DNA of 64,000 nt from Sulfuricurvum sp. (GTDB taxonomy: Bacteria > Campylobacterota > Campylobacteria > Campylobacterales > Sulfurimonadaceae), in assembly GCF_028688295.1 (NCBI RefSeq), contig NZ_JAQTYM010000001.1, forward strand, positions 1 through 64,000, given 5' to 3'. Made by a program: the position numbers and the translations under genes. The stretch's first letter is position 1, and the number at the start of each line of letters is the position of its first letter. Under the pieces are notes generated by a model. The model ran no database searches and was not told where the DNA came from. It saw only the letters and a program-made list of their open reading frames with translations. This document shows positions 1-64,000 of this stretch, piece by piece.

Positions 1-244
1 CATATTCAGCATCATCGGGGTGGAGCATCGCTTTCCATGTTTCGATGGAGCTATGATACTCATTCTCCGTGTAACCGATAATCTCTAGCCACCGTTTTGA
101 GACATACGTTGTATTATTTTGAATATTATATTCCCAAATGCCGTCTTCGGAAGAGCTGATGGCAAATTTAAGCCGTCTAAACTCTAGTGCATCTTCATTG
201 TTTATGCAATCTTTGTTCGGTAACAAGGAGATTTCATTATCCAT
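1..244 (-). CDS. PAS-domain sensor protein, N-terminal fragment
   Basis: The gene runs off the left edge; only the first 81 codons are present. The start ATG at 244 follows a good GGAGG-type ribosome site. The visible peptide has a linker of about 25 residues and then a PAS_3-like core with W-E-Y-N, a K-R-W-x-E-I-I-G-Y stretch and H-P-D-D near its end, all typical of PAS folds in bacterial sensor kinases and diguanylate cyclases. Which output domain follows cannot be seen. It lies downstream of phrB on the same strand, about 60 bases away, and is probably a separate unit. Confidence 0.8.
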   Translation of the reverse strand, partial: MDNEISLLPNKDCINNEDALEFRRLKFAISSSEDGIWEYNIQNNTTYVSKRWLEIIGYTENEYHSSIETWKAMLHPDDAEY

Positions 245-306
245 TTGCTCCTCCGCAAAAAACAAAAAATATTATTAGTAAATATGATAGCACATTTTTT
301 AGAGTT

Positions 307-1680
307 TTATTGTGAAGTGCTGGAAAAATACTCTAAAGCTCTTTTGGCACTGATCTTTTGATTCACAATAGGAGAGGGATAATTTTTTAGAACTAACGCA
401 CTTAACTTCTCTTCCTGATAAAGTACTTTGGGCGGGATTGTTGCTAACTGAGGAAGCCATTTGTAGAGATAAGAGGCTTCTTTGTCAAATTTTTTACTTT
501 GGGTATAGGGGTTAAAAATACGAAAATAAGGCTGAGGATCCACCCCTGTACCTGCACTCCATTGCCACGAGAGGATATTAGAACTTGCGTCATAATCGTT
601 GAGATGCTGAGCAAAAAATGCTTCTCCCCATTGCCACGGGAGTAAAAGGTTCTTGGTAAAAAAAGAGGCGGTGATCATCCTAACACGATTGTGCATTTCA
701 CCGGTTGTCAGGAGTTCACGTACCCCCGCATCGATAATGGGAACTCCAGTTTGAGCATTGCAAAACGCTTCGTAATATGCATCATTCGGAACTCCTTTGA
801 ATGGATAGCGAAAATTGCGCTCGCTTAAGTGTGGAAAATGGTATAGAAGCATCGCATAAAACTCTCGAAAGATAAGCTCTCGAAAAAATGGTTCAGTATC
901 GATTCCTGATTTTTTTTGAGTTAGCATCCAGCGTAAAACCGCACGGATTGAAATGGTGCCAAACCGCAAATCGGCACTTAATTGCGAAGTTGCATCAAGT
1001 TCCATAAAATCACGATTTTTAGAATAACTGTTAATAGAGCGAGTAAAAGAGTCGAGCTTTACCAATGGTAACGTGCATAGCTTACGCGGAAGTATTTGGG
1101 ATTCAAATCCTATTGCTTTAAGTGTAAGCAAAGTCATAGTTACATGATCCTCATGAATGATATGTAAATGGGTGTAATCACACGCGATTAACGTTTGTGT
1201 TTCTTGAAGATGGCATCGCATGTGCTCAGGGCTAAAGAGGATTTTTACACGGTTGTAAAAAGGGGTAAAAACCAAATAAGGGGTACCGTCACTTTTAAGC
1301 ACTTCATCGGGGCTAAAAATATAGGTATCGTGTTGAAGATTAAAAGGGAGTAAATGAGAGACTTCAAGGTCTCGCTTTAGCGCATAAGCATCATAATCAC
1401 CAGAGGCACAGACTTCATCATAATAATCATGTGATAAAAGCCACTTAAATACCTCCGTCGGCTTTCCATAAAAAATAGCCAGATCGAGCCCTAAATCTTG
1501 GAGCGATTTTTTGAGATTAAGGAGTGTATTATAAATGAAAGTGACGCGCCGATCGTTGCTTGAGAGTTTTGAGAGTATTTCGGTATCGAAAATGAAAATA
1601 GGTAAAACTTCCCCCTTGAGGCTAAGGAGGGGATTGTCTTCAACACGAAGATCACGACGAAACCATAATATCCGTTTCAT
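307..1680 (-). CDS. phrB: Deoxyribodipyrimidine photolyase (CPD photolyase, class I type)
   Basis: A 457-residue flavoprotein that would split UV-made cyclobutane pyrimidine dimers using blue light. It opens with ILWFRRDLRVEDNPLL, the classic start of the photolyase/cryptochrome antenna-binding domain (about residues 1-125). It carries the FAD/DNA-binding signature WQWSAGTGVDPQPYFRIFNP at 372-391, and earlier W-x-G-E and N-R-x-R-M elements. Length matches the family (about 450-475). Its start follows the stop of the DUF523/DUF1722 gene by 3 bases, so the two are almost certainly co-transcribed; the same pairing (ybgA-phr) is known in enterobacteria. A cryptochrome role is possible, but repair is the more likely function. 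Confidence 0.93.
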   Translation of the reverse strand: MKRILWFRRDLRVEDNPLLSLKGEVLPIFIFDTEILSKLSSNDRRVTFIYNTLLNLKKSLQDLGLDLAIFYGKPTEVFKWLLSHDYYDEVCASGDYDAYALKRDLEVSHLLPFNLQHDTYIFSPDEVLKSDGTPYLVFTPFYNRVKILFSPEHMRCHLQETQTLIACDYTHLHIIHEDHVTMTLLTLKAIGFESQILPRKLCTLPLVKLDSFTRSINSYSKNRDFMELDATSQLSADLRFGTISIRAVLRWMLTQKKSGIDTEPFFRELIFREFYAMLLYHFPHLSERNFRYPFKGVPNDAYYEAFCNAQTGVPIIDAGVRELLTTGEMHNRVRMITASFFTKNLLLPWQWGEAFFAQHLNDYDASSNILSWQWSAGTGVDPQPYFRIFNPYTQSKKFDKEASYLYKWLPQLATIPPKVLYQEEKLSALVLKNYPSPIVNQKISAKRALEYFSSTSQ

Positions 1681-1683
1681 CCG

Positions 1684-2631
1684 CTACTTTCCTGCATTTA
1701 AATGTGAACGTAGTGCCAAGGTTTTAGGATAAGGGGTTAAAAAAGTTTGATCAAGAAGATAGGTTGTGTTGTATTTTTGCGCGTAAAGGGCTAGGGTTGA
1801 GAGGGGGACGATCAGGGGAATGATTTTTTCGGCATAATCACTAATGTGCAGATGAAGGGTCTCTTTTTCAGTTTTTGTTAGGTCATTTTTAAAAAATCCA
1901 GCCATGTGTTCCAAGACATTTCGGTTTTTTTTGATCGAACTTTTAGAAGAGATAGCGGTTTTGAATCCAAGCTCATAGAGTGCTAATCGGCTCTCCAGTG
2001 TACTATCATCACGATTAGCGACCACGTTTCCTAACTCTCGATAAAGTTTTTCATTTTTTGCTTGAAGCATAAATTTATTGATTGTATGAAACCGTACTAA
2101 ATCGCCGATAGAGGGAGCAGAAGCTTTAAACTTTTCATACGAATCGTAGGCGAAGAGTTGCATGACAAAATTTTCTCTCAGCCACGGATCTTGAAGGCGC
2201 CCCTCCTCTTCCATAGGGAGCAGCGGATAGCGTTCTTTACACATCGATACGAACACGCCATCTTCTTTCCCCTCACAAAAACCGTTTTCAAGATAAACTT
2301 TGGCACTTCCCATCCCGCAGCTCGGAGATTTGGATTTAAAAATGATTCCTGATAAATGGTGATGAGAAAGATTGATTATTTCATCGTTGCTGGTTTGAAC
2401 GAGTCGCTGGGTTAAATCAACACCGTCTTTATTCGATTGAACATGAATAATATTTTCTTGATTGACTAAGCGGATAGAAGGGCGAGGGGTGCCAAAGGCT
2501 AAGTGCTCCGGGCAAAAAGGGACAAAATCAGTAAATTTACCCAATTCATCCGTGATGAAATGATCATGCTTATGTCCACCGTCAAAACGTATTTTTTCAC
2601 CTAATAAACACGATGATACTGCAATCTTCAT
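1684..2631 (-). CDS. DUF523-DUF1722 two-domain protein (TudS/YbgA-like)
   Basis: A 315-residue protein. The N-terminal half is a DUF523 domain with three conserved cysteines seen here as C8 (SSCLLGE), C40 (PFCPEH) and C105 (SPSCGMG). In characterised TudS these ligate a [4Fe-4S] cluster used for thiouracil desulfuration. The C-terminal half (from about residue 165) is a DUF1722/YbgA domain, found mostly beside photolyases. It is the first gene of a two-gene operon with phrB. Sulfur removal from damaged or thiolated pyrimidines is a family-based inference; a link to repair is suggested only by context. Confidence 0.85.
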   Translation of the reverse strand: MKIAVSSCLLGEKIRFDGGHKHDHFITDELGKFTDFVPFCPEHLAFGTPRPSIRLVNQENIIHVQSNKDGVDLTQRLVQTSNDEIINLSHHHLSGIIFKSKSPSCGMGSAKVYLENGFCEGKEDGVFVSMCKERYPLLPMEEEGRLQDPWLRENFVMQLFAYDSYEKFKASAPSIGDLVRFHTINKFMLQAKNEKLYRELGNVVANRDDSTLESRLALYELGFKTAISSKSSIKKNRNVLEHMAGFFKNDLTKTEKETLHLHISDYAEKIIPLIVPLSTLALYAQKYNTTYLLDQTFLTPYPKTLALRSHLNAGK

Positions 2632-2764
2632 ATACTCTCCATCTCACAATAGTTTTTTCTGCTAGGACAAGCGATACGGGCTTATAGTCTACACAGTGTA
2701 TCACATCAAGGAAAGTATAGAGTGATTCAAATAATATTAGTACCTTTTTTTTGACACACTATGA

Positions 2765-2935
2765 TTATTTTCGGAGTTCTTGAGAAATTTTTTCAAGGTG
2801 ATTTTTAGGGTTTTGTTTTGTTAGTTGTTTTGGTTTTTCATTTGCGGGGAGGACAAATGCAAGAAGAATAAAGATAAGACTAAATACAATACCGCTTAGA
2901 AGAGCAAGTATTATTTTTAGCTTTTCATCATTCAT
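2765..2935 (-). CDS. Small single-span membrane protein
   Basis: A 56-residue protein starting at the ATG (MNDEKLKI) that follows GGAGAG; an upstream TTG in the same frame sits inside that ribosome site and is unlikely. It has one hydrophobic helix (about residues 7-30, ALLSGIVFSLIFILLAFVLP) and a lysine/asparagine-rich tail of about 25 residues. It lies 46 bases after the lytic transglycosylase-like gene on the same strand, so the two may be co-transcribed. No family recognised. Confidence 0.5.
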   Translation of the reverse strand: MNDEKLKIILALLSGIVFSLIFILLAFVLPANEKPKQLTKQNPKNHLEKISQELRK

Positions 2936-2981
2936 AATTCTCTCCAAGTGGTATCAATTGGAATATTATACACTATTTCTA

Positions 2982-3509
2982 TTAGGAGAGTTTTCCAGAA
3001 GAGAGGAGACGATTGACGACATCCATGTTTTTCATAACACGATTGTAATAAGGACGGTTGACCATTCCACCGTTGTATCCGCTGATAGCATAGAAATGAT
3101 CCAACCGTTGATTTTGGAGTAAAACAAGATAATGGGTAGCGATTTGAGCGGAAAGTTTGATATCTCCTAACAAACGCCCGGCAAGCTGTACATCACTAAG
3201 AGTATTTAGCCAGCGTAATTTTTTGACATTTTTAGAGACATGGCGTGCGGTAGCAACTTGAATTTGCATCGGTCCCAAAGAAGCTTTGGTAAATGATTTT
3301 TTATGTTTGAAATCACCGATCGTATTTTTTCCAGCACTGCTCTCCGTTAAACAAATTGCACTTAGTGTATTTTCATAGGTTTTGCCGTTTCGATCTGGAA
3401 TCGATTTCGCGACGTCACGAACCGTTTGTAATACGTTGAGTTGTTTAGGGGTCATTGAATCACCAAAAAGTGATAACGCTAGTAGCAGTGGTAGGAAAAG
3501 AAATCTCAA
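2982..3509 (-). CDS. Exported lytic transglycosylase-like protein (SLT fold)
   Basis: A 175-residue protein with a short signal peptide (MRFLFLPLLLALSLFGDS). The soluble domain shows the order expected of a goose-lysozyme/SLT fold: a catalytic-type glutamate in CLTESSAGK, then SLGPMQIQ, then YNGG near the C-terminus. It would cut peptidoglycan glycan strands in the periplasm, for example to let envelope machines pass. The start is a TTG at 3509 preceded by GAGGTG; no better ATG is present. It is short for a full transglycosylase, similar to specialised ones. Substrate and partner are not visible. Confidence 0.75.
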   Translation of the reverse strand: MRFLFLPLLLALSLFGDSMTPKQLNVLQTVRDVAKSIPDRNGKTYENTLSAICLTESSAGKNTIGDFKHKKSFTKASLGPMQIQVATARHVSKNVKKLRWLNTLSDVQLAGRLLGDIKLSAQIATHYLVLLQNQRLDHFYAISGYNGGMVNRPYYNRVMKNMDVVNRLLSSGKLS

Positions 3510-3769
3510 ATTTGCACCTCGATTTTGGAATATGAAATTTTAGGGTACTAGAGAGGATATAGCAATGGTGTGACCTTTCTAAATGAATCAGTTAAGAAAA
3601 TGTAATAGAAAATAGGGGTATGCTACCAACTGGTGGGAAAGCTATGTTTAAGTTTAGGCCATAATATCGGTTTATTATGTTCTAAAATGTTGAAATATTT
3701 ACCATAGCTTTAAGTTTCAAGGTAAAAAGTTTTCTAAAAGTAGTAAAAAAAAAGGTAAAAAAAGCACTC

Positions 3770-4285
3770 ATGAGTAAAAATGAAACATTTTTTGTCCGAT
3801 TATTTAGTGTGATAATTTTACTTACCCCTTTGTACGGTGAAATAACCGTAGGATTGTTATTATCCAATCACAATAATTCAAAGCAAACTCTTTTGAATAA
3901 AAATACCTATGTCGAGTGTAAACCGTTTGGGATTATTAACTTAGATCAAATGATAATCAACGGTGCAAATCCAAAAGAGTGCCAAGACGAAATAGAACAT
4001 TTTTATCGTTCACATCCATCTGATCGACACTTCGCAAAAGAAAATTTGCATCTACAGCAATCCTATCATTACGAGTTAATTAAAGAGGGGTGTGTACTTT
4101 ATGCAAATGCAGCTGAGAGTTACAGCGAAATGATGCTGCGTCTAGGGATAGCACTTATAGATCGGAATTTTGATAACAAGGAGTGGAACGGCAGACTGAA
4201 AAAAGCTCAAAGCGGGGCAGAAAAAGGAAAAGTCGGATTGCACGATACGTTAATCAAGAAGTTTTGTATTAAAGAAGAAAAGTAA
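3770..4285 (+). CDS. Exported hypothetical protein, C-terminal part thermonuclease (SNase)-like
   Basis: A 171-residue protein with an N-terminal hydrophobic segment (residues 9-23) ending near a YGE site, suggesting export. The last 70 residues (YELIKEGCVLYANA...LRLGIALIDR...WNGRLKKAQSGAEKGKVGL) resemble the late part of staphylococcal-nuclease folds, where a short residue such as W/L-x-K-A-Q-x-x-A-x-x-x-x-x-G-L closes the domain. The arginine/glutamate catalytic set of active nucleases is not evident, so it may bind rather than cut. Four cysteines could pair in the periplasm. Base composition is AT-rich. Function unknown; the fold assignment is tentative. Confidence 0.55.
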   Translation: MSKNETFFVRLFSVIILLTPLYGEITVGLLLSNHNNSKQTLLNKNTYVECKPFGIINLDQMIINGANPKECQDEIEHFYRSHPSDRHFAKENLHLQQSYHYELIKEGCVLYANAAESYSEMMLRLGIALIDRNFDNKEWNGRLKKAQSGAEKGKVGLHDTLIKKFCIKEEK

Positions 4286-4287
4286 CC

Positions 4288-4584
4288 TTAAGTGTCGTCT
4301 TGTGAAGTGAGATATACCCAATATTCTTTATGACTTTTTCCTTGATCGAGAAAGTAGAGTTGCAAGATAGCAACACGATAAAGGGTGATGAGCATTTTAG
4401 CAAAAGGGACGGCAAGTGAGAGTGAAAGCCACCATGGCTGTTCACGATCACCTTTTGACATCATCATCTCTTCGACTCCGATATTGTTACTGAGATAAAG
4501 ACCAAACGCGATAGAAAAGACAAAATTTAAAATAAGTCCAAAAATGGCGTAGGCAAAAATATCTTGAGAGCCGAAATCGATCAT
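4288..4584 (-). CDS. Small two-span membrane protein, conserved type
   Basis: A 98-residue protein with a hydrophobic helix at about residues 10-30 and a second, more amphipathic one at about 53-75, separated by a polar loop containing MMMSKGDREQPWW. It ends 3 bases from the convergent stop of the nuclease-like gene and starts 4 bases after the stop of ppa, so it probably shares the ppa transcript. I do not recognise a named family. Confidence 0.6.
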   Translation of the reverse strand: MIDFGSQDIFAYAIFGLILNFVFSIAFGLYLSNNIGVEEMMMSKGDREQPWWLSLSLAVPFAKMLITLYRVAILQLYFLDQGKSHKEYWVYLTSQDDT

Positions 4585-4590
4585 AGTTGA

Positions 4591-5112
4591 TTACTCTTTA
4601 TAGTTTTTAATAGCATCTTCGAGGATTTTCGTTGCAGATGCTTTGTCCTCAAACCCTTTTACTTTTACCCATTTACCTGGTTCAAGCATTTTGTAGGTTT
4701 CGAAAAAGTTTTTGATTTTTGCTAACGTGTGTTGCGGAATATCGCCTAAATCTTGAATCTCTTCAAACGTAGGGTCAATTTTAGAGGTTGGAACCGCGAG
4801 AAGTTTTTCATCGATACCGCTCTCATCTTCCATGATCAATACACCGACAAGACGACAGTTGGTAACACACCCCTCAACCATAGGGTATTCAGTCAGGATC
4901 AAGATGTCCGCAGGGTCACCGTCTTGAGAAAGAGTTTTGTTTACAAAGCCGTAGTTTGCAGGATAATACATTGCTGAGTGCATTACGCGATCAAGGACTA
5001 ACGCACCGCTCTCTTTTTCCACTTCATATTTTATGTTTGATCCGCATGCGATTTCAATAATCGCTTTAACTTTATCCGGGTTTTCGCCGTAACCGATTTT
5101 ATTTAAATCCAT
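4591..5112 (-). CDS. ppa: Inorganic pyrophosphatase (soluble family I)
   Basis: Hydrolyses pyrophosphate to phosphate, pulling biosynthetic reactions forward. The 173-residue product begins MDLNKIGYGENPDKV; this ATG has AGAGG upstream, whereas a reading frame extension to 5154 has no ribosome site and would overlap the promoter. Family I signature residues are clear: the YPANYGFV strand, then DGDPADILIL with its metal-binding aspartates, and the late GKWVKV. Length fits the family (about 170-180). A TACAAT -10 box lies 32 bases upstream, and the gene is divergent from oadGAB. Confidence 0.96.
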   Translation of the reverse strand: MDLNKIGYGENPDKVKAIIEIACGSNIKYEVEKESGALVLDRVMHSAMYYPANYGFVNKTLSQDGDPADILILTEYPMVEGCVTNCRLVGVLIMEDESGIDEKLLAVPTSKIDPTFEEIQDLGDIPQHTLAKIKNFFETYKMLEPGKWVKVKGFEDKASATKILEDAIKNYKE

Positions 5113-5143
5113 AAGAATACCTCTTTCTCTTTTTAATGATGGG

Positions 5144-5149
5144 ATTGTA
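5144..5149 (-). promoter_or_regulatory. Candidate -10 box for ppa
   Basis: TACAAT on the minus strand, 32 bases upstream of the ppa start and preceded by TGGC. Campylobacterota sigma-70 promoters often rely on a good -10 with a weak -35, and none is obvious here. A start of transcription around 5137 would give a leader of about 25 bases. Confidence 0.45.
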
Positions 5150-5287
5150 GCCAATCAAATTTTAAAAATAGCGTAGGGTAACATCTTTTTAACAATAATT
5201 GTTTATCTGCCAAGCGGTAAATATTTTTTAAACAGGAATCAGGTAAAATCTGCGCGTTACGATTTGATTACATTAAAAGGATCACGT

Positions 5288-5521
5288 GTGTTTTTTGAAA
5301 GTGTCAAAATTATGCTTCTTGGGATGGGTACAGTATTTACGTTCTTAATTATTATGAACTATTTGACTCAGTTTATGTCCAAGATAATATTGAAATATGC
5401 TCCTGAAGCGCCGAAAGCTCCTGAACCGACTCCAAGAGCACAAGCTAAACGCAGTGATGATAAAGCGAAAGTTGCGGCTATCGCAGCGGCAATTCACCAT
5501 CATCAAACTACTCAAAACTAG
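5288..5521 (+). CDS. oadG: Oxaloacetate decarboxylase-type sodium pump, gamma subunit
   Basis: A 77-residue membrane protein: one transmembrane helix (IMLLGMGTVFTFLIIMNYL) followed by an Ala/Pro-rich tail that ends in three consecutive histidines. This is the layout of OadG, which anchors the alpha subunit and carries a C-terminal zinc-binding histidine region. I chose the GTG at 5288, since AAAAGGA lies 7 bases upstream; the frame stays open to a TTG at 5264 that lacks a ribosome site. It is 8 bases ahead of oadA in the same operon. Confidence 0.85.
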   Translation: MFFESVKIMLLGMGTVFTFLIIMNYLTQFMSKIILKYAPEAPKAPEPTPRAQAKRSDDKAKVAAIAAAIHHHQTTQN

Positions 5522-5529
5522 GAATCAAA

Positions 5530-7356
5530 ATGGCCAAAAAATACATTGATATTATGGATACGACATTCCGTGACGGATTTCAATCCGTTTTTGGCGGACG
5601 TGTCCTTATGGAAGATTTCTTTCCTGCTGTCGAAGCGGCAAAAGAAGCGGGAATCACCCATTTTGAATTTGGCGGCGGTGCACGTTTTCAAAGTCTATTC
5701 TTTTATCTAAATGAAAATGCGTTTGATATGATGGATCGTTTTCGCGCTATCGTAGGGCCGGAAGCAAATCTTCAAACGTTAGCACGCGGTGTAAATACCG
5801 TTATGCTTGATACCGGAAGCCGTGAATTAGTCGATTTGCATGCCAAAATGTTTAAAAAGCATGGAACAACTACTATCCGTAACTTTGATGCTCTTAATGA
5901 TGTTGAGAATCTTAAATATTCGGGTGAACGTATTGCACACCATGGCTTGAAACATGAAATCGTTGTTACGTTGATGGATCTTCCTGCCGGGTGTGAGGGG
6001 GCGCATGATGTTGCTTTCTATGAGCGTACATTACGCGAAATTCTGGATTCCGGTATTCCTTACAACTCTATTTGTTTTAAAGATGCGAGCGGAACCTCTA
6101 GTCCTCACAAAATCCATGAAACGATTAAAATGGCGCGTCGTCTTGTTCCTGAGGGGACCCATTTACGTCTTCACACTCATGAAACTGCGGGTGTGAGTGT
6201 TGCAGCGTATCTCGCCGCACTAGATGCAGGGATTGACGGTATCGATATGGCAGCTGCTCCGGTGAGCGGCGGTACATCACAACCGGATATTTTGACGATG
6301 CTTCATGCGACCAAAGGGATGAACTACGATTTGGGCGGATTAGAACTTGAAAAAATTCTTACCTATGAAGATGTTCTTCAAGATTGTTTGAAAGACTACT
6401 TCATGCCGCCGGAAGCGACACAGGTTTCACCTTTGATCCCTTTCTCACCAATGCCGGGTGGTGCGTTGACGGCTAATACCCAAATGATGCGTGATAACAA
6501 CATTTTGGATCGTTATCCTGAAGTAATTCGTGCAATGCGTGAAGTGGTAGAAAAAGGGGGATACGGTACTTCAGTAACTCCGGTATCTCAATTTTATTTT
6601 CAACAAGCACTTAACAATGCATTGATGGGGCCATGGAAAAAAATCGCTCCGGGTTATGGACGTATGGTACTTGGATATTTTGGTAAAACTCCGGTTTCTC
6701 CGGACGCTGAAATCGTCCGTATTGCCTCTGAGCAGCTCGCGCTAGCACCGACAAACGAAAAAGCAATCGATCTTGCCGATAAAGATGAGACAAAATCAAT
6801 CGCTTTCTGGACAAAACGTCTTGAAAACGAAGGGATTGCTGTGAATGATGAAAATATTTTTATTGCGGCATCATGTGATGAAAAAGGGATCACCTTCCTA
6901 AAAGGGGAAGCTGAACTCAATGTTCGAAAAAACATCCCCGAAGCGGTAGTACCAGCGGGGCACGCACCAATACCAATCAAATCAGAAGGAAATAAAACAA
7001 TGCCAAATGCGAATGGAAACTACACGGTTGTAGTAGACGGTCAAAAATACAATGTGCAAATCGCGGCAGGCAATGTCGATGTTCAAGTTGTTCCTCATGT
7101 CGCAACCGCTGCTGAAGCACGCGATGAATTACCGGTTGCTGAAGGTGCAGAAGTGCGCGCAATGCTTCCCGGTTCAGTTTTTAAAGTGCTAGCTGAAGCG
7201 GGAACAGTAGTTAATGAAGGGGATAAAATCATGATCCTCGAATCGATGAAAATGGAGATTGATATCGTAGCCCCATGCAACGGTGTTATTCAAAGCATTC
7301 TTGTTCGCCCGAATGATAAAGTAATCGAGGGTCAAGCTCTCGCAGTCGTAGGATAA
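5530..7356 (+). CDS. oadA: Oxaloacetate decarboxylase alpha subunit (carboxyltransferase + biotin carrier)
   Basis: A 608-residue enzyme that moves the carboxyl group of oxaloacetate (or works as the pyruvate carboxylase B subunit) onto biotin. The TIM-barrel carboxyltransferase domain is marked by [10 protein letters not shown] at 10-19 and [10 protein letters not shown] in the middle. The conserved helical domain follows (about 290-460). The C-terminal biotinyl domain has ESMKMEI with the biotinylated lysine at K574. Gene order oadG-oadA-oadB and 7-8 base gaps indicate one transcript. With the membrane beta subunit next door, a sodium-exporting decarboxylase is likely. An in-frame ATG at codon 491 follows AGAAGGA and may allow a separate carrier fragment. 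Confidence 0.94.
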
Positions 7357-7363
7357 GCAGCCG

Positions 7364-8719
7364 ATGAAAAGTATTTTATATTCTTTAATTGCAGTATGGA
7401 TGTTTTCAACTTCTGCAATGGCGACTGATGTGGCAACTTCGGCTACTGCGGTAGAGGTTAATGCAACTTCTCATCATGCAGCAGCATCAACTCATCGTGA
7501 AGAGACATACACCCCTCAAAGTGCGTCTCAAATGATGGAAAGCTTTTATCAAACTACCGGTATCAATGCACTGATGAATCCAAAAGAGGGTGTTTTAACC
7601 TCTCATGGTGAGCCGATGAGCGATTTCCACCAAACGTGGGGACGCATTATCATGTTTATGATCACCTTTTTGTTGTTTTACCTTGCAATTGCAAAAGATT
7701 TTGAACCGCTCTTGCTTCTTCCAATCGCTTTTGGAGGTCTTTTAGCCAATATTCCTATTGCGGACATTGCAGGACCTCAAGGATTTTTGGGGATTATCTA
7801 TAGCATGGGGATTGAGAGTGGATTGTTTCCGCTCTTAATTTTTATGGGGGTTGGCGCGATGACCGATTTTGGTCCTTTGCTGGCAAATCCTAAGCTCTCC
7901 CTATTAGGTGGCGCGGCTCAGTTTGGTATCTTTGGAACATTGGTGGGGGCGTATGCACTCAGTCAATACACAACCGTATTTGATTTTACCCTTCAGCAAT
8001 CTGCGGCGATCAGTATCATCGGTGGAGCGGATGGCCCGACGTCGATCTTTATTGCGACGGCATTGGCACCTGAGCTTCTTGGGGCGATTGCGGTCGCATC
8101 GTATTCGTATATGGCGCTGGTACCGATTATCCAACCTCCGATTATGAAAGCGTTGACCACTCCGGCTGAGCGTAAAATTCGTATGCGTACATTACGTCAC
8201 GTTAGCCGTTTGGAAAAACTTGTTTTCCCATTGATCGTCTTGATGTTGGTTGTTTTGATCTTGCCGGATGCGGCTCCATTGGTTGGGGCATTTGCTTTGG
8301 GTAATTTCTTTAAAGAATCCGGCGTTGTAGATCGTCTTAGTGATACGATGCAAAATGCTTTGATCAACATTGTTACAATTTTCTTAGGTCTCGGTGTTGG
8401 ATCAAAGCTCGCTTCCGATCAGTTTTTGGTTGTCGATACATTGGCGATTTTGATTCTTGGTCTTTTGGCGTTCTCTGCAGGTACAGCTGCTGGGGTATTG
8501 ATGGCGAAATTTATGAACCTTTTCAGTGCAGAGAAAATTAATCCATTGATTGGTTCAGCCGGTGTTTCTGCGGTTCCAATGGCGGCACGTGTTTCGCATA
8601 AAGAGGGGATGAAAGAAGATCCTACAAACATGCTATTGATGCATGCAATGGGTCCTAATGTTGCAGGAGTTATCGGTTCAGCCGTAGCTGCTGGGGTTAT
8701 GATCGCATTATTTAAGTAA
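7364..8719 (+). CDS. oadB: Sodium-translocating decarboxylase beta subunit
   Basis: A 451-residue polytopic membrane protein that decarboxylates carboxy-biotin and exports sodium ions. The conserved [12 protein letters not shown] segment carries the aspartate used in ion transport in this family, and later segments contain GVGSKLAS and an N-P-L-I-G-x-A-G-V-S motif. Compared with OadB of about 430 residues, it has an extra N-terminal signal-like helix and a polar stretch of about 70 residues rich in Ala/Thr/His (residues 20-75). That extension is seen in some anaerobes and Campylobacterota. The ribosome site is weak, consistent with coupling to oadA 7 bases upstream. Confidence 0.93.
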
Positions 8720-8726
8720 ACTATCC

Positions 8727-8753
8727 CTCAACCTCTTATCGAGGTTGAGTTTT
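8727..8753 (+). terminator. Rho-independent terminator of oadGAB
   Basis: A perfect 9-bp stem, CTCAACCTC pairing with GAGGTTGAG, with a 5-base loop and then TTTT. It begins 7 bases after the oadB stop codon. On the other strand the T-run is missing, so it serves oadGAB rather than cheV, whose stop is 8 bases further on. Confidence 0.85.
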
Positions 8754-8761
8754 ATCACGCG

Positions 8762-9724
8762 TTATCTTCCAATTAAACGTATTTCCATATCATTCATTTT
8801 CTCTACAATCAACGGTAAAATATTTTCACTTTTAGTTTTGTCGATAAAGCCATCAGCACCTAAATTGGCTGCTTCTCTTTTATTATTATCCCCTGTCATG
8901 GAACTATTGACGATAATCGGGATTGCTTTTGTTTCAGGATTGCCTTTAAGGCGCTGAATAACGGTAAAACCTGACATTTCAGGCATTTCAATGTCGGTGA
9001 TAATGGCGGGGATAGATGAGGGGTTTGGATGTCGCGCAATAAACTCAATCATATCTTTACCATTATTGAAAATTTGATAGCTGATGTGTGCGTGTTCGAA
9101 AATTTGTCTTAAATGACGTTGTGCCGTTTTAGAATCTTCAGCAATCAAGACGACACCGTTTTTGAGTTTTGCGGGGATAGTAATTCCAGCAAGTGAGTTG
9201 GTTGCCGATTCAACATTCACCATCGCTTGAGGGATGACTTCAGCGAGAAGTTTTTCATAATCAAGAACTAAACATAAACTTCCATCATCGAGACGGGTAT
9301 CATTGATCACCAGACCATCATCACCGAGTCGGTAGCTATCGGGTGAGTGCATTTCATTCCAGTTCTTTTTAATGACACGATAAGCGTACATAATACGAAT
9401 ACCGATAATAATACCGTTGAAATCACAAATCAAAAGATTCGATGATTTACGGTTTGCGTCTTCAAGTTCTACACCGAGCCATCGTGGAAGATTAAGAATG
9501 GGGATTTGCATTTCACGTAAAACGATTGTACCTTCCAATAAAGGATTAGCACCCGGAATTTGTGTGAGATGATGACGTTTCGCTTCAACAACTTCACGTG
9601 TTTTAAAAACGTTAATCGCGTAATACGGGGACGATTCTGCAGCATCAATTTTAAAAACCAAAAGCTGTACTTCATTATTTTTAGCTAAGTTGGTCGCGGC
9701 ATCGACATGTTCTAAAAGAGACAT
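8762..9724 (-). CDS. cheV: Chemotaxis coupling protein CheV (CheW + receiver)
   Basis: A 320-residue two-domain scaffold linking chemoreceptors to CheA. The N-terminal CheW-like domain spans about residues 15-165 (including LEGTIVLREMQIPILNLPRW). The C-terminal receiver spans about 190-315, with acidic pair E196/D197, phospho-acceptor D244 in TDIEMPEMSGF and a late lysine in FIDKTKSE. All key receiver residues are present, so it should be phosphorylated by CheA and tune adaptation. It is a lone gene in its direction between convergent oadB and the divergent fusion-protein gene. Campylobacterota usually hold one to three cheV genes. Confidence 0.93.
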   Translation of the reverse strand: MSLLEHVDAATNLAKNNEVQLLVFKIDAAESSPYYAINVFKTREVVEAKRHHLTQIPGANPLLEGTIVLREMQIPILNLPRWLGVELEDANRKSSNLLICDFNGIIIGIRIMYAYRVIKKNWNEMHSPDSYRLGDDGLVINDTRLDDGSLCLVLDYEKLLAEVIPQAMVNVESATNSLAGITIPAKLKNGVVLIAEDSKTAQRHLRQIFEHAHISYQIFNNGKDMIEFIARHPNPSSIPAIITDIEMPEMSGFTVIQRLKGNPETKAIPIIVNSSMTGDNNKREAANLGADGFIDKTKSENILPLIVEKMNDMEIRLIGR

Positions 9725-9838
9725 AGTAACCTCGGGTTATTTATATTTGTTTATCATATCCTATTCGAGAGATTTTTTTACTAAAAACTAAAGGGTGGTG
9801 ACTGTAAAATAGCGATAAAATCTCTACAAGGGGCATGA

Positions 9839-10630
9839 GTGCGTCTATTAATCGTTATCTTAATCGTATTGAGCACAAGTTATGCCAAAGAATACTATGC
9901 AAAAGCAGAGCCTTATGAGATATTAAATGTCACCTCCAACGTCTCTGCTGAAGTTCTTTATACCGATAGCGCGAGTCAAGGAAAAGTGTTGGGGAAAAAG
10001 TCCTATATTGTAATGGATGATAAACTCGATAAAGTGGAATTACAAAGTGTTGAATCCAAAATAAACGCTCTTCAAAAGACACTCGAACATAATCGCCAAA
10101 TGGGAGAGAATTATCAACAAATTATTGAGATGAAACAAGCAAATTTTGATCGGATCAAAGAGCTAAAAATTAAATCAGCGGTTGAAAAAGATCGAGAATA
10201 TTTTGATCTTATCAACAGCCGTAATTCGCTGTTGAGTATTCAAAAAGAGATTGAGTCTCTTAATATTTCGCTAGGTGACCTCAAACTTCGCCGCTCACAG
10301 CTACAAAAAAGTATTGTGGACAAGCATCTAAGTGCACCGGGCTATGTCTTGTATCAGCTCTCGATCAAACCTTCAGCTTTCGTGAATCCGGGTACACCTC
10401 TAGCGCAGATTGCTGATGTGCGTAAAGCGAAATTGACGGTGTACCTTAGCGCTTCGGAGGTTTCGGAGGTTCAACATAAAAAGATTTATTTGAATGGGGT
10501 AAAAAGTCCCTATAAAATTGATCGATTATGGAAAATCGCTGATGCATCAAAACTTTCCAGTTATCGTGCAGAGATTTTGATTGTCCCTCCGGCACAATTT
10601 TCACAATTGATCAAAGTAGAATTCAAATGA
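9839..10630 (+). CDS. Exported HlyD/membrane-fusion-like protein
   Basis: A 263-residue protein with a signal peptide (MRLLIVILIVLSTSYAKE), a lipoyl-like half motif, a long coiled-coil hairpin (about residues 70-165, rich in E/Q/K/L) and the second half motif (SAPGYVLYQLSIKPSAFVNPGTPLAQI). This is the core of periplasmic adaptor proteins of efflux systems, although the family usually runs to 330-400 residues, so the C-terminal membrane-proximal domain is reduced. Start GTG 9839 has AAGGGG upstream. It heads a seven-gene operon that also encodes a TolC-like protein but no inner-membrane pump. Confidence 0.72.
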   Translation: MRLLIVILIVLSTSYAKEYYAKAEPYEILNVTSNVSAEVLYTDSASQGKVLGKKSYIVMDDKLDKVELQSVESKINALQKTLEHNRQMGENYQQIIEMKQANFDRIKELKIKSAVEKDREYFDLINSRNSLLSIQKEIESLNISLGDLKLRRSQLQKSIVDKHLSAPGYVLYQLSIKPSAFVNPGTPLAQIADVRKAKLTVYLSASEVSEVQHKKIYLNGVKSPYKIDRLWKIADASKLSSYRAEILIVPPAQFSQLIKVEFK

Positions 10631-12360
10631 TGTTAACAACTGCCTGTCCGCTTGATTGCTATGATGCTTGCCGCATTGTAATCGATGAACATACAAAGCT
10701 CAAAGGGGATAAAACTCATCCCGTGACACGCGGCTATTTGTGCCCGAATCTCAACCATTTTCATGAACAAAAACGGCTTATCACTCCGAGATTAAACGGC
10801 GAAATTGTAACGATGGATGAAGCACTTGAAGCGTTGATAGGAGCCATGAAAAGCGGCAAAAGTAATTCCATTTTGTATTATCGAGGTTCTGGGAATGTGG
10901 GGTTGCTACAGCGTTCAACAGAGCACTTTTTTGCTTCGATTAATGCAGTAGGCACCTCAGGTTCACTGTGTGATAGTGCCGGAGAAGCCGGTATTTTACG
11001 TGGACGTGGAAGCAATGAAATCATAACCCCTCAGATGCTCAAAAGTACGGAAACTGTCATTTTTTGGGGACGTAACCCCCATACGACGCATAGCCATCTT
11101 TTGCCGTTTTTAGAGGGAAAAAATATCATTGTGATCGATCCTATCCAAACTGAGATGGCCAAAAAAGCAGATTTACACATCCAAATCAAGCCTCATTGTG
11201 ATCTCCATCTCGCACTTTTATTGAGCCGTTTTGCAATCATCGAGGGGTTACAAGATGAAGAATTTTTGGAAGCACATGCGAGTGAGTATAATAGTTTTTA
11301 TGAATTAAGCCAAACCCTAAGAATCAAAACAACTTTGGAAGCGATTGACGTTAGTTTAGGGCAAATAGGTGCCGTTTTGGATCTGATACGTGGGAAAAAG
11401 TGTGTTATCTTCGTTGGTGTCGGTGTCCAAAAATATCGTAACGGAGCTGATATTCTTCATGCCATTGACAGCTTTGCGGCTATTATGGGACTTTTTGGCA
11501 AAGAGGGGTGCGGTGTCAGCTATTTGGGGGATTCTTTAAAGGGGATTGAACTTCCGTTTAAAAAAATAGCTCATCGCGTGAGTAAGGCAACTGTTGATTT
11601 TTCAAAGTATAATTGTGTTTTCGTTCAAGGGGGTAATCCGCTCTCTCAGATGCCTGCAACCACAAGAGTAAAAGCCTCTTTTGAAAATGCAGGATTCAAA
11701 GTCTATTTTGGTCTTTATGAGAATGAAACCTCTTTAGCTTCGGATTTAGTGATTCCGGCAAAAACATTTTTGGAAAAAAATGATTTTCGCAGTTCGTATG
11801 GAGACTACACGTTTCAAGAGATGCCACGATTAGTTGAGTGTGAGATAGGGATTAGTGAATATGATCTAGCACTTTCGTTGTGTGAAGCGTTTGGAGAAGT
11901 GTTGGTGAGTGAGGAAACGTGTAGGGCAAAGCTTCGAGAGCAGATGGAGATTTCTGAGGGGGTAGGGTATCGTTTGAATGCCCCTAAGATCCCTTATGAA
12001 ACAGGATTTGAAAACGGAGTATTTGAATTTTCGGATGAGCTTGATTTGGAGATTGACAAGAGTGAAGGGTTTCATTTGATAACGTCAAAACATCCAAAAG
12101 GGCTCAACTCACAATTCTATCAAGCCAAGGGAGTCTATATGCACCCTGAAGCCGGTTTTGAAGAGGGGATAACCGTAGAGCTTACGAGCAAATCAGGATC
12201 GGTTGATATGCTCGTGTATCATGATAGGCGGTTGCGGAATGATTGTGTATTGATCTATTCGGGGACACCGGATGCGAATGTAATCACTCCCGCACTCTTG
12301 AGTTATGAGGGTGAGGGAGCAGTCTATCAAGAAACTAAAATAAAGGTAACAAAAAAATGA
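10627..12360 (+). CDS. Molybdopterin-dependent oxidoreductase (DMSO reductase family), short form
   Basis: A 577-residue protein. Its N-terminus has four cysteines (C7, C11, C15, C39; CPLDCYDAC and GYLCPN) able to hold an iron-sulfur cluster, followed by the bis-MGD-binding core with SLCDSAGEAG, FWGRNPHTTHSH, FVQGGNPLSQ and a C-terminal cofactor-binding barrel that includes LITSKHPKGLNSQF. No twin-arginine signal is present, so a cytoplasmic location is likely. Substrate cannot be told. The start overlaps the stop of the fusion-protein gene (ATGATG), and its own stop overlaps argD. It is shorter than most catalytic subunits of about 700-800 residues. Confidence 0.85.
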   Translation: MMLTTACPLDCYDACRIVIDEHTKLKGDKTHPVTRGYLCPNLNHFHEQKRLITPRLNGEIVTMDEALEALIGAMKSGKSNSILYYRGSGNVGLLQRSTEHFFASINAVGTSGSLCDSAGEAGILRGRGSNEIITPQMLKSTETVIFWGRNPHTTHSHLLPFLEGKNIIVIDPIQTEMAKKADLHIQIKPHCDLHLALLLSRFAIIEGLQDEEFLEAHASEYNSFYELSQTLRIKTTLEAIDVSLGQIGAVLDLIRGKKCVIFVGVGVQKYRNGADILHAIDSFAAIMGLFGKEGCGVSYLGDSLKGIELPFKKIAHRVSKATVDFSKYNCVFVQGGNPLSQMPATTRVKASFENAGFKVYFGLYENETSLASDLVIPAKTFLEKNDFRSSYGDYTFQEMPRLVECEIGISEYDLALSLCEAFGEVLVSEETCRAKLREQMEISEGVGYRLNAPKIPYETGFENGVFEFSDELDLEIDKSEGFHLITSKHPKGLNSQFYQAKGVYMHPEAGFEEGITVELTSKSGSVDMLVYHDRRLRNDCVLIYSGTPDANVITPALLSYEGEGAVYQETKIKVTKK

Positions 12361-13532
12361 TGAATAATTTTGAAAATTACGTATTGCCTACATACGGGCG
12401 ACAAAAGATCAGTTTTGAAAAAGGGAAAAATGCCCTATTGTTTGATAATGAAGGAAAAGAGTATATCGATTTTGCCGCAGGAATTGCCGTGTGCAGTGTC
12501 GGACACGCCAATGAACGCCTCAATAAGGCAATATGCGATCAAGTGAATAAAGTAATTCATGTCTCTAACCTCTATTACATTGAACCGCAAGGCGAATGTG
12601 CGCGCAGAGTCGTTGAATTGAGCGGTTATGACATGAAGTGTTTTTTTGGAAACAGCGGTGCTGAAGCAAATGAGGGGGCGATTAAAATCGCTCGAAAATA
12701 CGGAGAGGTTGAAGGACAGGCGAAGCGTTATAAAATCATCACCCTTGATCACTCATTCCACGGACGTACGATCACGGCACTGAAAGCGACAGGACAAGAG
12801 TCGATGCATAACTATTTCGGACCGTTTCCGGATGGGTTTGTGTATGCTAAAAATATTGATGAAATCGAATCGTTGATCGATGATCATACCGTAGCGGTTA
12901 TGATCGAATTGGTTCAAGGTGAGGGCGGTGTTCAGCCACAAGATCGTGCAAAAGTTCAAGCATTAGCGCAGATGCTAAAATCACGTGACATTTTGCTGAT
13001 GGTGGATGAAGTCCAAACGGGCATCTATCGCACAGGCGAATTTTTGGCTTCTAACCTTTATGAGATTGAACCTGATGTCATTACTTTGGCAAAGGGTCTT
13101 GGCGGCGGAGTTCCGATCGGTGTGGTTATGACCTCTAAAAAAGATATTTTTGCCCCCGGTGATCACGGTTCGACTTTCGGGGGGAACTACCTCTCCTGTG
13201 CAGCGGCGAATGAAGTGCTTGATATTCTCTCAGAGATCAAAGAGAGTGGGGTACTGGATGAACACCTCCTTTATTTTGAAAAAGCATTAGCTAAATTTGC
13301 TTCGTCTCATCCTGCTATCTTTTTAGAGCATGTTGGATTGGGAATGATGCGCGGTCTTCGTGTTGTGGATGCAGATACCCTTGGTAAAATCATCAATGCT
13401 GCACGTGAGGCCGGAGTTATTGTTTTAAAAGCGGGACGTAATACGCTCCGTTTTCTCCCTCCGCTGACGATCACCAAAGGAGATATTGATGAAGGGTTTA
13501 CACGTCTTGAAAAAGCGATGGCTTCTTTGTAG
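12357..13532 (+). CDS. argD: Acetylornithine aminotransferase (class III, PLP)
   Basis: A 391-residue PLP enzyme for the fourth step of arginine synthesis, possibly also acting as succinyldiaminopimelate aminotransferase. Visible elements are GNSGAEANEGAIKIARKY (cofactor phosphate binding), LDHSFHGRT, DEVQTGIYRTG and the PLP lysine in TLAKGLGGGVPIG. Length is usual. The first ATG overlaps the preceding stop; a second ATG follows directly. The last 44 bases also encode the signal peptide of the downstream tolC-like gene in another frame. It is the only biosynthetic gene in an operon that otherwise looks like envelope or redox genes. Confidence 0.93.
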   Translation: MMNNFENYVLPTYGRQKISFEKGKNALLFDNEGKEYIDFAAGIAVCSVGHANERLNKAICDQVNKVIHVSNLYYIEPQGECARRVVELSGYDMKCFFGNSGAEANEGAIKIARKYGEVEGQAKRYKIITLDHSFHGRTITALKATGQESMHNYFGPFPDGFVYAKNIDEIESLIDDHTVAVMIELVQGEGGVQPQDRAKVQALAQMLKSRDILLMVDEVQTGIYRTGEFLASNLYEIEPDVITLAKGLGGGVPIGVVMTSKKDIFAPGDHGSTFGGNYLSCAAANEVLDILSEIKESGVLDEHLLYFEKALAKFASSHPAIFLEHVGLGMMRGLRVVDADTLGKIINAAREAGVIVLKAGRNTLRFLPPLTITKGDIDEGFTRLEKAMASL

Positions 13533-14709
13533 TCTCTTTGTCGGATATTCGTTAACAGCGGGAGAGACGCTCCTCTCTACTTTAAAAGAGGAGCAGTTTG
13601 CCCTTGATTATCGAACCTCTGAGCTCCAAAGTGATATGCTTCGAGATTCATGGATTGAACCGTTGATGCTTCGTTATACGTACACGAAAAGTGATCAATA
13701 CGACAGTGATGGGACAACTCAAAATACGATAGTATCTATTGATCAACCGATTTTTCGCAGCGGCGGTATTTACTATGGGATTAAATTTGCCGAGGCATCA
13801 CGACGTTATTCAGATCTTTCGATTGATGCAGCACGACAGAAGCTGATCAAGGAGGCTGTATCTTTGCTGATGCAAATACGCCAAAGCGATTTGCGACTTG
13901 CTAAGCAAGAACTTTTGATCTCAAATGCAGGGCTGAACCTCGAACTTAAAACCGAGAGCTATCTTCATGGTGAACTCGATTCGGGCTTTTTGGATAATGC
14001 GATTATAGAGAAAAATGTGCTCACCCAAACGCTGTACGATACTCAAACGCTTCGAGAACGTCTTATCAGTGCTTATGAGAGCATCAGTGACGCTCCCCAT
14101 CAAACAACGCCGATTCCTAATCTAAAATGGCTTGGGGCAGAGACATTTGAATCGGAAGCGATTGATTTAGCCCTTTCTCGCAGTGAGATCGAAAAGAATC
14201 GATGGAATGCAAACATGACAAGGGCTAAATATCTTCCACAGATAAATGTAAACGCTTCATATAACCGCAACAAGATCGAAGATTCTAAATTTGCCGGAAT
14301 GCCGGGGAGCATTTCGGTTGAAAGCAATTATCAGACGTATGGTTTGAGTGCGTCGATGCCGATTGCATTGAATACTTTTCGTGATTTGGAAGTTTCTCGT
14401 ATCGAAACTTTGAAATCGACCATTATGATGAATGATAAAAAGAGGGAGCTTAAAGCACTCTATCAACAAGTAAGTCATAATCTCAATAACAGCAAAAAAA
14501 AGATTCTTTTGGCAGAAGATAACCAAAAACTTTACGAAAAGCTTCTACGAGATACGGAGGAGCTTTTTAAGGCAGGATATAAAACAGAGTACGATGTGAA
14601 AATGCTTTCGAACTCAGCAAAAATTCAAGAGCTTGAGAAAGCGATTATTGAGCTGGATACGCAACTTGAACTGCTAAATTTGTATGAAAAGGTGAACCGT
14701 GCGATTTAG
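13489..14709 (+). CDS. TolC-like outer-membrane efflux protein
   Basis: A 406-residue protein. The start ATG at 13489 has a perfect AAGGAG 6 bases upstream, and both lie inside argD. Translation from here gives a good signal peptide (MKGLHVLKKRWLLCSLFVG...TAGE). The rest shows the two-fold helical/beta pattern of outer membrane efflux proteins, with long coiled-coil stretches at about residues 120-205 and 320-400 and beta-rich segments between them. Being short and lacking the usual N-terminal repeats, it may work with the small adaptor encoded at the head of the operon. The 44-bp overlap with argD is unusually long. Confidence 0.8.
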   Translation: MKGLHVLKKRWLLCSLFVGYSLTAGETLLSTLKEEQFALDYRTSELQSDMLRDSWIEPLMLRYTYTKSDQYDSDGTTQNTIVSIDQPIFRSGGIYYGIKFAEASRRYSDLSIDAARQKLIKEAVSLLMQIRQSDLRLAKQELLISNAGLNLELKTESYLHGELDSGFLDNAIIEKNVLTQTLYDTQTLRERLISAYESISDAPHQTTPIPNLKWLGAETFESEAIDLALSRSEIEKNRWNANMTRAKYLPQINVNASYNRNKIEDSKFAGMPGSISVESNYQTYGLSASMPIALNTFRDLEVSRIETLKSTIMMNDKKRELKALYQQVSHNLNNSKKKILLAEDNQKLYEKLLRDTEELFKAGYKTEYDVKMLSNSAKIQELEKAIIELDTQLELLNLYEKVNRAI

Positions 14710-15688
14710 TGACTACATGCATGAGTGGCTTTATGGAGCAGAGGGGTACTACGCCTCGTATCATCCTATCGGGAAAAAGGGTGATTTTTATACGGCTGTA
14801 AGTACTTCGAAATTTTTTGGCGGGACAATCGCTAAACATATCATCAAACGTCTGGATGATGGTTTCCTACGTCCAGATTCGTTAATTTGTGAGATTGGTG
14901 CCCATCATGGCTACTTGTTAGCGGACATTATCGAATTTATCCATACGCTTCGTCCGCAATTACTCCAGACCCTTCGTTTTGGGATCAATGAACGGTTTGA
15001 GCATCTTCGTAGTGCCCAAAGATCGTATTTCGAAGAATCTTTTGGCAATGCTGTACACTTAGAGCACTACAATGAGCTCTCAGAAATACGTGAAGAATCG
15101 ATTTTTTTTATTGCTAATGAAATTTTTGATGCATTTAGCTGTGAACTTTTTTATAAAGGGAACATCGCACACGTTGAGAACCATGAGATTCTTTTCGAGG
15201 AAAATGATCCTAAAATAACACAATTGGCCGAAAAATATAAGCAAGATCGAGGTGAGATCGCGATAGGCTACGAATCGTTTGCCATGGCGATGAAAAACAC
15301 CGCTAAAAAATTTGAATTTATGAGTTTTGATTACGGAGAACTGAGCGCACGGAGTGATTTTTCGATTCGTGTCTATCAAGAACATCAAACCTTCCCTTTG
15401 TTTGATGATGTACTTAATCGTACTGATGCTTTCGGTAAAACGGACATTACCTATGATGTCAACTTTACCCACGTAAAAGATGCATTTTTGGAAGCAGGAA
15501 TTGAATGTATTCAGTATTCTACTCAGTTGGTTGCGCTGATTGAGATGGGTATCTTAGATTTATTAGCGATGCTCAAAGAACATGCAGGGGATGATATTTA
15601 TGCCCAAGAACTTGAAAAAGTAAAAATATTAATCACCCCTTCGTTGATGGGGGAGCGATTTAAGATGATACGCTTTGTAAAGGAGTAA
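14699..15688 (+). CDS. SAM-dependent methyltransferase, MidA/NDUFAF7 family
   Basis: A 329-residue protein of COG1565. The family start is clear: F-x-x-Y-M-x-x-W-L-Y-x-x-x-G-Y-Y followed by GDFYTAVS, then the glycine-containing SAM site ICEIGAHHGYLLADI and the conserved acidic/asparagine strand FFIANEIFDAF. NDUFAF7 methylates an arginine of complex I subunit NDUFS2; bacterial members may do the same or act on other proteins. GTG start overlaps the tolC-like stop by 11 bases, so translation is coupled. Confidence 0.85.
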   Translation: MRFSDYMHEWLYGAEGYYASYHPIGKKGDFYTAVSTSKFFGGTIAKHIIKRLDDGFLRPDSLICEIGAHHGYLLADIIEFIHTLRPQLLQTLRFGINERFEHLRSAQRSYFEESFGNAVHLEHYNELSEIREESIFFIANEIFDAFSCELFYKGNIAHVENHEILFEENDPKITQLAEKYKQDRGEIAIGYESFAMAMKNTAKKFEFMSFDYGELSARSDFSIRVYQEHQTFPLFDDVLNRTDAFGKTDITYDVNFTHVKDAFLEAGIECIQYSTQLVALIEMGILDLLAMLKEHAGDDIYAQELEKVKILITPSLMGERFKMIRFVKE

Positions 15689-15691
15689 TCG

Positions 15692-16204
15692 ATGCGTTTG
15701 ATGGGAATGATCCTTTTGGTGAGTAATTTTCTGTATGCGGGAATATTGCACGATTGTGCCTTTGAGGGAAATCTGGATAAACTCAAAAAGCATTTGGAAA
15801 CAAACAAAAATGTGGATGAGCAAAATGGCGCAGGACTCAGCGCACTACATGTCGCGATTAAAATGTCTGACCTGAAAATTGCGCAAGTATTACTTGACAA
15901 CGGTGCAGATATTAACGCGCAAGATTTTCAGGGCAATACCGCTTTGATCTTAGCGGTAAAGAAAAAAGATTTGGAACTTGTGACGTTTGTAGTGATGCGT
16001 AAAGCGGATGTAAATCTCGCTAATAACGACGGTATCACTCCCCTTCATCAAGCCGCGTTCAGTTCCAATGAAAAGGTGGTTGATTTTTTGCTCAAAGCAC
16101 ACGCCGATCCTCATTTGAAAAACAATGACGGTGCAACCGCGTACGATTTTGCAATGGCAAAGAAAAATTTCGCCATCGCTCAACTTATTAAAATGTCGAT
16201 GTAG
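15692..16204 (+). CDS. Exported ankyrin-repeat protein
   Basis: A 170-residue protein with a signal peptide (MRLMGMILLVSNFLYAG) and four ankyrin repeats, each about 33 residues: repeats are marked by GLSALHVAIKM, GNTALILAVKK, GITPLHQAAFS and GATAYDFAMAK with D/N-A-D-x-N-x-x linkers. It probably acts as a periplasmic protein-binding module; similar small exported ankyrin proteins protect enzymes such as catalase in some bacteria, but no such partner is nearby. ATG at 15692 has AGGAG upstream and lies 3 bases after the methyltransferase stop. Confidence 0.88.
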   Translation: MRLMGMILLVSNFLYAGILHDCAFEGNLDKLKKHLETNKNVDEQNGAGLSALHVAIKMSDLKIAQVLLDNGADINAQDFQGNTALILAVKKKDLELVTFVVMRKADVNLANNDGITPLHQAAFSSNEKVVDFLLKAHADPHLKNNDGATAYDFAMAKKNFAIAQLIKMSM

Positions 16205-16212
16205 GAGTAATG

Positions 16213-16413
16213 ATGCAGATCAAAGTAAACGGTGAAATGAGAGAGATGGCAGAAGGATCAAGTATGCTTGATCTCATTCGATCATTAGGTTTAGAAGAAC
16301 GCGTAATGGCTTCAGCGCTTAATATGGAGATTGTGAAACAAGATGGATGGAAAGATGCACGCTTAAAAGAGGGTGATACGATAGAGTTGCTCGATTTTGT
16401 CGGGGGAGGGTGA
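16213..16413 (+). CDS. thiS: ThiS-like sulfur-carrier protein
   Basis: A 66-residue beta-grasp protein (MQIKVNGE...) ending in the diagnostic Gly-Gly: its last residues are LLDFVGGG. ThiS proteins are adenylylated and thiocarboxylated at this tail and deliver sulfur to thiazole synthase. The second of two adjacent ATGs is chosen because GGAG lies 5 bases upstream. No thiG, thiF or thiH is in the window, so it could equally be a MoaD-like carrier. It closes the seven-gene operon, and its stop directly abuts the convergent stop at 16414. Confidence 0.85.
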   Translation: MQIKVNGEMREMAEGSSMLDLIRSLGLEERVMASALNMEIVKQDGWKDARLKEGDTIELLDFVGGG

Positions 16414-16713
16414 TTACCCCTCTAACATCTCAACCATTTTTTGATATTTAGTCTTTAGTATTAGATACTCTTTGTTTAAATCTTCATACGCTTTTTTATA
16501 ATCGATTTCAGATTCTTCGTTTTGAATATTGTGTGACTCATGTTGAGTATTTGCCGATAAAGCCTTAATAACGATATAGGTCACCTCTTTGCCATTTTCC
16601 TCTTTAACAACGGTAGGTAATTCGCCATTCATGGTCTTTTTGATTACGCTAAAGATACTGGTACGGTATGTGGATGCGTATTTTTGGATACTCATGAGTT
16701 CTGGTGTTTGCAT
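16414..16713 (-). CDS. Small protein, possible DNA-binding N-terminus and C-terminal coiled coil
   Basis: A 99-residue protein. The first 50 residues (MSIQKYASTYRTSIFSVIKKTMNG then a beta-rich YIVIKAL) look like a small winged or excisionase-like helix-turn-helix; the rest, after a polar linker, is a coiled coil of charged heptads (YKKAYEDLNKEYLILKTKYQK). It is the last gene of the fliL-acpS unit, 13 bases after acpS. Family not recognised; the regulator idea is inference only. Confidence 0.6.
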   Translation of the reverse strand: MQTPELMSIQKYASTYRTSIFSVIKKTMNGELPTVVKEENGKEVTYIVIKALSANTQHESHNIQNEESEIDYKKAYEDLNKEYLILKTKYQKMVEMLEG

Positions 16714-16726
16714 GGTTTTGCCTTAC

Positions 16727-17077
16727 TTAGGATCGTTGGAGTGCTACGACGGCGATAGCGTAATCACCATCATGGGTGATAGATACCGAGGTATCGGTAA
16801 TAGAAAAATACTCCATTACTTTAGGCGTGAGGTTTAGTATCGGAGCGCCTTTGGGTGTTTTTGAAATGATGATATCGTGGAATCCGCATTCGGCTCCAAT
16901 ACCGCATCCCAGTGCTTTTGAACACGCCTCTTTGGCAGCCCAAAAGCCTGCAGCACTACGAGGATTGTTAATTAACACTATTTCATTTTCAGATAAAAAT
17001 TTACGGAGACCTCGGTCGCCGAAACGTTCTATAAAACGTTTCATCCGATCGAGTTTAATGAGGTCGATGCCGATCAT
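16727..17077 (-). CDS. acpS: Holo-[acyl-carrier-protein] synthase
   Basis: A 116-residue enzyme that transfers 4-phosphopantetheine from CoA to acyl carrier protein. The Mg-binding motif GIDLIKLDRM is at the start and the second motif WAAKEACSKALG in the middle (about residues 46-57); both are complete. Length is typical of AcpS trimers. Its ATG overlaps the fliL stop by 4 bases (ATGA), so its expression is coupled to fliL, an arrangement mixing lipid and motility genes. Confidence 0.94.
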   Translation of the reverse strand: MIGIDLIKLDRMKRFIERFGDRGLRKFLSENEIVLINNPRSAAGFWAAKEACSKALGCGIGAECGFHDIIISKTPKGAPILNLTPKVMEYFSITDTSVSITHDGDYAIAVVALQRS

Positions 17078-17619
17078 TGCACCACAAAGTCAGTGAAGTA
17101 AACATTTTTAACTTTTCCATCTTTGAGGCGCATATTAAGCTCATTGACCAATTGCTCTTTGAGTTTCTCTTTTCCCTTGATGGTTGAGATCTCTTCAAGT
17201 GATTTTGAACTTAAAATACGGATGATTACATCTCGGAAAACAGGTTTTTTGGTATCGAGCTCAGGTGACAATTCTTCACCTTCTAGCTCTAAATTCATTT
17301 CTACTTTCAGATAGCGTTTACCACTTTCACTTAAAAGATTAACGGTGAATCCATCAAGAGGATACATGAGACCTACTTCAGTTAATGACGAATCACTTGG
17401 TTCCGCATCTTCTTTAGGTGCATCTGCTGAGGCTTCTTGTTGTGTAGGAGCACCATTAGTTGCAGCGGGTTCTTCATTTCCCATCATTAAAAATGCGACA
17501 ACCGCACCAATGACCAAAATTAAAAACAAAACACCAATAATAATGATTAATAAAAGATTGGATTTTTTCTTTTCTCCACCCTCGGTACTTATTTCTTCTT
17601 TTTCTTCTTTATCGGCCAT
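17074..17619 (-). CDS. fliL: Flagellar basal-body protein FliL
   Basis: A 181-residue inner-membrane protein. It has a cytoplasmic Glu/Lys-rich start, one transmembrane helix (LLLIIIIGVLFLILVIGAVVAFLM, about residues 20-43), a low-complexity Ala/Glu/Pro linker and a periplasmic FliL domain (YPLDGFTVNLLSE through NVYFTDFVVQ) that ends as in other FliL proteins. FliL rings surround MotAB stators and increase torque. It is far from the motAB genes in this window. GGAG lies close upstream of the start. Confidence 0.9.
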   Translation of the reverse strand: MADKEEKEEISTEGGEKKKSNLLLIIIIGVLFLILVIGAVVAFLMMGNEEPAATNGAPTQQEASADAPKEDAEPSDSSLTEVGLMYPLDGFTVNLLSESGKRYLKVEMNLELEGEELSPELDTKKPVFRDVIIRILSSKSLEEISTIKGKEKLKEQLVNELNMRLKDGKVKNVYFTDFVVQ

Positions 17620-17719
17620 CCATAGCTCCTCGGTACAAGTAGTTTGGTTATTGTAGCGCGAAACTTTTGAATTTTGGTTTGATTTGGCTAAACTTACTCC
17701 AAGAAAAGAAGGAAAATTT

Positions 17720-18514
17720 ATGCTAGTGACATTTTTAGGGTATGTTGGTCGGCCGTTTCTCCATTTTTACGATGTAATTGAGCGTTTCGGTTTTTTTATT
17801 TTATTTCAATTTTCTCTTTTTAAACTCTATCCATTAGCGTTTAAACGGTACAAAATCGTATTAACTCAGATCGAAGTGATCGGTCTTGGGTGTATGGGCG
17901 TTGTTACGTTGACCGCCCTTTTTACCGGTATGGTTGAAGCGATCCAACTTTATGATGGATTTCATCAGTTTGGTATTGAAAATTTTATCGGCTATACCAT
18001 TTTCCTTTCTATTACGAAAGAGCTTGGCCCTGTTTTTGCTTCGTTGATGTTGATTTCCCGCTCTATTAGTGCGATGGCAGCGGAGCTTGGGACGATGCGG
18101 GTGAGCGAACAGATCGATGCAATTGATATTTTAGGGGTAGATTCAAAAGAGTATTTGATCACGCCTCGTATTATTGCAACGGTTATCTCATTGCCTTTGT
18201 TAGTTATTTGGTTTGACTTTATCGCCATCGGCTCAGCGTATGTAATTTCAACCGGTGTTTTGGGGATTAATCCAATAGCGTATCAAGAGACATTGATGCG
18301 CTTAGGTGAGTTTAATGACATCATGACAGGTGTCATAAAAGCGGCGGTCTTTGGGTTTATTGTCAGCTCAATCGGGAGTTATATTGGCTATCACACTAGT
18401 GGTGGAGCGCGTGGTGTCGGACAATCGACGATTTACGCCGTTGTCTATTCCGCCGTAGCTATTTTTATTACCAACTATTTTTTATCATCGCTCTTTTTGT
18501 ATTTAGATATTTAG
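17720..18514 (+). CDS. mlaE: MlaE-family ABC transporter permease
   Basis: A 264-residue, five- to six-helix membrane protein of the MlaE/YrbE family, the permease part of phospholipid transporters that keep outer-membrane asymmetry. Conserved pieces include FTGMVEAIQ, KELGPVFASLMLISRSISAMAAELGTM (the family's E-L-G-x-M region) and VISLPLLV. ATG 17720 has AAGGA 7 bases upstream; an in-frame TTG at 17684 lacks a site. The partner genes mlaF and mlaD are not adjacent; the gene is flanked by a divergent fliL and a convergent carbonic anhydrase. Confidence 0.9.
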   Translation: MLVTFLGYVGRPFLHFYDVIERFGFFILFQFSLFKLYPLAFKRYKIVLTQIEVIGLGCMGVVTLTALFTGMVEAIQLYDGFHQFGIENFIGYTIFLSITKELGPVFASLMLISRSISAMAAELGTMRVSEQIDAIDILGVDSKEYLITPRIIATVISLPLLVIWFDFIAIGSAYVISTGVLGINPIAYQETLMRLGEFNDIMTGVIKAAVFGFIVSSIGSYIGYHTSGGARGVGQSTIYAVVYSAVAIFITNYFLSSLFLYLDI

Positions 18515-18521
18515 AAAACCA

Positions 18522-19202
18522 TTATTCCCCAAGTTCACTGAGCGGTCGGAATTGGTAGGTATCCGGATCATAATATTCGATGCCACCTGTCTCGATATCG
18601 TAGTACCATCCATGGATAAAGAGTTTATCTTCATCAACCAATTTTTTAACGTAAGGGTACGTAAGAAGGTTTTCGATTTGGGTGATGATGGAGAGATGCT
18701 CTGTCGCACGGTATAAATCTTCTTTGAGAGCATTACCCCCCAGTGCAAGCATTGCCATTGATTTTGCTTTTTCACCCAAGGTGAGCCATTTTGCTGTGTG
18801 TACCATGGTAGTATCACAACTGTTTTTGTAAAGGGCTTCGATAGCTCCGCAGTGTGAATGTCCGCAGATAATTATTTCAGAGACTTCCAATACACCTACG
18901 GCGTATTCGATCCCTGCAGCTGTTGAGTGAAAATCTTCATCGGGTTTGTAGGGTGCAACAAAGTTACCAACGTTGCGAATGACAAACAAATCTCCCGGAT
19001 TGGACTGGACAATTAAATCGGGGATGACGCGAGAATCAGAACAACCGATAAAAAGAGCACGAGGATTTTGTCCCTCTTTTACAAGATTTAAAAGTTGTGT
19101 TTCATGCTTTTTAAAATAGGTTTTTTGAAAGGTTTCATTTCCTTCCGCAAATTCTTTGAGTCTTTGAGTGCTCTGATCAGAGGCACTGGCACTTAATGAC
19201 AC
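18522..19202 (-). CDS. can: Beta-class carbonic anhydrase
   Basis: A 226-residue zinc enzyme interconverting CO2 and bicarbonate, probably cytoplasmic. The zinc ligands are C54, H115 and C118 (CSDSRV and GHSHCG), with the D56/R58 dyad present. Length and the C-terminal YDPDTYQF element fit bacterial beta enzymes. GTG start overlaps the stop of the upstream small gene by 10 bases, suggesting coupling. A second, unrelated carbonic anhydrase lies at 33.7 kb; autotrophic Campylobacterota need bicarbonate for the reductive TCA cycle, which would fit, but no other carbon-fixation gene is seen. Confidence 0.95.
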   Translation of the reverse strand: MSLSASASDQSTQRLKEFAEGNETFQKTYFKKHETQLLNLVKEGQNPRALFIGCSDSRVIPDLIVQSNPGDLFVIRNVGNFVAPYKPDEDFHSTAAGIEYAVGVLEVSEIIICGHSHCGAIEALYKNSCDTTMVHTAKWLTLGEKAKSMAMLALGGNALKEDLYRATEHLSIITQIENLLTYPYVKKLVDEDKLFIHGWYYDIETGGIEYYDPDTYQFRPLSELGE

Positions 19203-19465
19203 TGTTCAATTCCTAATTTTTTAATGATCGCTTCAAAAACATTTCCGCCTTCACGATCACAATCATCATGATATTCGATAGTAACCATACGTTTGCCACC
19301 AGTAACATCCCCGCCGTAGATATTTGGCGATATAGAACATAATGGGGTGCACATTGTGATTGCTTCCTCGATCATTTGGTGTTCCTCTTCGGTAGAGTAA
19401 GCCAACGAGAGTTTGGAATAACGCTCTTCAGATTTATGATCGGCAAAAATAGAACATACTGGCAT
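19193..19465 (-). CDS. Small conserved hypothetical protein with paired cysteines
   Basis: A 90-residue soluble protein with five cysteines (MPVCSIF, CTPLCS, DDCD and the terminal QCH) and several acidic/histidine residues, which might bind a metal. The pattern GKRMVTIEYHDDCDREGG is well ordered and suggests a real domain. It overlaps the beta carbonic anhydrase start by 10 bases and lies 45 bases after radA's 3-prime end region on the same strand. No family recognised. Confidence 0.6.
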   Translation of the reverse strand: MPVCSIFADHKSEERYSKLSLAYSTEEEHQMIEEAITMCTPLCSISPNIYGGDVTGGKRMVTIEYHDDCDREGGNVFEAIIKKLGIEQCH

Positions 19466-19510
19466 AAAATATCCTTAGGTTATGATGGGTTTATTATACG
19501 AAATTTTAGG

Positions 19511-20863
19511 TTAAAACCACTCCAAAAGTTTACTCACTTCATCAATTTCGTAACATTTGATTGCTGTTTTCTCAATTGGTTTTTTTGGAATTAATGCTTT
19601 AGTGATTTGTTGAGAAGCAGCCTCTTTAAGCCGCTGATCAAGCTGATAAACCTCTCGAATATCACCAACAAGGGAGACTTCGCCGATAAACACCGTCTCT
19701 TTGGAGATGGCACGGTTGCGGAAACTGCTGATGATGGCGGCGAGAATCGCTAAATCGGCGGAGGTTTCGGTGATTTTGATTCCTCCCGTGATATTAATAA
19801 AAACATCATAGCTGTTGAGCGGTATTTCGAGTTTTCGCTCTAGTAGTGCGAGAAGCATATTGAGGCGATTGTTCTCAAATCCTGTCGCTTGTCGTTTTGG
19901 GTTAGGAGCATGGGTGTCACTTACCAGTGCTTGCACTTCGAGAACGATGGGGCGAGTCCCCTCCATGATAACGGTGAGGGCGGAACCGCTTTGGGATTTA
20001 GTGCGGTTAAAAAAGCGCGATGAGAGATCTTTTGCCGAGACCAGACCGTCGTGACGCATCTCGAATACCCCGATTTCGCTCGTAGGTCCGAAACGGTTTT
20101 TAAATCCACGCAAAATTCGCAGTTCATGTCCGCTGTCCCCTTCGAAATAGAGGACGACATCGACCATGTGCTCCAAAACGCGCGGCCCTGCGATGGAGCC
20201 CTCTTTGGTGATGTGCCCGATGATGAAGATAGCGATGCGACGTTCTTTGGCGATACGCATCAGATCAAAGGTGATCTGTCGTACCTGCGTCACCGATCCG
20301 GGTGCAGAAGCGATGGTTTCGGAATAGAGGGTTTGGATCGAGTCGATGATAATGCACTCATAAGCGCGTTCATGCAGTTCGGCAAGAACTTGTTCTAGTC
20401 GTATCTCGGCGAGGAGATAGAGGTTATCGACATTGGCTCCCAGACGATTCGCTCGAAGTTTAATCTGCCCTTCGCTCTCCTCTCCTGATACGTAGAGGAC
20501 GTTGCGGCGCTGCTTTGCTAGGTTTGAGCCGATTTTCAGAAGCAGGGTTGATTTCCCGACCCCTGGACTCCCGCCGATGAGCACCAGTGAACCGGGAACA
20601 ACACCCCCTCCGAGAACCATATCCAGCTCGGCATCGTCACTGCTGAAGCGTTCGGTATGTTCTTCGACGATCTGAGTAATCTCTTTGGCTTTTACACCGC
20701 CTGATGGGGAAGAAGAAGAGGTGAGTTTGATGGTCTCTTGTTGTTGTTCACTTAGTTCGACAAAACTATCCCAGCCGCCACAGTTGGTACATTTACCCAT
20801 CCATTTTGGGGTAGTGAACCCGCAGTTTTGACATTCAAAGAGGACGTTTTTTTTCTTTGCCAT
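19511..20863 (-). CDS. radA: DNA repair and recombination protein RadA
   Basis: A 450-residue RecA-like ATPase that helps branch migration of recombination intermediates. Domain order: N-terminal zinc finger C11/C14/C25/C28; Walker A GGSPGVGKST at 97-106; the RadA-specific KNRFG motif in GFKNRFGPTSEIGVF; and a C-terminal Lon-protease-like domain (TGGIKITETSADLAI). Complete and of standard length. Its ATG overlaps the ftsY stop by one base (TAATG). Confidence 0.96.
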   Translation of the reverse strand: MAKKKNVLFECQNCGFTTPKWMGKCTNCGGWDSFVELSEQQQETIKLTSSSSPSGGVKAKEITQIVEEHTERFSSDDAELDMVLGGGVVPGSLVLIGGSPGVGKSTLLLKIGSNLAKQRRNVLYVSGEESEGQIKLRANRLGANVDNLYLLAEIRLEQVLAELHERAYECIIIDSIQTLYSETIASAPGSVTQVRQITFDLMRIAKERRIAIFIIGHITKEGSIAGPRVLEHMVDVVLYFEGDSGHELRILRGFKNRFGPTSEIGVFEMRHDGLVSAKDLSSRFFNRTKSQSGSALTVIMEGTRPIVLEVQALVSDTHAPNPKRQATGFENNRLNMLLALLERKLEIPLNSYDVFINITGGIKITETSADLAILAAIISSFRNRAISKETVFIGEVSLVGDIREVYQLDQRLKEAASQQITKALIPKKPIEKTAIKCYEIDEVSKLLEWF

Positions 20864-21750
20864 TATTTGTTGGATTCTTCCCCAAAAATAGCATCCAAAA
20901 TCCCATCCACAAACTCGTATTTGTTAAACGGTATTAAATGCTCCGGCTGTTCACCGACTCCGATGTAGAGAATTGGGAGGGAGAGGGCGTAGGCGATAGA
21001 GAATACTGATCCCCCTTTTGCGGTGCCATCGAGTTTGGTGATAATTATTCCATCGACTCCTACCATCTCATTAAAGGCTTTGGCTTGGGCAATCGCCGAA
21101 GAGCCCTGTGTTCCATCTAGGATTAGGATTTTGTGGTGTGGTGAGCCTGTATGCGCTTTATCACAGATACGGACGATTTTTTTGAGCTCATTCCCGAGGT
21201 TTGTTTGGGTATGGAGCCGTCCGGCAGTATCAATGATAACTTGTTCAAACCCTCGTGCTTTTGCCGATTCAATGGTGTCGTAGGCAACGGCGCTTGGATC
21301 ATGGCCCTGACGAGAAGAGATGATCGGAACATCCAGTTTATCCGCCCATCTTGTGAGCTGTTCGATAGCAGCGGCACGGAAAGTATCTCCCGCGCCGAGG
21401 ATAACACGCTCACCGTTGTTGAGGTGATGTTGCGCAAGTTTCGCAATGGTAGTGGTTTTACCTGCACCGTTGACACCGATGATAAGGCTAACCGTTGGTT
21501 TCTCGGGATTATCGGGGAGGGTGTTTTGTGCATAACTGAGAGTTGCGAGGAGTTTGGAACGGAGTTGCTCGCGGGTAATATTATCTTGATACAGTTCTCG
21601 GAGGATGATTTCAACGAGATCGTATTCAACGTCGGCTTCGAGGAGGATATTTTCAAGATCATCTTTGCTAATGGTCGCTTTTTTCTCAGGGATAATGGTA
21701 CTGATCGCCTCGAGTGTTTTTTGAAGTCCTTTCTTGATAAAACTGAACAT
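20863..21750 (-). CDS. ftsY: Signal recognition particle receptor FtsY
   Basis: A 295-residue SRP GTPase that docks ribosome-SRP complexes at the inner membrane. It consists only of a short amphipathic start and the NG domain. GTPase motifs are visible: G1 GVNGAGKTTT, DTFRAAA, DTAGR, and TKLDGTAKGG. The acidic A domain found in enterobacterial FtsY is absent, as is normal in this phylum. It starts 3 bases after the thioredoxin-like lipoprotein gene and is coupled to radA. Confidence 0.96.
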   Translation of the reverse strand: MFSFIKKGLQKTLEAISTIIPEKKATISKDDLENILLEADVEYDLVEIILRELYQDNITREQLRSKLLATLSYAQNTLPDNPEKPTVSLIIGVNGAGKTTTIAKLAQHHLNNGERVILGAGDTFRAAAIEQLTRWADKLDVPIISSRQGHDPSAVAYDTIESAKARGFEQVIIDTAGRLHTQTNLGNELKKIVRICDKAHTGSPHHKILILDGTQGSSAIAQAKAFNEMVGVDGIIITKLDGTAKGGSVFSIAYALSLPILYIGVGEQPEHLIPFNKYEFVDGILDAIFGEESNK

Positions 21751-21752
21751 CT

Positions 21753-22304
21753 TTATTTTCCTAAAGCGGTAGCAATATCGTGATCGATGATCTCTTCGTG
21801 TGTCGCACCGGCATAGTGGGTGACATATTCGCCATTTTTATATAAAACCATCAAAGGGATCGGAAATTGTTGTCCTACACCGATGGTTGATGCGATGGCA
21901 CGTGCAAGCTCTTTGTTATCAGCTTTGTTGGAGATGAGGTAATCGCCCCCCTTGTTTTTTTCACGAAACGCATCCAAATCGGCATTACTTTTGTCCTCTT
22001 CGATCGTTATACCCATGATAATCAAATCTTCTCCGTATTTTTTCTGCAAATTACCGAGATGTTTTGCTTCGGCTTGACATGGTGGGCACCATGTGGCAAA
22101 GATATCAAACAATACGACTTTATCTTCACCCACATCGAGGGTGAAGTTAGTCCCCTTTTTTTCTACATTATAGCTTTTGCCTTGGGTATCCATGAGGGCA
22201 AAGTTCGCTGTTGAAACCATCGCTTCATCGGAAGATTCTTCTCCACAACCTTGAAACAAGAGGGTGAGAGAGAGTAAAGGGATTAGAAGTGTTGAAAAAC
22301 GCAT
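21753..22304 (-). CDS. Thioredoxin-like lipoprotein (TlpA/ResA type)
   Basis: A 183-residue protein with a lipoprotein signal (LLFQGC lipobox, acylated Cys near residue 20) and a thioredoxin fold with active site FATWCPPCQAE. Such proteins reduce disulfides on the outer face of the membrane, for example in cytochrome c maturation. The family cis-proline segment FPIPLMVLY is present. ATG at 22304 is chosen; a TTG directly before it gives better spacing to AAAGG and cannot be excluded. First gene of the unit running to ftsY and radA. Confidence 0.88.
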   Translation of the reverse strand: MRFSTLLIPLLSLTLLFQGCGEESSDEAMVSTANFALMDTQGKSYNVEKKGTNFTLDVGEDKVVLFDIFATWCPPCQAEAKHLGNLQKKYGEDLIIMGITIEEDKSNADLDAFREKNKGGDYLISNKADNKELARAIASTIGVGQQFPIPLMVLYKNGEYVTHYAGATHEEIIDHDIATALGK

Positions 22305-22362
22305 CAATGTTGACCTTTAATAAGATAAAATTAGAGAGATTATAACAAAGCAAAGGTAAAAA

Positions 22363-23007
22363 GTGTCCAAAAGCGATTTTAGAGCCGATTGTTTGAAGCA
22401 GCTGAAGGGTCTTAACCCCAGTACAAAATACTCTCGTGATGCAAGAATACGTGCTACATTAGAGACGATATTGAGACAATTTCCTTTTAATCGCATATTG
22501 TTATTTTGGCCGATGGGTTTTGAAGCGGATATCCGAAAAACGATAAAATTACTACGCCATACAAAAGAAGTATATTTACCGTTTATGGATGGCGTCAGTT
22601 TCAAAATGGTACCATTGAGATACCCGTTGGAACGTAAGACTTTTGGGATTTATGAGCCTCGGGATTCGTATAGAAAATATAATTTAATAGATGTAGCTAT
22701 TGTCCCTGTTGTAGGGGTAGACGGGTCATTGCGCCGAGTAGGTTTCGGCAAAGGGATGTATGATCGATTTTTTCCGACCCTGAAAACGAAACCATTTACG
22801 ATTTTTATTCAATCATGCGCGTGTCAAACGATGCAAAATGTATGTGATGATTATGATGTGCAAGGAGACCTGCTCATTACCCCTCAAGGGGTTCAGGGCA
22901 TGAGGAAAACCAATGTTAGAAAGCCTTCTAGTCGGTGGCGCAGTCGCCATCATCAGCGGGTTGGTCGGATTTTTAATTTCAAAAAAGATTACCGCAGGGC
23001 AATTTGA
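22363..23007 (+). CDS. 5-formyltetrahydrofolate cyclo-ligase
   Basis: A 214-residue enzyme that converts 5-formyl-THF to 5,10-methenyl-THF using ATP. The family is shown by KxxxR at the N-terminus, YLPFMDG, and the hallmark GFGKGMYDRFF (G-x-G-x-G-x-Y-D). The start is a GTG following AAAGG. The normal domain ends near residue 180 (DLLITPQ). The frame then continues for about 35 strongly basic residues (RKTNVRKPSSRWRSRHH...) overlapping the start of rny by 95 bases; that tail may be an overprinted extension or a sign of an altered stop codon. Confidence 0.88.
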   Translation: MSKSDFRADCLKQLKGLNPSTKYSRDARIRATLETILRQFPFNRILLFWPMGFEADIRKTIKLLRHTKEVYLPFMDGVSFKMVPLRYPLERKTFGIYEPRDSYRKYNLIDVAIVPVVGVDGSLRRVGFGKGMYDRFFPTLKTKPFTIFIQSCACQTMQNVCDDYDVQGDLLITPQGVQGMRKTNVRKPSSRWRSRHHQRVGRIFNFKKDYRRAI

Positions 23008-24481
23008 TCTTTATTTAGAACAAGCCAAAGCAAAAGCAAAAGCGATTGAAAATGAAGCACATTTGATTCTAGAACGTGCTTCCCTGAGATCACGTGAGAT
23101 CGAAAAAGAGGCGCAAAAACACTACGATGAGACGTATGATCAGGTCAAAAAAGATCTCTCAACGCGTGAAGAAAAAATCGTACGTTCTGAGCGAGAGTTT
23201 GAACTGCTTCGTCAAAACGAAGAAGAAAAAATAGCATTAGAGCGATCTAACGTTGAAAATCGGCGTATCAATGTAGAACGTAACGAACGTGCTTTAGAGA
23301 AATTAAAAGAAGACTACCGCCAAAAAAGTGAACAAATCAAGGTGATCGTAGAACAACGTGCCGGACTATCGGCACAGGAAGCTAAAACGATTCTTTTAGA
23401 ACAAGTACGTGAAGATGCCCGTTTAGAGTTAGCGCACCAAATGCGCGAGCTTGAGGATCAATCCAAAGAGCAGCTCAAACGTAAAGCAAATTATATTTTA
23501 GCGCAGGCAACGTCACGGTTTGCGGGAGAGTATGCCGCAGAGCGGCTGATTAGTGTTATTCACCTCGATGATGATGAGCTTAAAGGGCGTATTATCGGGA
23601 AAGAGGGGCGTAATATTAAAGCGTTAGAGATGGTGAGCGGAGTCGATATTATCATCGATGAGACACCGAATGCGATTATCGTGAGTTCCTTTAATCTCTA
23701 TCGCCGTGCTATCGCAACCAAAACGATTGAACTTTTAGTTCAAGATGGACGTATTCAACCTGCAAGGATTGAAGAGGTATACCAAAAAGTATGCGATGAA
23801 TTTGATGAAGCGATGACCCGCGAAGGGGAAGAGATTGTTCTGGATTTAGGGATAGGGGGTATCCATCCTGAACTGATGAAACTGATCGGTCGTCTCAAAT
23901 ACCGCTCCAGTTACGGACAAAATGCGCTGGCGCATACGCTCGAAGTAGCTCATTTAGCCGGAATTATGGCTGCTGAGATGGGAGGAGATGTGAAGCTCGC
24001 CCGCCGTGCAGGATTACTGCATGATATCGGTAAAACACTTACCCAAGAAAACGGTGGAAACCATGTTGATATCGGGGCAGAGTTATGCCGTCGATATAAT
24101 GAAGATCCAGTGGTGATTAACGCTATTTATGCCCATCACGGGCATGAAGAGATTAAAAGTATCGAATGTGCGGCGGTATGTGCAGCTGATACCCTATCAG
24201 CTGCCCGTCCGGGTGCTCGCAGGGAAGTGTTGGAGAGTTTCTTACGCCGGGTAAGTGAGATCGAAGAGATCGCCACTCAAAAAGCAGGGGTTAAACAAGC
24301 CTACGCGATCAATGCGGGGCGTGAAGTACGGGTTATCGTGAGTGCACAAAGTGTCAATGATGATGAGACGGTATTGATCGCCCGAGAGATTGCCGATGAG
24401 ATTTCTCAAAAAGTGCAGTTTCCGGGTGAAATTAAAGTAAGTGTTATCCGCGAGAGTCGAGCGGTTGAATACGCTCGTTAA
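22913..24481 (+). CDS. rny: Ribonuclease Y
   Basis: A 522-residue membrane-anchored endoribonuclease that starts mRNA decay. Domain order: N-terminal transmembrane helix (LLVGGAVAIISGLVGFLIS), long coiled coil (about 25-200), KH domain with GRIIGKEGRNIKALE, and HD domain with the metal-binding pair in GLLHDIGKT plus YAHHGHEE. Length is typical. The start lies 95 bases inside the cyclo-ligase gene; the N-terminal anchor begins right at this ATG, supporting the choice. Confidence 0.96.
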   Translation: MLESLLVGGAVAIISGLVGFLISKKITAGQFDLYLEQAKAKAKAIENEAHLILERASLRSREIEKEAQKHYDETYDQVKKDLSTREEKIVRSEREFELLRQNEEEKIALERSNVENRRINVERNERALEKLKEDYRQKSEQIKVIVEQRAGLSAQEAKTILLEQVREDARLELAHQMRELEDQSKEQLKRKANYILAQATSRFAGEYAAERLISVIHLDDDELKGRIIGKEGRNIKALEMVSGVDIIIDETPNAIIVSSFNLYRRAIATKTIELLVQDGRIQPARIEEVYQKVCDEFDEAMTREGEEIVLDLGIGGIHPELMKLIGRLKYRSSYGQNALAHTLEVAHLAGIMAAEMGGDVKLARRAGLLHDIGKTLTQENGGNHVDIGAELCRRYNEDPVVINAIYAHHGHEEIKSIECAAVCAADTLSAARPGARREVLESFLRRVSEIEEIATQKAGVKQAYAINAGREVRVIVSAQSVNDDETVLIAREIADEISQKVQFPGEIKVSVIRESRAVEYAR

Positions 24482-24510
24482 AAAGACTAAGGGGTAATCC
24501 TCTTAGTCTT
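24478..24510 (-). terminator. Intrinsic terminator of the DUF3365 heme-protein gene
   Basis: On the minus strand the hairpin AAGACTAAG/CTTAGTCTT (9 bp, extended by G-C and G-T pairs) is followed by TTTTT. The stem contains the stop codon of the minus-strand gene, and its T-run touches the rny stop codon, so the two convergent genes share one compact end. No T-run follows on the plus strand. Confidence 0.75.
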
Positions 24511-25057
24511 GGTCGATTGCTATCGCAATCATCCCTCGTAAATCTCCCATTTTATACCCTATCGCTTTATCGTCTGGATAGGTCGCCTTGACTGCTTTCG
24601 CTAATTCCCCTTCGATATTTCCATGACATTTCAAACACGCTTCATTATTGATCACAATCGGTTTATAAAACATGATGGTGCTGTCCGATACATTAACGAG
24701 TTTTTGAGCAGGGAGAGGTTGACCATTTTTAACCAGATTATCCCATTCATTTAAAAGAGCTGTTTCGACTTTGTTGGCTTTATTGACCGGATTGCGATTG
24801 TTGATACTAATGCGTTTGATGGATGTTTTTGATTCTTTGGCTATTTGTTCAGTGAGGGTGAGGGCATTTTGAGAGCAAAAATGGAGTGCCACCATCGGGC
24901 CGCCGGTCTGCATTTGGCTTTTGAGCTCACCGCCGAGTTTTTGGAGTAATGCGTTGGAAATCTGATTCCCTTTTAGGGTTGCTTGTTCCTCTACTGAGGG
25001 TGACGCGATCAAAAGCGTGGAAGCGAGCGTGAGAGGAATGACGAAAAAACGTCTCAT
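24503..25057 (-). CDS. Periplasmic DUF3365 (Tll0287-like) c-type heme protein
   Basis: A 184-residue exported protein: signal peptide (FFVIPLTLASTLLIASP) and a PAS-like DUF3365/Tll0287 domain with one CxxCH heme-binding motif (CLKCH, about residues 139-143) after MFYKPIVI. Family members bind heme c and may sense redox state or carry electrons. It follows the cation-efflux gene by 57 bases on the same strand and has a good AAGGA ribosome site. Partner unknown. Confidence 0.85.
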   Translation of the reverse strand: MRRFFVIPLTLASTLLIASPSVEEQATLKGNQISNALLQKLGGELKSQMQTGGPMVALHFCSQNALTLTEQIAKESKTSIKRISINNRNPVNKANKVETALLNEWDNLVKNGQPLPAQKLVNVSDSTIMFYKPIVINNEACLKCHGNIEGELAKAVKATYPDDKAIGYKMGDLRGMIAIAIDQD

Positions 25058-25114
25058 TATTATATCCTTAAATTATGATTTACATAATTTTATCAGATAG
25101 TTTAGAACTTTTTA

Positions 25115-26008
25115 CTAATGCTCTTGATCTAAATGCTCCCCTTCAGAATCATCGTAGGGGTCGAGATGGATTAGCGCGTAGACATTGTTTTCAGGGAAAA
25201 GATTTTTAAGAGCAAGCTCGATTCGATCCCCTACCATGTGAGCATCATAAAGGGATGTACTAACGTTGAAAACCACATGAACGCTGAGATCGATATTAGA
25301 GCCTGAACGTCGGGTTCTCAGATCGTGATGACCGCTAATATCCAGCTGAGAATTCAGTAATTTGTTGATTTTAGAGACGCTTTCAGGATCTAATGCGGCA
25401 TCGAGGAGCATGAGAACCCCCTCTTTAATAATCGGATAGGCAGAATAGATCATATAAATGCCGATTCCGATTCCCAGCAGTGGATCGATAAAGGTGTAGT
25501 CGGTAAACGTGATGATCAGGAGCGATATTAAAACAGCTCCATTACTGAGTAAGTCGGTTTTATAGTGTAGCGCATCCGCTTGGATGACCATGTTTCCGGT
25601 TTTTTTGGCGACCATATTTAAAAAGAGGACTAGAGCTGCGGTAATAATGAGCGAAGCTACCATAACCCAGATAGAGAGATCGAGATGTTCGATCACACTC
25701 CCTTGCACCATTTTCGAGATGGCGGTATAGAGGATAAAGAGTGCTGAGAGGCTGATGATCGTACCCTCGATTACGGCGGCGAGGGGTTCGAGCTTACGAC
25801 GACCGAAGTTAAAATGCTCATCCGGTTCTTTATCGGAGTTGTGCAGAGCAAAATAGTTAAAGAGGGAGATAACCGTATCGAGCAGAGAATCGATAGCGGA
25901 GGCTAAAACGGCAACAGAACCGCTGATAATCCCAACAGTAAGTTTAAATGTCACCAGTAAAAAGGCGACGATGGTAGAGATAAGGGTGGCTTTTTTTTCG
26001 ATTCGCAT
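25115..26008 (-). CDS. Cation-efflux (CDF) transporter, FieF-like
   Basis: A 297-residue, six-helix metal exporter exchanging divalent cations for protons. The transport-site aspartates are seen in ASAIDSLLDT (helix 2) and QADALHYKTD (helix 5), which is the D-D/H-D set of FieF-type Zn/Fe exporters. The N-FGRRKLE loop is conserved. The cytoplasmic C-terminal domain contains SGHHDLRTRRSG. It is divergent from cmoB with 56 bases between starts. Confidence 0.92.
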   Translation of the reverse strand: MRIEKKATLISTIVAFLLVTFKLTVGIISGSVAVLASAIDSLLDTVISLFNYFALHNSDKEPDEHFNFGRRKLEPLAAVIEGTIISLSALFILYTAISKMVQGSVIEHLDLSIWVMVASLIITAALVLFLNMVAKKTGNMVIQADALHYKTDLLSNGAVLISLLIITFTDYTFIDPLLGIGIGIYMIYSAYPIIKEGVLMLLDAALDPESVSKINKLLNSQLDISGHHDLRTRRSGSNIDLSVHVVFNVSTSLYDAHMVGDRIELALKNLFPENNVYALIHLDPYDDSEGEHLDQEH

Positions 26009-26064
26009 GGGGGTATTTTAGCCTAATATTGATAAAATAAGACGATTATAGCTAGGGAGTGAAT

Positions 26065-26958
26065 ATGGATCTGAACGCAGTTCGACAAGAGCGTCAAAAA
26101 TGGATGACATGGAAAAATATCGCTCCGTTGCGTGAAGCGCTTCATCAGCTTCCGCAGATTGATGCTCATGCTGAACTGGGTAACACCGTTGCTCTCACAT
26201 CCCCAGAAGCAGTAGATGTCAACGAGCTAGAGCGGATTGCACGATTGATGATGCCGTGGCGTAAAGGGCCGTTTGATTTGTTTGGTCTTTTTATCGATAC
26301 CGAATGGCGCTCAGACCTCAAATACAATTTTCTCCGTCCCCATTTTAATCTAGCGGGTAAAAAAGTAGCCGATATCGGGTGTAACAACGGCTATTATATG
26401 TTTCGATTCCTCGAAGATGCTCCGGCAAAAGTGGTAGGGTTCGATCCTTCGGCTCTTTTTAAATCGCAGTTTGATCTCATTAACCATTATGTCAAAAGCG
26501 AGATCGTTTATGAACTCCTCGGTGTGGAACATTTACCATTTTATGAAGAGAAATTTGACGTTATCTTTTGTCTTGGGGTACTGTATCATCGAAGCGATCC
26601 GATTGCGATGATAAAAGCATTAGGACAAGGTTTGGCTGAGGGGGGTGAGATTTATCTCGATACTTTTATCATTGACGGTGATGAGCCAGTTGCTCTTTGC
26701 CCAAGCGGAAGCTATTCAAAAATTACTAATGTTTATTTCGTTCCAACTCTAAAAGCACTCGAAAACTGGTGTATTCGTGCCGGATTTAACTCTTTTGAAA
26801 TTCTGGGAACAGTACTTACAACGTCAGATGAACAACGTAAAACAGAGTGGATCGAATCACAAAGCCTTGAAGATTTTCTCGATCCTGCCGATAGTACCAA
26901 AACAGTAGAAGGCTATCCCGCACCAAAGCGTGGGTACGTACGAATTAAAAAGGGATAA
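26065..26958 (+). CDS. cmoB: tRNA U34 carboxymethyltransferase
   Basis: A 297-residue SAM-family enzyme that uses carboxy-SAM to make 5-carboxymethoxyuridine at the wobble base of tRNA. Class I motif [18 protein letters not shown], then GFDPS, and the CmoB-specific YLDTFIIDG and [17 protein letters not shown] segments are present. ATG 26065 has AGGGAG 6 bases upstream; an in-frame GTG two codons earlier overlaps that site. The partner cmoA is not in this window. Confidence 0.94.
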
Positions 26959-26960
26959 TT

Positions 26961-27434
26961 TTGGCAACAGATCATAGCGATAGTGCAAATAATGGTGAAA
27001 TTCAAGTTGCGATAAACCAAGAAACAGCATTAAATACACACGAGAAAATTAATACAAATTACAGTGGCGAAATCGTTAAGTTGGAAATTGGATTTGCAAA
27101 AGTTGTATTAGAAACCAATGAGGTTATGCGTGCCGATGAAGTAGGATTGGTACATGGAGGGTTTATTTTCAGTGCGGCTGATTTTGCAGCAATGGCATCG
27201 GTAAATGAACCAAATGTTGTCTTGGCATCCTGTAATTGTCTCTTCTTGGCTCCGGTAAGAGTAGGAGATAAAGTTACTTTTGAAGCAACAGAACACCAAA
27301 AAGAGGGTCGGAAGCGTAACGTCACGGTTCGTGGTTTCGTTCATGATATCAAAGTTTTTGAGGGAGAGTTTAAAACGGTAGTTACCGAACGTCATGTTCT
27401 TAGACTAGATCTTATTAAAAATGTAGAGAACTAA
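26961..27434 (+). CDS. Hotdog-fold thioesterase (PaaI-like)
   Basis: A 157-residue protein. After a polar N-terminus of about 30 residues, the hotdog core shows DEVGLVHGGFIFSAADFAAMAS, where H-G-G lies at the start of the long helix, as in PaaI/YbgC enzymes acting on acyl-CoA. The later strands FLAPVRVGDKVTFEA fit. TTG start at 26961 follows GGGA; no nearby ATG gives a full fold. It is 2 bases after cmoB and overlaps the convergent hydrolase gene by 4 bases. Confidence 0.78.
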   Translation: MATDHSDSANNGEIQVAINQETALNTHEKINTNYSGEIVKLEIGFAKVVLETNEVMRADEVGLVHGGFIFSAADFAAMASVNEPNVVLASCNCLFLAPVRVGDKVTFEATEHQKEGRKRNVTVRGFVHDIKVFEGEFKTVVTERHVLRLDLIKNVEN

Positions 27435-28024
27435 ACAACTCGAAGCCAATAATCGACGTTTTTCAACTCTTTTTGGACACTTGTCGGGTTACCATGACCT
27501 GGGTAGAGCATTTTATCTGTGGTCCATGCTGAAAATTTTTTAAGACTTTGACGCATTGCTTCTGCATCGGAGTAGGGGAAATCCCATCTCCCGATCGAAC
27601 CTTCAAATAAAAAATCTCCACTAAAAATAGCATCACCGATTTCGATCATCGAACATCCTGGACAATGTCCCGGAAAATGGTGAAATTTAACTTCTATTCC
27701 TTCGAGATTATAGCTCTGATCTCCATCCACTTCGACATCAGGTTTAGAAGGGGGCAGTCCAGGCATCCACGAACTGTTTTGTAATAACATTACATCCCCT
27801 TTTGGGGTATAGAGAGGGATATTTAATTTTGTTTGCAGTTCATTATTACTCCAAACATGATCAAAATGACCGTGAGTGTTGAGGATAGCGATAGGATTTG
27901 TCACGTTTGCCATCACCCACTCGGTTGCTCCCATTCCTGGATCGATGATGATCTCTTTCCCCTCGATTTTAACAAGGTAGCAGTTGGTTTGATAATCACC
28001 CATCGGTCGCTTTAGAATTTCCAT
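27431..28024 (-). CDS. Metallo-beta-lactamase-fold hydrolase (glyoxalase II-like)
   Basis: A 197-residue enzyme with the canonical metal motif THGHFDHVW, then PGHCPGCSM, SGDFLFEGSIGR and a late LYPGHGNPT. These are the ligands of the two-metal site of hydroxyacylglutathione-hydrolase-like proteins; the substrate may be a thioester. The ATG at 28024 (MEILKRP) has AGAGAG upstream; the frame stays open to 28162 but that extension would cover the promoter region. It is divergent from the YdhR-like gene; a palindrome lies between them. Confidence 0.9.
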   Translation of the reverse strand: MEILKRPMGDYQTNCYLVKIEGKEIIIDPGMGATEWVMANVTNPIAILNTHGHFDHVWSNNELQTKLNIPLYTPKGDVMLLQNSSWMPGLPPSKPDVEVDGDQSYNLEGIEVKFHHFPGHCPGCSMIEIGDAIFSGDFLFEGSIGRWDFPYSDAEAMRQSLKKFSAWTTDKMLYPGHGNPTSVQKELKNVDYWLRVV

Positions 28025-28122
28025 AATTGACTCTCTTTTAGTCGGATTGTAACATATATTTTTAATGATCGAAACGGAGAAATTAATCGATGTAGTGTCT
28101 CTTTGTGGATAAATTAATTTTA

Positions 28123-28139
28123 TTGGAATATTATTCCAA
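28123..28139. promoter_or_regulatory. Perfect 17-bp palindrome, likely operator
   Basis: TTGGAATA-T-TATTCCAA, two perfect 8-bp arms around one base. It lies 21 bases upstream of the YdhR-like start and 99 bases from the hydrolase start, in their shared divergent promoter region. The position close to the ribosome site suggests repression by a dimeric regulator. Confidence 0.6.
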
Positions 28140-28160
28140 CAATAATCAAAGGAGTACACC

Positions 28161-28463
28161 ATGAGATACCTTCTTCAAGTAGATTTTCCCCATAACGGAC
28201 CATTCGGTGATGAATTGACAGCAGTAATGAGCGATTTGGCAAAAGATATCGCAACGGAGAAAGGGCTAATCTCTAAACTTTGGACAGAAAATGAAATGGA
28301 CAAAGAGGCAGGAGGAATTTATCTGTTTGATAATGAACAAGATGCACAGCGCTATTTGAAAAAACATACCGAACGATTAGAATCCTTTGGTTACAGCAAT
28401 ATACGAGGAAAAGTTTTTACTGTAAATGAAGCGTTGAGTGCGTTGTCGATTCCTGCTATGTGA
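28161..28463 (+). CDS. YdhR-like putative monooxygenase
   Basis: A 100-residue alpha+beta-barrel (ferredoxin-like) protein of the YdhR/antibiotic monooxygenase type: MRYLLQVDFP, the central EKGLISKLWTENEMDKEAGGIYLF and the C-terminal VFTVNEALS match. Members act on small aromatic or quinone substrates, or simply bind them. The AAAGGAG ribosome site is ideal. It sits behind a perfect palindrome, so induction by a small molecule is plausible. Confidence 0.82.
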   Translation: MRYLLQVDFPHNGPFGDELTAVMSDLAKDIATEKGLISKLWTENEMDKEAGGIYLFDNEQDAQRYLKKHTERLESFGYSNIRGKVFTVNEALSALSIPAM

Positions 28464-28548
28464 ATGTAAAGCTATAGGGATATATTTTCATTTTTAATCT
28501 ATGTGATAAAAGATTAAAATTTTTATATTTTTAGAAGAATTCAAGGAA

Positions 28549-28598
28549 TATAATAGTTGTATATTTTTTCACACTATTGAATTTTAATCGTGTGAAAA
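28549..28598 (+). promoter_or_regulatory. Promoter -10 with downstream inverted repeat, leader of the Cys-rich protein
   Basis: TATAAT at 28549-28554 is a consensus -10. It is followed by a 9-bp perfect inverted repeat, TTTTCACAC (28566-28574) and GTGTGAAAA (28590-28598), spaced by 15 bases. The repeat would lie in the first transcribed bases and may be an operator or an RNA stem. The rest of 28464-28625 is AT-rich and shows nothing else. Confidence 0.5.
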
Positions 28599-28625
28599 CT
28601 TGAAGTCTGCATGAGGGGCTTTATT

Positions 28626-28892
28626 ATGAATACATTAAAATGGTTTACTTGTTTGGAACATTACAATGGACGAAATGAAGTTGCAAAGATGTTTACGGAT
28701 GGTACATGGAGAATTGATTTTAATGAAAACAGTCCGACATTTATGTGTTATTCTGAGCGTGAATGCCATCAATGCCCGAATTGTTCCCATAATCCTTGTT
28801 TGTGTTCCATTGCAAGCACTGAAAAGCTTAGTCAACCTCTTTATCAAAAACAGATGTTGATGTATTGTATGGAATTTACCGAATTGTGTTGA
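28626..28892 (+). CDS. Small Cys-rich protein, probable metal binding
   Basis: An 88-residue protein with ten cysteines. Seven are packed in one block of about 25 residues (CYSERECHQCPNC, then NPCLC), with two C-x2-C pairs, as in zinc or iron-sulfur binding modules. The N-terminal half (WFTCLEHYNGRNEVAKMF) is amphipathic. ATG 28626 has GAGGGG upstream. It has its own promoter with an inverted repeat. I do not recognise the family. Confidence 0.6.
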   Translation: MNTLKWFTCLEHYNGRNEVAKMFTDGTWRIDFNENSPTFMCYSERECHQCPNCSHNPCLCSIASTEKLSQPLYQKQMLMYCMEFTELC

Positions 28893-28899
28893 ACTATAC

Positions 28900-29547
28900 T
28901 CAGGAGAGTGGAACGATGAAAAAATCTACTTGTTCAATCGGTATCTCTTTTTTTGCCACCATATCAAATACCCCTTCGATCTCTTCTTCTTTTACTCCGT
29001 TATCCCGACCAATATAGCCCACGGGAGTTGTTGTCTCAGCAAAATAGTATTTTTTCCCCTCAAAAGTAACATAAGAGGCGGGAGCGGTGATCTCTTTTTC
29101 ATTTGGTATATGGACACCAATAAACCCATGATCTTTTGTTGTAATCAAAATGCATGCATATTGTTTTTGTAAGAGTAAAGAGGCAAGCAAAAATGATTTT
29201 TCATCGCAATCACCGCCATTTTGATTGATTACATCTGAAGGATTACGATTGGCTGAACTCTCTTTATAAGGGATTTTGAGAACATATTGATAAGCGCGAT
29301 TAATCTCGCAATACGCATCGCCATTACAACCTTTTATTAGCATATCTACAAAAGGCTTCATTTCATCATGCTGATAAACGTCGTATTTGTAAAACCGGTT
29401 ATGTATTTTTACCATTCCTTTTCTTTCGCAATACTCTGCATCTGTCTCAGGCGGAACATTGGCTTTGGCATAAATTGTATAGCCAATTAATCCTGCAATG
29501 CTATACAAGGCGATACGGTAAAAAAGACGTTTATTTATAAAACTCAT
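28900..29547 (-). CDS. Membrane-anchored transglutaminase-like protein
   Basis: A 215-residue protein with an N-terminal anchor helix (IALYSIAGLIGYTIYA). The transglutaminase/cysteine-protease triad is visible: Cys in GGDCDEKSFLLASLL, His in DHGFIGVHI and an acidic residue in YYFAETTTP. Related bacterial proteins cleave or cross-link in the periplasm, such as LapG-type proteases. No LapA-like adhesin is in the window. It stands alone on the minus strand. Confidence 0.75.
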   Translation of the reverse strand: MSFINKRLFYRIALYSIAGLIGYTIYAKANVPPETDAEYCERKGMVKIHNRFYKYDVYQHDEMKPFVDMLIKGCNGDAYCEINRAYQYVLKIPYKESSANRNPSDVINQNGGDCDEKSFLLASLLLQKQYACILITTKDHGFIGVHIPNEKEITAPASYVTFEGKKYYFAETTTPVGYIGRDNGVKEEEIEGVFDMVAKKEIPIEQVDFFIVPLS

Positions 29548-29626
29548 ATTCGACCTTTATAGTGAGTGTTAACACTCGTTTTCATAAGTTCTCCTTCATC
29601 GATAAAAATAATAGATTTACCCATCT

Positions 29627-31051
29627 TTAATCTTTCAATTTTTCGGCACGCTGCAGGATCGATGATGCCATATTGCTAAATATGAGATGATGGATAGGGA
29701 TCAGCGCATACCAGTATAATCGTCCTGAGACCCCATCGGGATAAAAATAGGCACTTTGGATCAAGGTGTGCTCTTGTATTTTAAACTCCAGCCACGCCTT
29801 TCCGGGCAATTTCATCTGAGCAAACAGAAGAAGCCGTTCGTTCTCCACCAGATCGACCACTTTCCAAAAATCGACACTGTCGCCGACACGAAGATGGTGC
29901 GAATCCCGTCGTCCCCGATTGATCCCCGCCCCTCCGAATAGCTTATCGATCACTCCCCGTATTTTCCAGAGCCAGTCGTACCCGAACCAGCCCGATTCTC
30001 CTCCGATCATACAAAAACTGCGGTAGACGTCTTGAGGGGGAGTGTCGCCGAAATCGACGACTCTGCGATCGATAAAAATAGCATTAGCGATGTTGTCCGA
30101 AGAGTCAGATTGGGCAGAACCCGCACCGCTGTCGCTCCATCGGCTGATCACCTGATTGGATTCAATCTCTTCAACCGCATGGTGTACCGCCTCTTCGAGC
30201 GTGTGGGGAGTGATCGTAAAGAGTTCATGGCGCAGCGTATTGGTCGTCACCACTTCACTTTTTAGCCCCTCTATCAAAGAGCTGGCGACTCCGTAGGGTA
30301 CGGGGGTAAAGAGTGTCAGCCAGTAGGAGGAGAGCTTCGGTGTCAGGAGATTAACCGGAATCAGGTAGCGTTTTAGCCCCATCCCTGCCGCTACGCGAAG
30401 CATTAAATCACCATAACTCATTGCCTCCTCACCCAAATCGATCATACGATTTTCACCCGATTCCAACTCAAGTGCCGCGACCAGATAACGGATCACATCC
30501 TCCACCCCGATCGGGGTGATGAGGGTTGAAACCCATTTTGGGGTGATCATCACCGGCAATTTTTGGACGAGATTGCGGATAATTTCAAAACTCGCGCTTC
30601 CTGAGCCGATAATCACTCCGGCACGAAACCAGATGCATTGGAGCTTTTCGGGTGCGGAGCTCAGTATCTCTCCCGTCTCGATTCGGCTCAGCAGATGTTC
30701 GCTTCCCGTTTCTTTATCACCCAATCCCCCCAGATAAATGATCTTTTTTACCTTTTGACGGATACACGCATCGAGGAAATTTTGGGCACTTTGACGGTCT
30801 AAATCACGAAAATTGGAATGGGTAAGTCCGTGAATGAGATAATAGGCTACATCCACCTCTTTAAGCGCTTCATCAAGTGTTTCAGGGGACATTACGTCGG
30901 CTTTGATGATTTCGCACTTTTCTTTGGCCGCTAATGAGAGACTATTGGGATTGCGTACCATCAAACGGAGGGTAACGCCACCTTTTTGAATCAGCGCATG
31001 TTTCAGGCGTCGCCCGATATATCCGTTTGCTCCTGTGAGTAAAACACGCAT
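29627..31051 (-). CDS. SDR-type NAD(P)-binding protein with C-terminal DUF2867 domain
   Basis: A 474-residue protein. The N-terminal Rossmann domain opens with RVLLTGANGYIGRRLKHAL and contains YLIHGLTHSNF and IYLGGLGD, typical of YbjT-like atypical SDRs. The last 160 residues are a DUF2867 domain (WGWF-like: GGESGWFGYDWLWKIRG). The architecture is widespread but unassigned; proposed roles include quinone or membrane-lipid chemistry. GC content appears clearly higher than its neighbours, and flanking genes are small accessory genes, so acquisition by transfer is possible. Confidence 0.85.
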   Translation of the reverse strand: MRVLLTGANGYIGRRLKHALIQKGGVTLRLMVRNPNSLSLAAKEKCEIIKADVMSPETLDEALKEVDVAYYLIHGLTHSNFRDLDRQSAQNFLDACIRQKVKKIIYLGGLGDKETGSEHLLSRIETGEILSSAPEKLQCIWFRAGVIIGSGSASFEIIRNLVQKLPVMITPKWVSTLITPIGVEDVIRYLVAALELESGENRMIDLGEEAMSYGDLMLRVAAGMGLKRYLIPVNLLTPKLSSYWLTLFTPVPYGVASSLIEGLKSEVVTTNTLRHELFTITPHTLEEAVHHAVEEIESNQVISRWSDSGAGSAQSDSSDNIANAIFIDRRVVDFGDTPPQDVYRSFCMIGGESGWFGYDWLWKIRGVIDKLFGGAGINRGRRDSHHLRVGDSVDFWKVVDLVENERLLLFAQMKLPGKAWLEFKIQEHTLIQSAYFYPDGVSGRLYWYALIPIHHLIFSNMASSILQRAEKLKD

Positions 31052-31159
31052 CTATAACCCCTTTTTTCCTAAAGCATATTGTTGATTCTACAATTGTTTT
31101 ACGTAAGAAATAGTAAGGGGATGAAACTATTTAATTGAATGCTCGGATGCTTGATAGGG

Positions 31160-31660
31160 CTAGTTCAGCGTAAATTGCTGGCGTGTGACGACTCCCCAGT
31201 ACTGATCGTTGTAAGATTCTTCGGTATACGCAGTGTTGTTAAATCGTTCAATCGTTTTTCGCCAAAATTTGGTAGCATATTCGGCTCCATGCAGCTGTTT
31301 AATCTCCCAATCACCGGGATGATTTTCCCAGATGGTATGGGCAAACTGCATTCCGATACTATTTTTCCGAAAACAGGGAAGTACATAAAATTCACACATC
31401 TCGTAACTATGACACTCTTTGCATCTGATCGCGGCAATTCCAGCGGGAATATCGTCAATGTAGAGCAGGAAACCTATGGTATCGTTACCCAGATGGGTAT
31501 CAAGTTCGAATATCCCCGAAGGGTTTGGTCTCTTACCTGTGATAGGTGAAAACTCGGCTTCATAGCATTGCACAAGGTTATGATAGATATGAGAGTTTGT
31601 TTCGGTAACAGGTTTAGTAATATACCCTTTTTTCATCGTCAGAGGTTCTTTTTTATCCAT
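31160..31660 (-). CDS. GNAT-family N-acetyltransferase
   Basis: A 166-residue protein with the GNAT pattern: a long first strand-helix part, the central IPAGIAAIRCK and the acetyl-CoA region MCEFYVLPCFRKNSIGMQFAHTIW, where V-L-P-x-x-R-x-x-x-I-G replaces the common V-x-P-x-x-R-x-x-G-x-G. The start is either the first ATG or the ATG eight codons later; neither has a strong ribosome site. Substrate unknown. Confidence 0.75.
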   Translation of the reverse strand: MDKKEPLTMKKGYITKPVTETNSHIYHNLVQCYEAEFSPITGKRPNPSGIFELDTHLGNDTIGFLLYIDDIPAGIAAIRCKECHSYEMCEFYVLPCFRKNSIGMQFAHTIWENHPGDWEIKQLHGAEYATKFWRKTIERFNNTAYTEESYNDQYWGVVTRQQFTLN

Positions 31661-31778
31661 GAGAGATTGTACTATTATCGGTACGGTATGTCAAAAAGTG
31701 ATTGATGCTTAGCCGTTAAGTTTATTGTGTCGTATAACTTATGCATAGGAGAATAGAGTCAATATTAGGAGCTAGAAT

Positions 31779-32222
31779 ATGGAGAGCCTAAAAGTCGTTT
31801 GCCCCCATTGTCAGGCAATCAACAGAGTAGAAAATGAGGTAGCCAAAGAGGTTGTTTTATGCAGTTCATGCCAAAAATCTCTGTTGGATACAACACCGAT
31901 AGAGTGTGATTATGAGTCGTTTCACGCGCACATCAGCGAGAATGATATTCCGGTGTTGGTTGACTTTTATTCACCCGATTGTGCACCGTGTATGAAGATG
32001 GCACCTGATTATGAAAAAGCGGCATCCACCTTTGCACTTGAAGTACGTTTTATCAAAATCAATACTTTGGATTATCCAGAAATAGCACGTCAATATGGTG
32101 TTAATGCCCTTCCAACAATTGTCGCTTTTAAAAACGGTAGAGAGATGAACCGTTTTAGCAGTGCATTATCCAAAGATCATTTGAGTATGTGGAGCGAAAG
32201 CTTGATACAGATGACACTTTAA
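31779..32222 (+). CDS. trxC: Thioredoxin 2-like protein with N-terminal zinc ribbon
   Basis: A 147-residue protein of the TrxC type. The N-terminal ribbon has C8/C11 and C28/C31, and the thioredoxin fold has active-site cysteines C68 and C71 in SPDCAPCM, with cis-proline in ALPT. The usual WCGPC is changed to DCAPC, so redox potential may differ from the normal form. TrxC proteins respond to oxidative stress. It heads a three-gene group with a DsrE-like and a zinc-ribbon protein. Confidence 0.88.
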   Translation: MESLKVVCPHCQAINRVENEVAKEVVLCSSCQKSLLDTTPIECDYESFHAHISENDIPVLVDFYSPDCAPCMKMAPDYEKAASTFALEVRFIKINTLDYPEIARQYGVNALPTIVAFKNGREMNRFSSALSKDHLSMWSESLIQMTL

Positions 32223-32248
32223 CGATCAGATAACAAAAAAGGTATTGT

Positions 32249-32539
32249 ATGGCACAAAACAGCACGCCACTAAAGATCATATTGCTCAAAGGCAACGGAG
32301 GGATCACCATCAACAACGAGATGATGGAGCTATTGACGATCACCCTCGCGCATGGATGTATCGGTCTGCCGCTTAAAGCATTGTATGCCGAGAATGTTTA
32401 TATCGTAGAAAACAGAGAGACATTTAACGAGATTCATAAACAGATCAGAGAAAAACCGTGCTGTTTTGTCCACGCAATCGATGGGTTGGATGAGGATGAT
32501 ATGAAACGGATCAAAGCACAAAAAATTACCTTTGTGTAG
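32249..32539 (+). CDS. Small DsrE/TusC-like protein (tentative)
   Basis: A 96-residue protein. The opening KIILLKGNG, a helix with conserved-looking LLTITLAHGCIGLPLKAL and then VYIV are similar in order to the DsrE/DsrF fold of sulfur-relay proteins. Two adjacent cysteines (PCCF) and one in HGC are present, but the catalytic cysteine position of DsrE cannot be confirmed. It is 26 bases after trxC on the same strand. Confidence 0.45.
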   Translation: MAQNSTPLKIILLKGNGGITINNEMMELLTITLAHGCIGLPLKALYAENVYIVENRETFNEIHKQIREKPCCFVHAIDGLDEDDMKRIKAQKITFV

Positions 32540-32592
32540 TCAGATTAGAATAGAGAATGCATTAAGGTTAGAAAATACTATAGGGGCAGATG

Positions 32593-32781
32593 ATGGACTT
32601 TTTTTGTCAGGCGTGCGATTTTGTGATCGATGTTGAGATGATAGCTGAATTGGATGGAGGAAAATGCCCTAATTGTGGCAAACTAGAAGGATTTGGCACC
32701 GTACCGAAACACTCAATGCCAAACAGTGCAAATGCTCAAGTTTTGAATGATTCGGACTTTTTGGAACGGGATAATTTCTAA
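32593..32781 (+). CDS. Small zinc-ribbon (rubredoxin-like) protein
   Basis: A 62-residue protein with one four-cysteine knuckle (FCQACDF and KCPNCGK, spaced by about 17 residues), the pattern of zinc ribbons or rubredoxin-like metal sites. The rest is polar. The second of two adjacent ATGs is used, since AGGGG lies 6 bases upstream. Third gene of the trxC group, so perhaps a thiol- or metal-stress protein. Confidence 0.6.
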   Translation: MDFFCQACDFVIDVEMIAELDGGKCPNCGKLEGFGTVPKHSMPNSANAQVLNDSDFLERDNF

Positions 32782-32818
32782 ATAACACGGAACTCAAGAA
32801 TGTGTGAACTAGGGGATT

Positions 32819-32974
32819 TTATTCCGTTTTCGTTTTGACGGATGTTGCCCCTTCGTTTACTTCCCCTTTAGTCCAAGCGGTTGCATTAGAGGTATCTTCT
32901 TTCATCCCTTTCCAGGTAGCCGAGCATCCTGTGCAGAGTAGTAATGCAGTAGCGATAAGTAGTGTACGTTTCAT
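32819..32974 (-). CDS. Entericidin-like small lipoprotein
   Basis: A 51-residue product. MKRTLLIATALLLCTGC is a clear lipoprotein signal with the acylated cysteine at residue 17, followed by a short polar domain (SATWKGMKEDTSNATAWTKG) and a charged end. This is the size and layout of entericidin A/B lipoproteins, which are linked to stationary phase and envelope stress in enterobacteria. AAAGGATCC lies just upstream of ATG, and TACAAT (33005-33010) fits as its -10. A toxin role is not shown. Confidence 0.7.
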   Translation of the reverse strand: MKRTLLIATALLLCTGCSATWKGMKEDTSNATAWTKGEVNEGATSVKTKTE

Positions 32975-33004
32975 GTGGATCCTTTTTTCGAATGAATGTA
33001 AATC

Positions 33005-33010
33005 ATTGTA
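33005..33010 (-). promoter_or_regulatory. Candidate -10 box of the entericidin-like gene
   Basis: TACAAT on the minus strand, 31 bases before the ATG. No clear -35. The space between the divergent lipoprotein and ferredoxin genes (32975-33170) holds only this and the ferredoxin -10. Confidence 0.4.
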
Positions 33011-33127
33011 TCATTTAAAATAACATATAACGTTAAATATTGTAACTAAAAGTGGGAAGAAAGAATTTGATCTACAAAGAGAGTAGGCAATTCCAACGAG
33101 AATGTCGGGAATGGTGAAATCAGAACA

Positions 33128-33133
33128 TATAAT
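33128..33133 (+). promoter_or_regulatory. Candidate -10 box of the ferredoxin gene
   Basis: Consensus TATAAT 37 bases ahead of the ferredoxin start; no good -35. Confidence 0.45.
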
Positions 33134-33170
33134 GCATATCATAAAAAATTACTAACGTTTAGGAGATTTT

Positions 33171-33560
33171 ATGGCTGTTGTGATTACCGACTCCTGTATC
33201 AATTGTGACGCGTGTATCGACGAATGTCCCGCAACGGCGATCGTGAGTGCGTCTGAGTCTCCGCTTGCTGATGGTGAATACACCTATGTAAAGCCTGAAA
33301 AATGTATCGAGTGTGTCGATTCGGCAGTACCGAAATGTGCCGATGTGTGTCCTACTGAGGGGTGTATCGTGTGGGATATGCCCTATACGCCTGAATACAA
33401 CGACCATTTTGTAAACAGTGGCGAATATGTGATCCGTGTCCATAAGAGTAAAGGGATCATGTCACCGGAGGTGAGTCCGATGCCGTGGCGTGAGAGTATC
33501 AGTATGGAGCAAAGAGAAGCACGTGTGAGTGTGGGGGAGACGTTGAGGCTTTATAATTAA
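33171..33560 (+). CDS. 2[4Fe-4S] ferredoxin
   Basis: A 129-residue low-potential electron carrier. Cluster I ligands: C9, C12, C15, C19 (CINCDACIDEC); cluster II: C45, C48, C56, C60 with the longer C-x7-C loop of the Allochromatium-type ferredoxins, then C65 nearby. A C-terminal tail of about 60 residues (YTPEYNDHF... onward) is longer than the usual 80-residue form. Reverse TCA cycle enzymes of this group use such ferredoxins, though no partner is adjacent. TAGGAG ribosome site. Confidence 0.92.
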   Translation: MAVVITDSCINCDACIDECPATAIVSASESPLADGEYTYVKPEKCIECVDSAVPKCADVCPTEGCIVWDMPYTPEYNDHFVNSGEYVIRVHKSKGIMSPEVSPMPWRESISMEQREARVSVGETLRLYN

Positions 33561-33634
33561 AGGGTTAGTTCAGCATACCGTTCAATCGTTTTTCTGAAAA
33601 TAGGGTACGAAGATAAAGAAGAAGAGGGGTTTCA

Positions 33635-33672
33635 ACGGTGCGGACAAAGCCGCCCCCGTCATTTTTGTTTTT
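33635..33672 (+). terminator. Candidate terminator after the ferredoxin gene
   Basis: Imperfect GC-rich hairpin, ACGGTGCGG against CCGCCCCCGT, followed by a T-rich tract (ATTTTTGTTTTTT). It lies 75 bases after the ferredoxin stop and abuts the stop of the convergent gene. The bulge lowers confidence. Confidence 0.45.
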
Positions 33673-34495
33673 TGATTTTGGATAGAAGTTTTGGGTCAGT
33701 AACAAGTTTTCTTACGCCGTGCGCATGATCTTCTTGAAAGACGTTTCCGGAAGCACACCATTTACCGACGGTATTGATATCGACTTTGGCACATGAGGGG
33801 CGTACACTCCATGTGACCTGATACGGTGAACATTTGCTGTCGCTATAGCTTGGTCCGGTGGTAGAACCAGTGAACACAACGGGTTTACCGGTATTGGACG
33901 GAAGCGCTTTCGGCTGGTGTAAGCCGTTGATTTTGCCTTCATACATCAATGTGTTAAAATCAAGCGCTTTAGGATCATTGACGAGTGTAAACACCTGCGT
34001 CTCTACGCGGAGATTCGGATTGGCGCATTTTTCAGAGACACACGAACCCAGACCTTTACCCGGCGCTACATCACATGAGCTAAATACCCAATGGACTTCG
34101 ATCGTATCACCCGGTACGAGATCACCGTGTTCATTTTTACAGATCTGCTCTTTTGTCGGAGCAAGTTCAGCCGCTGTAAGTTTTTTACTGATGTTACACT
34201 TGTAACCGCTCTCATATCCGTGTGAACCCTCTCCTGCAAAAATGGAGAACTCTTTTGATTTGTGTTCAGCGTTCTCATGAAAGTGGATGTTACAAAGGTT
34301 CATCTCTTTGTAGCTTGGCGCCAATTGGAAAAGACGCTCATTAGCCCCGACAAGACTGTCGATGTCTCTGGGGGTCTGAGGACCGAATCCTGTGCACGTG
34401 CCGTGCTCGGCGAGTTCATGGCTATCGCTTGCAATACCGTTTAATGATAATACACCGATTGCCAAAGCTATAAACAGATTGTTTCTAACTTGCAT
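33659..34495 (-). CDS. Exported delta-class-like carbonic anhydrase
   Basis: A 278-residue protein with a signal peptide (NLFIALAIGVLSLNGIA). The body carries the histidine-rich site CNIHFHENAEHKSKEF, EGSHGYESGYKC and IEVHWVFSSCD, which matches the three-histidine zinc-site layout of delta carbonic anhydrases, first described in diatoms and since annotated in bacteria. Eight or more cysteines suit disulfides in the periplasm. ATG 34495 has AAGGGG upstream; an in-frame start 5 codons earlier is weaker. With the cytoplasmic beta enzyme at 18.5 kb it would supply CO2/bicarbonate across the envelope. The class call rests on motif memory. Confidence 0.65.
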   Translation of the reverse strand: MQVRNNLFIALAIGVLSLNGIASDSHELAEHGTCTGFGPQTPRDIDSLVGANERLFQLAPSYKEMNLCNIHFHENAEHKSKEFSIFAGEGSHGYESGYKCNISKKLTAAELAPTKEQICKNEHGDLVPGDTIEVHWVFSSCDVAPGKGLGSCVSEKCANPNLRVETQVFTLVNDPKALDFNTLMYEGKINGLHQPKALPSNTGKPVVFTGSTTGPSYSDSKCSPYQVTWSVRPSCAKVDINTVGKWCASGNVFQEDHAHGVRKLVTDPKLLSKIKKQK

Positions 34496-34613
34496 ATAAT
34501 ACCCCTTCACTATCTAGATGTAATATAATTATAGCAAATATTTATCACGAAGTTATGACAGAAAAATGCAAATTAATAAGGTGTTGTTCCTGCGGCAACT
34601 CTGGGAGCTGTTG

Positions 34614-34727
34614 AGGATGTAGTAGTGCCGAGAGGAACGAGCGTTCTTGGATCGCGGTATGCTCTTTTGGTATCTTTTCTCGCTAAAGAGAAAAGTACAG
34701 AGAAAGTTTGAAATGTGGGGTGAGGGA
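34614..34727 (+). repeat. PRGT repeat, copy 1
   Basis: About 110 bases nearly identical to the copy at 35929. From GTG 34625 it reads through 28 codons to TGA as (V)PRGTSVLGSRYALLVSFLAK followed by EKSTEKV. It contains an inverted repeat, TTTTCTC-gctaaa-GAGAAAA, able to form a stem. Upstream it also matches copy 3 (AGTAGTGCCGAGAGGAACGA). Confidence 0.8.
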
Positions 34728-34735
34728 AGGGGAAG

Positions 34736-34759
34736 AAAAAGTAGCCTGTCCCCTTTTTT
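34736..34759 (+). repeat. 24-bp direct repeat, left copy
   Basis: Identical to 35231-35254; core GTAGCCTGTCCCC with five A before and six T after. The pair brackets the 126-residue membrane protein gene. GGGGACAGG-type sequences like this often flank REP-associated tyrosine transposase elements, which is inference here. Confidence 0.75.
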
Positions 34760-34858
34760 GTCCCCTTTTTTCTTTTTTGCCTTTTTTACTAGTTTGCCTT
34801 TTATGATTAGGGTTGTATTTCCGAGTTATAATCTTCCGATACGATATAGGAGGGGACG

Positions 34859-35239
34859 ATGAGCACGATAATCATGTTGTTCGTATTGCCGCTCGGGATT
34901 ATCGTCTATTTTTGGGATCGCCGTAATTACGCGCAGAGTCTTGCAATGTTTAAAGATTATTGTGTGCAGATGAACCATGCCGATTTCTTGGAGAATGAAA
35001 AAATGGATCGCATCGATGAGATGTTTTATCAAAACGGTTATACCCGTATCGAGCGTTCTGATTCCAGACTTGTGATTGAAAAAAAACATTTTAATATCGG
35101 AGTGCTATTTATCTGTTTGGGAGCTTTGACCTATTTTGGGTTATTGATCTATCTGATTTATTACCGTTTTTTTCTAAAAGCGCGAAGGGTGATTGTGGAC
35201 TTGGGCGGGGAAGAGATAATGAGGGAAGAGAAAAAGTAG
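34859..35239 (+). CDS. Two-span membrane protein, orphan
   Basis: A 126-residue protein: an N-terminal helix (IIMLFVLPLGIIVYFWD), a soluble middle of about 55 residues (FKDYCVQMNHADFLENEK...), a second helical hairpin region (FICLGALTYFGLLIYLIYY) and a charged end, EEIMREEKK. AGGAGG sits ahead of the ATG. Its last codons and stop (GAGAAAAAGTAG) are part of the right-hand direct repeat, so the left copy may be what remains of a duplicated gene end. Function unknown. Confidence 0.6.
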   Translation: MSTIIMLFVLPLGIIVYFWDRRNYAQSLAMFKDYCVQMNHADFLENEKMDRIDEMFYQNGYTRIERSDSRLVIEKKHFNIGVLFICLGALTYFGLLIYLIYYRFFLKARRVIVDLGGEEIMREEKK

Positions 35240-35254
35240 CCTGTCCCCTTTTTT
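35231..35254 (+). repeat. 24-bp direct repeat, right copy
   Basis: Second copy of the sequence at 34736-34759. It starts within the last codons of the membrane protein gene and ends in a T7 run, so it could also help end transcription. Confidence 0.75.
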
Positions 35255-35282
35255 TCAGGAGAGTGGAAATGAGGGGATATTT

Positions 35283-35813
35283 TTATGCTGTAACAGCTTC
35301 CTTATAGATATAAAGACCATTTGTGTCTTTTTTTGTATTAAAAAAGTTTTGGTAAGGGAACATCTTTTGTTTCAATATTACAACGAAAATCAATAACCCA
35401 AGATTTACAACTATTCCAATTAAAATCATTGATTGATCACTTTGGCGTAGTAAATCAAAGATACCTTTTACTAGTAGAAAGGCAAGAAACATATAGGCAC
35501 CAGCATTTTTTTTGTAGAGTAGATAGAGTACTAATGCAGGTAATAATACACCGATTGTCAGTAAAAAAAGTAGCCATAGTGGAGGCAAGTGCGCGAATTG
35601 AACACTTAATCCAAGAATAGCGAAAAGAGACAATAACCCATAAATAGTTATCAGAATTTTATTTGCTTTCGCATATTTTTCAGCATATTTCGGTTCGGGA
35701 AAGAGTGATAGAATACGCGATCCTTTTTTTTGATCACCGTTTCTATTTATAAACTTTATAAATGCCTCATCTTTATCCATACTATTTTTTAGATCTTTTT
35801 TAAGCTGTTTCAC
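35283..35813 (-). CDS. Four-helix membrane protein, orphan
   Basis: A 176-residue protein. A charged soluble N-terminus of about 45 residues (KKDLKNSMDKDEAFIKF) precedes four hydrophobic helices at about 52-72, 78-98, 105-122 and 129-148, then a polar tail. It is AT-rich like its neighbours and faces the previous orphan gene. No domain recognised. Its neighbourhood of repeats suggests an acquired gene. Confidence 0.55.
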   Translation of the reverse strand: MKQLKKDLKNSMDKDEAFIKFINRNGDQKKGSRILSLFPEPKYAEKYAKANKILITIYGLLSLFAILGLSVQFAHLPPLWLLFLLTIGVLLPALVLYLLYKKNAGAYMFLAFLLVKGIFDLLRQSDQSMILIGIVVNLGLLIFVVILKQKMFPYQNFFNTKKDTNGLYIYKEAVTA

Positions 35814-36196
35814 GAATATACCTAATTTAATAAAATAAAAAATGTTAAATATTATAGTGTATTTTTTAAAATTTTAAAAGGTTGTTTGACCGTAAAGCAA
35901 ATAGATTAATAACATGTGGAGTCATTTTGGAGGCAGAGATGCCGAGAGGAACGAGCGTTCTTGGATCGCGGTATGCTCTTCTGGTATCTTTTCTCGCTAA
36001 AGAGAAAAGTACAGAGAACGTTTGAAAGCTGGGGTGAGGGAATGGAGAAAGAAAGTGAAGATTGAATACATGACCCCTATCTGCCTATCTGTTTTAAAGT
36101 TCTGTGTGAGTATAGCTTAAAAGTGGAGAGTTGTTTTGAAATAAAGGGTTGGAAAAAGTGGCTAAAAAGTGGTTTGCTTTCATTTGTTTTGGTATT
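35814..36196. other. Intergenic region with PRGT repeat copy 2
   Basis: Very AT-rich from 35814 to about 35930 (promoter area of the orphan membrane protein), then PRGT copy 2, then about 150 bases of purine-rich DNA including GAATACATGACCCC, another sequence of the kind seen beside REP-type elements. No gene is supported. Confidence 0.6.
35929..36040 (+). repeat. PRGT repeat, copy 2
   Basis: Differs from copy 1 at three places across the 87-base reading frame; one of them (CTG for TTG, Leu) is silent and one changes the start from GTG to ATG at 35939. It reads MPRGTSVLGSRYALLVSFLA, then KEKSTENV and a stop. No ribosome site is evident. The preceding GGAGGCAG is shared with copy 3. Confidence 0.8.
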
Positions 36197-36502
36197 TTAG
36201 GAAGCCAAAGGGCTTCGAGTTAGATTGATTTCGAGATTAAATCCGACGGCTTTTGCGTATTCCATCAAGGTAGATAAATTCGGTAAATTTTTGCTGTTCG
36301 GGCTTTCTAATCTCGAAATATTACTTTTTTTCGTATGCAGTAGATTGGCAACATCTTCTTGGGAGAGTTTCGCTTCGAGACGGGCTTTTATCATCTGTTT
36401 TTTGAGTGTAAAGATTGCTTCTAACGCGTCATATTCGGCTCTGACCGCTTCGTTTTTTAGAGCTTTTTCTTTGAATGTTTCAAAAGAGGGTCTATTTGTC
36501 AT
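36197..36502 (-). CDS. higA: Antitoxin, HigA-type XRE/HTH regulator
   Basis: A 101-residue protein. The helix-turn-helix lies at about residues 36-90 (IKARLEAKLSQEDVANLLHTKKSNISRLES), with a conserved PNLSTLMEYAKAVGFNLEI end. ATG 36502 has GGAG 7 bases upstream and overlaps the toxin gene by 11 bases. As in other HigBA pairs, the toxin comes first. It would bind its own promoter together with the toxin and neutralise it. Confidence 0.88.
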   Translation of the reverse strand: MTNRPSFETFKEKALKNEAVRAEYDALEAIFTLKKQMIKARLEAKLSQEDVANLLHTKKSNISRLESPNSKNLPNLSTLMEYAKAVGFNLEINLTRSPLAS

Positions 36503-36821
36503 GCTCAATCTCCTTTTTTCGCTTTAGGGCGATTTCGATCTCTTTTTGGGGTGTTTTTTGGGTTTTTTTAACAAACGAGTGGAGAATAATGATTTTTCTT
36601 CCACTCGCATAACAAAAGAAACTTCTTCCGATCCCTTCGGCTCCTTTTGCTCTAACTTCAAAAAGCCCATTACCGAAAGCATCGGTGTAGGGTTTTCCGA
36701 GATTCGGACCATGTTCTTCGATCATCTCGAAGATATGGAGCATCTTTGCCAAAATTTTGGCAGGGAGGGATAGCGTATCGGTTTCGACCGTTTCATTAAA
36801 AAATTCGATAGCCCATTTCAT
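36492..36821 (-). CDS. higB: Toxin, HigB/RelE-like (phage Gp49 type)
   Basis: A 109-residue protein of the Gp49/HigB group in the RelE superfamily, mRNA-cleaving on the ribosome. Typical features: opening strand MKWAIEFFNETV, LGKPYTDAFGNGLFEVRAKG, GRSFFCYASGRKIIILHSFVKK and the basic tail (TPQKEIEIALKRKKE). The -10 box TATAAT sits only 3 bases before the ATG, so the mRNA is probably leaderless or nearly so. Confidence 0.88.
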   Translation of the reverse strand: MKWAIEFFNETVETDTLSLPAKILAKMLHIFEMIEEHGPNLGKPYTDAFGNGLFEVRAKGAEGIGRSFFCYASGRKIIILHSFVKKTQKTPQKEIEIALKRKKEIEHDK

Positions 36822-36824
36822 GAG

Positions 36825-36842
36825 ATTATATCAAAAATGATA
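36825..36842 (-). promoter_or_regulatory. higBA promoter -10 and overlapping palindrome
   Basis: TATAAT (36830-36825 on the minus strand) overlaps a perfect inverted repeat TATCA-AAAA-TGATA (36829-36842). This is where a HigA operator would be expected, and binding would block RNA polymerase. Confidence 0.55.
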
Positions 36843-37120
36843 ACTTTTGGAAAGAGAATAATAGATTTATTGTTTTGTCTCGGCATTATCAACTCCCTTT
36901 TTATCGGTTATTGTAATACTGCTTTATGTTAGATTGAAATTATATTGCAGTATGAAATATTATGTCCTTTTCTTTTTCATAAGAAAAGAACGAAAAGAAA
37001 ATCGCCTTGCACCAAATCGCTGGCGGTACGTTTCGCCCTACGGCGAACGACCTTGCTCTGTGTGGTGTCGCAAGGCATGAAACTATTTAAAATATCCCCG
37101 TGATCCAATACCTAGAGCCG

Positions 37121-37218
37121 TTCCGGAGGCAGTAGTGCCGAGAGGAACGAGAGTTCTTGGATCGCGGTATGCTCTTTTGCTACTTTCTCACTCAGGAGAG
37201 TGTGAACAAGGGAACTAA
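37121..37218 (+). repeat. PRGT repeat, copy 3 (diverged)
   Basis: Shares AGTAGTGCCGAGAGGAACGA and the next 26 bases with copy 1 apart from one base; after CTCTTTTG the sequences differ, but a stem-forming CTCACTC/GAGAGTG pair sits at the same place. It reads VPRGTRVLGSRYALL, then LLSHSGECEQGN. The reading frame extends upstream (PRAVPEAVVPRGT), similar to copy 1 (LGAVEDVVVPRGT). Confidence 0.7.
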
Positions 37219-37277
37219 ATTTTTTGTGAAATTTAGCTAAAATTAAAAGATTTCAATTGAAGTAAAAATATATAGGT

Positions 37278-37829
37278 ATGTTTATGGAAGCGATATTAAC
37301 TTTAAAATCAAAAAAGATTCCAAGATACTATTCAACACTGATCTATGGTGCTCCTATAAGTCTTATTCTTCTTGTTTCACTAATTGATGAAGATACTAAT
37401 TTGTATAAAATTTTTATTGTCTTAAGCGTGTTGATTTGGTATTTAGATCATTTATTTAGGTTTGATCATGATGTTATGAATGAAATTAAAATGTACGATA
37501 CAATAGAAGTTTTTCAAGATCATATTCTTATTGATTCTTCATATAAATTGTATATTAAAGATATAAATTGTGAAAGAAGATTTGGACCAGCTTACCCTCC
37601 AAGTGGTATAGTTTTTCCATCTTATGATTTTGTTTATATAAAAGACAATGGCGGTAGAGTACGTTATGAAATTTATTTTAAAGTCATTTGGCATGATGTA
37701 TTCGATTATTCTTCATACAAATTTGTTGAACTAATAAATAGTCTTAAATTTAGGGTAGAAGCTATAGATAAAGGCAATGAAATGGTTACTAAGCTAAAAC
37801 AACAATATAAACTAGCTGATGAGGGATAG
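37278..37829 (+). CDS. AT-rich orphan protein with two membrane helices
   Basis: A 183-residue protein. Two hydrophobic helices lie near the start (LIYGAPISLILLVSL and FIVLSVLIWYL), followed by a soluble, probably beta-rich domain of about 120 residues (YDTIEVFQDHILIDSSYKLYI...). GC content is about 30 percent, well below neighbours, and codons are A/T-ending, so transfer from an AT-rich donor is likely. Start is ATG 37278 or the ATG two codons later. Function unknown. Confidence 0.6.
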   Translation: MFMEAILTLKSKKIPRYYSTLIYGAPISLILLVSLIDEDTNLYKIFIVLSVLIWYLDHLFRFDHDVMNEIKMYDTIEVFQDHILIDSSYKLYIKDINCERRFGPAYPPSGIVFPSYDFVYIKDNGGRVRYEIYFKVIWHDVFDYSSYKFVELINSLKFRVEAIDKGNEMVTKLKQQYKLADEG

Positions 37830-37900
37830 GTATTCTATATTTTTACTCTATATCTGAAAAAAATAATTTTATCTTAAATATTCGTGATTTTTAAAGCTGG

Positions 37901-37920
37901 ATTCCCGCTTTCGCGGGAAT
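37901..37920. repeat. REP-like palindrome
   Basis: ATTCCCGCTTTCGCGGGAAT: 8-bp arms around TTTC, followed by GACGGGA. This well-known class of repeat is dispersed in many proteobacterial genomes. It lies 9 bases after the 3-prime end of htpG and might protect or end that mRNA. Confidence 0.7.
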
Positions 37921-37929
37921 GACGGGAGA

Positions 37930-39810
37930 TTAGAGTGCTTTCGCCATAATGCGATTAAGTCGTGCAATAAACCCTGCGGTGTCCGCAAGGGTTTCACCCT
38001 CATACAGTTTCGCCTGATCAAGCAACACATGCGCCGCATCGTCAATAAGGTTCATGTCTGCTGAATCGCTGAGTTTTTTGATCAACTCATGATTCGGGTT
38101 GATTTGTAGGATCGGTTTCGGAGCCGGGAAATCCCCGCCCATGTTTCCGAACTGCTTCATCATCTGAGCCATCATGTACCCTTGGTCTTCTTTATCGACT
38201 CTCAAGCACACCGCAGAATCGGTGAGATCGAATGTCGTTTCGACTTTTGATACGTTCTCACCCAGAGCATTTTGGAGTTGTCCAACGAATGATTCCAATC
38301 CTTTGGCTTTTTCTTCGTGCTCTTTTTTCTCTTCTTCGGACTCTTCGAGTTTCGCATCCGAGACGTTTACGAATTTATAGTCGTTGTACTCAGTTACCAT
38401 CGGGAATACGATCGTGTCGATCTCTTCGTTGAGAACCAATACATCGATACCTTTTGATTTGAAACGCTCTAGTGCAGGGGAGTTTTTGAGCATTTGGAGA
38501 GACATTTTGGCAGAGATGTAATAGATCTCTTTTTTCTCAGCGTCTACACCCTCGACAAATTTGCTGAACATGACCGGCTCGGCAGAGTTTAGGGTGTTGA
38601 GTTTGAGAAGCTCTAGGATACGCTCACGGTTCCCCATGTCGCTATACAATCCCTCTTTGAGGACGTTTCCGAACTCTTTGTAGAATGCGTCGTATTTCTC
38701 GGCGTCGTTTTCAGAGACTTTTGCAAGTTCGCTGAGGACTTTTTTGACCGATGCGTTTTTGATTTTCGCCATAACGCGGTTGCTTTGGAGGATTTCACGG
38801 CTGACGTTCAATGGAAGGTCGGCAGAGTCGATCACCCCGCGAAGGAAGCGAAGATAGGTCGGCATAAGCTCTTTTTCATCGTCGGTGATGAAGACACGGT
38901 TGATGTAGAGTTTGATACCGCTTTGGTAATCGACGCGGTATAAGTCCATCGGTGCTTTAGCAGGGACGTAGAAGAGGGTGGTGTACTCTAACGTTCCCTC
39001 AGCTTTATTGTGCATCCAGAGCAACGGCTCGCTGGAATCGTGAGCGATACTGGAGTAGAAATCTTTGTACTCTTCATCGGTGATCTCTGATTTGCTGATC
39101 GTCCACAATGCGTTGGCTTTGTTGATCTGTTTGTTAACGAGTTCGTTGTGACCTTTCTCTTCACCTTCGGCTGGGGCGACCCACTCCTCTTTGTCCATGT
39201 AGATCGGGAAAGGGATGTGGTTGGAGTATTTTTTAACGATGCTGTCGATACGGTGCGCCTCTAAAAACTCGCTCTCATCGTCTTTGAGGTGCATGATGAT
39301 ACTCGTACCGTGGCTATCACGTTCCGCTGGCTCAAGATCGTATTCTGACCCTGCCATTGAGCTCCATTTGTACGCTTGCTCTTCTCCCGCTTTGCGAGAA
39401 ATAACTTCGACTTTATCGGCTACCATAAATGACGCATAGAAACCGACACCGAACTGACCAATCAGGTTCGAATCTTTTTTCTGATCGCCTGAGAGTTTCT
39501 CTAAGAACGCTTTGGTTCCTGATTTCGCGATGGTTCCGAGGTTTTCAACGAGATCCGCTTCGTTCATCCCGATACCTGTATCACTGATCGTGAGGGTTTT
39601 GCCCTCTTTATCGATGATGATATCGATACGAGGGGCGAAGTTGACCCCTTTGTACGCTTCGTCGGTGAGGACGAGCATGTTGAGTTTATCGAGTGCGTCG
39701 GAGCTATTGGAGACAAGCTCGCGGACGAAAATCTCTTTGTTCGAGTACAAAGAGTGAATCATTAAATGCAAGATTTGTGAGACTTCAGTCTGGAACTGAT
39801 GTTTTGCCAT
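37930..39810 (-). CDS. htpG: Chaperone protein HtpG (Hsp90)
   Basis: A 626-residue ATP-dependent chaperone. GHKL ATP-binding motifs: ELVSNSSDALDKL, DTGIGM, and QFGVGFYASFMVA in the N-terminal domain (1-215). The middle domain contains LYINRVFITDD and SREILQ; the C-terminal dimer domain ends ...GFIARLNRIMAKAL. Standard length. It has its own strong promoter, with no sign of a CIRCE element. A REP-like palindrome follows the gene. Confidence 0.97.
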   Translation of the reverse strand: MAKHQFQTEVSQILHLMIHSLYSNKEIFVRELVSNSSDALDKLNMLVLTDEAYKGVNFAPRIDIIIDKEGKTLTISDTGIGMNEADLVENLGTIAKSGTKAFLEKLSGDQKKDSNLIGQFGVGFYASFMVADKVEVISRKAGEEQAYKWSSMAGSEYDLEPAERDSHGTSIIMHLKDDESEFLEAHRIDSIVKKYSNHIPFPIYMDKEEWVAPAEGEEKGHNELVNKQINKANALWTISKSEITDEEYKDFYSSIAHDSSEPLLWMHNKAEGTLEYTTLFYVPAKAPMDLYRVDYQSGIKLYINRVFITDDEKELMPTYLRFLRGVIDSADLPLNVSREILQSNRVMAKIKNASVKKVLSELAKVSENDAEKYDAFYKEFGNVLKEGLYSDMGNRERILELLKLNTLNSAEPVMFSKFVEGVDAEKKEIYYISAKMSLQMLKNSPALERFKSKGIDVLVLNEEIDTIVFPMVTEYNDYKFVNVSDAKLEESEEEKKEHEEKAKGLESFVGQLQNALGENVSKVETTFDLTDSAVCLRVDKEDQGYMMAQMMKQFGNMGGDFPAPKPILQINPNHELIKKLSDSADMNLIDDAAHVLLDQAKLYEGETLADTAGFIARLNRIMAKAL

Positions 39811-39844
39811 GTGACTATCCTTAAAGGTTAAAATTTGAGCTGTG

Positions 39845-39873
39845 ATTGTAACGAAATAGCATTAATAATGCAA
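39845..39873 (-). promoter_or_regulatory. Sigma-70 promoter of htpG
   Basis: On the minus strand TTGCAT, 17 bases, then TACAAT: close to the consensus pair. The -10 ends about 35 bases before the ATG, and AAGGATA follows as ribosome site. Confidence 0.65.
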
Positions 39874-39920
39874 GAGGTATCAAATAAGTTGAGTCTTAAA
39901 GACTAAAGCTGTTGTGTTCC

Positions 39921-39981
39921 GTTCGCCCTGAGCTTGTCGAAGGGTGAGAAGTTCATGGTTCGACAGGCTCACCACGAACGG
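39921..39981. repeat. REP-like imperfect inverted repeat
   Basis: Two arms, GTTCGCCCTGAGCTTGTCGA and the inverse TCGACAGGCTCACCACGAAC, around a 19-base middle. GTTCG...GAGC-TGTCGAA repeats of this kind are dispersed in many bacterial genomes. It sits downstream of truA and upstream of htpG, both on the minus strand. Confidence 0.7.
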
Positions 39982-39985
39982 GAAT

Positions 39986-40714
39986 TTAGTATTTAATATG
40001 AGTTAAATACAAACCATTATGGGGTGCAATATCCGTGGAGTATCGCTTGACACAGTTCAACTGCTCTATGAGCTGTTCTTTTGTCGCTTTCCCCGCCGAG
40101 ATACGGAGTAAAAAACCGACCATGAGGCGGATTTGGGAGCGTAAAAACCCGTTTCCCTCGAATACGAGGACAAAATATCCTTTGTGAGAGTAGGCGTAGG
40201 CGCGGTAGATGATACGGGTGAAGTGATCCATATCGTTACCGCTTTTTTTAAAAAGCTCGAAACTATGCGTCCCCTCGAAACATTTGATGGCATCGGCAAT
40301 GATATAGCGGTTGAGGGTGGGGATAAAGGAGACGAAGTTATCTTCGAACGGGTTGGTTCTCCCCTCTTTGATGATGTAGCGATAGACACGACGTTTAGCA
40401 CTGTAGCGGGCATGAAATTCATTCTCTACAAACTCGATACGTAAAATCCGTAACGAGTTGGGGAGTTGGAGGTTGAGCATATCTTTAAGTCGGGGAAGAT
40501 CACTCCAAAACAGCGGTAAATCGATGTGCATCACCTGATGCGTCGCGTGAACGCCTCGGTCTGTTCTCCCTGAGCCTTTGGGGGCGGAGTTGATTTTGAG
40601 TCGTTTGAGGGCGATGATGAGGGTGCCGATAACGGTTTCATGGGTGGTGGGTTGTTGTTGTGAGCCCATAAACGCTGAGCCGTTATAGCTCATCGTGATC
40701 TTGGCACGGTTCAA
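39986..40714 (-). CDS. truA: tRNA pseudouridine synthase A
   Basis: A 242-residue enzyme making pseudouridine at positions 38-40 of tRNA anticodon arms. The catalytic aspartate is D52 in GSGRTDRGVHA; later FHARYSAKRRVYRY and FLRSQIRLMVG are conserved. Length fits TruA. It is the last of six overlapping genes; its ATG overlaps the previous stop by 4 bases. Confidence 0.95.
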   Translation of the reverse strand: MNRAKITMSYNGSAFMGSQQQPTTHETVIGTLIIALKRLKINSAPKGSGRTDRGVHATHQVMHIDLPLFWSDLPRLKDMLNLQLPNSLRILRIEFVENEFHARYSAKRRVYRYIIKEGRTNPFEDNFVSFIPTLNRYIIADAIKCFEGTHSFELFKKSGNDMDHFTRIIYRAYAYSHKGYFVLVFEGNGFLRSQIRLMVGFLLRISAGKATKEQLIEQLNCVKRYSTDIAPHNGLYLTHIKY

Positions 40715-41733
40715 AAGCGTGTTCCTACTAAACGTTTATAAAAACCGTAAGAGAGGATAAGCCATCCGAGAGCTACGATCCAGATGGCGTGAAATCCGAT
40801 CCATTGCTGAGTGAGTATGGATGAGGCGTAAAATCCGACGATTGAGAGAAAAAGCCACAGATAAATCCATCGCTTTTGGTGACGGGCGTGGACGACACCC
40901 AATGCAATCATCAAAAATACCGAAATGAGAGGAAAGAGACTCAGGAGGGTATTGGTGATAAGAAGTCTATCTTTTTTCGGTCGTTCTTCCTCGTTTGTCC
41001 AAAAATCGAGGGTATCGCGGTAAATGGTCGGATCGGTGTTGAGCATATCGTTAATATAGGCTGTTTTGAAAAAGATGGTTTTTAAAAGTATGTCATCATA
41101 ACTGTGACTCTCTCCCTCTTCCAGTCGTAGCTGTAATACACCGTTTTTATTAATTAGCTCTGCTTTTTTGGCGGTGATGAGGATTTCGTCTTTCATCTCT
41201 TTGTTGAACAGTACAACATCGCCGAATGCACGAGATCGCTCATCACTGGTGTTGATAAAGAGCATCCAGTCTCCGAAGTTGTGACCGAATTCCGAAGCGG
41301 TAAGGTTGAATTTGGCTTCTGCTTTCTTTTTATCTAAAAAGTTACTGGAGATGATTTTGATATAGGGGGTGACTACGACAAAATTCACAAAAAGCAAGAT
41401 CGAGAGGAGTAACGCAGGGAGTGCTAACACTCTCGCGACAAAAGAGGGCGAAATACCGAGTGAAAAGACCACCACCATCTCATTATCATTAGAGAGGCGA
41501 TAGAGGGTTAAGGCTCCGCCAACCACAAAAGCGATAGGAAGGGTATAAAACAGTAACTCCGGTAAAACAAAAAGATAGAGTTTCCCCATCTCCGCAATGC
41601 TCAGTTGAATGACGGCGGTATAGGTCGCAAGCTTGATCATGAAAATGACGGAAGCGATCGCGAATAGGGGCAAAAATATCGAGAAAAAAAGTACCGATAG
41701 ATTGGAAAAGATGTAGCTTCGTAATTTATCCAT
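40711..41733 (-). CDS. LptF/LptG-family lipopolysaccharide export permease
   Basis: A 340-residue, six-helix protein of the YjgP/YjgQ family (IIVTPY-like turn KLATYTAVIQLS, then LPIAFVVGGALTLYRLSNDNEMVVVFSLG). Together with a partner permease and LptB it extracts LPS from the inner membrane. The start ATG at 41733 (MDKLRSYI) follows GGTGGGG; the frame stays open to 41769 but that would overlap the prepilin peptidase further. Whether LptF or LptG cannot be told; the partner is elsewhere. Confidence 0.88.
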   Translation of the reverse strand: MDKLRSYIFSNLSVLFFSIFLPLFAIASVIFMIKLATYTAVIQLSIAEMGKLYLFVLPELLFYTLPIAFVVGGALTLYRLSNDNEMVVVFSLGISPSFVARVLALPALLLSILLFVNFVVVTPYIKIISSNFLDKKKAEAKFNLTASEFGHNFGDWMLFINTSDERSRAFGDVVLFNKEMKDEILITAKKAELINKNGVLQLRLEEGESHSYDDILLKTIFFKTAYINDMLNTDPTIYRDTLDFWTNEEERPKKDRLLITNTLLSLFPLISVFLMIALGVVHARHQKRWIYLWLFLSIVGFYASSILTQQWIGFHAIWIVALGWLILSYGFYKRLVGTRF

Positions 41734-42475
41734 AAAGCCCCACCAAATAAGCGTTAACGTGCGTATCAAACATTAAAACAATCCAACACCCCATCGCCAG
41801 AAACGGGATAAACGGGAGTTGTTTGGAATCTTCACTCTCCCCTTGTGTTAAGAGGAGTGCAGGGAGTGCGAGGAGTGCACCGACAAAAATTGCAACAAGG
41901 CCGAGTTGTACACCGAGCAACGCTCCCATTGTTGCGGCAATCATAATGTCGGCTTCTCCCATGGCCTCTTTTTTAATGACATAAGAGAGGTAAAAACGAA
42001 GCAAGGTAAATCCGCCGGCAAAGAGCAAAGCGTTGGTAAAGTTGTAACCCAGTTGCCCAAAGGAGGTCGCACTCAAAATAGCAACGGTGAGGGCGGAGAG
42101 GTTGATACTGTCGGGGACCATTTTATAGCGATAATCGATAACCGATAAGGCTAAGAGCAGATCAAAGCTCAACGCAACACCGAATGCTTGGACATTAAGT
42201 CCTAGTTTCATCGCGCTGAAGAGGAAAATGAGACCGCTGATAACCTCAATGAGGGGGTATTGCATCGAGATTTTTTCACCGCAAAAGGAACATTTGCCGC
42301 GTAAAAACAGCCATGAGAGGATGGGAATATTGTGCCATGCACGAAGCGGAGTATTACAGCTCATACAATGTGAGGCGGGAAAGGAGACACTTTCATCACG
42401 TGGGGTTCGGAGGATCACAACGTTTAAAAAAGATCCGATTGCCGCTCCTAAAACAAAGACATAGAGTAGTTCCAT
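41726..42475 (-). CDS. Prepilin peptidase (PilD/PulO family)
   Basis: A 249-residue polytopic aspartyl protease that removes leader peptides from type IV pilin-like proteins. N-terminal zinc-type cysteines (CMSCNTPLRAW and GKCSFCGE) and the two catalytic aspartates, in VIDYRYKMVPD and GEADIMIA, are present. Overlaps uppS by 1 base upstream and the LPS permease by 8 bases downstream. No pilin gene is in this window; the targets may lie elsewhere. Confidence 0.93.
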   Translation of the reverse strand: MELLYVFVLGAAIGSFLNVVILRTPRDESVSFPASHCMSCNTPLRAWHNIPILSWLFLRGKCSFCGEKISMQYPLIEVISGLIFLFSAMKLGLNVQAFGVALSFDLLLALSVIDYRYKMVPDSINLSALTVAILSATSFGQLGYNFTNALLFAGGFTLLRFYLSYVIKKEAMGEADIMIAATMGALLGVQLGLVAIFVGALLALPALLLTQGESEDSKQLPFIPFLAMGCWIVLMFDTHVNAYLVGLYG

Positions 42476-43152
42476 TAGTTTAATCCCCCGAAACGTCTTT
42501 CGACGGTTTTAAATTTTTTGATAATGGATTCGAGTTCATCGGTAGTGAACTCCGGCCATAAGGTATTGGTAAAAAAAAGCTCGGCGTACGCTGCTTGCCA
42601 CAGGAGAAAATTAGAGAGGCGATGGTCACCTCCCGTGCGGATTAGAAGATCGATATTATGAGGACAGTCGAGGGCGTTGTTGAGCAACTCGACTGTGATG
42701 GGTGTATGTGGAAACAATGCGTTGACTGCGCGGACGATTTCATCACGGCTTCCGTAGTTCAGGGCCAAACTTTGAACCAATCCATTACACCCTTGGGTTA
42801 CATTTTGGAGATCATCGATTACTTTACGGAGTGATTTTGAAAAGAGTGAGAGATCACCAATCGGTTCAAATCGGATATTTCCTTCCAAATAATTTTTTCG
42901 TTCATTTTTCAGGTATTTTTCGAGAAGTTTCATTAAAAATTCAACTTCCAATTTCGGACGCTTCCAATTTTCGGTACTGAATGCATAGAGACTCAGCCGA
43001 TCGATGTCGGGATGGTTGGCACAATAGCTGGTGATAATTCGGACACTTTCGGCCCCTTGCTCATGACCGTGACTGCGGGTTTTACCTCGTGACTCAGCCC
43101 AACGGCCGTTTCCGTCCATGATGATCGCAATATGACTCGGGCGATTGCTCAT
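42475..43152 (-). CDS. uppS: Isoprenyl transferase (undecaprenyl diphosphate synthase)
   Basis: A 225-residue cis-prenyltransferase making the C55 lipid carrier for peptidoglycan and LPS. The signature IIMDGNGRWAESRG with catalytic D13 is intact, as are the STENWKRP segment and the late RTGGDHRLSNFLLWQAAYAE. Starts within the coaBC stop (4-base overlap). Confidence 0.96.
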   Translation of the reverse strand: MSNRPSHIAIIMDGNGRWAESRGKTRSHGHEQGAESVRIITSYCANHPDIDRLSLYAFSTENWKRPKLEVEFLMKLLEKYLKNERKNYLEGNIRFEPIGDLSLFSKSLRKVIDDLQNVTQGCNGLVQSLALNYGSRDEIVRAVNALFPHTPITVELLNNALDCPHNIDLLIRTGGDHRLSNFLLWQAAYAELFFTNTLWPEFTTDELESIIKKFKTVERRFGGLN

Positions 43153-44420
43153 AAGGTGGACGCTTCGTCTAAGAGTTGAAGAGCCAAACTCAGTTTATCG
43201 GTTTTAGGGAGTGTGAGGGAACCGTTTGCACTGATAAAATCGATGGCGTTGGTATCGCTCCCAAAAGGGTTGGAATCATCGATGAGGTTGAGACACACCG
43301 CATCTACCCCTTTGTTGATTAAAAGGTTTTGTGCATTTTGGGTTGCAACGGCGGGATCAGTCTCGGCTTTAAATGCGACGGTTTTAATCCCCTCTTTGTT
43401 ACACGATTTCAGGAGATCTATGTTTTGTTTCATAGCGATATTCCACGATTCTCCGAGTATCTCTTTTTTGAGTTTTCCGTTTTGCGGATGGGTTGGGACA
43501 TAGTCGCTCACCGCCGCAGCCATAAACAAAAATGGCTCTTTTTGGATAAGAGCTATCGGTTCATCATGGATGAGAGAAGGTTTCGAGAGTTTCCCTTTTT
43601 TCGCAATTCGGATCGAGTCGGTGAGGTATTCTCCCATCTCTTCAGAACTCTCAACATCGATGGTATGGATAGAGGTGGGGAGACCCACTTCAAAACGGGT
43701 TGAGATAAGGTTGACATCCGCGCCGCGTACAAAAAGTGCAGTAGCGAGAGCCGAGGCCATTTTGCCACTGGAACGGTTGCTGATGGTACGGACATCATCG
43801 AGTTTTTCGATCGTTCCGCCACCCGTAACAATAACGCGGCGATCCATCCAATAATCGTTTTTGAGCAATACGCGTGCAGAGTGCCAAAAAATCTCCAACG
43901 GTTCCGCCATCGCACCATCACCGACCACTTGACACGCTAACTCTTTGGTTTGGGTGTTGATAATCTCATAGTTGGCAATTGCGAGCATCTTTTGAGAGGC
44001 TTGGATCATCGGATTTTGGATCATGTTAGTATTTGCTGATGGGGCAATGAGTTTGACTCCGCTATAGGCGAGGGCGCATTGGGTGAGGATCGTATCGGCG
44101 ATACCGTTGGCGAGTTTGGCGATGGTGTTGGCGGTTACAGGAGCGATAACGAATAAATCCGCCCACTGAGAAATTTTGATATGGTTGAAATCATCCGCCC
44201 ACGATTCGTTGGTGTCATCGAGGACTCGGTTACGGCTGAGCGCTTCGAAACTGAGCGGTGCAACGAATTTTTTGGCAGAAGGGCTCATCACAACTCTCAC
44301 TTCAGCACCGGCTTTGATGAAGAGGCGGAGGAGTTCGAGCGATTTATACGCCGCAATCGACCCCGTGACACCGAGGAGGATTTTTTTACCTTCAAGAAGA
44401 TTAGAGGGAATCTGCATCAT
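43149..44420 (-). CDS. coaBC: Bifunctional phosphopantothenoylcysteine decarboxylase/synthase
   Basis: A 423-residue coenzyme A biosynthesis enzyme. CoaC half: GVTGSIAAYKSLELLR, PSANTNM and the catalytic histidine in DFNHIKIS. CoaB half (from about residue 195): VTGGGTIEKLDDVRTISNRSSGK, KLKKE and NLIDD. Complete and of usual size. Its first ATG overlaps the glmU stop (ATGA) and its own stop overlaps uppS. Confidence 0.96.
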   Translation of the reverse strand: MMQIPSNLLEGKKILLGVTGSIAAYKSLELLRLFIKAGAEVRVVMSPSAKKFVAPLSFEALSRNRVLDDTNESWADDFNHIKISQWADLFVIAPVTANTIAKLANGIADTILTQCALAYSGVKLIAPSANTNMIQNPMIQASQKMLAIANYEIINTQTKELACQVVGDGAMAEPLEIFWHSARVLLKNDYWMDRRVIVTGGGTIEKLDDVRTISNRSSGKMASALATALFVRGADVNLISTRFEVGLPTSIHTIDVESSEEMGEYLTDSIRIAKKGKLSKPSLIHDEPIALIQKEPFLFMAAAVSDYVPTHPQNGKLKKEILGESWNIAMKQNIDLLKSCNKEGIKTVAFKAETDPAVATQNAQNLLINKGVDAVCLNLIDDSNPFGSDTNAIDFISANGSLTLPKTDKLSLALQLLDEASTL

Positions 44421-45715
44421 TTCCCTTTGCCGAAAAATTTGGTGAAGAATCCCGTTACTTTTCGGATTGGAGTTCGACTGAGAATCAAGATATCACTTTC
44501 ATATTTGCCGGCAGTAACGGTGGTTCCTGCGGCGATCATGACGTTGTCACTGATCTCTACCGGAGCGACGAGTTGTGTATCGCTCCCAATGAAAACATTT
44601 TTACCGATGATGGTTTGGTATTTTTTAATCCCATCATAGTTACAGGTGATGGTTCCTGCACCGATATTGGTCCCTGAGTCGATGGTTGCATCACCTAGAT
44701 AGCTGAGATGCCCCGCTTTAACGCCGTTGAGTGTTGATTTTTTGACTTCGACGAAATTACCGACATGGGTTTCATCGAGGAGACTTTGCGGACGGATGTG
44801 GGCGAGTGGTCCGACGTCTGAATTGCGGATAACACTCTCTTCGATAACGCTGTGGGCTTTAATGTGAGAATTTACGATAAGGGAATTGCCGCATAAACGA
44901 GCCCCATTTTCGATGATACACTCCCCCTCGAACGTGACACCTTCTTCGAGATAGATTGTTTCGGGTAACTGCATAATCACTCCGGCATCCATCCAGTTAC
45001 GGCGGAGGCGATCCATCATAATCATCTCCGCATTGGCGAGATCGTTTTTGGAATTTACCCCTTTAAACTCCACCTCTTCGACAAAAAGCGGTGAAATAGA
45101 GAGCCCATCTTTGTGTGCCATTTCAATGACGTCGGTTAGGTAATACTCACCTTGGGCATTAGCATTGGACAGACGGGGAATATAGGTTTGCAGAACATGG
45201 TGTTTAAAGGCATATACTCCTGCATTGACGGTGTTGATCGCTTTTTCCTGTGGTGTTGCGTCTTTCTCTTCGACGATGCGCATTACACGCCCCTCTTCGA
45301 TCACAACACGTCCGTACCCGCTAGGATTATCGAGAGGAATAACAGACATGACGATGTCAGCAGGGTTGGAGAGGAATTTTTCGATTGAGTAACGCGAAAT
45401 GAGAGGCATGTCTCCGTTGAGAACGAGGACATCATCATAGCGGGGCTGAATTCCCATCATCGCACCACCGGTTCCGGGAAAATTTTCGGCATCTTGGGTT
45501 ACGAATATCAAATTATCAAAGTATTTTTTCATTGCCGCGATGACAGCGTCTTTTTGGTGGGCGACGACCACAATGATATCGTCGGTGATTTCACGCGCGG
45601 CTTTTATGCTGTAATAGAGCATTTCACGTCCGCAGATTTCATGAAGAACCTTCGCTTTTGGCGATTTCATACGGCTCCCTTTTCCGGCGGCAAGGATCAC
45701 GATGGTAAGGTTCAT
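44417..45715 (-). CDS. glmU: Bifunctional GlmU (UDP-GlcNAc pyrophosphorylase/acetyltransferase)
   Basis: A 432-residue enzyme making UDP-GlcNAc, precursor of peptidoglycan and LPS. N-terminal nucleotidyltransferase begins LAAGKGSRMKSPKAKVLHEI; the C-terminal left-handed beta-helix carries repeated hexapeptides (for example GAGTITCNYDG, VFIGSDTQLVAPV). ATG 45715 has GGAG. First gene of the glmU-coaBC-uppS-peptidase-permease-truA string, in which every junction overlaps by 1-8 bases, so the genes are probably translated as one unit. Confidence 0.96.
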   Translation of the reverse strand: MNLTIVILAAGKGSRMKSPKAKVLHEICGREMLYYSIKAAREITDDIIVVVAHQKDAVIAAMKKYFDNLIFVTQDAENFPGTGGAMMGIQPRYDDVLVLNGDMPLISRYSIEKFLSNPADIVMSVIPLDNPSGYGRVVIEEGRVMRIVEEKDATPQEKAINTVNAGVYAFKHHVLQTYIPRLSNANAQGEYYLTDVIEMAHKDGLSISPLFVEEVEFKGVNSKNDLANAEMIMMDRLRRNWMDAGVIMQLPETIYLEEGVTFEGECIIENGARLCGNSLIVNSHIKAHSVIEESVIRNSDVGPLAHIRPQSLLDETHVGNFVEVKKSTLNGVKAGHLSYLGDATIDSGTNIGAGTITCNYDGIKKYQTIIGKNVFIGSDTQLVAPVEISDNVMIAAGTTVTAGKYESDILILSRTPIRKVTGFFTKFFGKGK

Positions 45716-45837
45716 AAAATCTCCTGATAAATAATTGTTGTAATCTTATCAAATTTCCATTAATTTAATCGAGAACCCCATTTAAGTTGTGGTATCATAA
45801 GCACTTTAAATAAGCCAATTAATTTCAAGGGATGTGA

Positions 45838-46605
45838 ATGGACTTAGGTACGGTCATTGGATTGATTTCAGTTATAGCTCTTTTGTTGTACTCCATGGCA
45901 ATTGGGGTTGGTATTGGGGCGTATGTTGACATACCTTCGGTTCTAATCGTTATCGGAGGTTCAATTGGTGCGTTGTTAATCTCTTTTAAACTTGAACAAA
46001 TGAAAATTTTTACGAAAGTTTTTATGGTTGCTATCAAACCAACGATTGATAACAGACTTGAAATTATTCAAAAATTAGTAAATTATGCAACTCAAGCGCG
46101 ACGTGATGGAATTTTGGCTCTCGAAACCGTTGCTAACACTGAGGAAAACAAATTTTTGAAAAAAGGGCTCTCGATGGCGGTCGATGGCAATGAACCGGAT
46201 ACGATTCGCGCCCTTTTGGAAATTGAGATGGAACAAACAAGTGATCGTCATAAAAGTAATGCTGCTATGTTTAGTATGTGGTCAGGACTTGCCGGAGCCA
46301 TGGGGATGGTAGGAACTCTGATCGGTCTGGTTGCAATGCTTTTGAATATGGCCGATCCGAGTGCAATTGGACCGTCGATGGCGGTTGCGTTGTTAACTAC
46401 TCTTTATGGTGCGGTGATTGGGAACGTATTCGGAGGACCGATTGCAAATATCCTAAATATCCGTAACACCGATGAAGATACCGTCAAACAAATGATTTTA
46501 GAGGGAATTATGTCGATTCAAGCGGGCGATAATCCTCGTACCCTCGAAGCCAAACTTTTAGCTTATCTCCCACCTGCAGAGCGGGTGAGCCAATTTGATT
46601 CTTAG
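45838..46605 (+). CDS. motA: Flagellar stator protein MotA
   Basis: A 255-residue, four-helix protein, half of the proton-conducting stator. Typical features are the first hairpin (IGLISVIALLLYSMAIGVGI...), the cytoplasmic loop with charged residues (RRDGILALE), GLAGAMGMVGTLIGLVAMLLNM and the conserved PSAIGPSMAVALLTTLYGA. ATG 45838 has AAGGGATG nearby. Upstream 45716-45837 is AT-rich; no clear flagellar sigma site was recognised. Confidence 0.95.
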   Translation: MDLGTVIGLISVIALLLYSMAIGVGIGAYVDIPSVLIVIGGSIGALLISFKLEQMKIFTKVFMVAIKPTIDNRLEIIQKLVNYATQARRDGILALETVANTEENKFLKKGLSMAVDGNEPDTIRALLEIEMEQTSDRHKSNAAMFSMWSGLAGAMGMVGTLIGLVAMLLNMADPSAIGPSMAVALLTTLYGAVIGNVFGGPIANILNIRNTDEDTVKQMILEGIMSIQAGDNPRTLEAKLLAYLPPAERVSQFDS

Positions 46606-46620
46606 AAGATTGGGTGAATA

Positions 46621-47466
46621 ATGGGTAAGAAAAAATGTCCTGATTGTCCGGAGTGTATGCCTGAATGGCTCGCAGCCTTCGGGGATTTGATGTCGTTACT
46701 GTTATGTTTTTTCGTATTGCTCCTCTCGATGTCGTCTATGGATGCAAAAAAAGTTTCTGAAGCGATCGGTTCTCTCTCTGGAGCCATGTCTGTTTTGGAA
46801 GGTGGAGAACAGACGGAAGTTTCTAAACGTCGACTTCAACTTTCTACTCCGATTGAAAGCGAAGATGAAACGAATGAAGAGGTTAACCGAATTTCAGAAG
46901 CAGTTGCAGAAATTAATGAAATGAAAGAAAAAGGGAAAGGCCCTTCTGTTACGCTTGAAGAGTCTCAAGATGGGTTTGTGATTCAGCTTCCCGCTTCTCT
47001 TTTGTTTAAAGAGGGGAGTGCAAAAATCGAAGATGAGGATGCACTTCTTTTTCTAAAACGGATTGCAATGATTGTTGAACAGCTTCCGAATCAAGTTGAA
47101 GTAAGTGTCCAAGGGCATACCGATGACTCAACGCCAGGACGTACAAGTCCTTATCGTGATAATTGGGAACTCTCTTCCGCACGTGCGATTTCAGTGCTAC
47201 AAGAGCTCATGATTGATGGTATTGTCCCTGAACGTCTGAGTGCTGCAGGATTTTCGCAATACCGTCCAATATCGAGTAATGCAACCGCTGAGGGACGGGA
47301 TAAAAACCGCCGTGTTGAGCTCCATTTTTACGGGACTAAAGCAGATAAAAAAGCGGAAGCAGAGAAAACGATTCTCGATCAAGGAATAGGGGGCGCAACA
47401 CCTAATGCAACCGATGCCATCAGTGCAGCTCCGGCACTCGATGTTCCTGTTGCACCGGTACAATAA
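46621..47466 (+). CDS. motB: Flagellar stator protein MotB
   Basis: A 281-residue stator subunit: one transmembrane helix with the proton-binding aspartate D22 (FGDLMSLLLCFFVLLLS), a linker and an OmpA-like peptidoglycan-binding domain (VQGHTDD...NWELSSARAISVL...GRDKNRRVELHFYG). Three N-terminal cysteines (CPDCPEC) precede the helix. The last 35 residues are an Ala/Pro-rich tail. 15 bases after motA; directly overlaps fliP by one base. Confidence 0.95.
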   Translation: MGKKKCPDCPECMPEWLAAFGDLMSLLLCFFVLLLSMSSMDAKKVSEAIGSLSGAMSVLEGGEQTEVSKRRLQLSTPIESEDETNEEVNRISEAVAEINEMKEKGKGPSVTLEESQDGFVIQLPASLLFKEGSAKIEDEDALLFLKRIAMIVEQLPNQVEVSVQGHTDDSTPGRTSPYRDNWELSSARAISVLQELMIDGIVPERLSAAGFSQYRPISSNATAEGRDKNRRVELHFYGTKADKKAEAEKTILDQGIGGATPNATDAISAAPALDVPVAPVQ

Positions 47467-48200
47467 TGAGACGTATTTTTTACCTTGTTTTGATGCTTAC
47501 CCCTTTATTGTGGGGTGCTGATCCGCAGGTTCCGGCGATGAACTTTAACCTCACGGCACCGGAAACGCCCGAAGAAGTTGTCAGTTCACTCAATGTTTTA
47601 CTGGTCCTTACGGTTCTGTTCTTGGCACCGAGTCTAGTGCTAGTGATGACGACGTTTACCCGATTTGTTATTGTTTTCGGTTTTTTACGTCAGGCACTTG
47701 GGACACAGCAAGTTCCGCCAACACAGCTTTTGGTAATGTTGGCCCTTATTTTGACTGTTTTTGTGATGGAACCGGTCGCTACCAAAGCGTATGATGAGGG
47801 GATAAAACCTTACAGCGAAGAAAAAATTACCTACGATGAAGCATTTGAAAAAACGACGGAACCGTTTAAGAACTTTATGGTTCGTAATACGCGCGAGAAA
47901 GATTTAGCCCTTTTTTTACGGATTCGGCATATGGAAAATCCTCAGTCGATTAAAGAAGTACCGTTAACAATCGTGATCCCTGCATTTATGATCAGTGAGC
48001 TAAAAACGGCATTTGAGATAGGATTTCTCCTCTTTTTACCATTTTTGGTTATTGATATGGTTGTCGCCTCAATCTTGATGTCGATGGGGATGATGATGCT
48101 TCCACCGGTTATGATCTCGATGCCGTTTAAAATCCTCGTATTTGTGATGGTCGATGGATGGAATTTGTTGATCGGTAATTTGATTGCCAGTGTTAAATAA
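47466..48200 (+). CDS. fliP: Flagellar biosynthetic protein FliP
   Basis: A 244-residue protein of the flagellar type III export gate with an N-terminal signal-like segment and four transmembrane helices. Conserved blocks: MTTFTRFVIVFGFLRQALGTQQVPPTQ, then VIPAFMISELKTAFEIGFLLFLPFLVIDMVVAS and MGMMMLPPVMISMPFKILVFV. Standard length. Translationally joined to motB. Confidence 0.96.
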   Translation: MRRIFYLVLMLTPLLWGADPQVPAMNFNLTAPETPEEVVSSLNVLLVLTVLFLAPSLVLVMTTFTRFVIVFGFLRQALGTQQVPPTQLLVMLALILTVFVMEPVATKAYDEGIKPYSEEKITYDEAFEKTTEPFKNFMVRNTREKDLALFLRIRHMENPQSIKEVPLTIVIPAFMISELKTAFEIGFLLFLPFLVIDMVVASILMSMGMMMLPPVMISMPFKILVFVMVDGWNLLIGNLIASVK

Positions 48201-48208
48201 GGGTTACA

Positions 48209-49324
48209 ATGCAGTGTGAATATTTTGGTGTGTGCGGGAGTTGTCGCGATTATGAAGAAGGGTACGAAGGTCAGCTAGAACACAAAATCTCAGCGGTTCG
48301 TGAGATGTTCTCCCCTTTGTATGAGGGTGATATCACCCTTTGTCCCTCACCCAGTGCACAGTATCGCTCACGCGCAGAATTTAAAATTTATCATGATGAT
48401 AGTGGGATATCCTACGCCATGAGCCGATTGGATCGACAAGGGGCGTTAAAGATAAACGCTTGTTCGATTGTCTCCCCTTTTATCGCCACTATGATGGAAA
48501 AGCTTCTCCCTGAAATAGTAGATTTGGGCATTTCCCATAAATTATTCGGTGTCGATTTTTTAACCTCTGGCGAGGGAGAAGTTGCCGTGAGTATGCTCTA
48601 TCACAAAGCTTTGGATGAGAACTGGCAAAATGCGGCACTGGAGCTTCAAAGACGTCTAGGGGTTTACATCATCGGACGAAGCCGTAAACAAAAACTGATC
48701 CTTTCTCAAGATTATGTGATCGAAAAACTGTACATTAACGAACGTGAATACCGTTATGTTCATATTGAAAACAGTTTTACTCAACCAAATCCGAGAGTGA
48801 ATGAACAGATGATTGAATGGTCGCTTTCACAATTGGAAGGGATCGGCGGTGATTTGCTCGAACTCTATTGCGGTGCCGGGAATTTTACGATCCCTTTTGC
48901 AACAATGTTTGATCGGGTATTAGCAACCGAGATATCCAAAGCCTCTATCCATGCGGCAAAACAAAACATGACGTTAAACGCTATTGAGAATATTGAATTT
49001 GTCCGTTTAAGCGCGGAAGAATTCACGCAAGCGCTCGATGGTGTACGTGAGTTTCGCCGTTTAGAGGGACTTAGTGTCTCAGATTATCACCTAAAAACAC
49101 TCTTCGTTGATCCGCCGCGTGCTGGTTTGGGAGAAGAACCGTGTAGTTTTGCAGCCCGTTTTGATCACATTCTCTATATCTCATGTAATCCAGAGACTTT
49201 GTTGCGTGATTTGGAGATACTCTCTAAAACCCATACTATCAGTGCAATGGGTGCTTTTGATCAGTTCCCTTATACGCATCATTTAGAGATGGGTGTAAAG
49301 TTAATGAAAAAAGGTTTGGTATGA
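48209..49324 (+). CDS. trmA: tRNA (uracil-5-)-methyltransferase
   Basis: A 371-residue SAM enzyme forming ribothymidine at U54 of tRNA. N-terminal CEYFGVCGSC, SAM motif LLELYCGAGNFTIPFA, and the catalytic block FVDPPRAGL...YISCNPETLLRDL with the nucleophilic cysteine. Length matches TrmA. It follows fliP by 8 bases and overlaps the next gene by 4. Confidence 0.93.
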   Translation: MQCEYFGVCGSCRDYEEGYEGQLEHKISAVREMFSPLYEGDITLCPSPSAQYRSRAEFKIYHDDSGISYAMSRLDRQGALKINACSIVSPFIATMMEKLLPEIVDLGISHKLFGVDFLTSGEGEVAVSMLYHKALDENWQNAALELQRRLGVYIIGRSRKQKLILSQDYVIEKLYINEREYRYVHIENSFTQPNPRVNEQMIEWSLSQLEGIGGDLLELYCGAGNFTIPFATMFDRVLATEISKASIHAAKQNMTLNAIENIEFVRLSAEEFTQALDGVREFRRLEGLSVSDYHLKTLFVDPPRAGLGEEPCSFAARFDHILYISCNPETLLRDLEILSKTHTISAMGAFDQFPYTHHLEMGVKLMKKGLV

Positions 49325-50859
49325 GGGGAATATTTTTGAGTGCATTGTGTGCGGTATATCTTTATGGCAACAGTGGCGATCCTCAATCCATCATTAAGGA
49401 AGTAGCTAATCTTCGGCAAAAATACGAAGATTGTACTCAGCAGCAAAAGAACCTTTCTTCTACTGATACCGTCTCAAAACTAAAAGGGTATCAAAAACGA
49501 ATCGCTTATCTCGAAGGACAAATAGATATCACTTCCAAAGAACTCAGCAGACTAAAAAAACGTAATACTGAAATGGAACGTGAGGCTATGGAAAAAAAAG
49601 GGGTAATTCAGAGTCTGGAAAAAAGTTTGAAATCCCGCGATAAAAACTACCGAGAAACGGTTGCAGAAAATGAACGGTTATTATCGCAAACCAATAGTGC
49701 AAAAGTGAGCAGGATTGAGCGACAAAGTCTAACCTCTTCATTGGAAAAAACAAAATTTGAAGTAGAACGGCTAGAAAATATTATTGCCAAAACATCAAAA
49801 GAACGGCTCCGATTGGAACAAGAACTCTCTGTTGCAAGAACACAGGTTGATAAGTATAAAAACACCAAAGCAGCAGCTCCAAAAATCTCTGAACCTCCTA
49901 AAACGTTAGTAACCTCAGATCAAAGCGGTAAAATAAAAGCGTTACAAAATGAACTCACGCGTGCTAATGCCTACATTTTAAAGTTGCAAAATACGCAAGC
50001 AACACCTGCCGTACAAGAGAAAATAGTGACTAAGGTTGTCGAGCCTACTGAAAAATTAGTGGCTTTGCAGCGCGAATTATCAGCTGCACAAGCGACGATA
50101 GCAAACCTCAAAAAAGGTTCAAAAGTTGTTGTCCAAGAAAAAATTGTTGAGAAAATCGTTTATAAAGATCGTCCGGTAGTGCAGGAAAAAGTGGTAACAA
50201 AAATCGTTGAACCTACCGAAAAAATTGCTGCTTTACAACGTGAATTGGTCAATCTACAAACAAAACTGACCAATTTAAAAAATAATCCTTCCAATACGAT
50301 CGTAAAAGAGAAGATTGTGGAAAAAACAGTCTACAAAGATCGCCCTGTTATCCAAGAAAAAATTGTGGAAAAAATTGTTTATAAAGATCGTCCGGTAGTG
50401 CAGGAAAAAGTGGTGTATAAAGCTTCTGATGCTACCGAAAAATTGAACCGTGCTCTGCAGGAAAGACTTGCTGAAAACGAAGCGCAGATGGAAAAATTGA
50501 AAGCAAAATCAGCGAAATTAGTACCGCCAAAAATGACTAAAATGACAGCACAGAGTGTTACAGTTCCTGAAAAAACGTCAAAAATATTAAAAGCACCGGA
50601 GCCTAAAGCTCAAGCTACTGCAGTAAACACTTCGTCAGCTAAAAAATCAGCCCCATCCGCTTATCGTATGGCAACGGCTTCCCCTGTCTACAACGCTCCG
50701 GGCGGATCGGTAGTCGATACATGGGAAGAACGTAGGTCATTTACTTCGGGTACGGTGAGTAACGGATGGATTAAAATTACCGGATATTTTGTGAACCGTG
50801 TTTGGCAGAGAGCAGATGAAGAGTTGTGGGTAAAAGAGAGTGACGTAATACGACGTTAA
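49321..50859 (+). CDS. Exported coiled-coil protein with internal repeats and C-terminal SH3-like domain
   Basis: A 512-residue protein: signal peptide (GIFLSALCAVYLYGNS), a long coiled coil (about 25-190), a repeat region (about 235-370) built on E-K-I-V-E-K-I-V-Y-K-D-R-P-V-V-Q-E-K-V, and a C-terminal bacterial SH3-like domain (YRMATASPVYNAPGGSVVDT...). SH3 domains of this type bind cell-wall peptides. The start overlaps trmA by 4 bases. It is probably a periplasmic structural or wall-binding protein; exact role unknown. Confidence 0.75.
   Translation: MRGIFLSALCAVYLYGNSGDPQSIIKEVANLRQKYEDCTQQQKNLSSTDTVSKLKGYQKRIAYLEGQIDITSKELSRLKKRNTEMEREAMEKKGVIQSLEKSLKSRDKNYRETVAENERLLSQTNSAKVSRIERQSLTSSLEKTKFEVERLENIIAKTSKERLRLEQELSVARTQVDKYKNTKAAAPKISEPPKTLVTSDQSGKIKALQNELTRANAYILKLQNTQATPAVQEKIVTKVVEPTEKLVALQRELSAAQATIANLKKGSKVVVQEKIVEKIVYKDRPVVQEKVVTKIVEPTEKIAALQRELVNLQTKLTNLKNNPSNTIVKEKIVEKTVYKDRPVIQEKIVEKIVYKDRPVVQEKVVYKASDATEKLNRALQERLAENEAQMEKLKAKSAKLVPPKMTKMTAQSVTVPEKTSKILKAPEPKAQATAVNTSSAKKSAPSAYRMATASPVYNAPGGSVVDTWEERRSFTSGTVSNGWIKITGYFVNRVWQRADEELWVKESDVIRR
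50128..50416 (+). repeat. Internal coding repeats
   Basis: A 38-base stretch is identical at 50158-50195 and 50377-50414 (core AAAGATCGTCCGGTAGTGCA), with a third, diverged copy at about 50328-50365. All keep the same reading frame and the K-D-R-P-V-(V/I)-Q-E-K motif. Recombination between copies could change the length of this protein. Confidence 0.8.
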
Positions 50860-50865
50860 GGGAGT

Positions 50866-50881
50866 CGGGTTTTAAAACCCG
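50866..50881. terminator. Palindrome between convergent genes, possible terminator
   Basis: CGGGTTTTAAAACCCG, a perfect 16-bp palindrome just after the SH3 gene stop and over the rhodanese stop. It lacks a loop and a clear T-run, so it might be a protein-binding site or a weak bidirectional terminator. Confidence 0.35.
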
Positions 50882-51384
50882 TCCCATGGCATTTTTGCCT
50901 CTTTCCATCCGAACATAAATCCGTTATCGAGGTTATACGCTTTTATCCCCTCTTTGGCGAGGACGTTGGCAGCCGCTTTTGAGCGGGGTCCGCTTCGGCA
51001 GACGAGAATAACTGAATCGGTATTGCGAAGTTTCATCGCCTTCATAACATCACTGACGAAATTTTTGTTAAATACCTCCTTAGCGTCATAAAGCTTTTGA
51101 ATCTCAATATGCCCTTTTGGTTTATCATTTTTGAGTTCAAACTCGGCACTTTTAACCCGCTCTTCTACTGATTTAGGGATATAGGTCCATTCATACGCAG
51201 GGATATTGATAAATCCCTCACCATGCCCCGTATAAATAAACTCAAGGGTTGTACGGACATCGACGATAATGGCTTCCCCTTTTTTTTGCATCTCATGCGC
51301 TTCTGCTGCGGTGAGGTCACCTTCATAAATATCATCTGCATGTAAGGTAAATACCATTAGTAGGAGAAGAAGAAGTTTTTGCAT
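50872..51384 (-). CDS. Exported rhodanese-domain protein
   Basis: A 170-residue protein. Signal peptide KLLLLLLMVFTLHADD; rhodanese fold with active-site cysteine in ILVCRSGPRSKAA, preceded by VDVRTTLEF, the entry motif of the domain. Such periplasmic rhodaneses handle sulfane sulfur, fitting a sulfur-oxidising lifestyle, but this is inference. I chose ATG 51384 (MQKLLLL) with AAGGGC upstream; the frame stays open to 51501, but the extra residues lack signal-peptide sense. Confidence 0.82.
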   Translation of the reverse strand: MQKLLLLLLMVFTLHADDIYEGDLTAAEAHEMQKKGEAIIVDVRTTLEFIYTGHGEGFINIPAYEWTYIPKSVEERVKSAEFELKNDKPKGHIEIQKLYDAKEVFNKNFVSDVMKAMKLRNTDSVILVCRSGPRSKAAANVLAKEGIKAYNLDNGFMFGWKEAKMPWDGF

Positions 51385-51484
51385 TATTAAGCCCTTTAAA
51401 TATAGTGAACGTGATTGTATCTCATTAAGATTATACTCAGATGAATAAAAACAGGGTATTATTTGAAAAAAGCAATGTGGGCCT

Positions 51485-53383
51485 ATGGTTGAAGTAATCA
51501 AAATTGTATATGTTACCGATTGGATGATTGGGGATTATAATTTAGCGGATCAAGATCCATTTATAAATGTCATACAAGGGTTCAATGCAGAGTTGGAGAT
51601 TCGGAATGATTTTCCCGAATATTTTGATGAAATCGATCTTTTGATTCTCCATCCGATGCAAATGAGCAATGAAATTTTTGAGACCATAAGCCGCAGTAAA
51701 ATCCAAAATCCCGCTATTAAAACGATTGTTATTTCAAGTGCCCACGGGAGTGATCTGTTTTTACAAGCAATCGACGTAGGTGTTGATAAATATCTCCTTA
51801 AACCTCTTTTACCGAGTGCAGTTCAAAAAGTCGTAGAACGGCTTCTCTCCCAATCCTTAGAAGCCAAAGGGGCGAAAAAAGCATACCGACAAATCAATTT
51901 GATGTTCGGATCGATCTCAAAAACCGCATTGGTAATACGAATCGCACATAATGGGATGATAGCAGAGGTTAATACGCTATTGAGCGCATTAGTCGGTATG
52001 GCACCGAGTGAGATGATCGGGCATTATTGGCTCCGTTTTGTTGAACAGCGATTTTGGATATATCTTAGAACCTTGGTTCGTGCACACTTGCAAGCGGGAG
52101 AGATTTATCGGGGAATTATCGAGATTACCGGTGCTAATAACCAAACGATTACAGTCGACTCTACTATTTATGCCGTTTTAGACAGTCGGGGAAATATCGA
52201 AGAGGTCGTTTTTATCGGGCATGACGTCAGTGAGATGAAACGGGCTATTTTGGAAAGTATGAAACAATTAATCGATTATGATACCTCCTTGGCCGTATTG
52301 TTCGACCATCGCTATGAAGCAATTATGGTTAACCGTAAATTTTTGGAAATCAATGGGTATCAGAATTTTGATGCCTTGGTAGAGAGTTGCGATTTATGGA
52401 CGTGGATGATGGAAACTGAGGCAGGCTTACAGCCTATCTATTCAAAAAAGTATTCTCAAAAAGATGGGCTTGAATATATTGTTAAAGAGCTAAAAAAAGG
52501 GCATATTAATGGACGAATTATCTCTGTTGATGCTAACAATAATAAAGTGTACTATACCGTCCATATGAGTTCTATGACCAACCCGTTGATTCAGAATGAA
52601 TATTATCATATTCTTTATTTTGTGGATATGAGTAATTTTGAACGACTGAAAGAAGAGAAAATAAGTGATGCAAAGCTGATGAGTGTCGGTAGGTTAGCTG
52701 CTGCCATCACTCATGAAATTAATACCCCTATCACCTATATCAAGGGGAACCTTGAGTTGCTAAAATGGGAATGTGAAGGGAAGATTGACCAACTAGAGAG
52801 CTATTTCAAGCCGATTGATGAGGGTATTGAGAGGATTGAATCTATTGTGGGATCTATGTATGAATTCGCCGGTACTGGGAAAGAAGTGATGGGTATGTGC
52901 AGTGTTGATATGACCCTTATTTATGGATTACGTATTGTTATGAATCGTGCAAAACATATTGCTCCTATACGTCTAAACGGTCATTTGTTTACACTGCGGA
53001 CAAAATATGACCCAAAAAACTGTATAACGATGGGAATTCCTACGCGACTCGAACAAGTGTGGATTATTGTTATAAACAATGCGTTAGATGAATTTGAAAA
53101 AGGTATAATACCTTATGAAAATCGTCGGCTTGATGTTTGGTTGAAATGTGATGGCGATGAGATTACGATTACTATTAGTGACAATGCCGGAGGAATACCG
53201 AGTGAGATGTTAGAGACTCTGTTCGATTTTGCAATTGCTGGAGAGAAAAAAAAGAGCATGGGAATCGGATTGAATGTTGCCAAGGCTATTATTGACAAGC
53301 ACGGTGGAAGTATCCGAGTTTCAAATGATAATGATGGTGCCGTATTTGAAATCAGTTTGAAAAAATACAAGGAGGAAAAATAA
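51485..53383 (+). CDS. Hybrid sensor: degenerate receiver, PAS domains and histidine kinase
   Basis: A 632-residue cytoplasmic protein without membrane helices. Residues 1-125 form a receiver-like domain that keeps the late K ([10 protein letters not shown]) and the S/T (IVISSA), but the phospho-acceptor position, in DLLILHPMQ, appears to be His instead of Asp. PAS domains follow (about 150-265, and a second, weaker one at 270-385). HisKA has phospho-histidine H410 in ITHEINTP; HATPase has [17 protein letters not shown] and [10 protein letters not shown]. Its stop overlaps the chemoreceptor start by one base. Confidence 0.85.
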
Positions 53384-54705
53384 TGTTTTTCGGAAAAGAA
53401 GCAGCAAAATATAAAGAAGAAGCGGATATCTTACGAGTTGAACGGGATATTTTGAAAGCTGAACTTGTGTTGTACAAAGAGATAGCAGCATTGAGTCTCA
53501 AAGAAGCGATTATAGTGTTAAATGATCGGGATGAAGCAATTTTTTACAATACCCGTGCAGAATCGATCACCAATAAATCAGCGGTTATCAAAGAACTCGC
53601 AAAAGGTTCTTCCGAGATCATTGTCGGCGAATGTGAGGCTTCGGTTGAGAGCAAAAATTTGAGTAACGGAGTGAAAGGCTTTATCCTAACGAAATCATCC
53701 GTAATCGGCGGTGAGCAGGGTGGATTGCTAGAGATGCACCAAAAGAGTATCAAAGGGGCACTGGATGCAACTCAGCATGTTTTTGTTGATATTTTAGCAA
53801 AACTTAAAGAGATGGTTGAACAGTCTAACGAAACCGCACGTGGCTCAGATGAAGGGCTTGCAATCGCTAAACATGTTGATGACGATATGGGGACTCTTGC
53901 TGAACTTATGGAGGGGACGATCTCTACAACGTCTAACCTTGTTAACCGATCACATGAAGTTTCAAGTGTTGTTGCTTTAATTAAAGATATCGCCGATCAA
54001 ACCAATCTTCTTGCACTGAATGCAGCAATCGAAGCAGCACGGGCAGGTGAACATGGTCGAGGGTTTGCCGTCGTCGCCGATGAGGTGCGTAAACTGGCAG
54101 AACGTACCCAAAAAGCGACCAAAGAGATTGAAATCGTGATTCAATCGATGCAGCAAGATACTAATGAGATTGAAACCGCAACGGAAGAGCTTTCGGGGAT
54201 TGTCTCTACAACAAAACATGAAGTTTCAAAAATGTCAGATCGTATGTCGATTTTCCAACGTAACGCATCAAGAAGTGTTTATGAGATTATGGACATCAGT
54301 AACTATATTTTTAGTAATTTAGCAAAAATAGATCACGTTATTTATAAAAACAACGTGTATGCCTTTTTGTTCGGGCAAGAAAATGGGTTTAAAGCGGTTG
54401 ATCACCATACGTGTCGTTTGGGTAAATGGTACGATAGCGGTGTGGGTAAAGAACAGTTTGGAATGCTTAAATCGTATAGTCGCTTAGAAGCTCCACATGG
54501 TGTGGTCCACACACAGGCAAATGCACTGATAGCCGATTGTGGAGATGGTAAAAAATTGTGTTCACGTACTCAAATTGAGCAACGTATTCGAACGATTGAA
54601 GAGGCAAGTAAAACGGTATTTGAAGTACTAGATTTACTGGTCAGTGAAAAAAATGACAATATGATGGGCACAGCTATTAAAGACTTATTCAAAGGAGAGA
54701 AATAA
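53383..54705 (+). CDS. Soluble methyl-accepting chemotaxis protein with CZB domain
   Basis: A 440-residue chemoreceptor without transmembrane helices. A coiled coil (1-45) and a PAS-like small domain (about 45-110) precede the MCP signalling hairpin with its conserved tip [20 protein letters not shown] at 202-221. The C-terminal part has a CZB zinc-binding domain: H318, H341/H342, C344 (CRLGKWY) and H372/H376. H. pylori TlpD has the same plan and senses oxidants in the cytoplasm. One-base overlaps with both neighbours indicate coupled translation with a kinase and a receiver. No cheA or cheW is in this operon. Confidence 0.88.
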
Positions 54706-55070
54706 TGCATTTAATGATTGTTGATGATGAGATCCAAATCGGGACAATGTTGGAGAAAGTACTAACGCGATCAGGAGATATCAAAGTAACTTATTTTGAT
54801 AATCCAATCAATGCTCTTTCTCGCTTTAGAAAAGGTGAATACGATGGTGTTTTACTCGATATTATGATGCCTCAAAAAGATGGTCTGAGTGTTCTAGAAG
54901 AGATCAAAAGTAAAGATCCCGAATGTATTGTTATAATGATGACAGCGTATTCTACACTGGATAAAGTGCTCCAAAGTCATAAAATCGGTGCCGATCATTA
55001 TGTTCTAAAACCGTTTGATTCACTTGCAAATGTTGAGAAAAAAGTACGCGAATTGGTTAAAAAGCGATAA
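54705..55070 (+). CDS. Stand-alone response-regulator receiver
   Basis: A 121-residue single receiver domain. Acidic pair in IVDDEIQIG, phospho-acceptor Asp in GVLLDIMMPQKDG, Thr in MMTAYST and Lys in YVLKPF: all needed residues are present. Without an output domain it must work by protein-protein contact, as CheY does. It ends the kinase-chemoreceptor-receiver operon; a terminator follows. Confidence 0.9.
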   Translation: MHLMIVDDEIQIGTMLEKVLTRSGDIKVTYFDNPINALSRFRKGEYDGVLLDIMMPQKDGLSVLEEIKSKDPECIVIMMTAYSTLDKVLQSHKIGADHYVLKPFDSLANVEKKVRELVKKR

Positions 55071-55076
55071 GAAGAG

Positions 55077-55105
55077 TAGGAGGTTTTATGACCTCCTATT
55101 TTTTT
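55077..55105 (+). terminator. Rho-independent terminator of the signalling operon
   Basis: TAGGAGGT pairs with ACCTCCTA (8 bp) around TTTATG, then seven T. It starts 7 bases after the receiver gene stop. Confidence 0.88.
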
Positions 55106-55143
55106 GGCTAAAATTCAATACCTTAGTAATACAGTATGGATAG

Positions 55144-55172
55144 TTGACAATAAGAAAATCCTATATTAAAAT
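55144..55172 (+). promoter_or_regulatory. Sigma-70 promoter of the DUF4395-Rrf2 operon
   Basis: TTGACA, exactly 17 bases, then TAAAAT: nearly consensus. The -10 ends 23 bases before the ATG at 55196; AGGAGAAAACG is the ribosome site. Directly upstream, ATACC...GTAT (55128-55138 region, around TTAGTAATACA) is weakly palindromic and may be the operator of the Rrf2 protein encoded here. Confidence 0.75.
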
Positions 55173-55195
55173 GGTGAAAAATTTAGGAGAAAACG

Positions 55196-55639
55196 ATGGC
55201 TCAACAATGCCCTTTAATTTTTCGTCAAGTAGATGCAACGGTTACAAGAATCAATACTTTATTTGTAATACTAGGCATAATCACATTTTTAGTTACACAA
55301 TCTATGATGATCTTGATGATCTTGATTGTTGATTTTATGCTTCGACTAACAGGGAAAAAATATTTAAGTCCTGTCAATATCAGTTCATTGTGGATACAGA
55401 AAAAATTTGCATTAGCGGTAAAAATGGAAGATGCCGGTGCTAAACGTTTAGCTGCTATTTTCGGAATAGGATTTACCATTGCACTTTTGATATTTTCTTT
55501 AATCGGAGCTGATACCGTTGTAGCGGTTATAGCAGGAATATTTCTTTTTTGTGCGGCTTTGGAACTTTTGTTTGGATATTGTATTGCGTGTAAAATCTAT
55601 TATATTGCTAAAAATCTTTATCCGAAAGGATTTGAGTAA
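55196..55639 (+). CDS. DUF4395 membrane protein
   Basis: A 147-residue membrane protein with four hydrophobic helices (two in VILGIITFLVTQSMMILMILIVDFML, two in GIGFTIALLIFSLIGADTVVAVIAGIFLF) and the family end FGYCIACKIYY with two cysteines. DUF4395 proteins occur beside rhodanese and sulfur-related genes, but the role is unknown. It is coupled by one-base overlap to an Rrf2 regulator, which likely controls it. Confidence 0.85.
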   Translation: MAQQCPLIFRQVDATVTRINTLFVILGIITFLVTQSMMILMILIVDFMLRLTGKKYLSPVNISSLWIQKKFALAVKMEDAGAKRLAAIFGIGFTIALLIFSLIGADTVVAVIAGIFLFCAALELLFGYCIACKIYYIAKNLYPKGFE

Positions 55640-56043
55640 TGGCAGCACTCTCATCAAAAGCGATTTATGGACTTGCGGCAATGCATGTCCTATCTCATGC
55701 ACCACATGCACGAGCAATGCAAGTACGTGAGATTGCAGCGATGACACAGATCTCACATGGTTATCTTGAACAGCTTCTCTCTATTTTACGCCGCAATAAT
55801 CTAGTTAGCAGTTTTCGTGGAGCTTCAGGAGGGTATAAACTCTCACGACACAGTCACGAGATCGAAGTAATAGAGATTATTGAAGCATTGGAAGGGCCGT
55901 TTTATAAGATCGATGGGAATACAGGATCGAGTTTGATATTAGAGTATTTTTGGGGCGACATCGAAGAGAAGATGAGAGCTATTTTTGGGATGAAACTCTC
56001 CGAATTGGATCAGGCATATCAACCTCATTATTATGAGATTTGA
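55639..56043 (+). CDS. Rrf2-family transcriptional regulator without Fe-S cysteines
   Basis: A 134-residue winged-helix protein. Rrf2 features: YGLAAMHVL, MQVREIAAMTQISHGYLEQLLSILRRNNLVSSFRGASGGYKLSR, and EVIEIIEALEGPF. It has no cysteines at all, so it cannot hold the Fe-S cluster used by IscR, NsrR or RirA; it resembles CymR-like members that sense through protein partners or other signals. It likely regulates its own operon. Confidence 0.92.
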   Translation: MAALSSKAIYGLAAMHVLSHAPHARAMQVREIAAMTQISHGYLEQLLSILRRNNLVSSFRGASGGYKLSRHSHEIEVIEIIEALEGPFYKIDGNTGSSLILEYFWGDIEEKMRAIFGMKLSELDQAYQPHYYEI

Positions 56044-56048
56044 TATGT

Positions 56049-57503
56049 TTATTTTTTAAAAATACTCCCTAAAATTCCTCGAATAATTGCACGTCCTAGT
56101 TGAGAACCGATAGCGCGTGCGGCTGATTTCGCTAGTGCTTCTGTAGCACTTTCACGGCCTCTTCCCGCACTTTTCTCCTCTTTTCCTTGTGCTTTTAACT
56201 CTTCTTCCTCAGCTTTTTGAGATGCTTGTTCTTGAAGTCTTTGGGTAAGTTTTTCATACGCCGATTCGGCATCTACACTCGTATCGTACGTATTGCCAAC
56301 GATAGAGTTAGCCATCAGCTCTTTTCGACGCGCTGGAGTGATCGGCCCGATGTGTGATAATGGTGGAACGATAAGGGCACGTTGAGTGATCTGCGGGGTC
56401 CCTTTTTCATCTAAGAAGGAGACGAGGGCCTCACCGACTCCGAGTTCCATTAATGCAGTTTTTTCATCCAAGTTTTCATTATCGCGCATCGTCTCAGCCG
56501 CTGCGCGGAGTGCTTGTTGGTCTTTTGGCGTGAAAGCACGCAATGCGTGGGCGATTCGATTCCCTAACTGGGCCGCTATTTTTTCAGGAATATCGTTAGG
56601 ATGTTGGGTGATAAAATAGATCCCCACCCCTTTTGAGCGGATGAGACGAACCACTTGTTCGATCTTATCGATGAGAACATCCGGAGCATCATTGAATAAT
56701 AAATGGGCTTCATCGAAAAAGAAAAGAAGTTTAGGTTTTTTATTATCACCCGCTTCGGGGAGGAGCTCAAAAAGTTCTGAGAGGATCCAGAGCAACAGTG
56801 AAGCATAAAGTTTTGGAGTATTCATAAGCTTCGTTGCATCGAGGAGGTTGACAACCCCTTTGTCATTCACCGTTTGGATGAGATCGTGGATATTGAGCAT
56901 CGGTTCGCCAAAGAGCCTATCAGCTCCTTGAGATTCTAAAGAGAGGAGGGCACGTTGTATTGCACCGATAGAAGCAGTGGAAACATTACCGTAATTTAAA
57001 CTCAACTCTTTAGCGCGTTCACCTACATTTTGAACCATAGCACGAAGATCTTTTAGATCCAGGAGTGCTAATCCTTCATCATCAGCAACTTTAAATACAA
57101 GATTTAAAACCCCGCTTTGGGTTTCATTCAGTGTCATTAAGCGTGAGAGAAGCAAGGGACCCATATCACTAATTGTCGTACGGATCGGATGGCCATTTTC
57201 TCCCCAGACATCCCAAAAAGTGACGGGACACTCGGTGTAGACTTCTTCCAACCCTAAAAGTTTGAATCTTTCACTTACTCTTTCATTATTACCGCCGACA
57301 TTTGCGATACCGCTAAGATCCCCTTTGATATCACTGACGACACAGGGGACGCCGATGGCTGAGAAACTCTCTATCACTTTTTGGAGAGTAATCGTTTTCC
57401 CTGTTCCTGTGGCTCCGGTGATAAGGCCATGACGGTTAGCCATAGAGGGCAATAAACTGAGAAACTGATCGTCTGACTTGGCAATAAAATCAAAATTAGA
57501 CAT
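56049..57503 (-). CDS. HerA-like ATPase (DUF853/YjgR family)
   Basis: A 484-residue P-loop ATPase: Walker A GLITGATGTGKTITLQKV at 26-43, Walker B LLFFFDEAHLLFND and the arginine-finger area IRSKGVGIYFITQHPNDIPEKI. The C-terminal 80 residues form a coiled coil with an Arg/Ala-rich end. HerA relatives translocate DNA with NurA nucleases, but YjgR's role is unsettled; no nurA is adjacent. It is separate from the defence type of HerA, which carries extra domains. Confidence 0.88.
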   Translation of the reverse strand: MSNFDFIAKSDDQFLSLLPSMANRHGLITGATGTGKTITLQKVIESFSAIGVPCVVSDIKGDLSGIANVGGNNERVSERFKLLGLEEVYTECPVTFWDVWGENGHPIRTTISDMGPLLLSRLMTLNETQSGVLNLVFKVADDEGLALLDLKDLRAMVQNVGERAKELSLNYGNVSTASIGAIQRALLSLESQGADRLFGEPMLNIHDLIQTVNDKGVVNLLDATKLMNTPKLYASLLLWILSELFELLPEAGDNKKPKLLFFFDEAHLLFNDAPDVLIDKIEQVVRLIRSKGVGIYFITQHPNDIPEKIAAQLGNRIAHALRAFTPKDQQALRAAAETMRDNENLDEKTALMELGVGEALVSFLDEKGTPQITQRALIVPPLSHIGPITPARRKELMANSIVGNTYDTSVDAESAYEKLTQRLQEQASQKAEEEELKAQGKEEKSAGRGRESATEALAKSAARAIGSQLGRAIIRGILGSIFKK

Positions 57504-57512
57504 GCCGTTCCT

Positions 57513-57767
57513 TTATTTTTTTGTCTTACGCTGTGCTTCGATCAATCGACGGTTTTGATTCATCATGGACTCTATTTCTGTTGCATTTTTACCGGTATAG
57601 ACATGTTCAATTTGTAAAGCACTTCGAGCTTTCACTTCTCTATAAAACTCTTCGAGCGTAGAACCTTTGGCTTTTGGTTTATAAGAGCCGAAAGAGGAAA
57701 TTCTTTTGCTACTGGGTTCTTGAATGTACTTTGCTAAAATTGCTTCACTCGCTTTATTAATTCGCAT
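57513..57767 (-). CDS. Small basic hypothetical protein
   Basis: An 84-residue, lysine/arginine-rich, soluble protein with no clear motif (FGSYKPKAKGSTLEEFYREVKARSALQIEHVYTGKNATE). It is 9 bases upstream of the HerA-like gene and probably co-transcribed. It may assist nucleic-acid binding or a protein contact; nothing else is visible. Confidence 0.55.
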   Translation of the reverse strand: MRINKASEAILAKYIQEPSSKRISSFGSYKPKAKGSTLEEFYREVKARSALQIEHVYTGKNATEIESMMNQNRRLIEAQRKTKK

Positions 57768-57863
57768 AATGGACTCATTTGTATTGATTTTTAACTGATG
57801 TTATCTACTTTTTCAATGTTAAGCGGGTAAACTCACTCATGAAAATATAAGCAAAAGATGTAC

Positions 57864-58481
57864 CTAAAACCCTTCGAGAAGAACATACCATAACCTTTCC
57901 ACTTCTTTATCGTCTAAGAAGAGGGTAGAAGCGTGATTGTAAAGCCATTCGAGACCTTTTGAATTGATAGAGAGGGTATGCGAACACTCTTGGTGAGCAG
58001 GGATAAATGCTCGTATCAATGCAATATTATCATCGATAGGGAGATCACAAAAAAAGCAGTTGAGCTCTCGATGGAGCCTTCCCTCATGATCGAGAAGACG
58101 AACATAGGCTTCGATAGCAACGCGCTTTGGATTTTGATCTCTCCAACGTAATGCCGAATCGTTCAAAAGTAAAAAATAAAAATCTCCAATGGATTCAGAG
58201 TCTTTGAGATGGGGATGAAATAAGACGATAAACTGCTGCCAAAGGCGAAGCCGTTCGTATTGACCCATCCACGAAAATCCTAAATGAACGACATCCTTGA
58301 GTCTTGGAATTGACGATTTCAGCGAACTGTCTGTTTCAAAATCGATTTTAAAGCCCATATTGATAGGACTGTGCCGAGCACCGTAAAAGCGATAAACGGT
58401 CTGTAAGCTTTCCTCCGATATGATAGTAACGATCATATCTTCTTCGCGTACTCGTGAGAGTTTGATAATAAATCCCTGCAT
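57864..58481 (-). CDS. recO: Recombination mediator RecO, short form
   Basis: A 205-residue protein. It begins MQGFIIKLSRVREEDMIVTI, like RecO's OB-fold start, and includes FYGARHSPINMGFKIDFE (the phylum-specific form of the RecO loop) and a C-terminal helical part with C-x2-C-type cysteines reduced to one pair (CFFC). RecO loads RecA with RecR. Campylobacterota RecO is shorter and diverged, so the call is sound but not certain. Confidence 0.8.
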   Translation of the reverse strand: MQGFIIKLSRVREEDMIVTIISEESLQTVYRFYGARHSPINMGFKIDFETDSSLKSSIPRLKDVVHLGFSWMGQYERLRLWQQFIVLFHPHLKDSESIGDFYFLLLNDSALRWRDQNPKRVAIEAYVRLLDHEGRLHRELNCFFCDLPIDDNIALIRAFIPAHQECSHTLSINSKGLEWLYNHASTLFLDDKEVERLWYVLLEGF

Positions 58482-58534
58482 ACTTTCGGCTCTATTCTAC
58501 ACATTTTCTATAATTGATCAAAAATTATCCATTA

Positions 58535-58608
58535 TTTTAACCTTTTTTAACCTTGTAGACGTTAAAATAAGAAAATTTCATCTCCTCTTTAAACTACTTA
58601 TGTTTAAA
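58535..58608. promoter_or_regulatory. gltB upstream region with direct and inverted repeats
   Basis: Two tandem copies of TTTTAACCTT (58535-58554) are followed by TAAAAT (58563-58568, candidate -10) and a perfect inverted repeat TTTAAAC-N7-GTTTAAA (58588-58608). A nitrogen or glutamate regulator could bind here, but no such protein is known from the window. Confidence 0.45.
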
Positions 58609-58652
58609 AAGAGATTAAAAAATAACAATTTGCCGAAATTTTCTGGTGAAAG

Positions 58653-61600
58653 GTGACGATTAGAGTGGAATACCAAGACCTATTACGATCATTTAAAGAT
58701 AACTGCGGATTTGGTTTGATAGCAAACATCAAAAACCGTCCTTCGCATGAAAATTTGGAAAACGCGATTACTGCGCTTGAGAGAATGATGCACCGTGGAG
58801 CGGTTGCGGCTGATGGTAAAACCGGAGATGGAAGCGGATTGCTTTTATCTCTTCCGCATGAGTTTATGCGTGCCACTGCGGCTGAGCTTGGAGTAGAACT
58901 TCCAAAACACTATGCGGTTGCGGTTGTTTTTACCCGTAACGCTTCGAATTTAGAACATTTTGAAAAAATTTGTCACGAGAATGACCTCAAAGTTGTATTA
59001 GATCGTGTTGTTCCGGTCGATACTAATGCTCTCGGTGAGCAGGCACTTGCCAGTTTGCCGGAAATCCATCATATTTTTATTACCCCTAATTCATTAATGG
59101 CATCTCAGCGTTTTGATGCGTTGCTTTATCTTAGCCGTAAAGAGATCGAGCACGCTCTCGTAGAAGATGAGGATTTTTACATCGCCTCTATGTCTGCTCG
59201 TGTTGTTTCGTATAAAGGTTTGATTATGCCGACGCATATCAAAGAATTTTATACCGATTTACAAGCCGAAAATTTTAAAATCTCTTTTGCCCTTTTCCAC
59301 CAACGTTTCTCAACCAATACTCTTCCTAAATGGCGTTTGGCTCAACCGTTCCGCGCCGTTGCTCACAACGGTGAGATTAACTCGGTCGAAGCAAACCGTT
59401 TTAATGTTGCAGTTAAATCTGAATCGATCAAAAGTGAAGTATTTACCGACGAAGAGATTGCACGCTTACTCCCGATTCTCCAACCGGGTGGATCGGACAG
59501 TGCAAGTGCCGATAACTTTTTCGAGTTTTTGATCATCAACGGTATGGATTTTTTCAAAGCAGTGCGTGCGGTTATCCCTGCACCGTGGCAAAATGCACCT
59601 CATATGGATCCTGAATTACGTGCTTTTTACGAATACCACTCTACCGTATTTGAAGCATGGGATGGACCGGCGGCTTTCTCCGTAACGGACGGTCGCTACA
59701 TCGGATGTGTACTCGATCGTAACGGTCTTCGCCCTTCTAAATACATCATTACTCATGATGATACCCTCTTAATTGCGAGTGAATACGGGGTTATCGATAT
59801 CCCAGAAGAGCAAATCAAAGAACGTGGACGTTTGCAGTCAGGTCAAATGATCGGTTTGGATTTGAAATTCGGTAAAGTGCTCAAAGACAATAAAATCAAT
59901 AAGTATCTAAAAAGCTCCAACCCTTATATGAAGTGGTTGAATGACCACATGATCTATCTTCAAGAGCATGTAGAACAACAATATATTACCCGTTGTGAGT
60001 ATGAAGCTAGTAATTTGGTAGAACGCCAACGCTATTTTAATATTACTCAAGAGGTAGTAGAACAAGTGATTGAGCCGATGATGCGCGATGGAAAAGAAGC
60101 GGTCGGATCTATGGGCGATGATACTCCTCTAGCGGCATTTAGTAATGTACAACGCCACTTTAGCGATTATTTCAAACAACGTTTTGCCCAAGTTACTAAT
60201 CCTCCAATCGACCCGATCCGCGAAAAAGTGGTGATGAGTTTGAACACAGGATTTGGCGAAACCCATAATATTTTGGATGAGATCCCCTCCCATGCGAACC
60301 GACTCAAAGCGATTTCTCCGATTATTATTCGTGAAAAGCTAGAAGTACTTAAATCATTCGGGGATAAAAAATCACCGCGTTATCAGTCATTTTATAGCAA
60401 TCAGGAGTTTTCAACTGCCTATAACGGCGGATTGAAACAGGCTCTTGAAACATTGGTTGAACAAGTGATTAAAGCCGTACGTGAAGAGGGTATTCGTATT
60501 GTTATTCTTGATGACAGCGGATTTGATAAAGATCACAAAGTGATCCCTATGGCAATGGCCGTTGGACGTATCAGCCGTGCGTTATTGGATGCAAAAATCC
60601 GTCATTTAGCTTCGATTGTAGCATGTACTTCAGAGGTTGTCGATTCTCACGGTGCAGCGACGTTGATCGCGTACGGAGCGAGTGCGGTTTATCCGGCCCT
60701 TTTGTTCGCTACCGTAGCTGCTCGTGCTGAACGCAGTGTTACTGACGTTAATTGCTCAGAAGCTTTTAAAGCGGTTCATCATGCATTGAATGCGGGACTA
60801 TTAAAAATTATGTCAAAAATGGGGATTGCAACGATCGCGTCATACCGCAACTCGGGGCTTTTTGACGTTATCGGCTTGAGCAAAGAGATTGTTCATGAAT
60901 GTTTTGGAGAATCGCATGTGATGATACCGGGACTTACTTATGACGACATTGACGAGCGTTTGGATCGTAACCATAAAGATGCGTTTGAAGTGGGCGGCTT
61001 TAATCGAATTTTCCCACTAAAAATCGGTGGATATTATAAATTCTACAACGGACAAGAACATCATGATTTTAACCCTGATGTAATTCATGCTATTCATAAA
61101 GTCTCTAAAACCGGTAAACGGGAAGATTTTGACAAATTGAGTGCATTAGTCAATAGTCGCGGGCAAAAATTTATCCGTGATTTCTTTGAGTTTAAATCAG
61201 ACCGTTCTCCTATTGATATCTCTGAAGTAGAATCTAAAGAAAAAATCTTTAAACGTTTTGCGTCGGCAGCAATGTCATTGGGATCTATCTCACCGGAAGC
61301 GCATGAGTGTATTGCGGTGGCGATGAATACTATCGGTGCACAAAGTAATTCAGGTGAGGGTGGAGAAGATGCGGCACGCTTCGGCACGCTTAAAAATTCT
61401 AAAATCAAACAGGTAGCATCAGGACGTTTCGGAGTAACTCCGGCGTACCTCCGCTCAGCTGAAGAGATTCAGATCAAAGTAGCCCAAGGGGCGAAACCGG
61501 GTGAGGGTGGACAGCTTCCGGGTCATAAAGTGAGCGGGCTTATCGCACGTCTTCGCTATACGATGCCGGGTGTAACACTCATCTCACCTCCGCCACACCA

Positions 61601-63098
61601 TGATATCTACTCGATCGAGGATTTGGCACAGCTTATTTTCGATATGAAACAGGTCAATCCAAACGCGAAAGTAGCCGTTAAACTCGTCTCTTCTGCGGGT
61701 GTAGGGACGATTGCTGCGGGTGTTGCGAAAGCATACGCCGATAAAATTATCATCTCCGGTGGGGATGGCGGTACCGGTGCGGCTCCGCTCACGTCGATCA
61801 AATTTGCAGGGAATCCGTGGGAACTTGGGCTCTCTGAAGCGCATAATGCTCTTAAAGTGAACAATCTTCGCGGTCTTGTTCATGTCCAAACTGATGGTGG
61901 ACTTAAAACGGGTCAAGATATCGTAAAAGCAGCATTGTTAGGTGCTGAGAGTTATGCATTCGGTACGGGTGCCTTGACGATTATCGGATGTAAAATGCTC
62001 CGTATTTGTCATGTAAATAAATGTTCAGTCGGGGTTGCAACGCAAAATGAGAAGCTTCGAAGAGACTATTTTACGGGTACCGTTGATCAATTAATCAATT
62101 ATTTTACCTACTTAGCCGAAGATGTACGTCGTATCATGGCGCAACTTGGGTATAAAACGATGGAAGAGTTAGTTGGACGCAGCGATATGCTTCGTGTTAT
62201 CGATACCGAATTTGCGAAAAAATTCGATTTCAGCTCTGTTTTGCACCGTGAAGAGGGGGTAAACACTTGTCAATCTCCAAGCAACGAGCCGTTTGATCTG
62301 AACGAATTTGAGCAAGAGGTTTTGGCTGAAGCGATGGATGCGATTAAAAATCCTGAACGTCCGATCAAAATTCTCCGTGATATTTGTAATCTGAATCGTA
62401 GTTTTGGTGCCCGTATTAGTGGTGAAATTGCTCAATATTATGGAGACTCAGGTCTTAAAGAGAATACCATTAAAATCAATCTTAAAGGGATTGCCGGTCA
62501 AGCTCTCGGAGCCTTTTTGATAAACGGTGTCTCAATTCGTTTAGAGGGTGTCGCAAACGATTACATCGGTAAAGGGATGCATGGCGGTAAAATCGTTATT
62601 CGCTCACGTAACCAAGGTGAAGCATTTGCTGCAGGGGGAAATACCTGTTTGTACGGTGCAACGGGAGGTAAACTCTTTATTTCCGGTTCGGTTGGCGAGC
62701 GTTTTGCCGTCCGTAACTCTGGTGCTATGGCGGTTGTTGAAGGTACAGGCGATAATGCGTGTGAATACATGACGGGCGGTGTAGTTGTTATCCTCGGTAA
62801 AACCGGTATAAACTTTGGTGCGGGTATGACCGGTGGATTTGCATTCGTATACGATCAAGATCATAGTTTTGTTGAAAATGTAAACCGTGAGTTGATTGAT
62901 GCACTACGAATCGATACCGATGATGGAGACGAAGCACGACATTACCTTAAACGTCTTCTCAAAGAGTATGTTGCTGAAACTGAGAGTGAAATGGCGCAAG
63001 AGCTCCTTAAAAATTTCCGTGTTGAAATCCGAAATTTCTGGCTTGTTCGCCCGAAAAACCTAACTAAATTGCCACTCAATCCGGATAAAGGGGACTAG
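58653..63098 (+). CDS. gltB: Glutamate synthase (NADPH), large subunit
   Basis: A 1481-residue enzyme joining glutamine and 2-oxoglutarate to two glutamates, the second step of ammonia assimilation. N-terminal glutamine amidotransferase: nucleophile cysteine C18 in DNCGFGLIANI, exposed after removal of a short propeptide. Central domain, FMN-binding synthase domain (GGDGGTGAAPLTSIKFAG), a 3Fe-4S cluster at C1113/C1119/C1124, and the C-terminal beta-helix (GGKIVIRSR, GATGGKLF). Two GTG starts are possible (58653 or 58665); neither has an ideal site. gltD follows after 4 bases. Confidence 0.96.
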   Translation: MTIRVEYQDLLRSFKDNCGFGLIANIKNRPSHENLENAITALERMMHRGAVAADGKTGDGSGLLLSLPHEFMRATAAELGVELPKHYAVAVVFTRNASNLEHFEKICHENDLKVVLDRVVPVDTNALGEQALASLPEIHHIFITPNSLMASQRFDALLYLSRKEIEHALVEDEDFYIASMSARVVSYKGLIMPTHIKEFYTDLQAENFKISFALFHQRFSTNTLPKWRLAQPFRAVAHNGEINSVEANRFNVAVKSESIKSEVFTDEEIARLLPILQPGGSDSASADNFFEFLIINGMDFFKAVRAVIPAPWQNAPHMDPELRAFYEYHSTVFEAWDGPAAFSVTDGRYIGCVLDRNGLRPSKYIITHDDTLLIASEYGVIDIPEEQIKERGRLQSGQMIGLDLKFGKVLKDNKINKYLKSSNPYMKWLNDHMIYLQEHVEQQYITRCEYEASNLVERQRYFNITQEVVEQVIEPMMRDGKEAVGSMGDDTPLAAFSNVQRHFSDYFKQRFAQVTNPPIDPIREKVVMSLNTGFGETHNILDEIPSHANRLKAISPIIIREKLEVLKSFGDKKSPRYQSFYSNQEFSTAYNGGLKQALETLVEQVIKAVREEGIRIVILDDSGFDKDHKVIPMAMAVGRISRALLDAKIRHLASIVACTSEVVDSHGAATLIAYGASAVYPALLFATVAARAERSVTDVNCSEAFKAVHHALNAGLLKIMSKMGIATIASYRNSGLFDVIGLSKEIVHECFGESHVMIPGLTYDDIDERLDRNHKDAFEVGGFNRIFPLKIGGYYKFYNGQEHHDFNPDVIHAIHKVSKTGKREDFDKLSALVNSRGQKFIRDFFEFKSDRSPIDISEVESKEKIFKRFASAAMSLGSISPEAHECIAVAMNTIGAQSNSGEGGEDAARFGTLKNSKIKQVASGRFGVTPAYLRSAEEIQIKVAQGAKPGEGGQLPGHKVSGLIARLRYTMPGVTLISPPPHHDIYSIEDLAQLIFDMKQVNPNAKVAVKLVSSAGVGTIAAGVAKAYADKIIISGGDGGTGAAPLTSIKFAGNPWELGLSEAHNALKVNNLRGLVHVQTDGGLKTGQDIVKAALLGAESYAFGTGALTIIGCKMLRICHVNKCSVGVATQNEKLRRDYFTGTVDQLINYFTYLAEDVRRIMAQLGYKTMEELVGRSDMLRVIDTEFAKKFDFSSVLHREEGVNTCQSPSNEPFDLNEFEQEVLAEAMDAIKNPERPIKILRDICNLNRSFGARISGEIAQYYGDSGLKENTIKINLKGIAGQALGAFLINGVSIRLEGVANDYIGKGMHGGKIVIRSRNQGEAFAAGGNTCLYGATGGKLFISGSVGERFAVRNSGAMAVVEGTGDNACEYMTGGVVVILGKTGINFGAGMTGGFAFVYDQDHSFVENVNRELIDALRIDTDDGDEARHYLKRLLKEYVAETESEMAQELLKNFRVEIRNFWLVRPKNLTKLPLNPDKGD

Positions 63099-63102
63099 AA
63101 GT

Positions 63103-64000
63103 ATGAGAGAATTTTTAACGATTGAGCGTCTCGACCCCACGAAACGTCTTGTATTGCAACGCCTAAAAGATTTTAGTGAAATTTACGAACCGGTAAGTGC
63201 GGGTGATGCCTCCTCACAAAGTGATCGATGTATCCAGTGCGGTGATCCGTTTTGTTTAAATAAATGCCCACTTCATAACTATATTCCTCAATGGCTCAAA
63301 GCGGTTGCGGAAAAGGATTTGAAATTTGCCTTTAATCTCTCGAATGAGCCATCACCGTTTCCTGAAGTAATGGGTCGCGTATGTCCTCATGATCGTCTTT
63401 GTGAAGGGGATTGTACCCTTAATGACGGACACGGAGCCATCACGATCGGGAGTGTTGAAACGTTTATTAATGAAGAGGGATTTCGTCAAGGATTAAAGCC
63501 ATATTTTCCAGGAATTACGACGGATAAAAAAGTAGCGATTATCGGTTCAGGACCTGCTGGGCTCTCTGCTGCAACCTATTTGCTTCGCTCGGGGATTGCG
63601 GTAACGATGTATGAGCGTTCCGATCGTGCGGGTGGATTGCTCACCTACGGTATTCCGAACTTTAAACTTGATAAAAAAATCGTTGAACGTCGTGTTAATT
63701 TACTTCTTGAAGCAGGTTTAGAATTGATTCTTAACTGCGAAGTAGGGAAAGATATCGAATTTGATGCTATTGCTGATAAACATGATGCTGTATTTATCGG
63801 TATCGGTGCAACGAAAAGCAAAGGTGCTAAGATCTCCGGTGAAAATGCTTCCAACGTTTATCCCGCCATGGAGTATTTAACCGCGATTCAACGTAAAAAC
63901 TTTGCTTCTACATACGACAAAAAATTTGATTTCAAAGATCTTGAAGTTGTCGTTATCGGAGGTGGCGATACCGCGATGGACTGTGTACGTACCGCTAAAC
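63103..64000 (+). CDS. gltD: Glutamate synthase, small subunit (partial)
   Basis: The gene starts at ATG 63103, 4 bases after gltB, and leaves the window after 299 codons. Seen: N-terminal Fe-S region (CIQCGDPFCLNKCPLH and CPHDRLCEGDC) and the FAD-binding dinucleotide fold (VAIIGSGPAGLSAATYLL), then GLLTYGIPNFKL and a second, NADPH-type, GGGDTAMDCVRT just before the edge. This is the flavoprotein that feeds electrons from NADPH to gltB. No oddity is visible. Confidence 0.95.
   Translation, partial: MREFLTIERLDPTKRLVLQRLKDFSEIYEPVSAGDASSQSDRCIQCGDPFCLNKCPLHNYIPQWLKAVAEKDLKFAFNLSNEPSPFPEVMGRVCPHDRLCEGDCTLNDGHGAITIGSVETFINEEGFRQGLKPYFPGITTDKKVAIIGSGPAGLSAATYLLRSGIAVTMYERSDRAGGLLTYGIPNFKLDKKIVERRVNLLLEAGLELILNCEVGKDIEFDAIADKHDAVFIGIGATKSKGAKISGENASNVYPAMEYLTAIQRKNFASTYDKKFDFKDLEVVVIGGGDTAMDCVRTAK

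Follow-up and report, generated by a model that had tools for sequence, protein, structure and literature searches.

A candidate tlpD operon of Sulfuricurvum with a putative cognate histidine kinase and receiver

Through which kinase would a soluble chemoreceptor signal when its gene overlaps those of a histidine kinase on one side and a lone receiver on the other? The question is raised by a locus in a stretch of 64,000 nucleotides from Sulfuricurvum sp. (positions 1 to 64,000 of contig NZ_JAQTYM010000001.1, assembly GCF_028688295.1), called the window here. TlpD, the stress sensor of Helicobacter pylori to which the receptor in the window had been likened, is among the best-studied cytoplasmic chemoreceptors. 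It is needed for efficient colonisation of the stomach, and the working of its N-terminal region is unexplained (PMC12871147).

Layout and domain architecture of the locus

The initial annotation had described a kinase, a soluble CZB chemoreceptor and a lone receiver joined by two TAATG overlaps and closed by a hairpin, a layout with which both the open reading frames and the Pfam matches agree. All three frames lie on the plus strand, TAATG at 53381-53385 and 54703-54707 makes a one-base overlap of both gene junctions, and the starts of the second and third genes are preceded by AGGAGG and AAGGAG, respectively. A divergent rhodanese gene (50872-51438, minus strand) lies upstream, and genes for DUF4395 and Rrf2 follow downstream. 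Since the arrangement is found again in tens of genomes, it is not due to chance. Its features are as follows:

51485-53383, plus strand: cytoplasmic histidine kinase, 632 aa (Pfam; sequence)
51485-51874, plus strand: N-terminal receiver-like region of the kinase, aa 1-130 (weak Response_reg match, 19.7 bits)
53383-54705, plus strand: TlpD-type cytoplasmic chemoreceptor, 440 aa (Pfam MCPsignal and CZB, 53.9 bits; alignment; tree)
53632-53634, plus strand: codon for residue Cys84, which falls in the PAS-type region of the receptor (45/45 module receptors; 0/17 comparison receptors)
53938-54132, plus strand: CheA/CheW-binding hairpin tip of the receptor, aa 186-250 (comparison with other MCPs)
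54334-54510, plus strand: CZB zinc ligands H318, C344, H372 and H376 (alignment; ligands from PMC12871147)
54538-54561, plus strand: codons of Cys386 and Cys393 (each kept by all 45 module receptors)
54705-55070, plus strand: single-domain receiver, 121 aa (Pfam Response_reg, 83.9 bits)
55077-55105, plus strand: terminator-like hairpin TAGGAGGTTTTATGACCTCCTA followed by T7 (sequence; the same palindrome appears on the minus strand in a palindrome scan)

The kinase has Pfam matches to PAS (aa 148-250), HisKA (402-462) and HATPase_c (518-627), and a second PAS-type domain (about 259-395) follows the first (about 148-250). Its phospho-accepting histidine, H410, lies within HEINTP (codon 52712-52714), and this and the other catalytic motifs (NNALD, DNAGG and GxGL) are invariant when the kinase is compared with 16 relatives. 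The first 130 residues, overlooked in the initial annotation, probably form a pseudo-receiver, because the phospho-Asp position reads LLILH; intact receivers take the same place in the kinases of loci L049 and L075, and the domain is likewise intact in related kinases of family f17 and of genus g5 of family f1. The input domains of the kinase differ widely among lineages and include membrane dCache, PAS and receiver domains.

In the lone receiver D7, D8, D52, T80 and K102 are all present and are invariant in 14 relatives. The kinase thus carries the phospho-His, N, G1 and G2 boxes, and its partner the DD, D, T and K residues, of a HisKA pair, and the two proteins very probably are cognate, with phosphotransfer predicted from one to the other. 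T80 and Y99, in the region of CheY T87/Y106, are invariant among the relatives of the receiver. Of the residues with which CheY binds FliM (W58, K91 and K119), W58 is replaced by I53 and K91 by T84, and with two of the three missing it is unlikely that the receiver acts directly on the motor.

The receptor consists of an N-terminal helix and PAS-type region (1-112), the hairpin tip, a CZB domain that begins at residue 306 (Pfam match 318-382) and a tail to residue 440. Its N-terminal region aligns with that of TlpD and has no Pfam PAS match, and it is modelled there at a pLDDT below 50 (residues 41-120) in an AlphaFold2 model built from an alignment of 8 rows. A sequence search of the PDB with the receptor returned other chemoreceptor hairpins only, with no TlpD entry among them. 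The four zinc ligands, which correspond to H315, C340, H368 and H372 of TlpD, are kept in 45/45 module receptors and in lone TlpD. Three further cysteines, C84, C386 and C393, occur together in every one of the 45 module receptors and as a full set in none of the 17 comparison receptors (12 Helicobacter-type, four from family f23 and one from genome G187). In the AlphaFold2 model C386 and C393 stand on either side of the loop that joins the last two CZB helices (369-389 and 395-437), and in the crystal structure of TlpD the PAS domain lies close to this loop (PMC12871147). As the two cysteines border a loop near the PAS domain of TlpD, a joint site of C84 with C386 and C393 is possible. The link between the cysteines and the partner genes is not a strict one, since the f23 receptors lack this set and yet their genomes have both receiver and kinase.

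Conservation across the order

Of 299 genomes searched in the order, 53 encode the full-length receptor, 52 the receiver and 50 the kinase core. Kinase and receiver co-occur in 48 genomes, receptor and receiver in 50, and receptor and kinase in 49, where about nine would be expected; the hypergeometric values for these counts take no account of relatedness and cannot be read as if the events were independent. The receptor adjoins the receiver in 46 of the genomes inspected, and in 38 of these the orthologous kinase lies alongside. The three genes are therefore adjacent in many genomes and not in this strain alone, and the dedicated, conserved module of the initial annotation is borne out by near-perfect co-occurrence, whether the genes are adjacent or dispersed. 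Within the genus of the window itself the distribution is patchy: the sister genome G212 has the module, and G137, G170 and G288 are without it.

Gene order varies with lineage. The order kinase-receptor-receiver is found in the window, in G212 and in families f15 and f17 (the kinase being divergent in one f15 genome), and receptor-receiver-kinase in other members of f1, in f7 and in f20, which is Sulfurospirillum as identified through Sulfurospirillum cavolei UCH003. Most genomes of f9 (Arcobacter-type) have an extra PAS sensor between receiver and kinase; in L057:4318-6252 and L064:4562-6733 the kinase core of this extra protein is degenerate or weak. In f2 and f21 the kinase occupies a different locus, and so it does in f23, where two genomes have the receiver at a separate locus as well. 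Co-occurrence still holds in all three families. At L128:6657-9476 (f23) a shorter second CZB receptor follows the TlpD-type receptor in tandem, the receiver being elsewhere in the genome.

Several genomes have only part of the module or an altered form of it. Receptor and receiver are kept in G004 and G024 without a kinase of the module family, and in G070 (L123) an unrelated kinase replaces the module kinase beside them. In G043 the receptor has given way to another one, which is membrane-bound and matches CZB weakly (28.2 bits, slightly under the cut-off), and receiver and kinase still adjoin. A variant module at L071:6800-10534 comprises a HAMP-containing membrane receptor that matches CZB weakly, a receiver and a short kinase that itself begins with a receiver domain. 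The receiver is broken, with receptor and kinase kept, in G291 (f9), by an insertion that carries a transposase-like ORF, and in G296 (f6), by a frameshift (L056:4641-6938 and L055:10391-10817). A further locus, L054:12800-16504, holds an ORF of 1234 aa that begins MMMLHAFTNQYQLSKTLRFGA and that, we presume, resembles Cas12a.

A search of a set of genome contigs with the kinase alone detected no relative. The receptor profile, whose matches were dominated by common hairpin patterns, found no module member among those listed from that set, which is a weak test outside the phylum; the matches listed from there are CZB receptors that share the hairpin and the CZB domain and are without the N-terminal region of the receptor.

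Two alternatives bear on this distribution. If kinase and receiver were a separate two-component system with an output of its own (e.g., metabolism or c-di-GMP), sharing the operon because the same redox conditions concern both, the wide variation of kinase input domains would be natural. Against this, no constant output gene adjoins the module in the neighbourhoods inspected, and the linkage survives both the dispersal of the genes in f23 and the exchange of the receptor for another CZB receptor in G043. The receiver could also be a chemotaxis-type CheY, known in Arcobacter as CheYm, that competes with CheY or drains its phosphate at CheA, or that integrates the signals of CheA and the kinase, with the receptor left untouched. 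Mo et al. gave the name CheYm to the receptor-adjacent receiver and assumed a chemosensory role for it (PMC9321776), the T80/Y99 pair is invariant, and CheA is present in all receptor genomes but one. However, the I53 and T84 replacements speak against direct motor output, and the receiver tracks the module kinase over 48 genomes, which a receiver served by CheA only need not do. We regard a CheYm-like role of this kind as improbable.

Orthology with Helicobacter TlpD and loss of the partner genes

The receptor and Helicobacter TlpD are 38% identical over 406 aa. Genomes of f14 (Helicobacter-type) encode a colinear receptor of 433-440 aa, and a named Helicobacter MAG gives an equal full-length match. 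The receptor at L133 (433 aa) has C35, H221, D314, H315, C340, R341, W345, H368 and H372, as in the published TlpD (PMC12871147), and its gene stands in the order tlpD-bioF-PBP1A with flagellin A close by. A bridging order, receptor-receiver-bioF-PBP1A, occurs in L119 and L118, with an ABC gene before PBP1A in L118. In the maximum-likelihood tree Helicobacter TlpD (100/99) is nested within the receiver-linked receptors, with L119 (98/94) and then L118 (90/86) as its nearest relatives, and other CZB receptors from the same and other genomes fall apart from this group. On tree and gene order, the receptor in the window is an ortholog of Helicobacter TlpD, so that the likeness noted in the initial annotation is one of orthology and not of analogy. 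The module receptors align with TlpD across the N-terminal PAS region, for which the fold is predicted only; this is unlike the statement in a recent preprint that the PAS domain is missing from most TlpD orthologs outside Helicobacter.

In profile searches, receiver and kinase were both absent genome-wide from 18 f14 genomes and from G187. Tree and synteny point the same way: on the path to Helicobacter the receiver disappeared from this locus and the kinase from the genome as a whole. G187 (L129, f9) has lost both partners at the same genomic position, and its receptor groups with that of L123 (G070) in the tree; this Arcobacter-like lineage lost both partners independently of Helicobacter.

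What became of the receptor after such a loss can be followed in G187. Compared with f9 receptors, its tip is 85% identical, and the identity falls to 27% in the PAS region, 32% in MA-N and 29% in the tail; an equally distant control pair gives 43%, 50% and 51%, respectively. The CZB domain has 59% identity against 74% for the control, and the product of the neighbouring housekeeping gene, YmdB, evolved no faster in G187 (64% against 66%). These comparisons show a marked divergence of the sensory end of the receptor in lineages without the kinase-receiver pair. Both this rate shift and the loss of the cysteines are weakly replicated, because independent losses are few (the Helicobacter lineage and G187, G070 being a case of kinase replacement). 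Retention of the receptor alone in Helicobacter and G187 is in keeping with kinase and receiver forming a separate system, but the divergence of the distal half of the receptor upon loss of the pair argues against that alternative, which we consider improbable, a little more so than a CheYm-like role.

CheA coupling, proposed role and known systems

The core of the hairpin tip in the window receptor is identical to that of most other MCPs of the host genome. The module receptor of Arcobacter-type genomes has the distinct tip FQTNILSLNAAVEAATAGEAGKGF that is common to the other MCPs seen there, and in both cases the tip is compatible with the CheA/CheW of the host. Arcobacter exchanged its ancestral F3 chemosensory class, with its CheA, for F7 (PMC9321776), and the receptor tip therefore followed the change. 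Threonine in place of a conserved arginine of the tip was considered as a mark of receptors uncoupled from CheA and was rejected, as it is common to all Arcobacter-type MCPs inspected.

CheA was found in 52 of the 53 genomes with the receptor, the exception being the assembly of the window itself, in which 17 MCPs, two CheW-domain genes and no CheA domain were detected. As this assembly has 137 contigs and is 93% complete, and as three CheA genes are present in the sister genome, G212, the gap is probably one of incompleteness. One of the two CheW-domain genes lies in the window (9239-9667, minus strand; an open frame of 324 aa, a CheV-like size) and the other on contig C133. TlpD of Helicobacter drives CheA via CheW/CheV1 (PMC13001251, PMC6715182), the binding of CheW/CheV and the control of CheA being known for the H. 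pylori protein only (PMC13001251).

The initial annotation had let the chemoreceptor control the PAS kinase in the place of CheA, with the receiver as the output of that pathway. Adjacency, translational coupling and the missing CheA domain in the assembly of the window would agree with such a circuit, but the tip follows the CheA class of the host, the gap in the assembly of the window is probably one of incompleteness in view of G212, TlpD works with CheA (PMC13001251) and the receptor persists without the kinase. The CheA profile led us to reject the module as a substitute for CheA, and we regard the replacement of CheA/CheW by a non-CheA kinase as very improbable. In all likelihood the TlpD ortholog signals via CheA; given its standard tip, the presence of CheA in nearly all receptor genomes and the action of TlpD on CheA, kinase and receiver are best seen as an addition to the CheA route.

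We therefore read the locus as a tlpD operon in which the receptor would sit in a CheA array and a cognate kinase-receiver pair would tune it, a reading of the sequences whose chances we put at about even. The soluble receptor, in which a short hairpin lies between a PAS-type N-terminus and the zinc-thiolate redox site of a C-terminal CZB domain, would join the CheA/CheW(/CheV) array and report on redox, oxidants or zinc inside the cell. The soluble PAS kinase would sense a second internal cue and phosphorylate the lone receiver, and its HEINT motif predicts phosphatase activity as well. The phosphorylated receiver would then act on the distal PAS/CZB end of the receptor and bias the control of CheA, which would make the pair either a further input or a means of adaptation. 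That the receiver acts on the receptor is plausible, with odds even or slightly short of even; two proteins that serve one physiological role and make no contact could equally be adjacent and lost together. We hold it as rather unlikely, in this specific form, that the phosphorylated receiver docks on the PAS/CZB end near the cysteine site, with C84 and C386/C393 as a metal site or a redox switch, and so sets the control of CheA, and that this arrangement is ancestral in free-living Campylobacterota and was stripped in Helicobacter.

By this comparison TlpD descends from a receptor that was once accompanied by receiver and kinase, and the N-terminal and tail regions are those that differ most between the two states. 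The puzzling PAS region of TlpD is thereby explained in evolutionary terms, and a testable case is gained of a two-component system that would act on a chemoreceptor and not on motor or transcription. The presence of kinase and receiver with the receptor across free-living relatives, and their loss in the Helicobacter line, suggest that this well-known receptor is under a second control that has gone unstudied.

In the open-access literature searched (on CheYm, on TlpD with response regulators and on CZB receptors with kinases) the triad of receptor, receiver and kinase had not been described before, nor did we find there the link of TlpD to receiver and kinase, its spread or its loss in Helicobacter. 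CheYm is probably the module receiver of Arcobacter-type genomes, being receptor-adjacent with the T/Y pair kept; however, it was described for Arcobacter only, as a CheY of unclear origin, without the kinase partner, the link to TlpD or the spread across the order (PMC9321776). The sensor/regulator triplet AB0416-AB0418 of A. butzleri would fit the Arcobacter layout of receiver, extra PAS sensor and kinase, a correspondence judged from that layout, whereas it was listed as a two-component triplet without a chemoreceptor (PMC2147049). With McpA of Salmonella and other cytoplasmic CZB receptors the window receptor shares the succession of MCPsignal and a C-terminal CZB domain, but the CZB receptors of other phyla (McpA not included) form a separate branch, and their matches span the hairpin and CZB and not the N-terminal region. 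The closest likeness is to H. pylori TlpD (HP0599 type), with which it shares a full-length alignment, the domain order, the zinc ligands and the CheA/CheW tip; Helicobacter is without the receiver, the kinase and the C84/C386/C393 set, whereas the window receptor is encoded together with an overlapping kinase and receiver.
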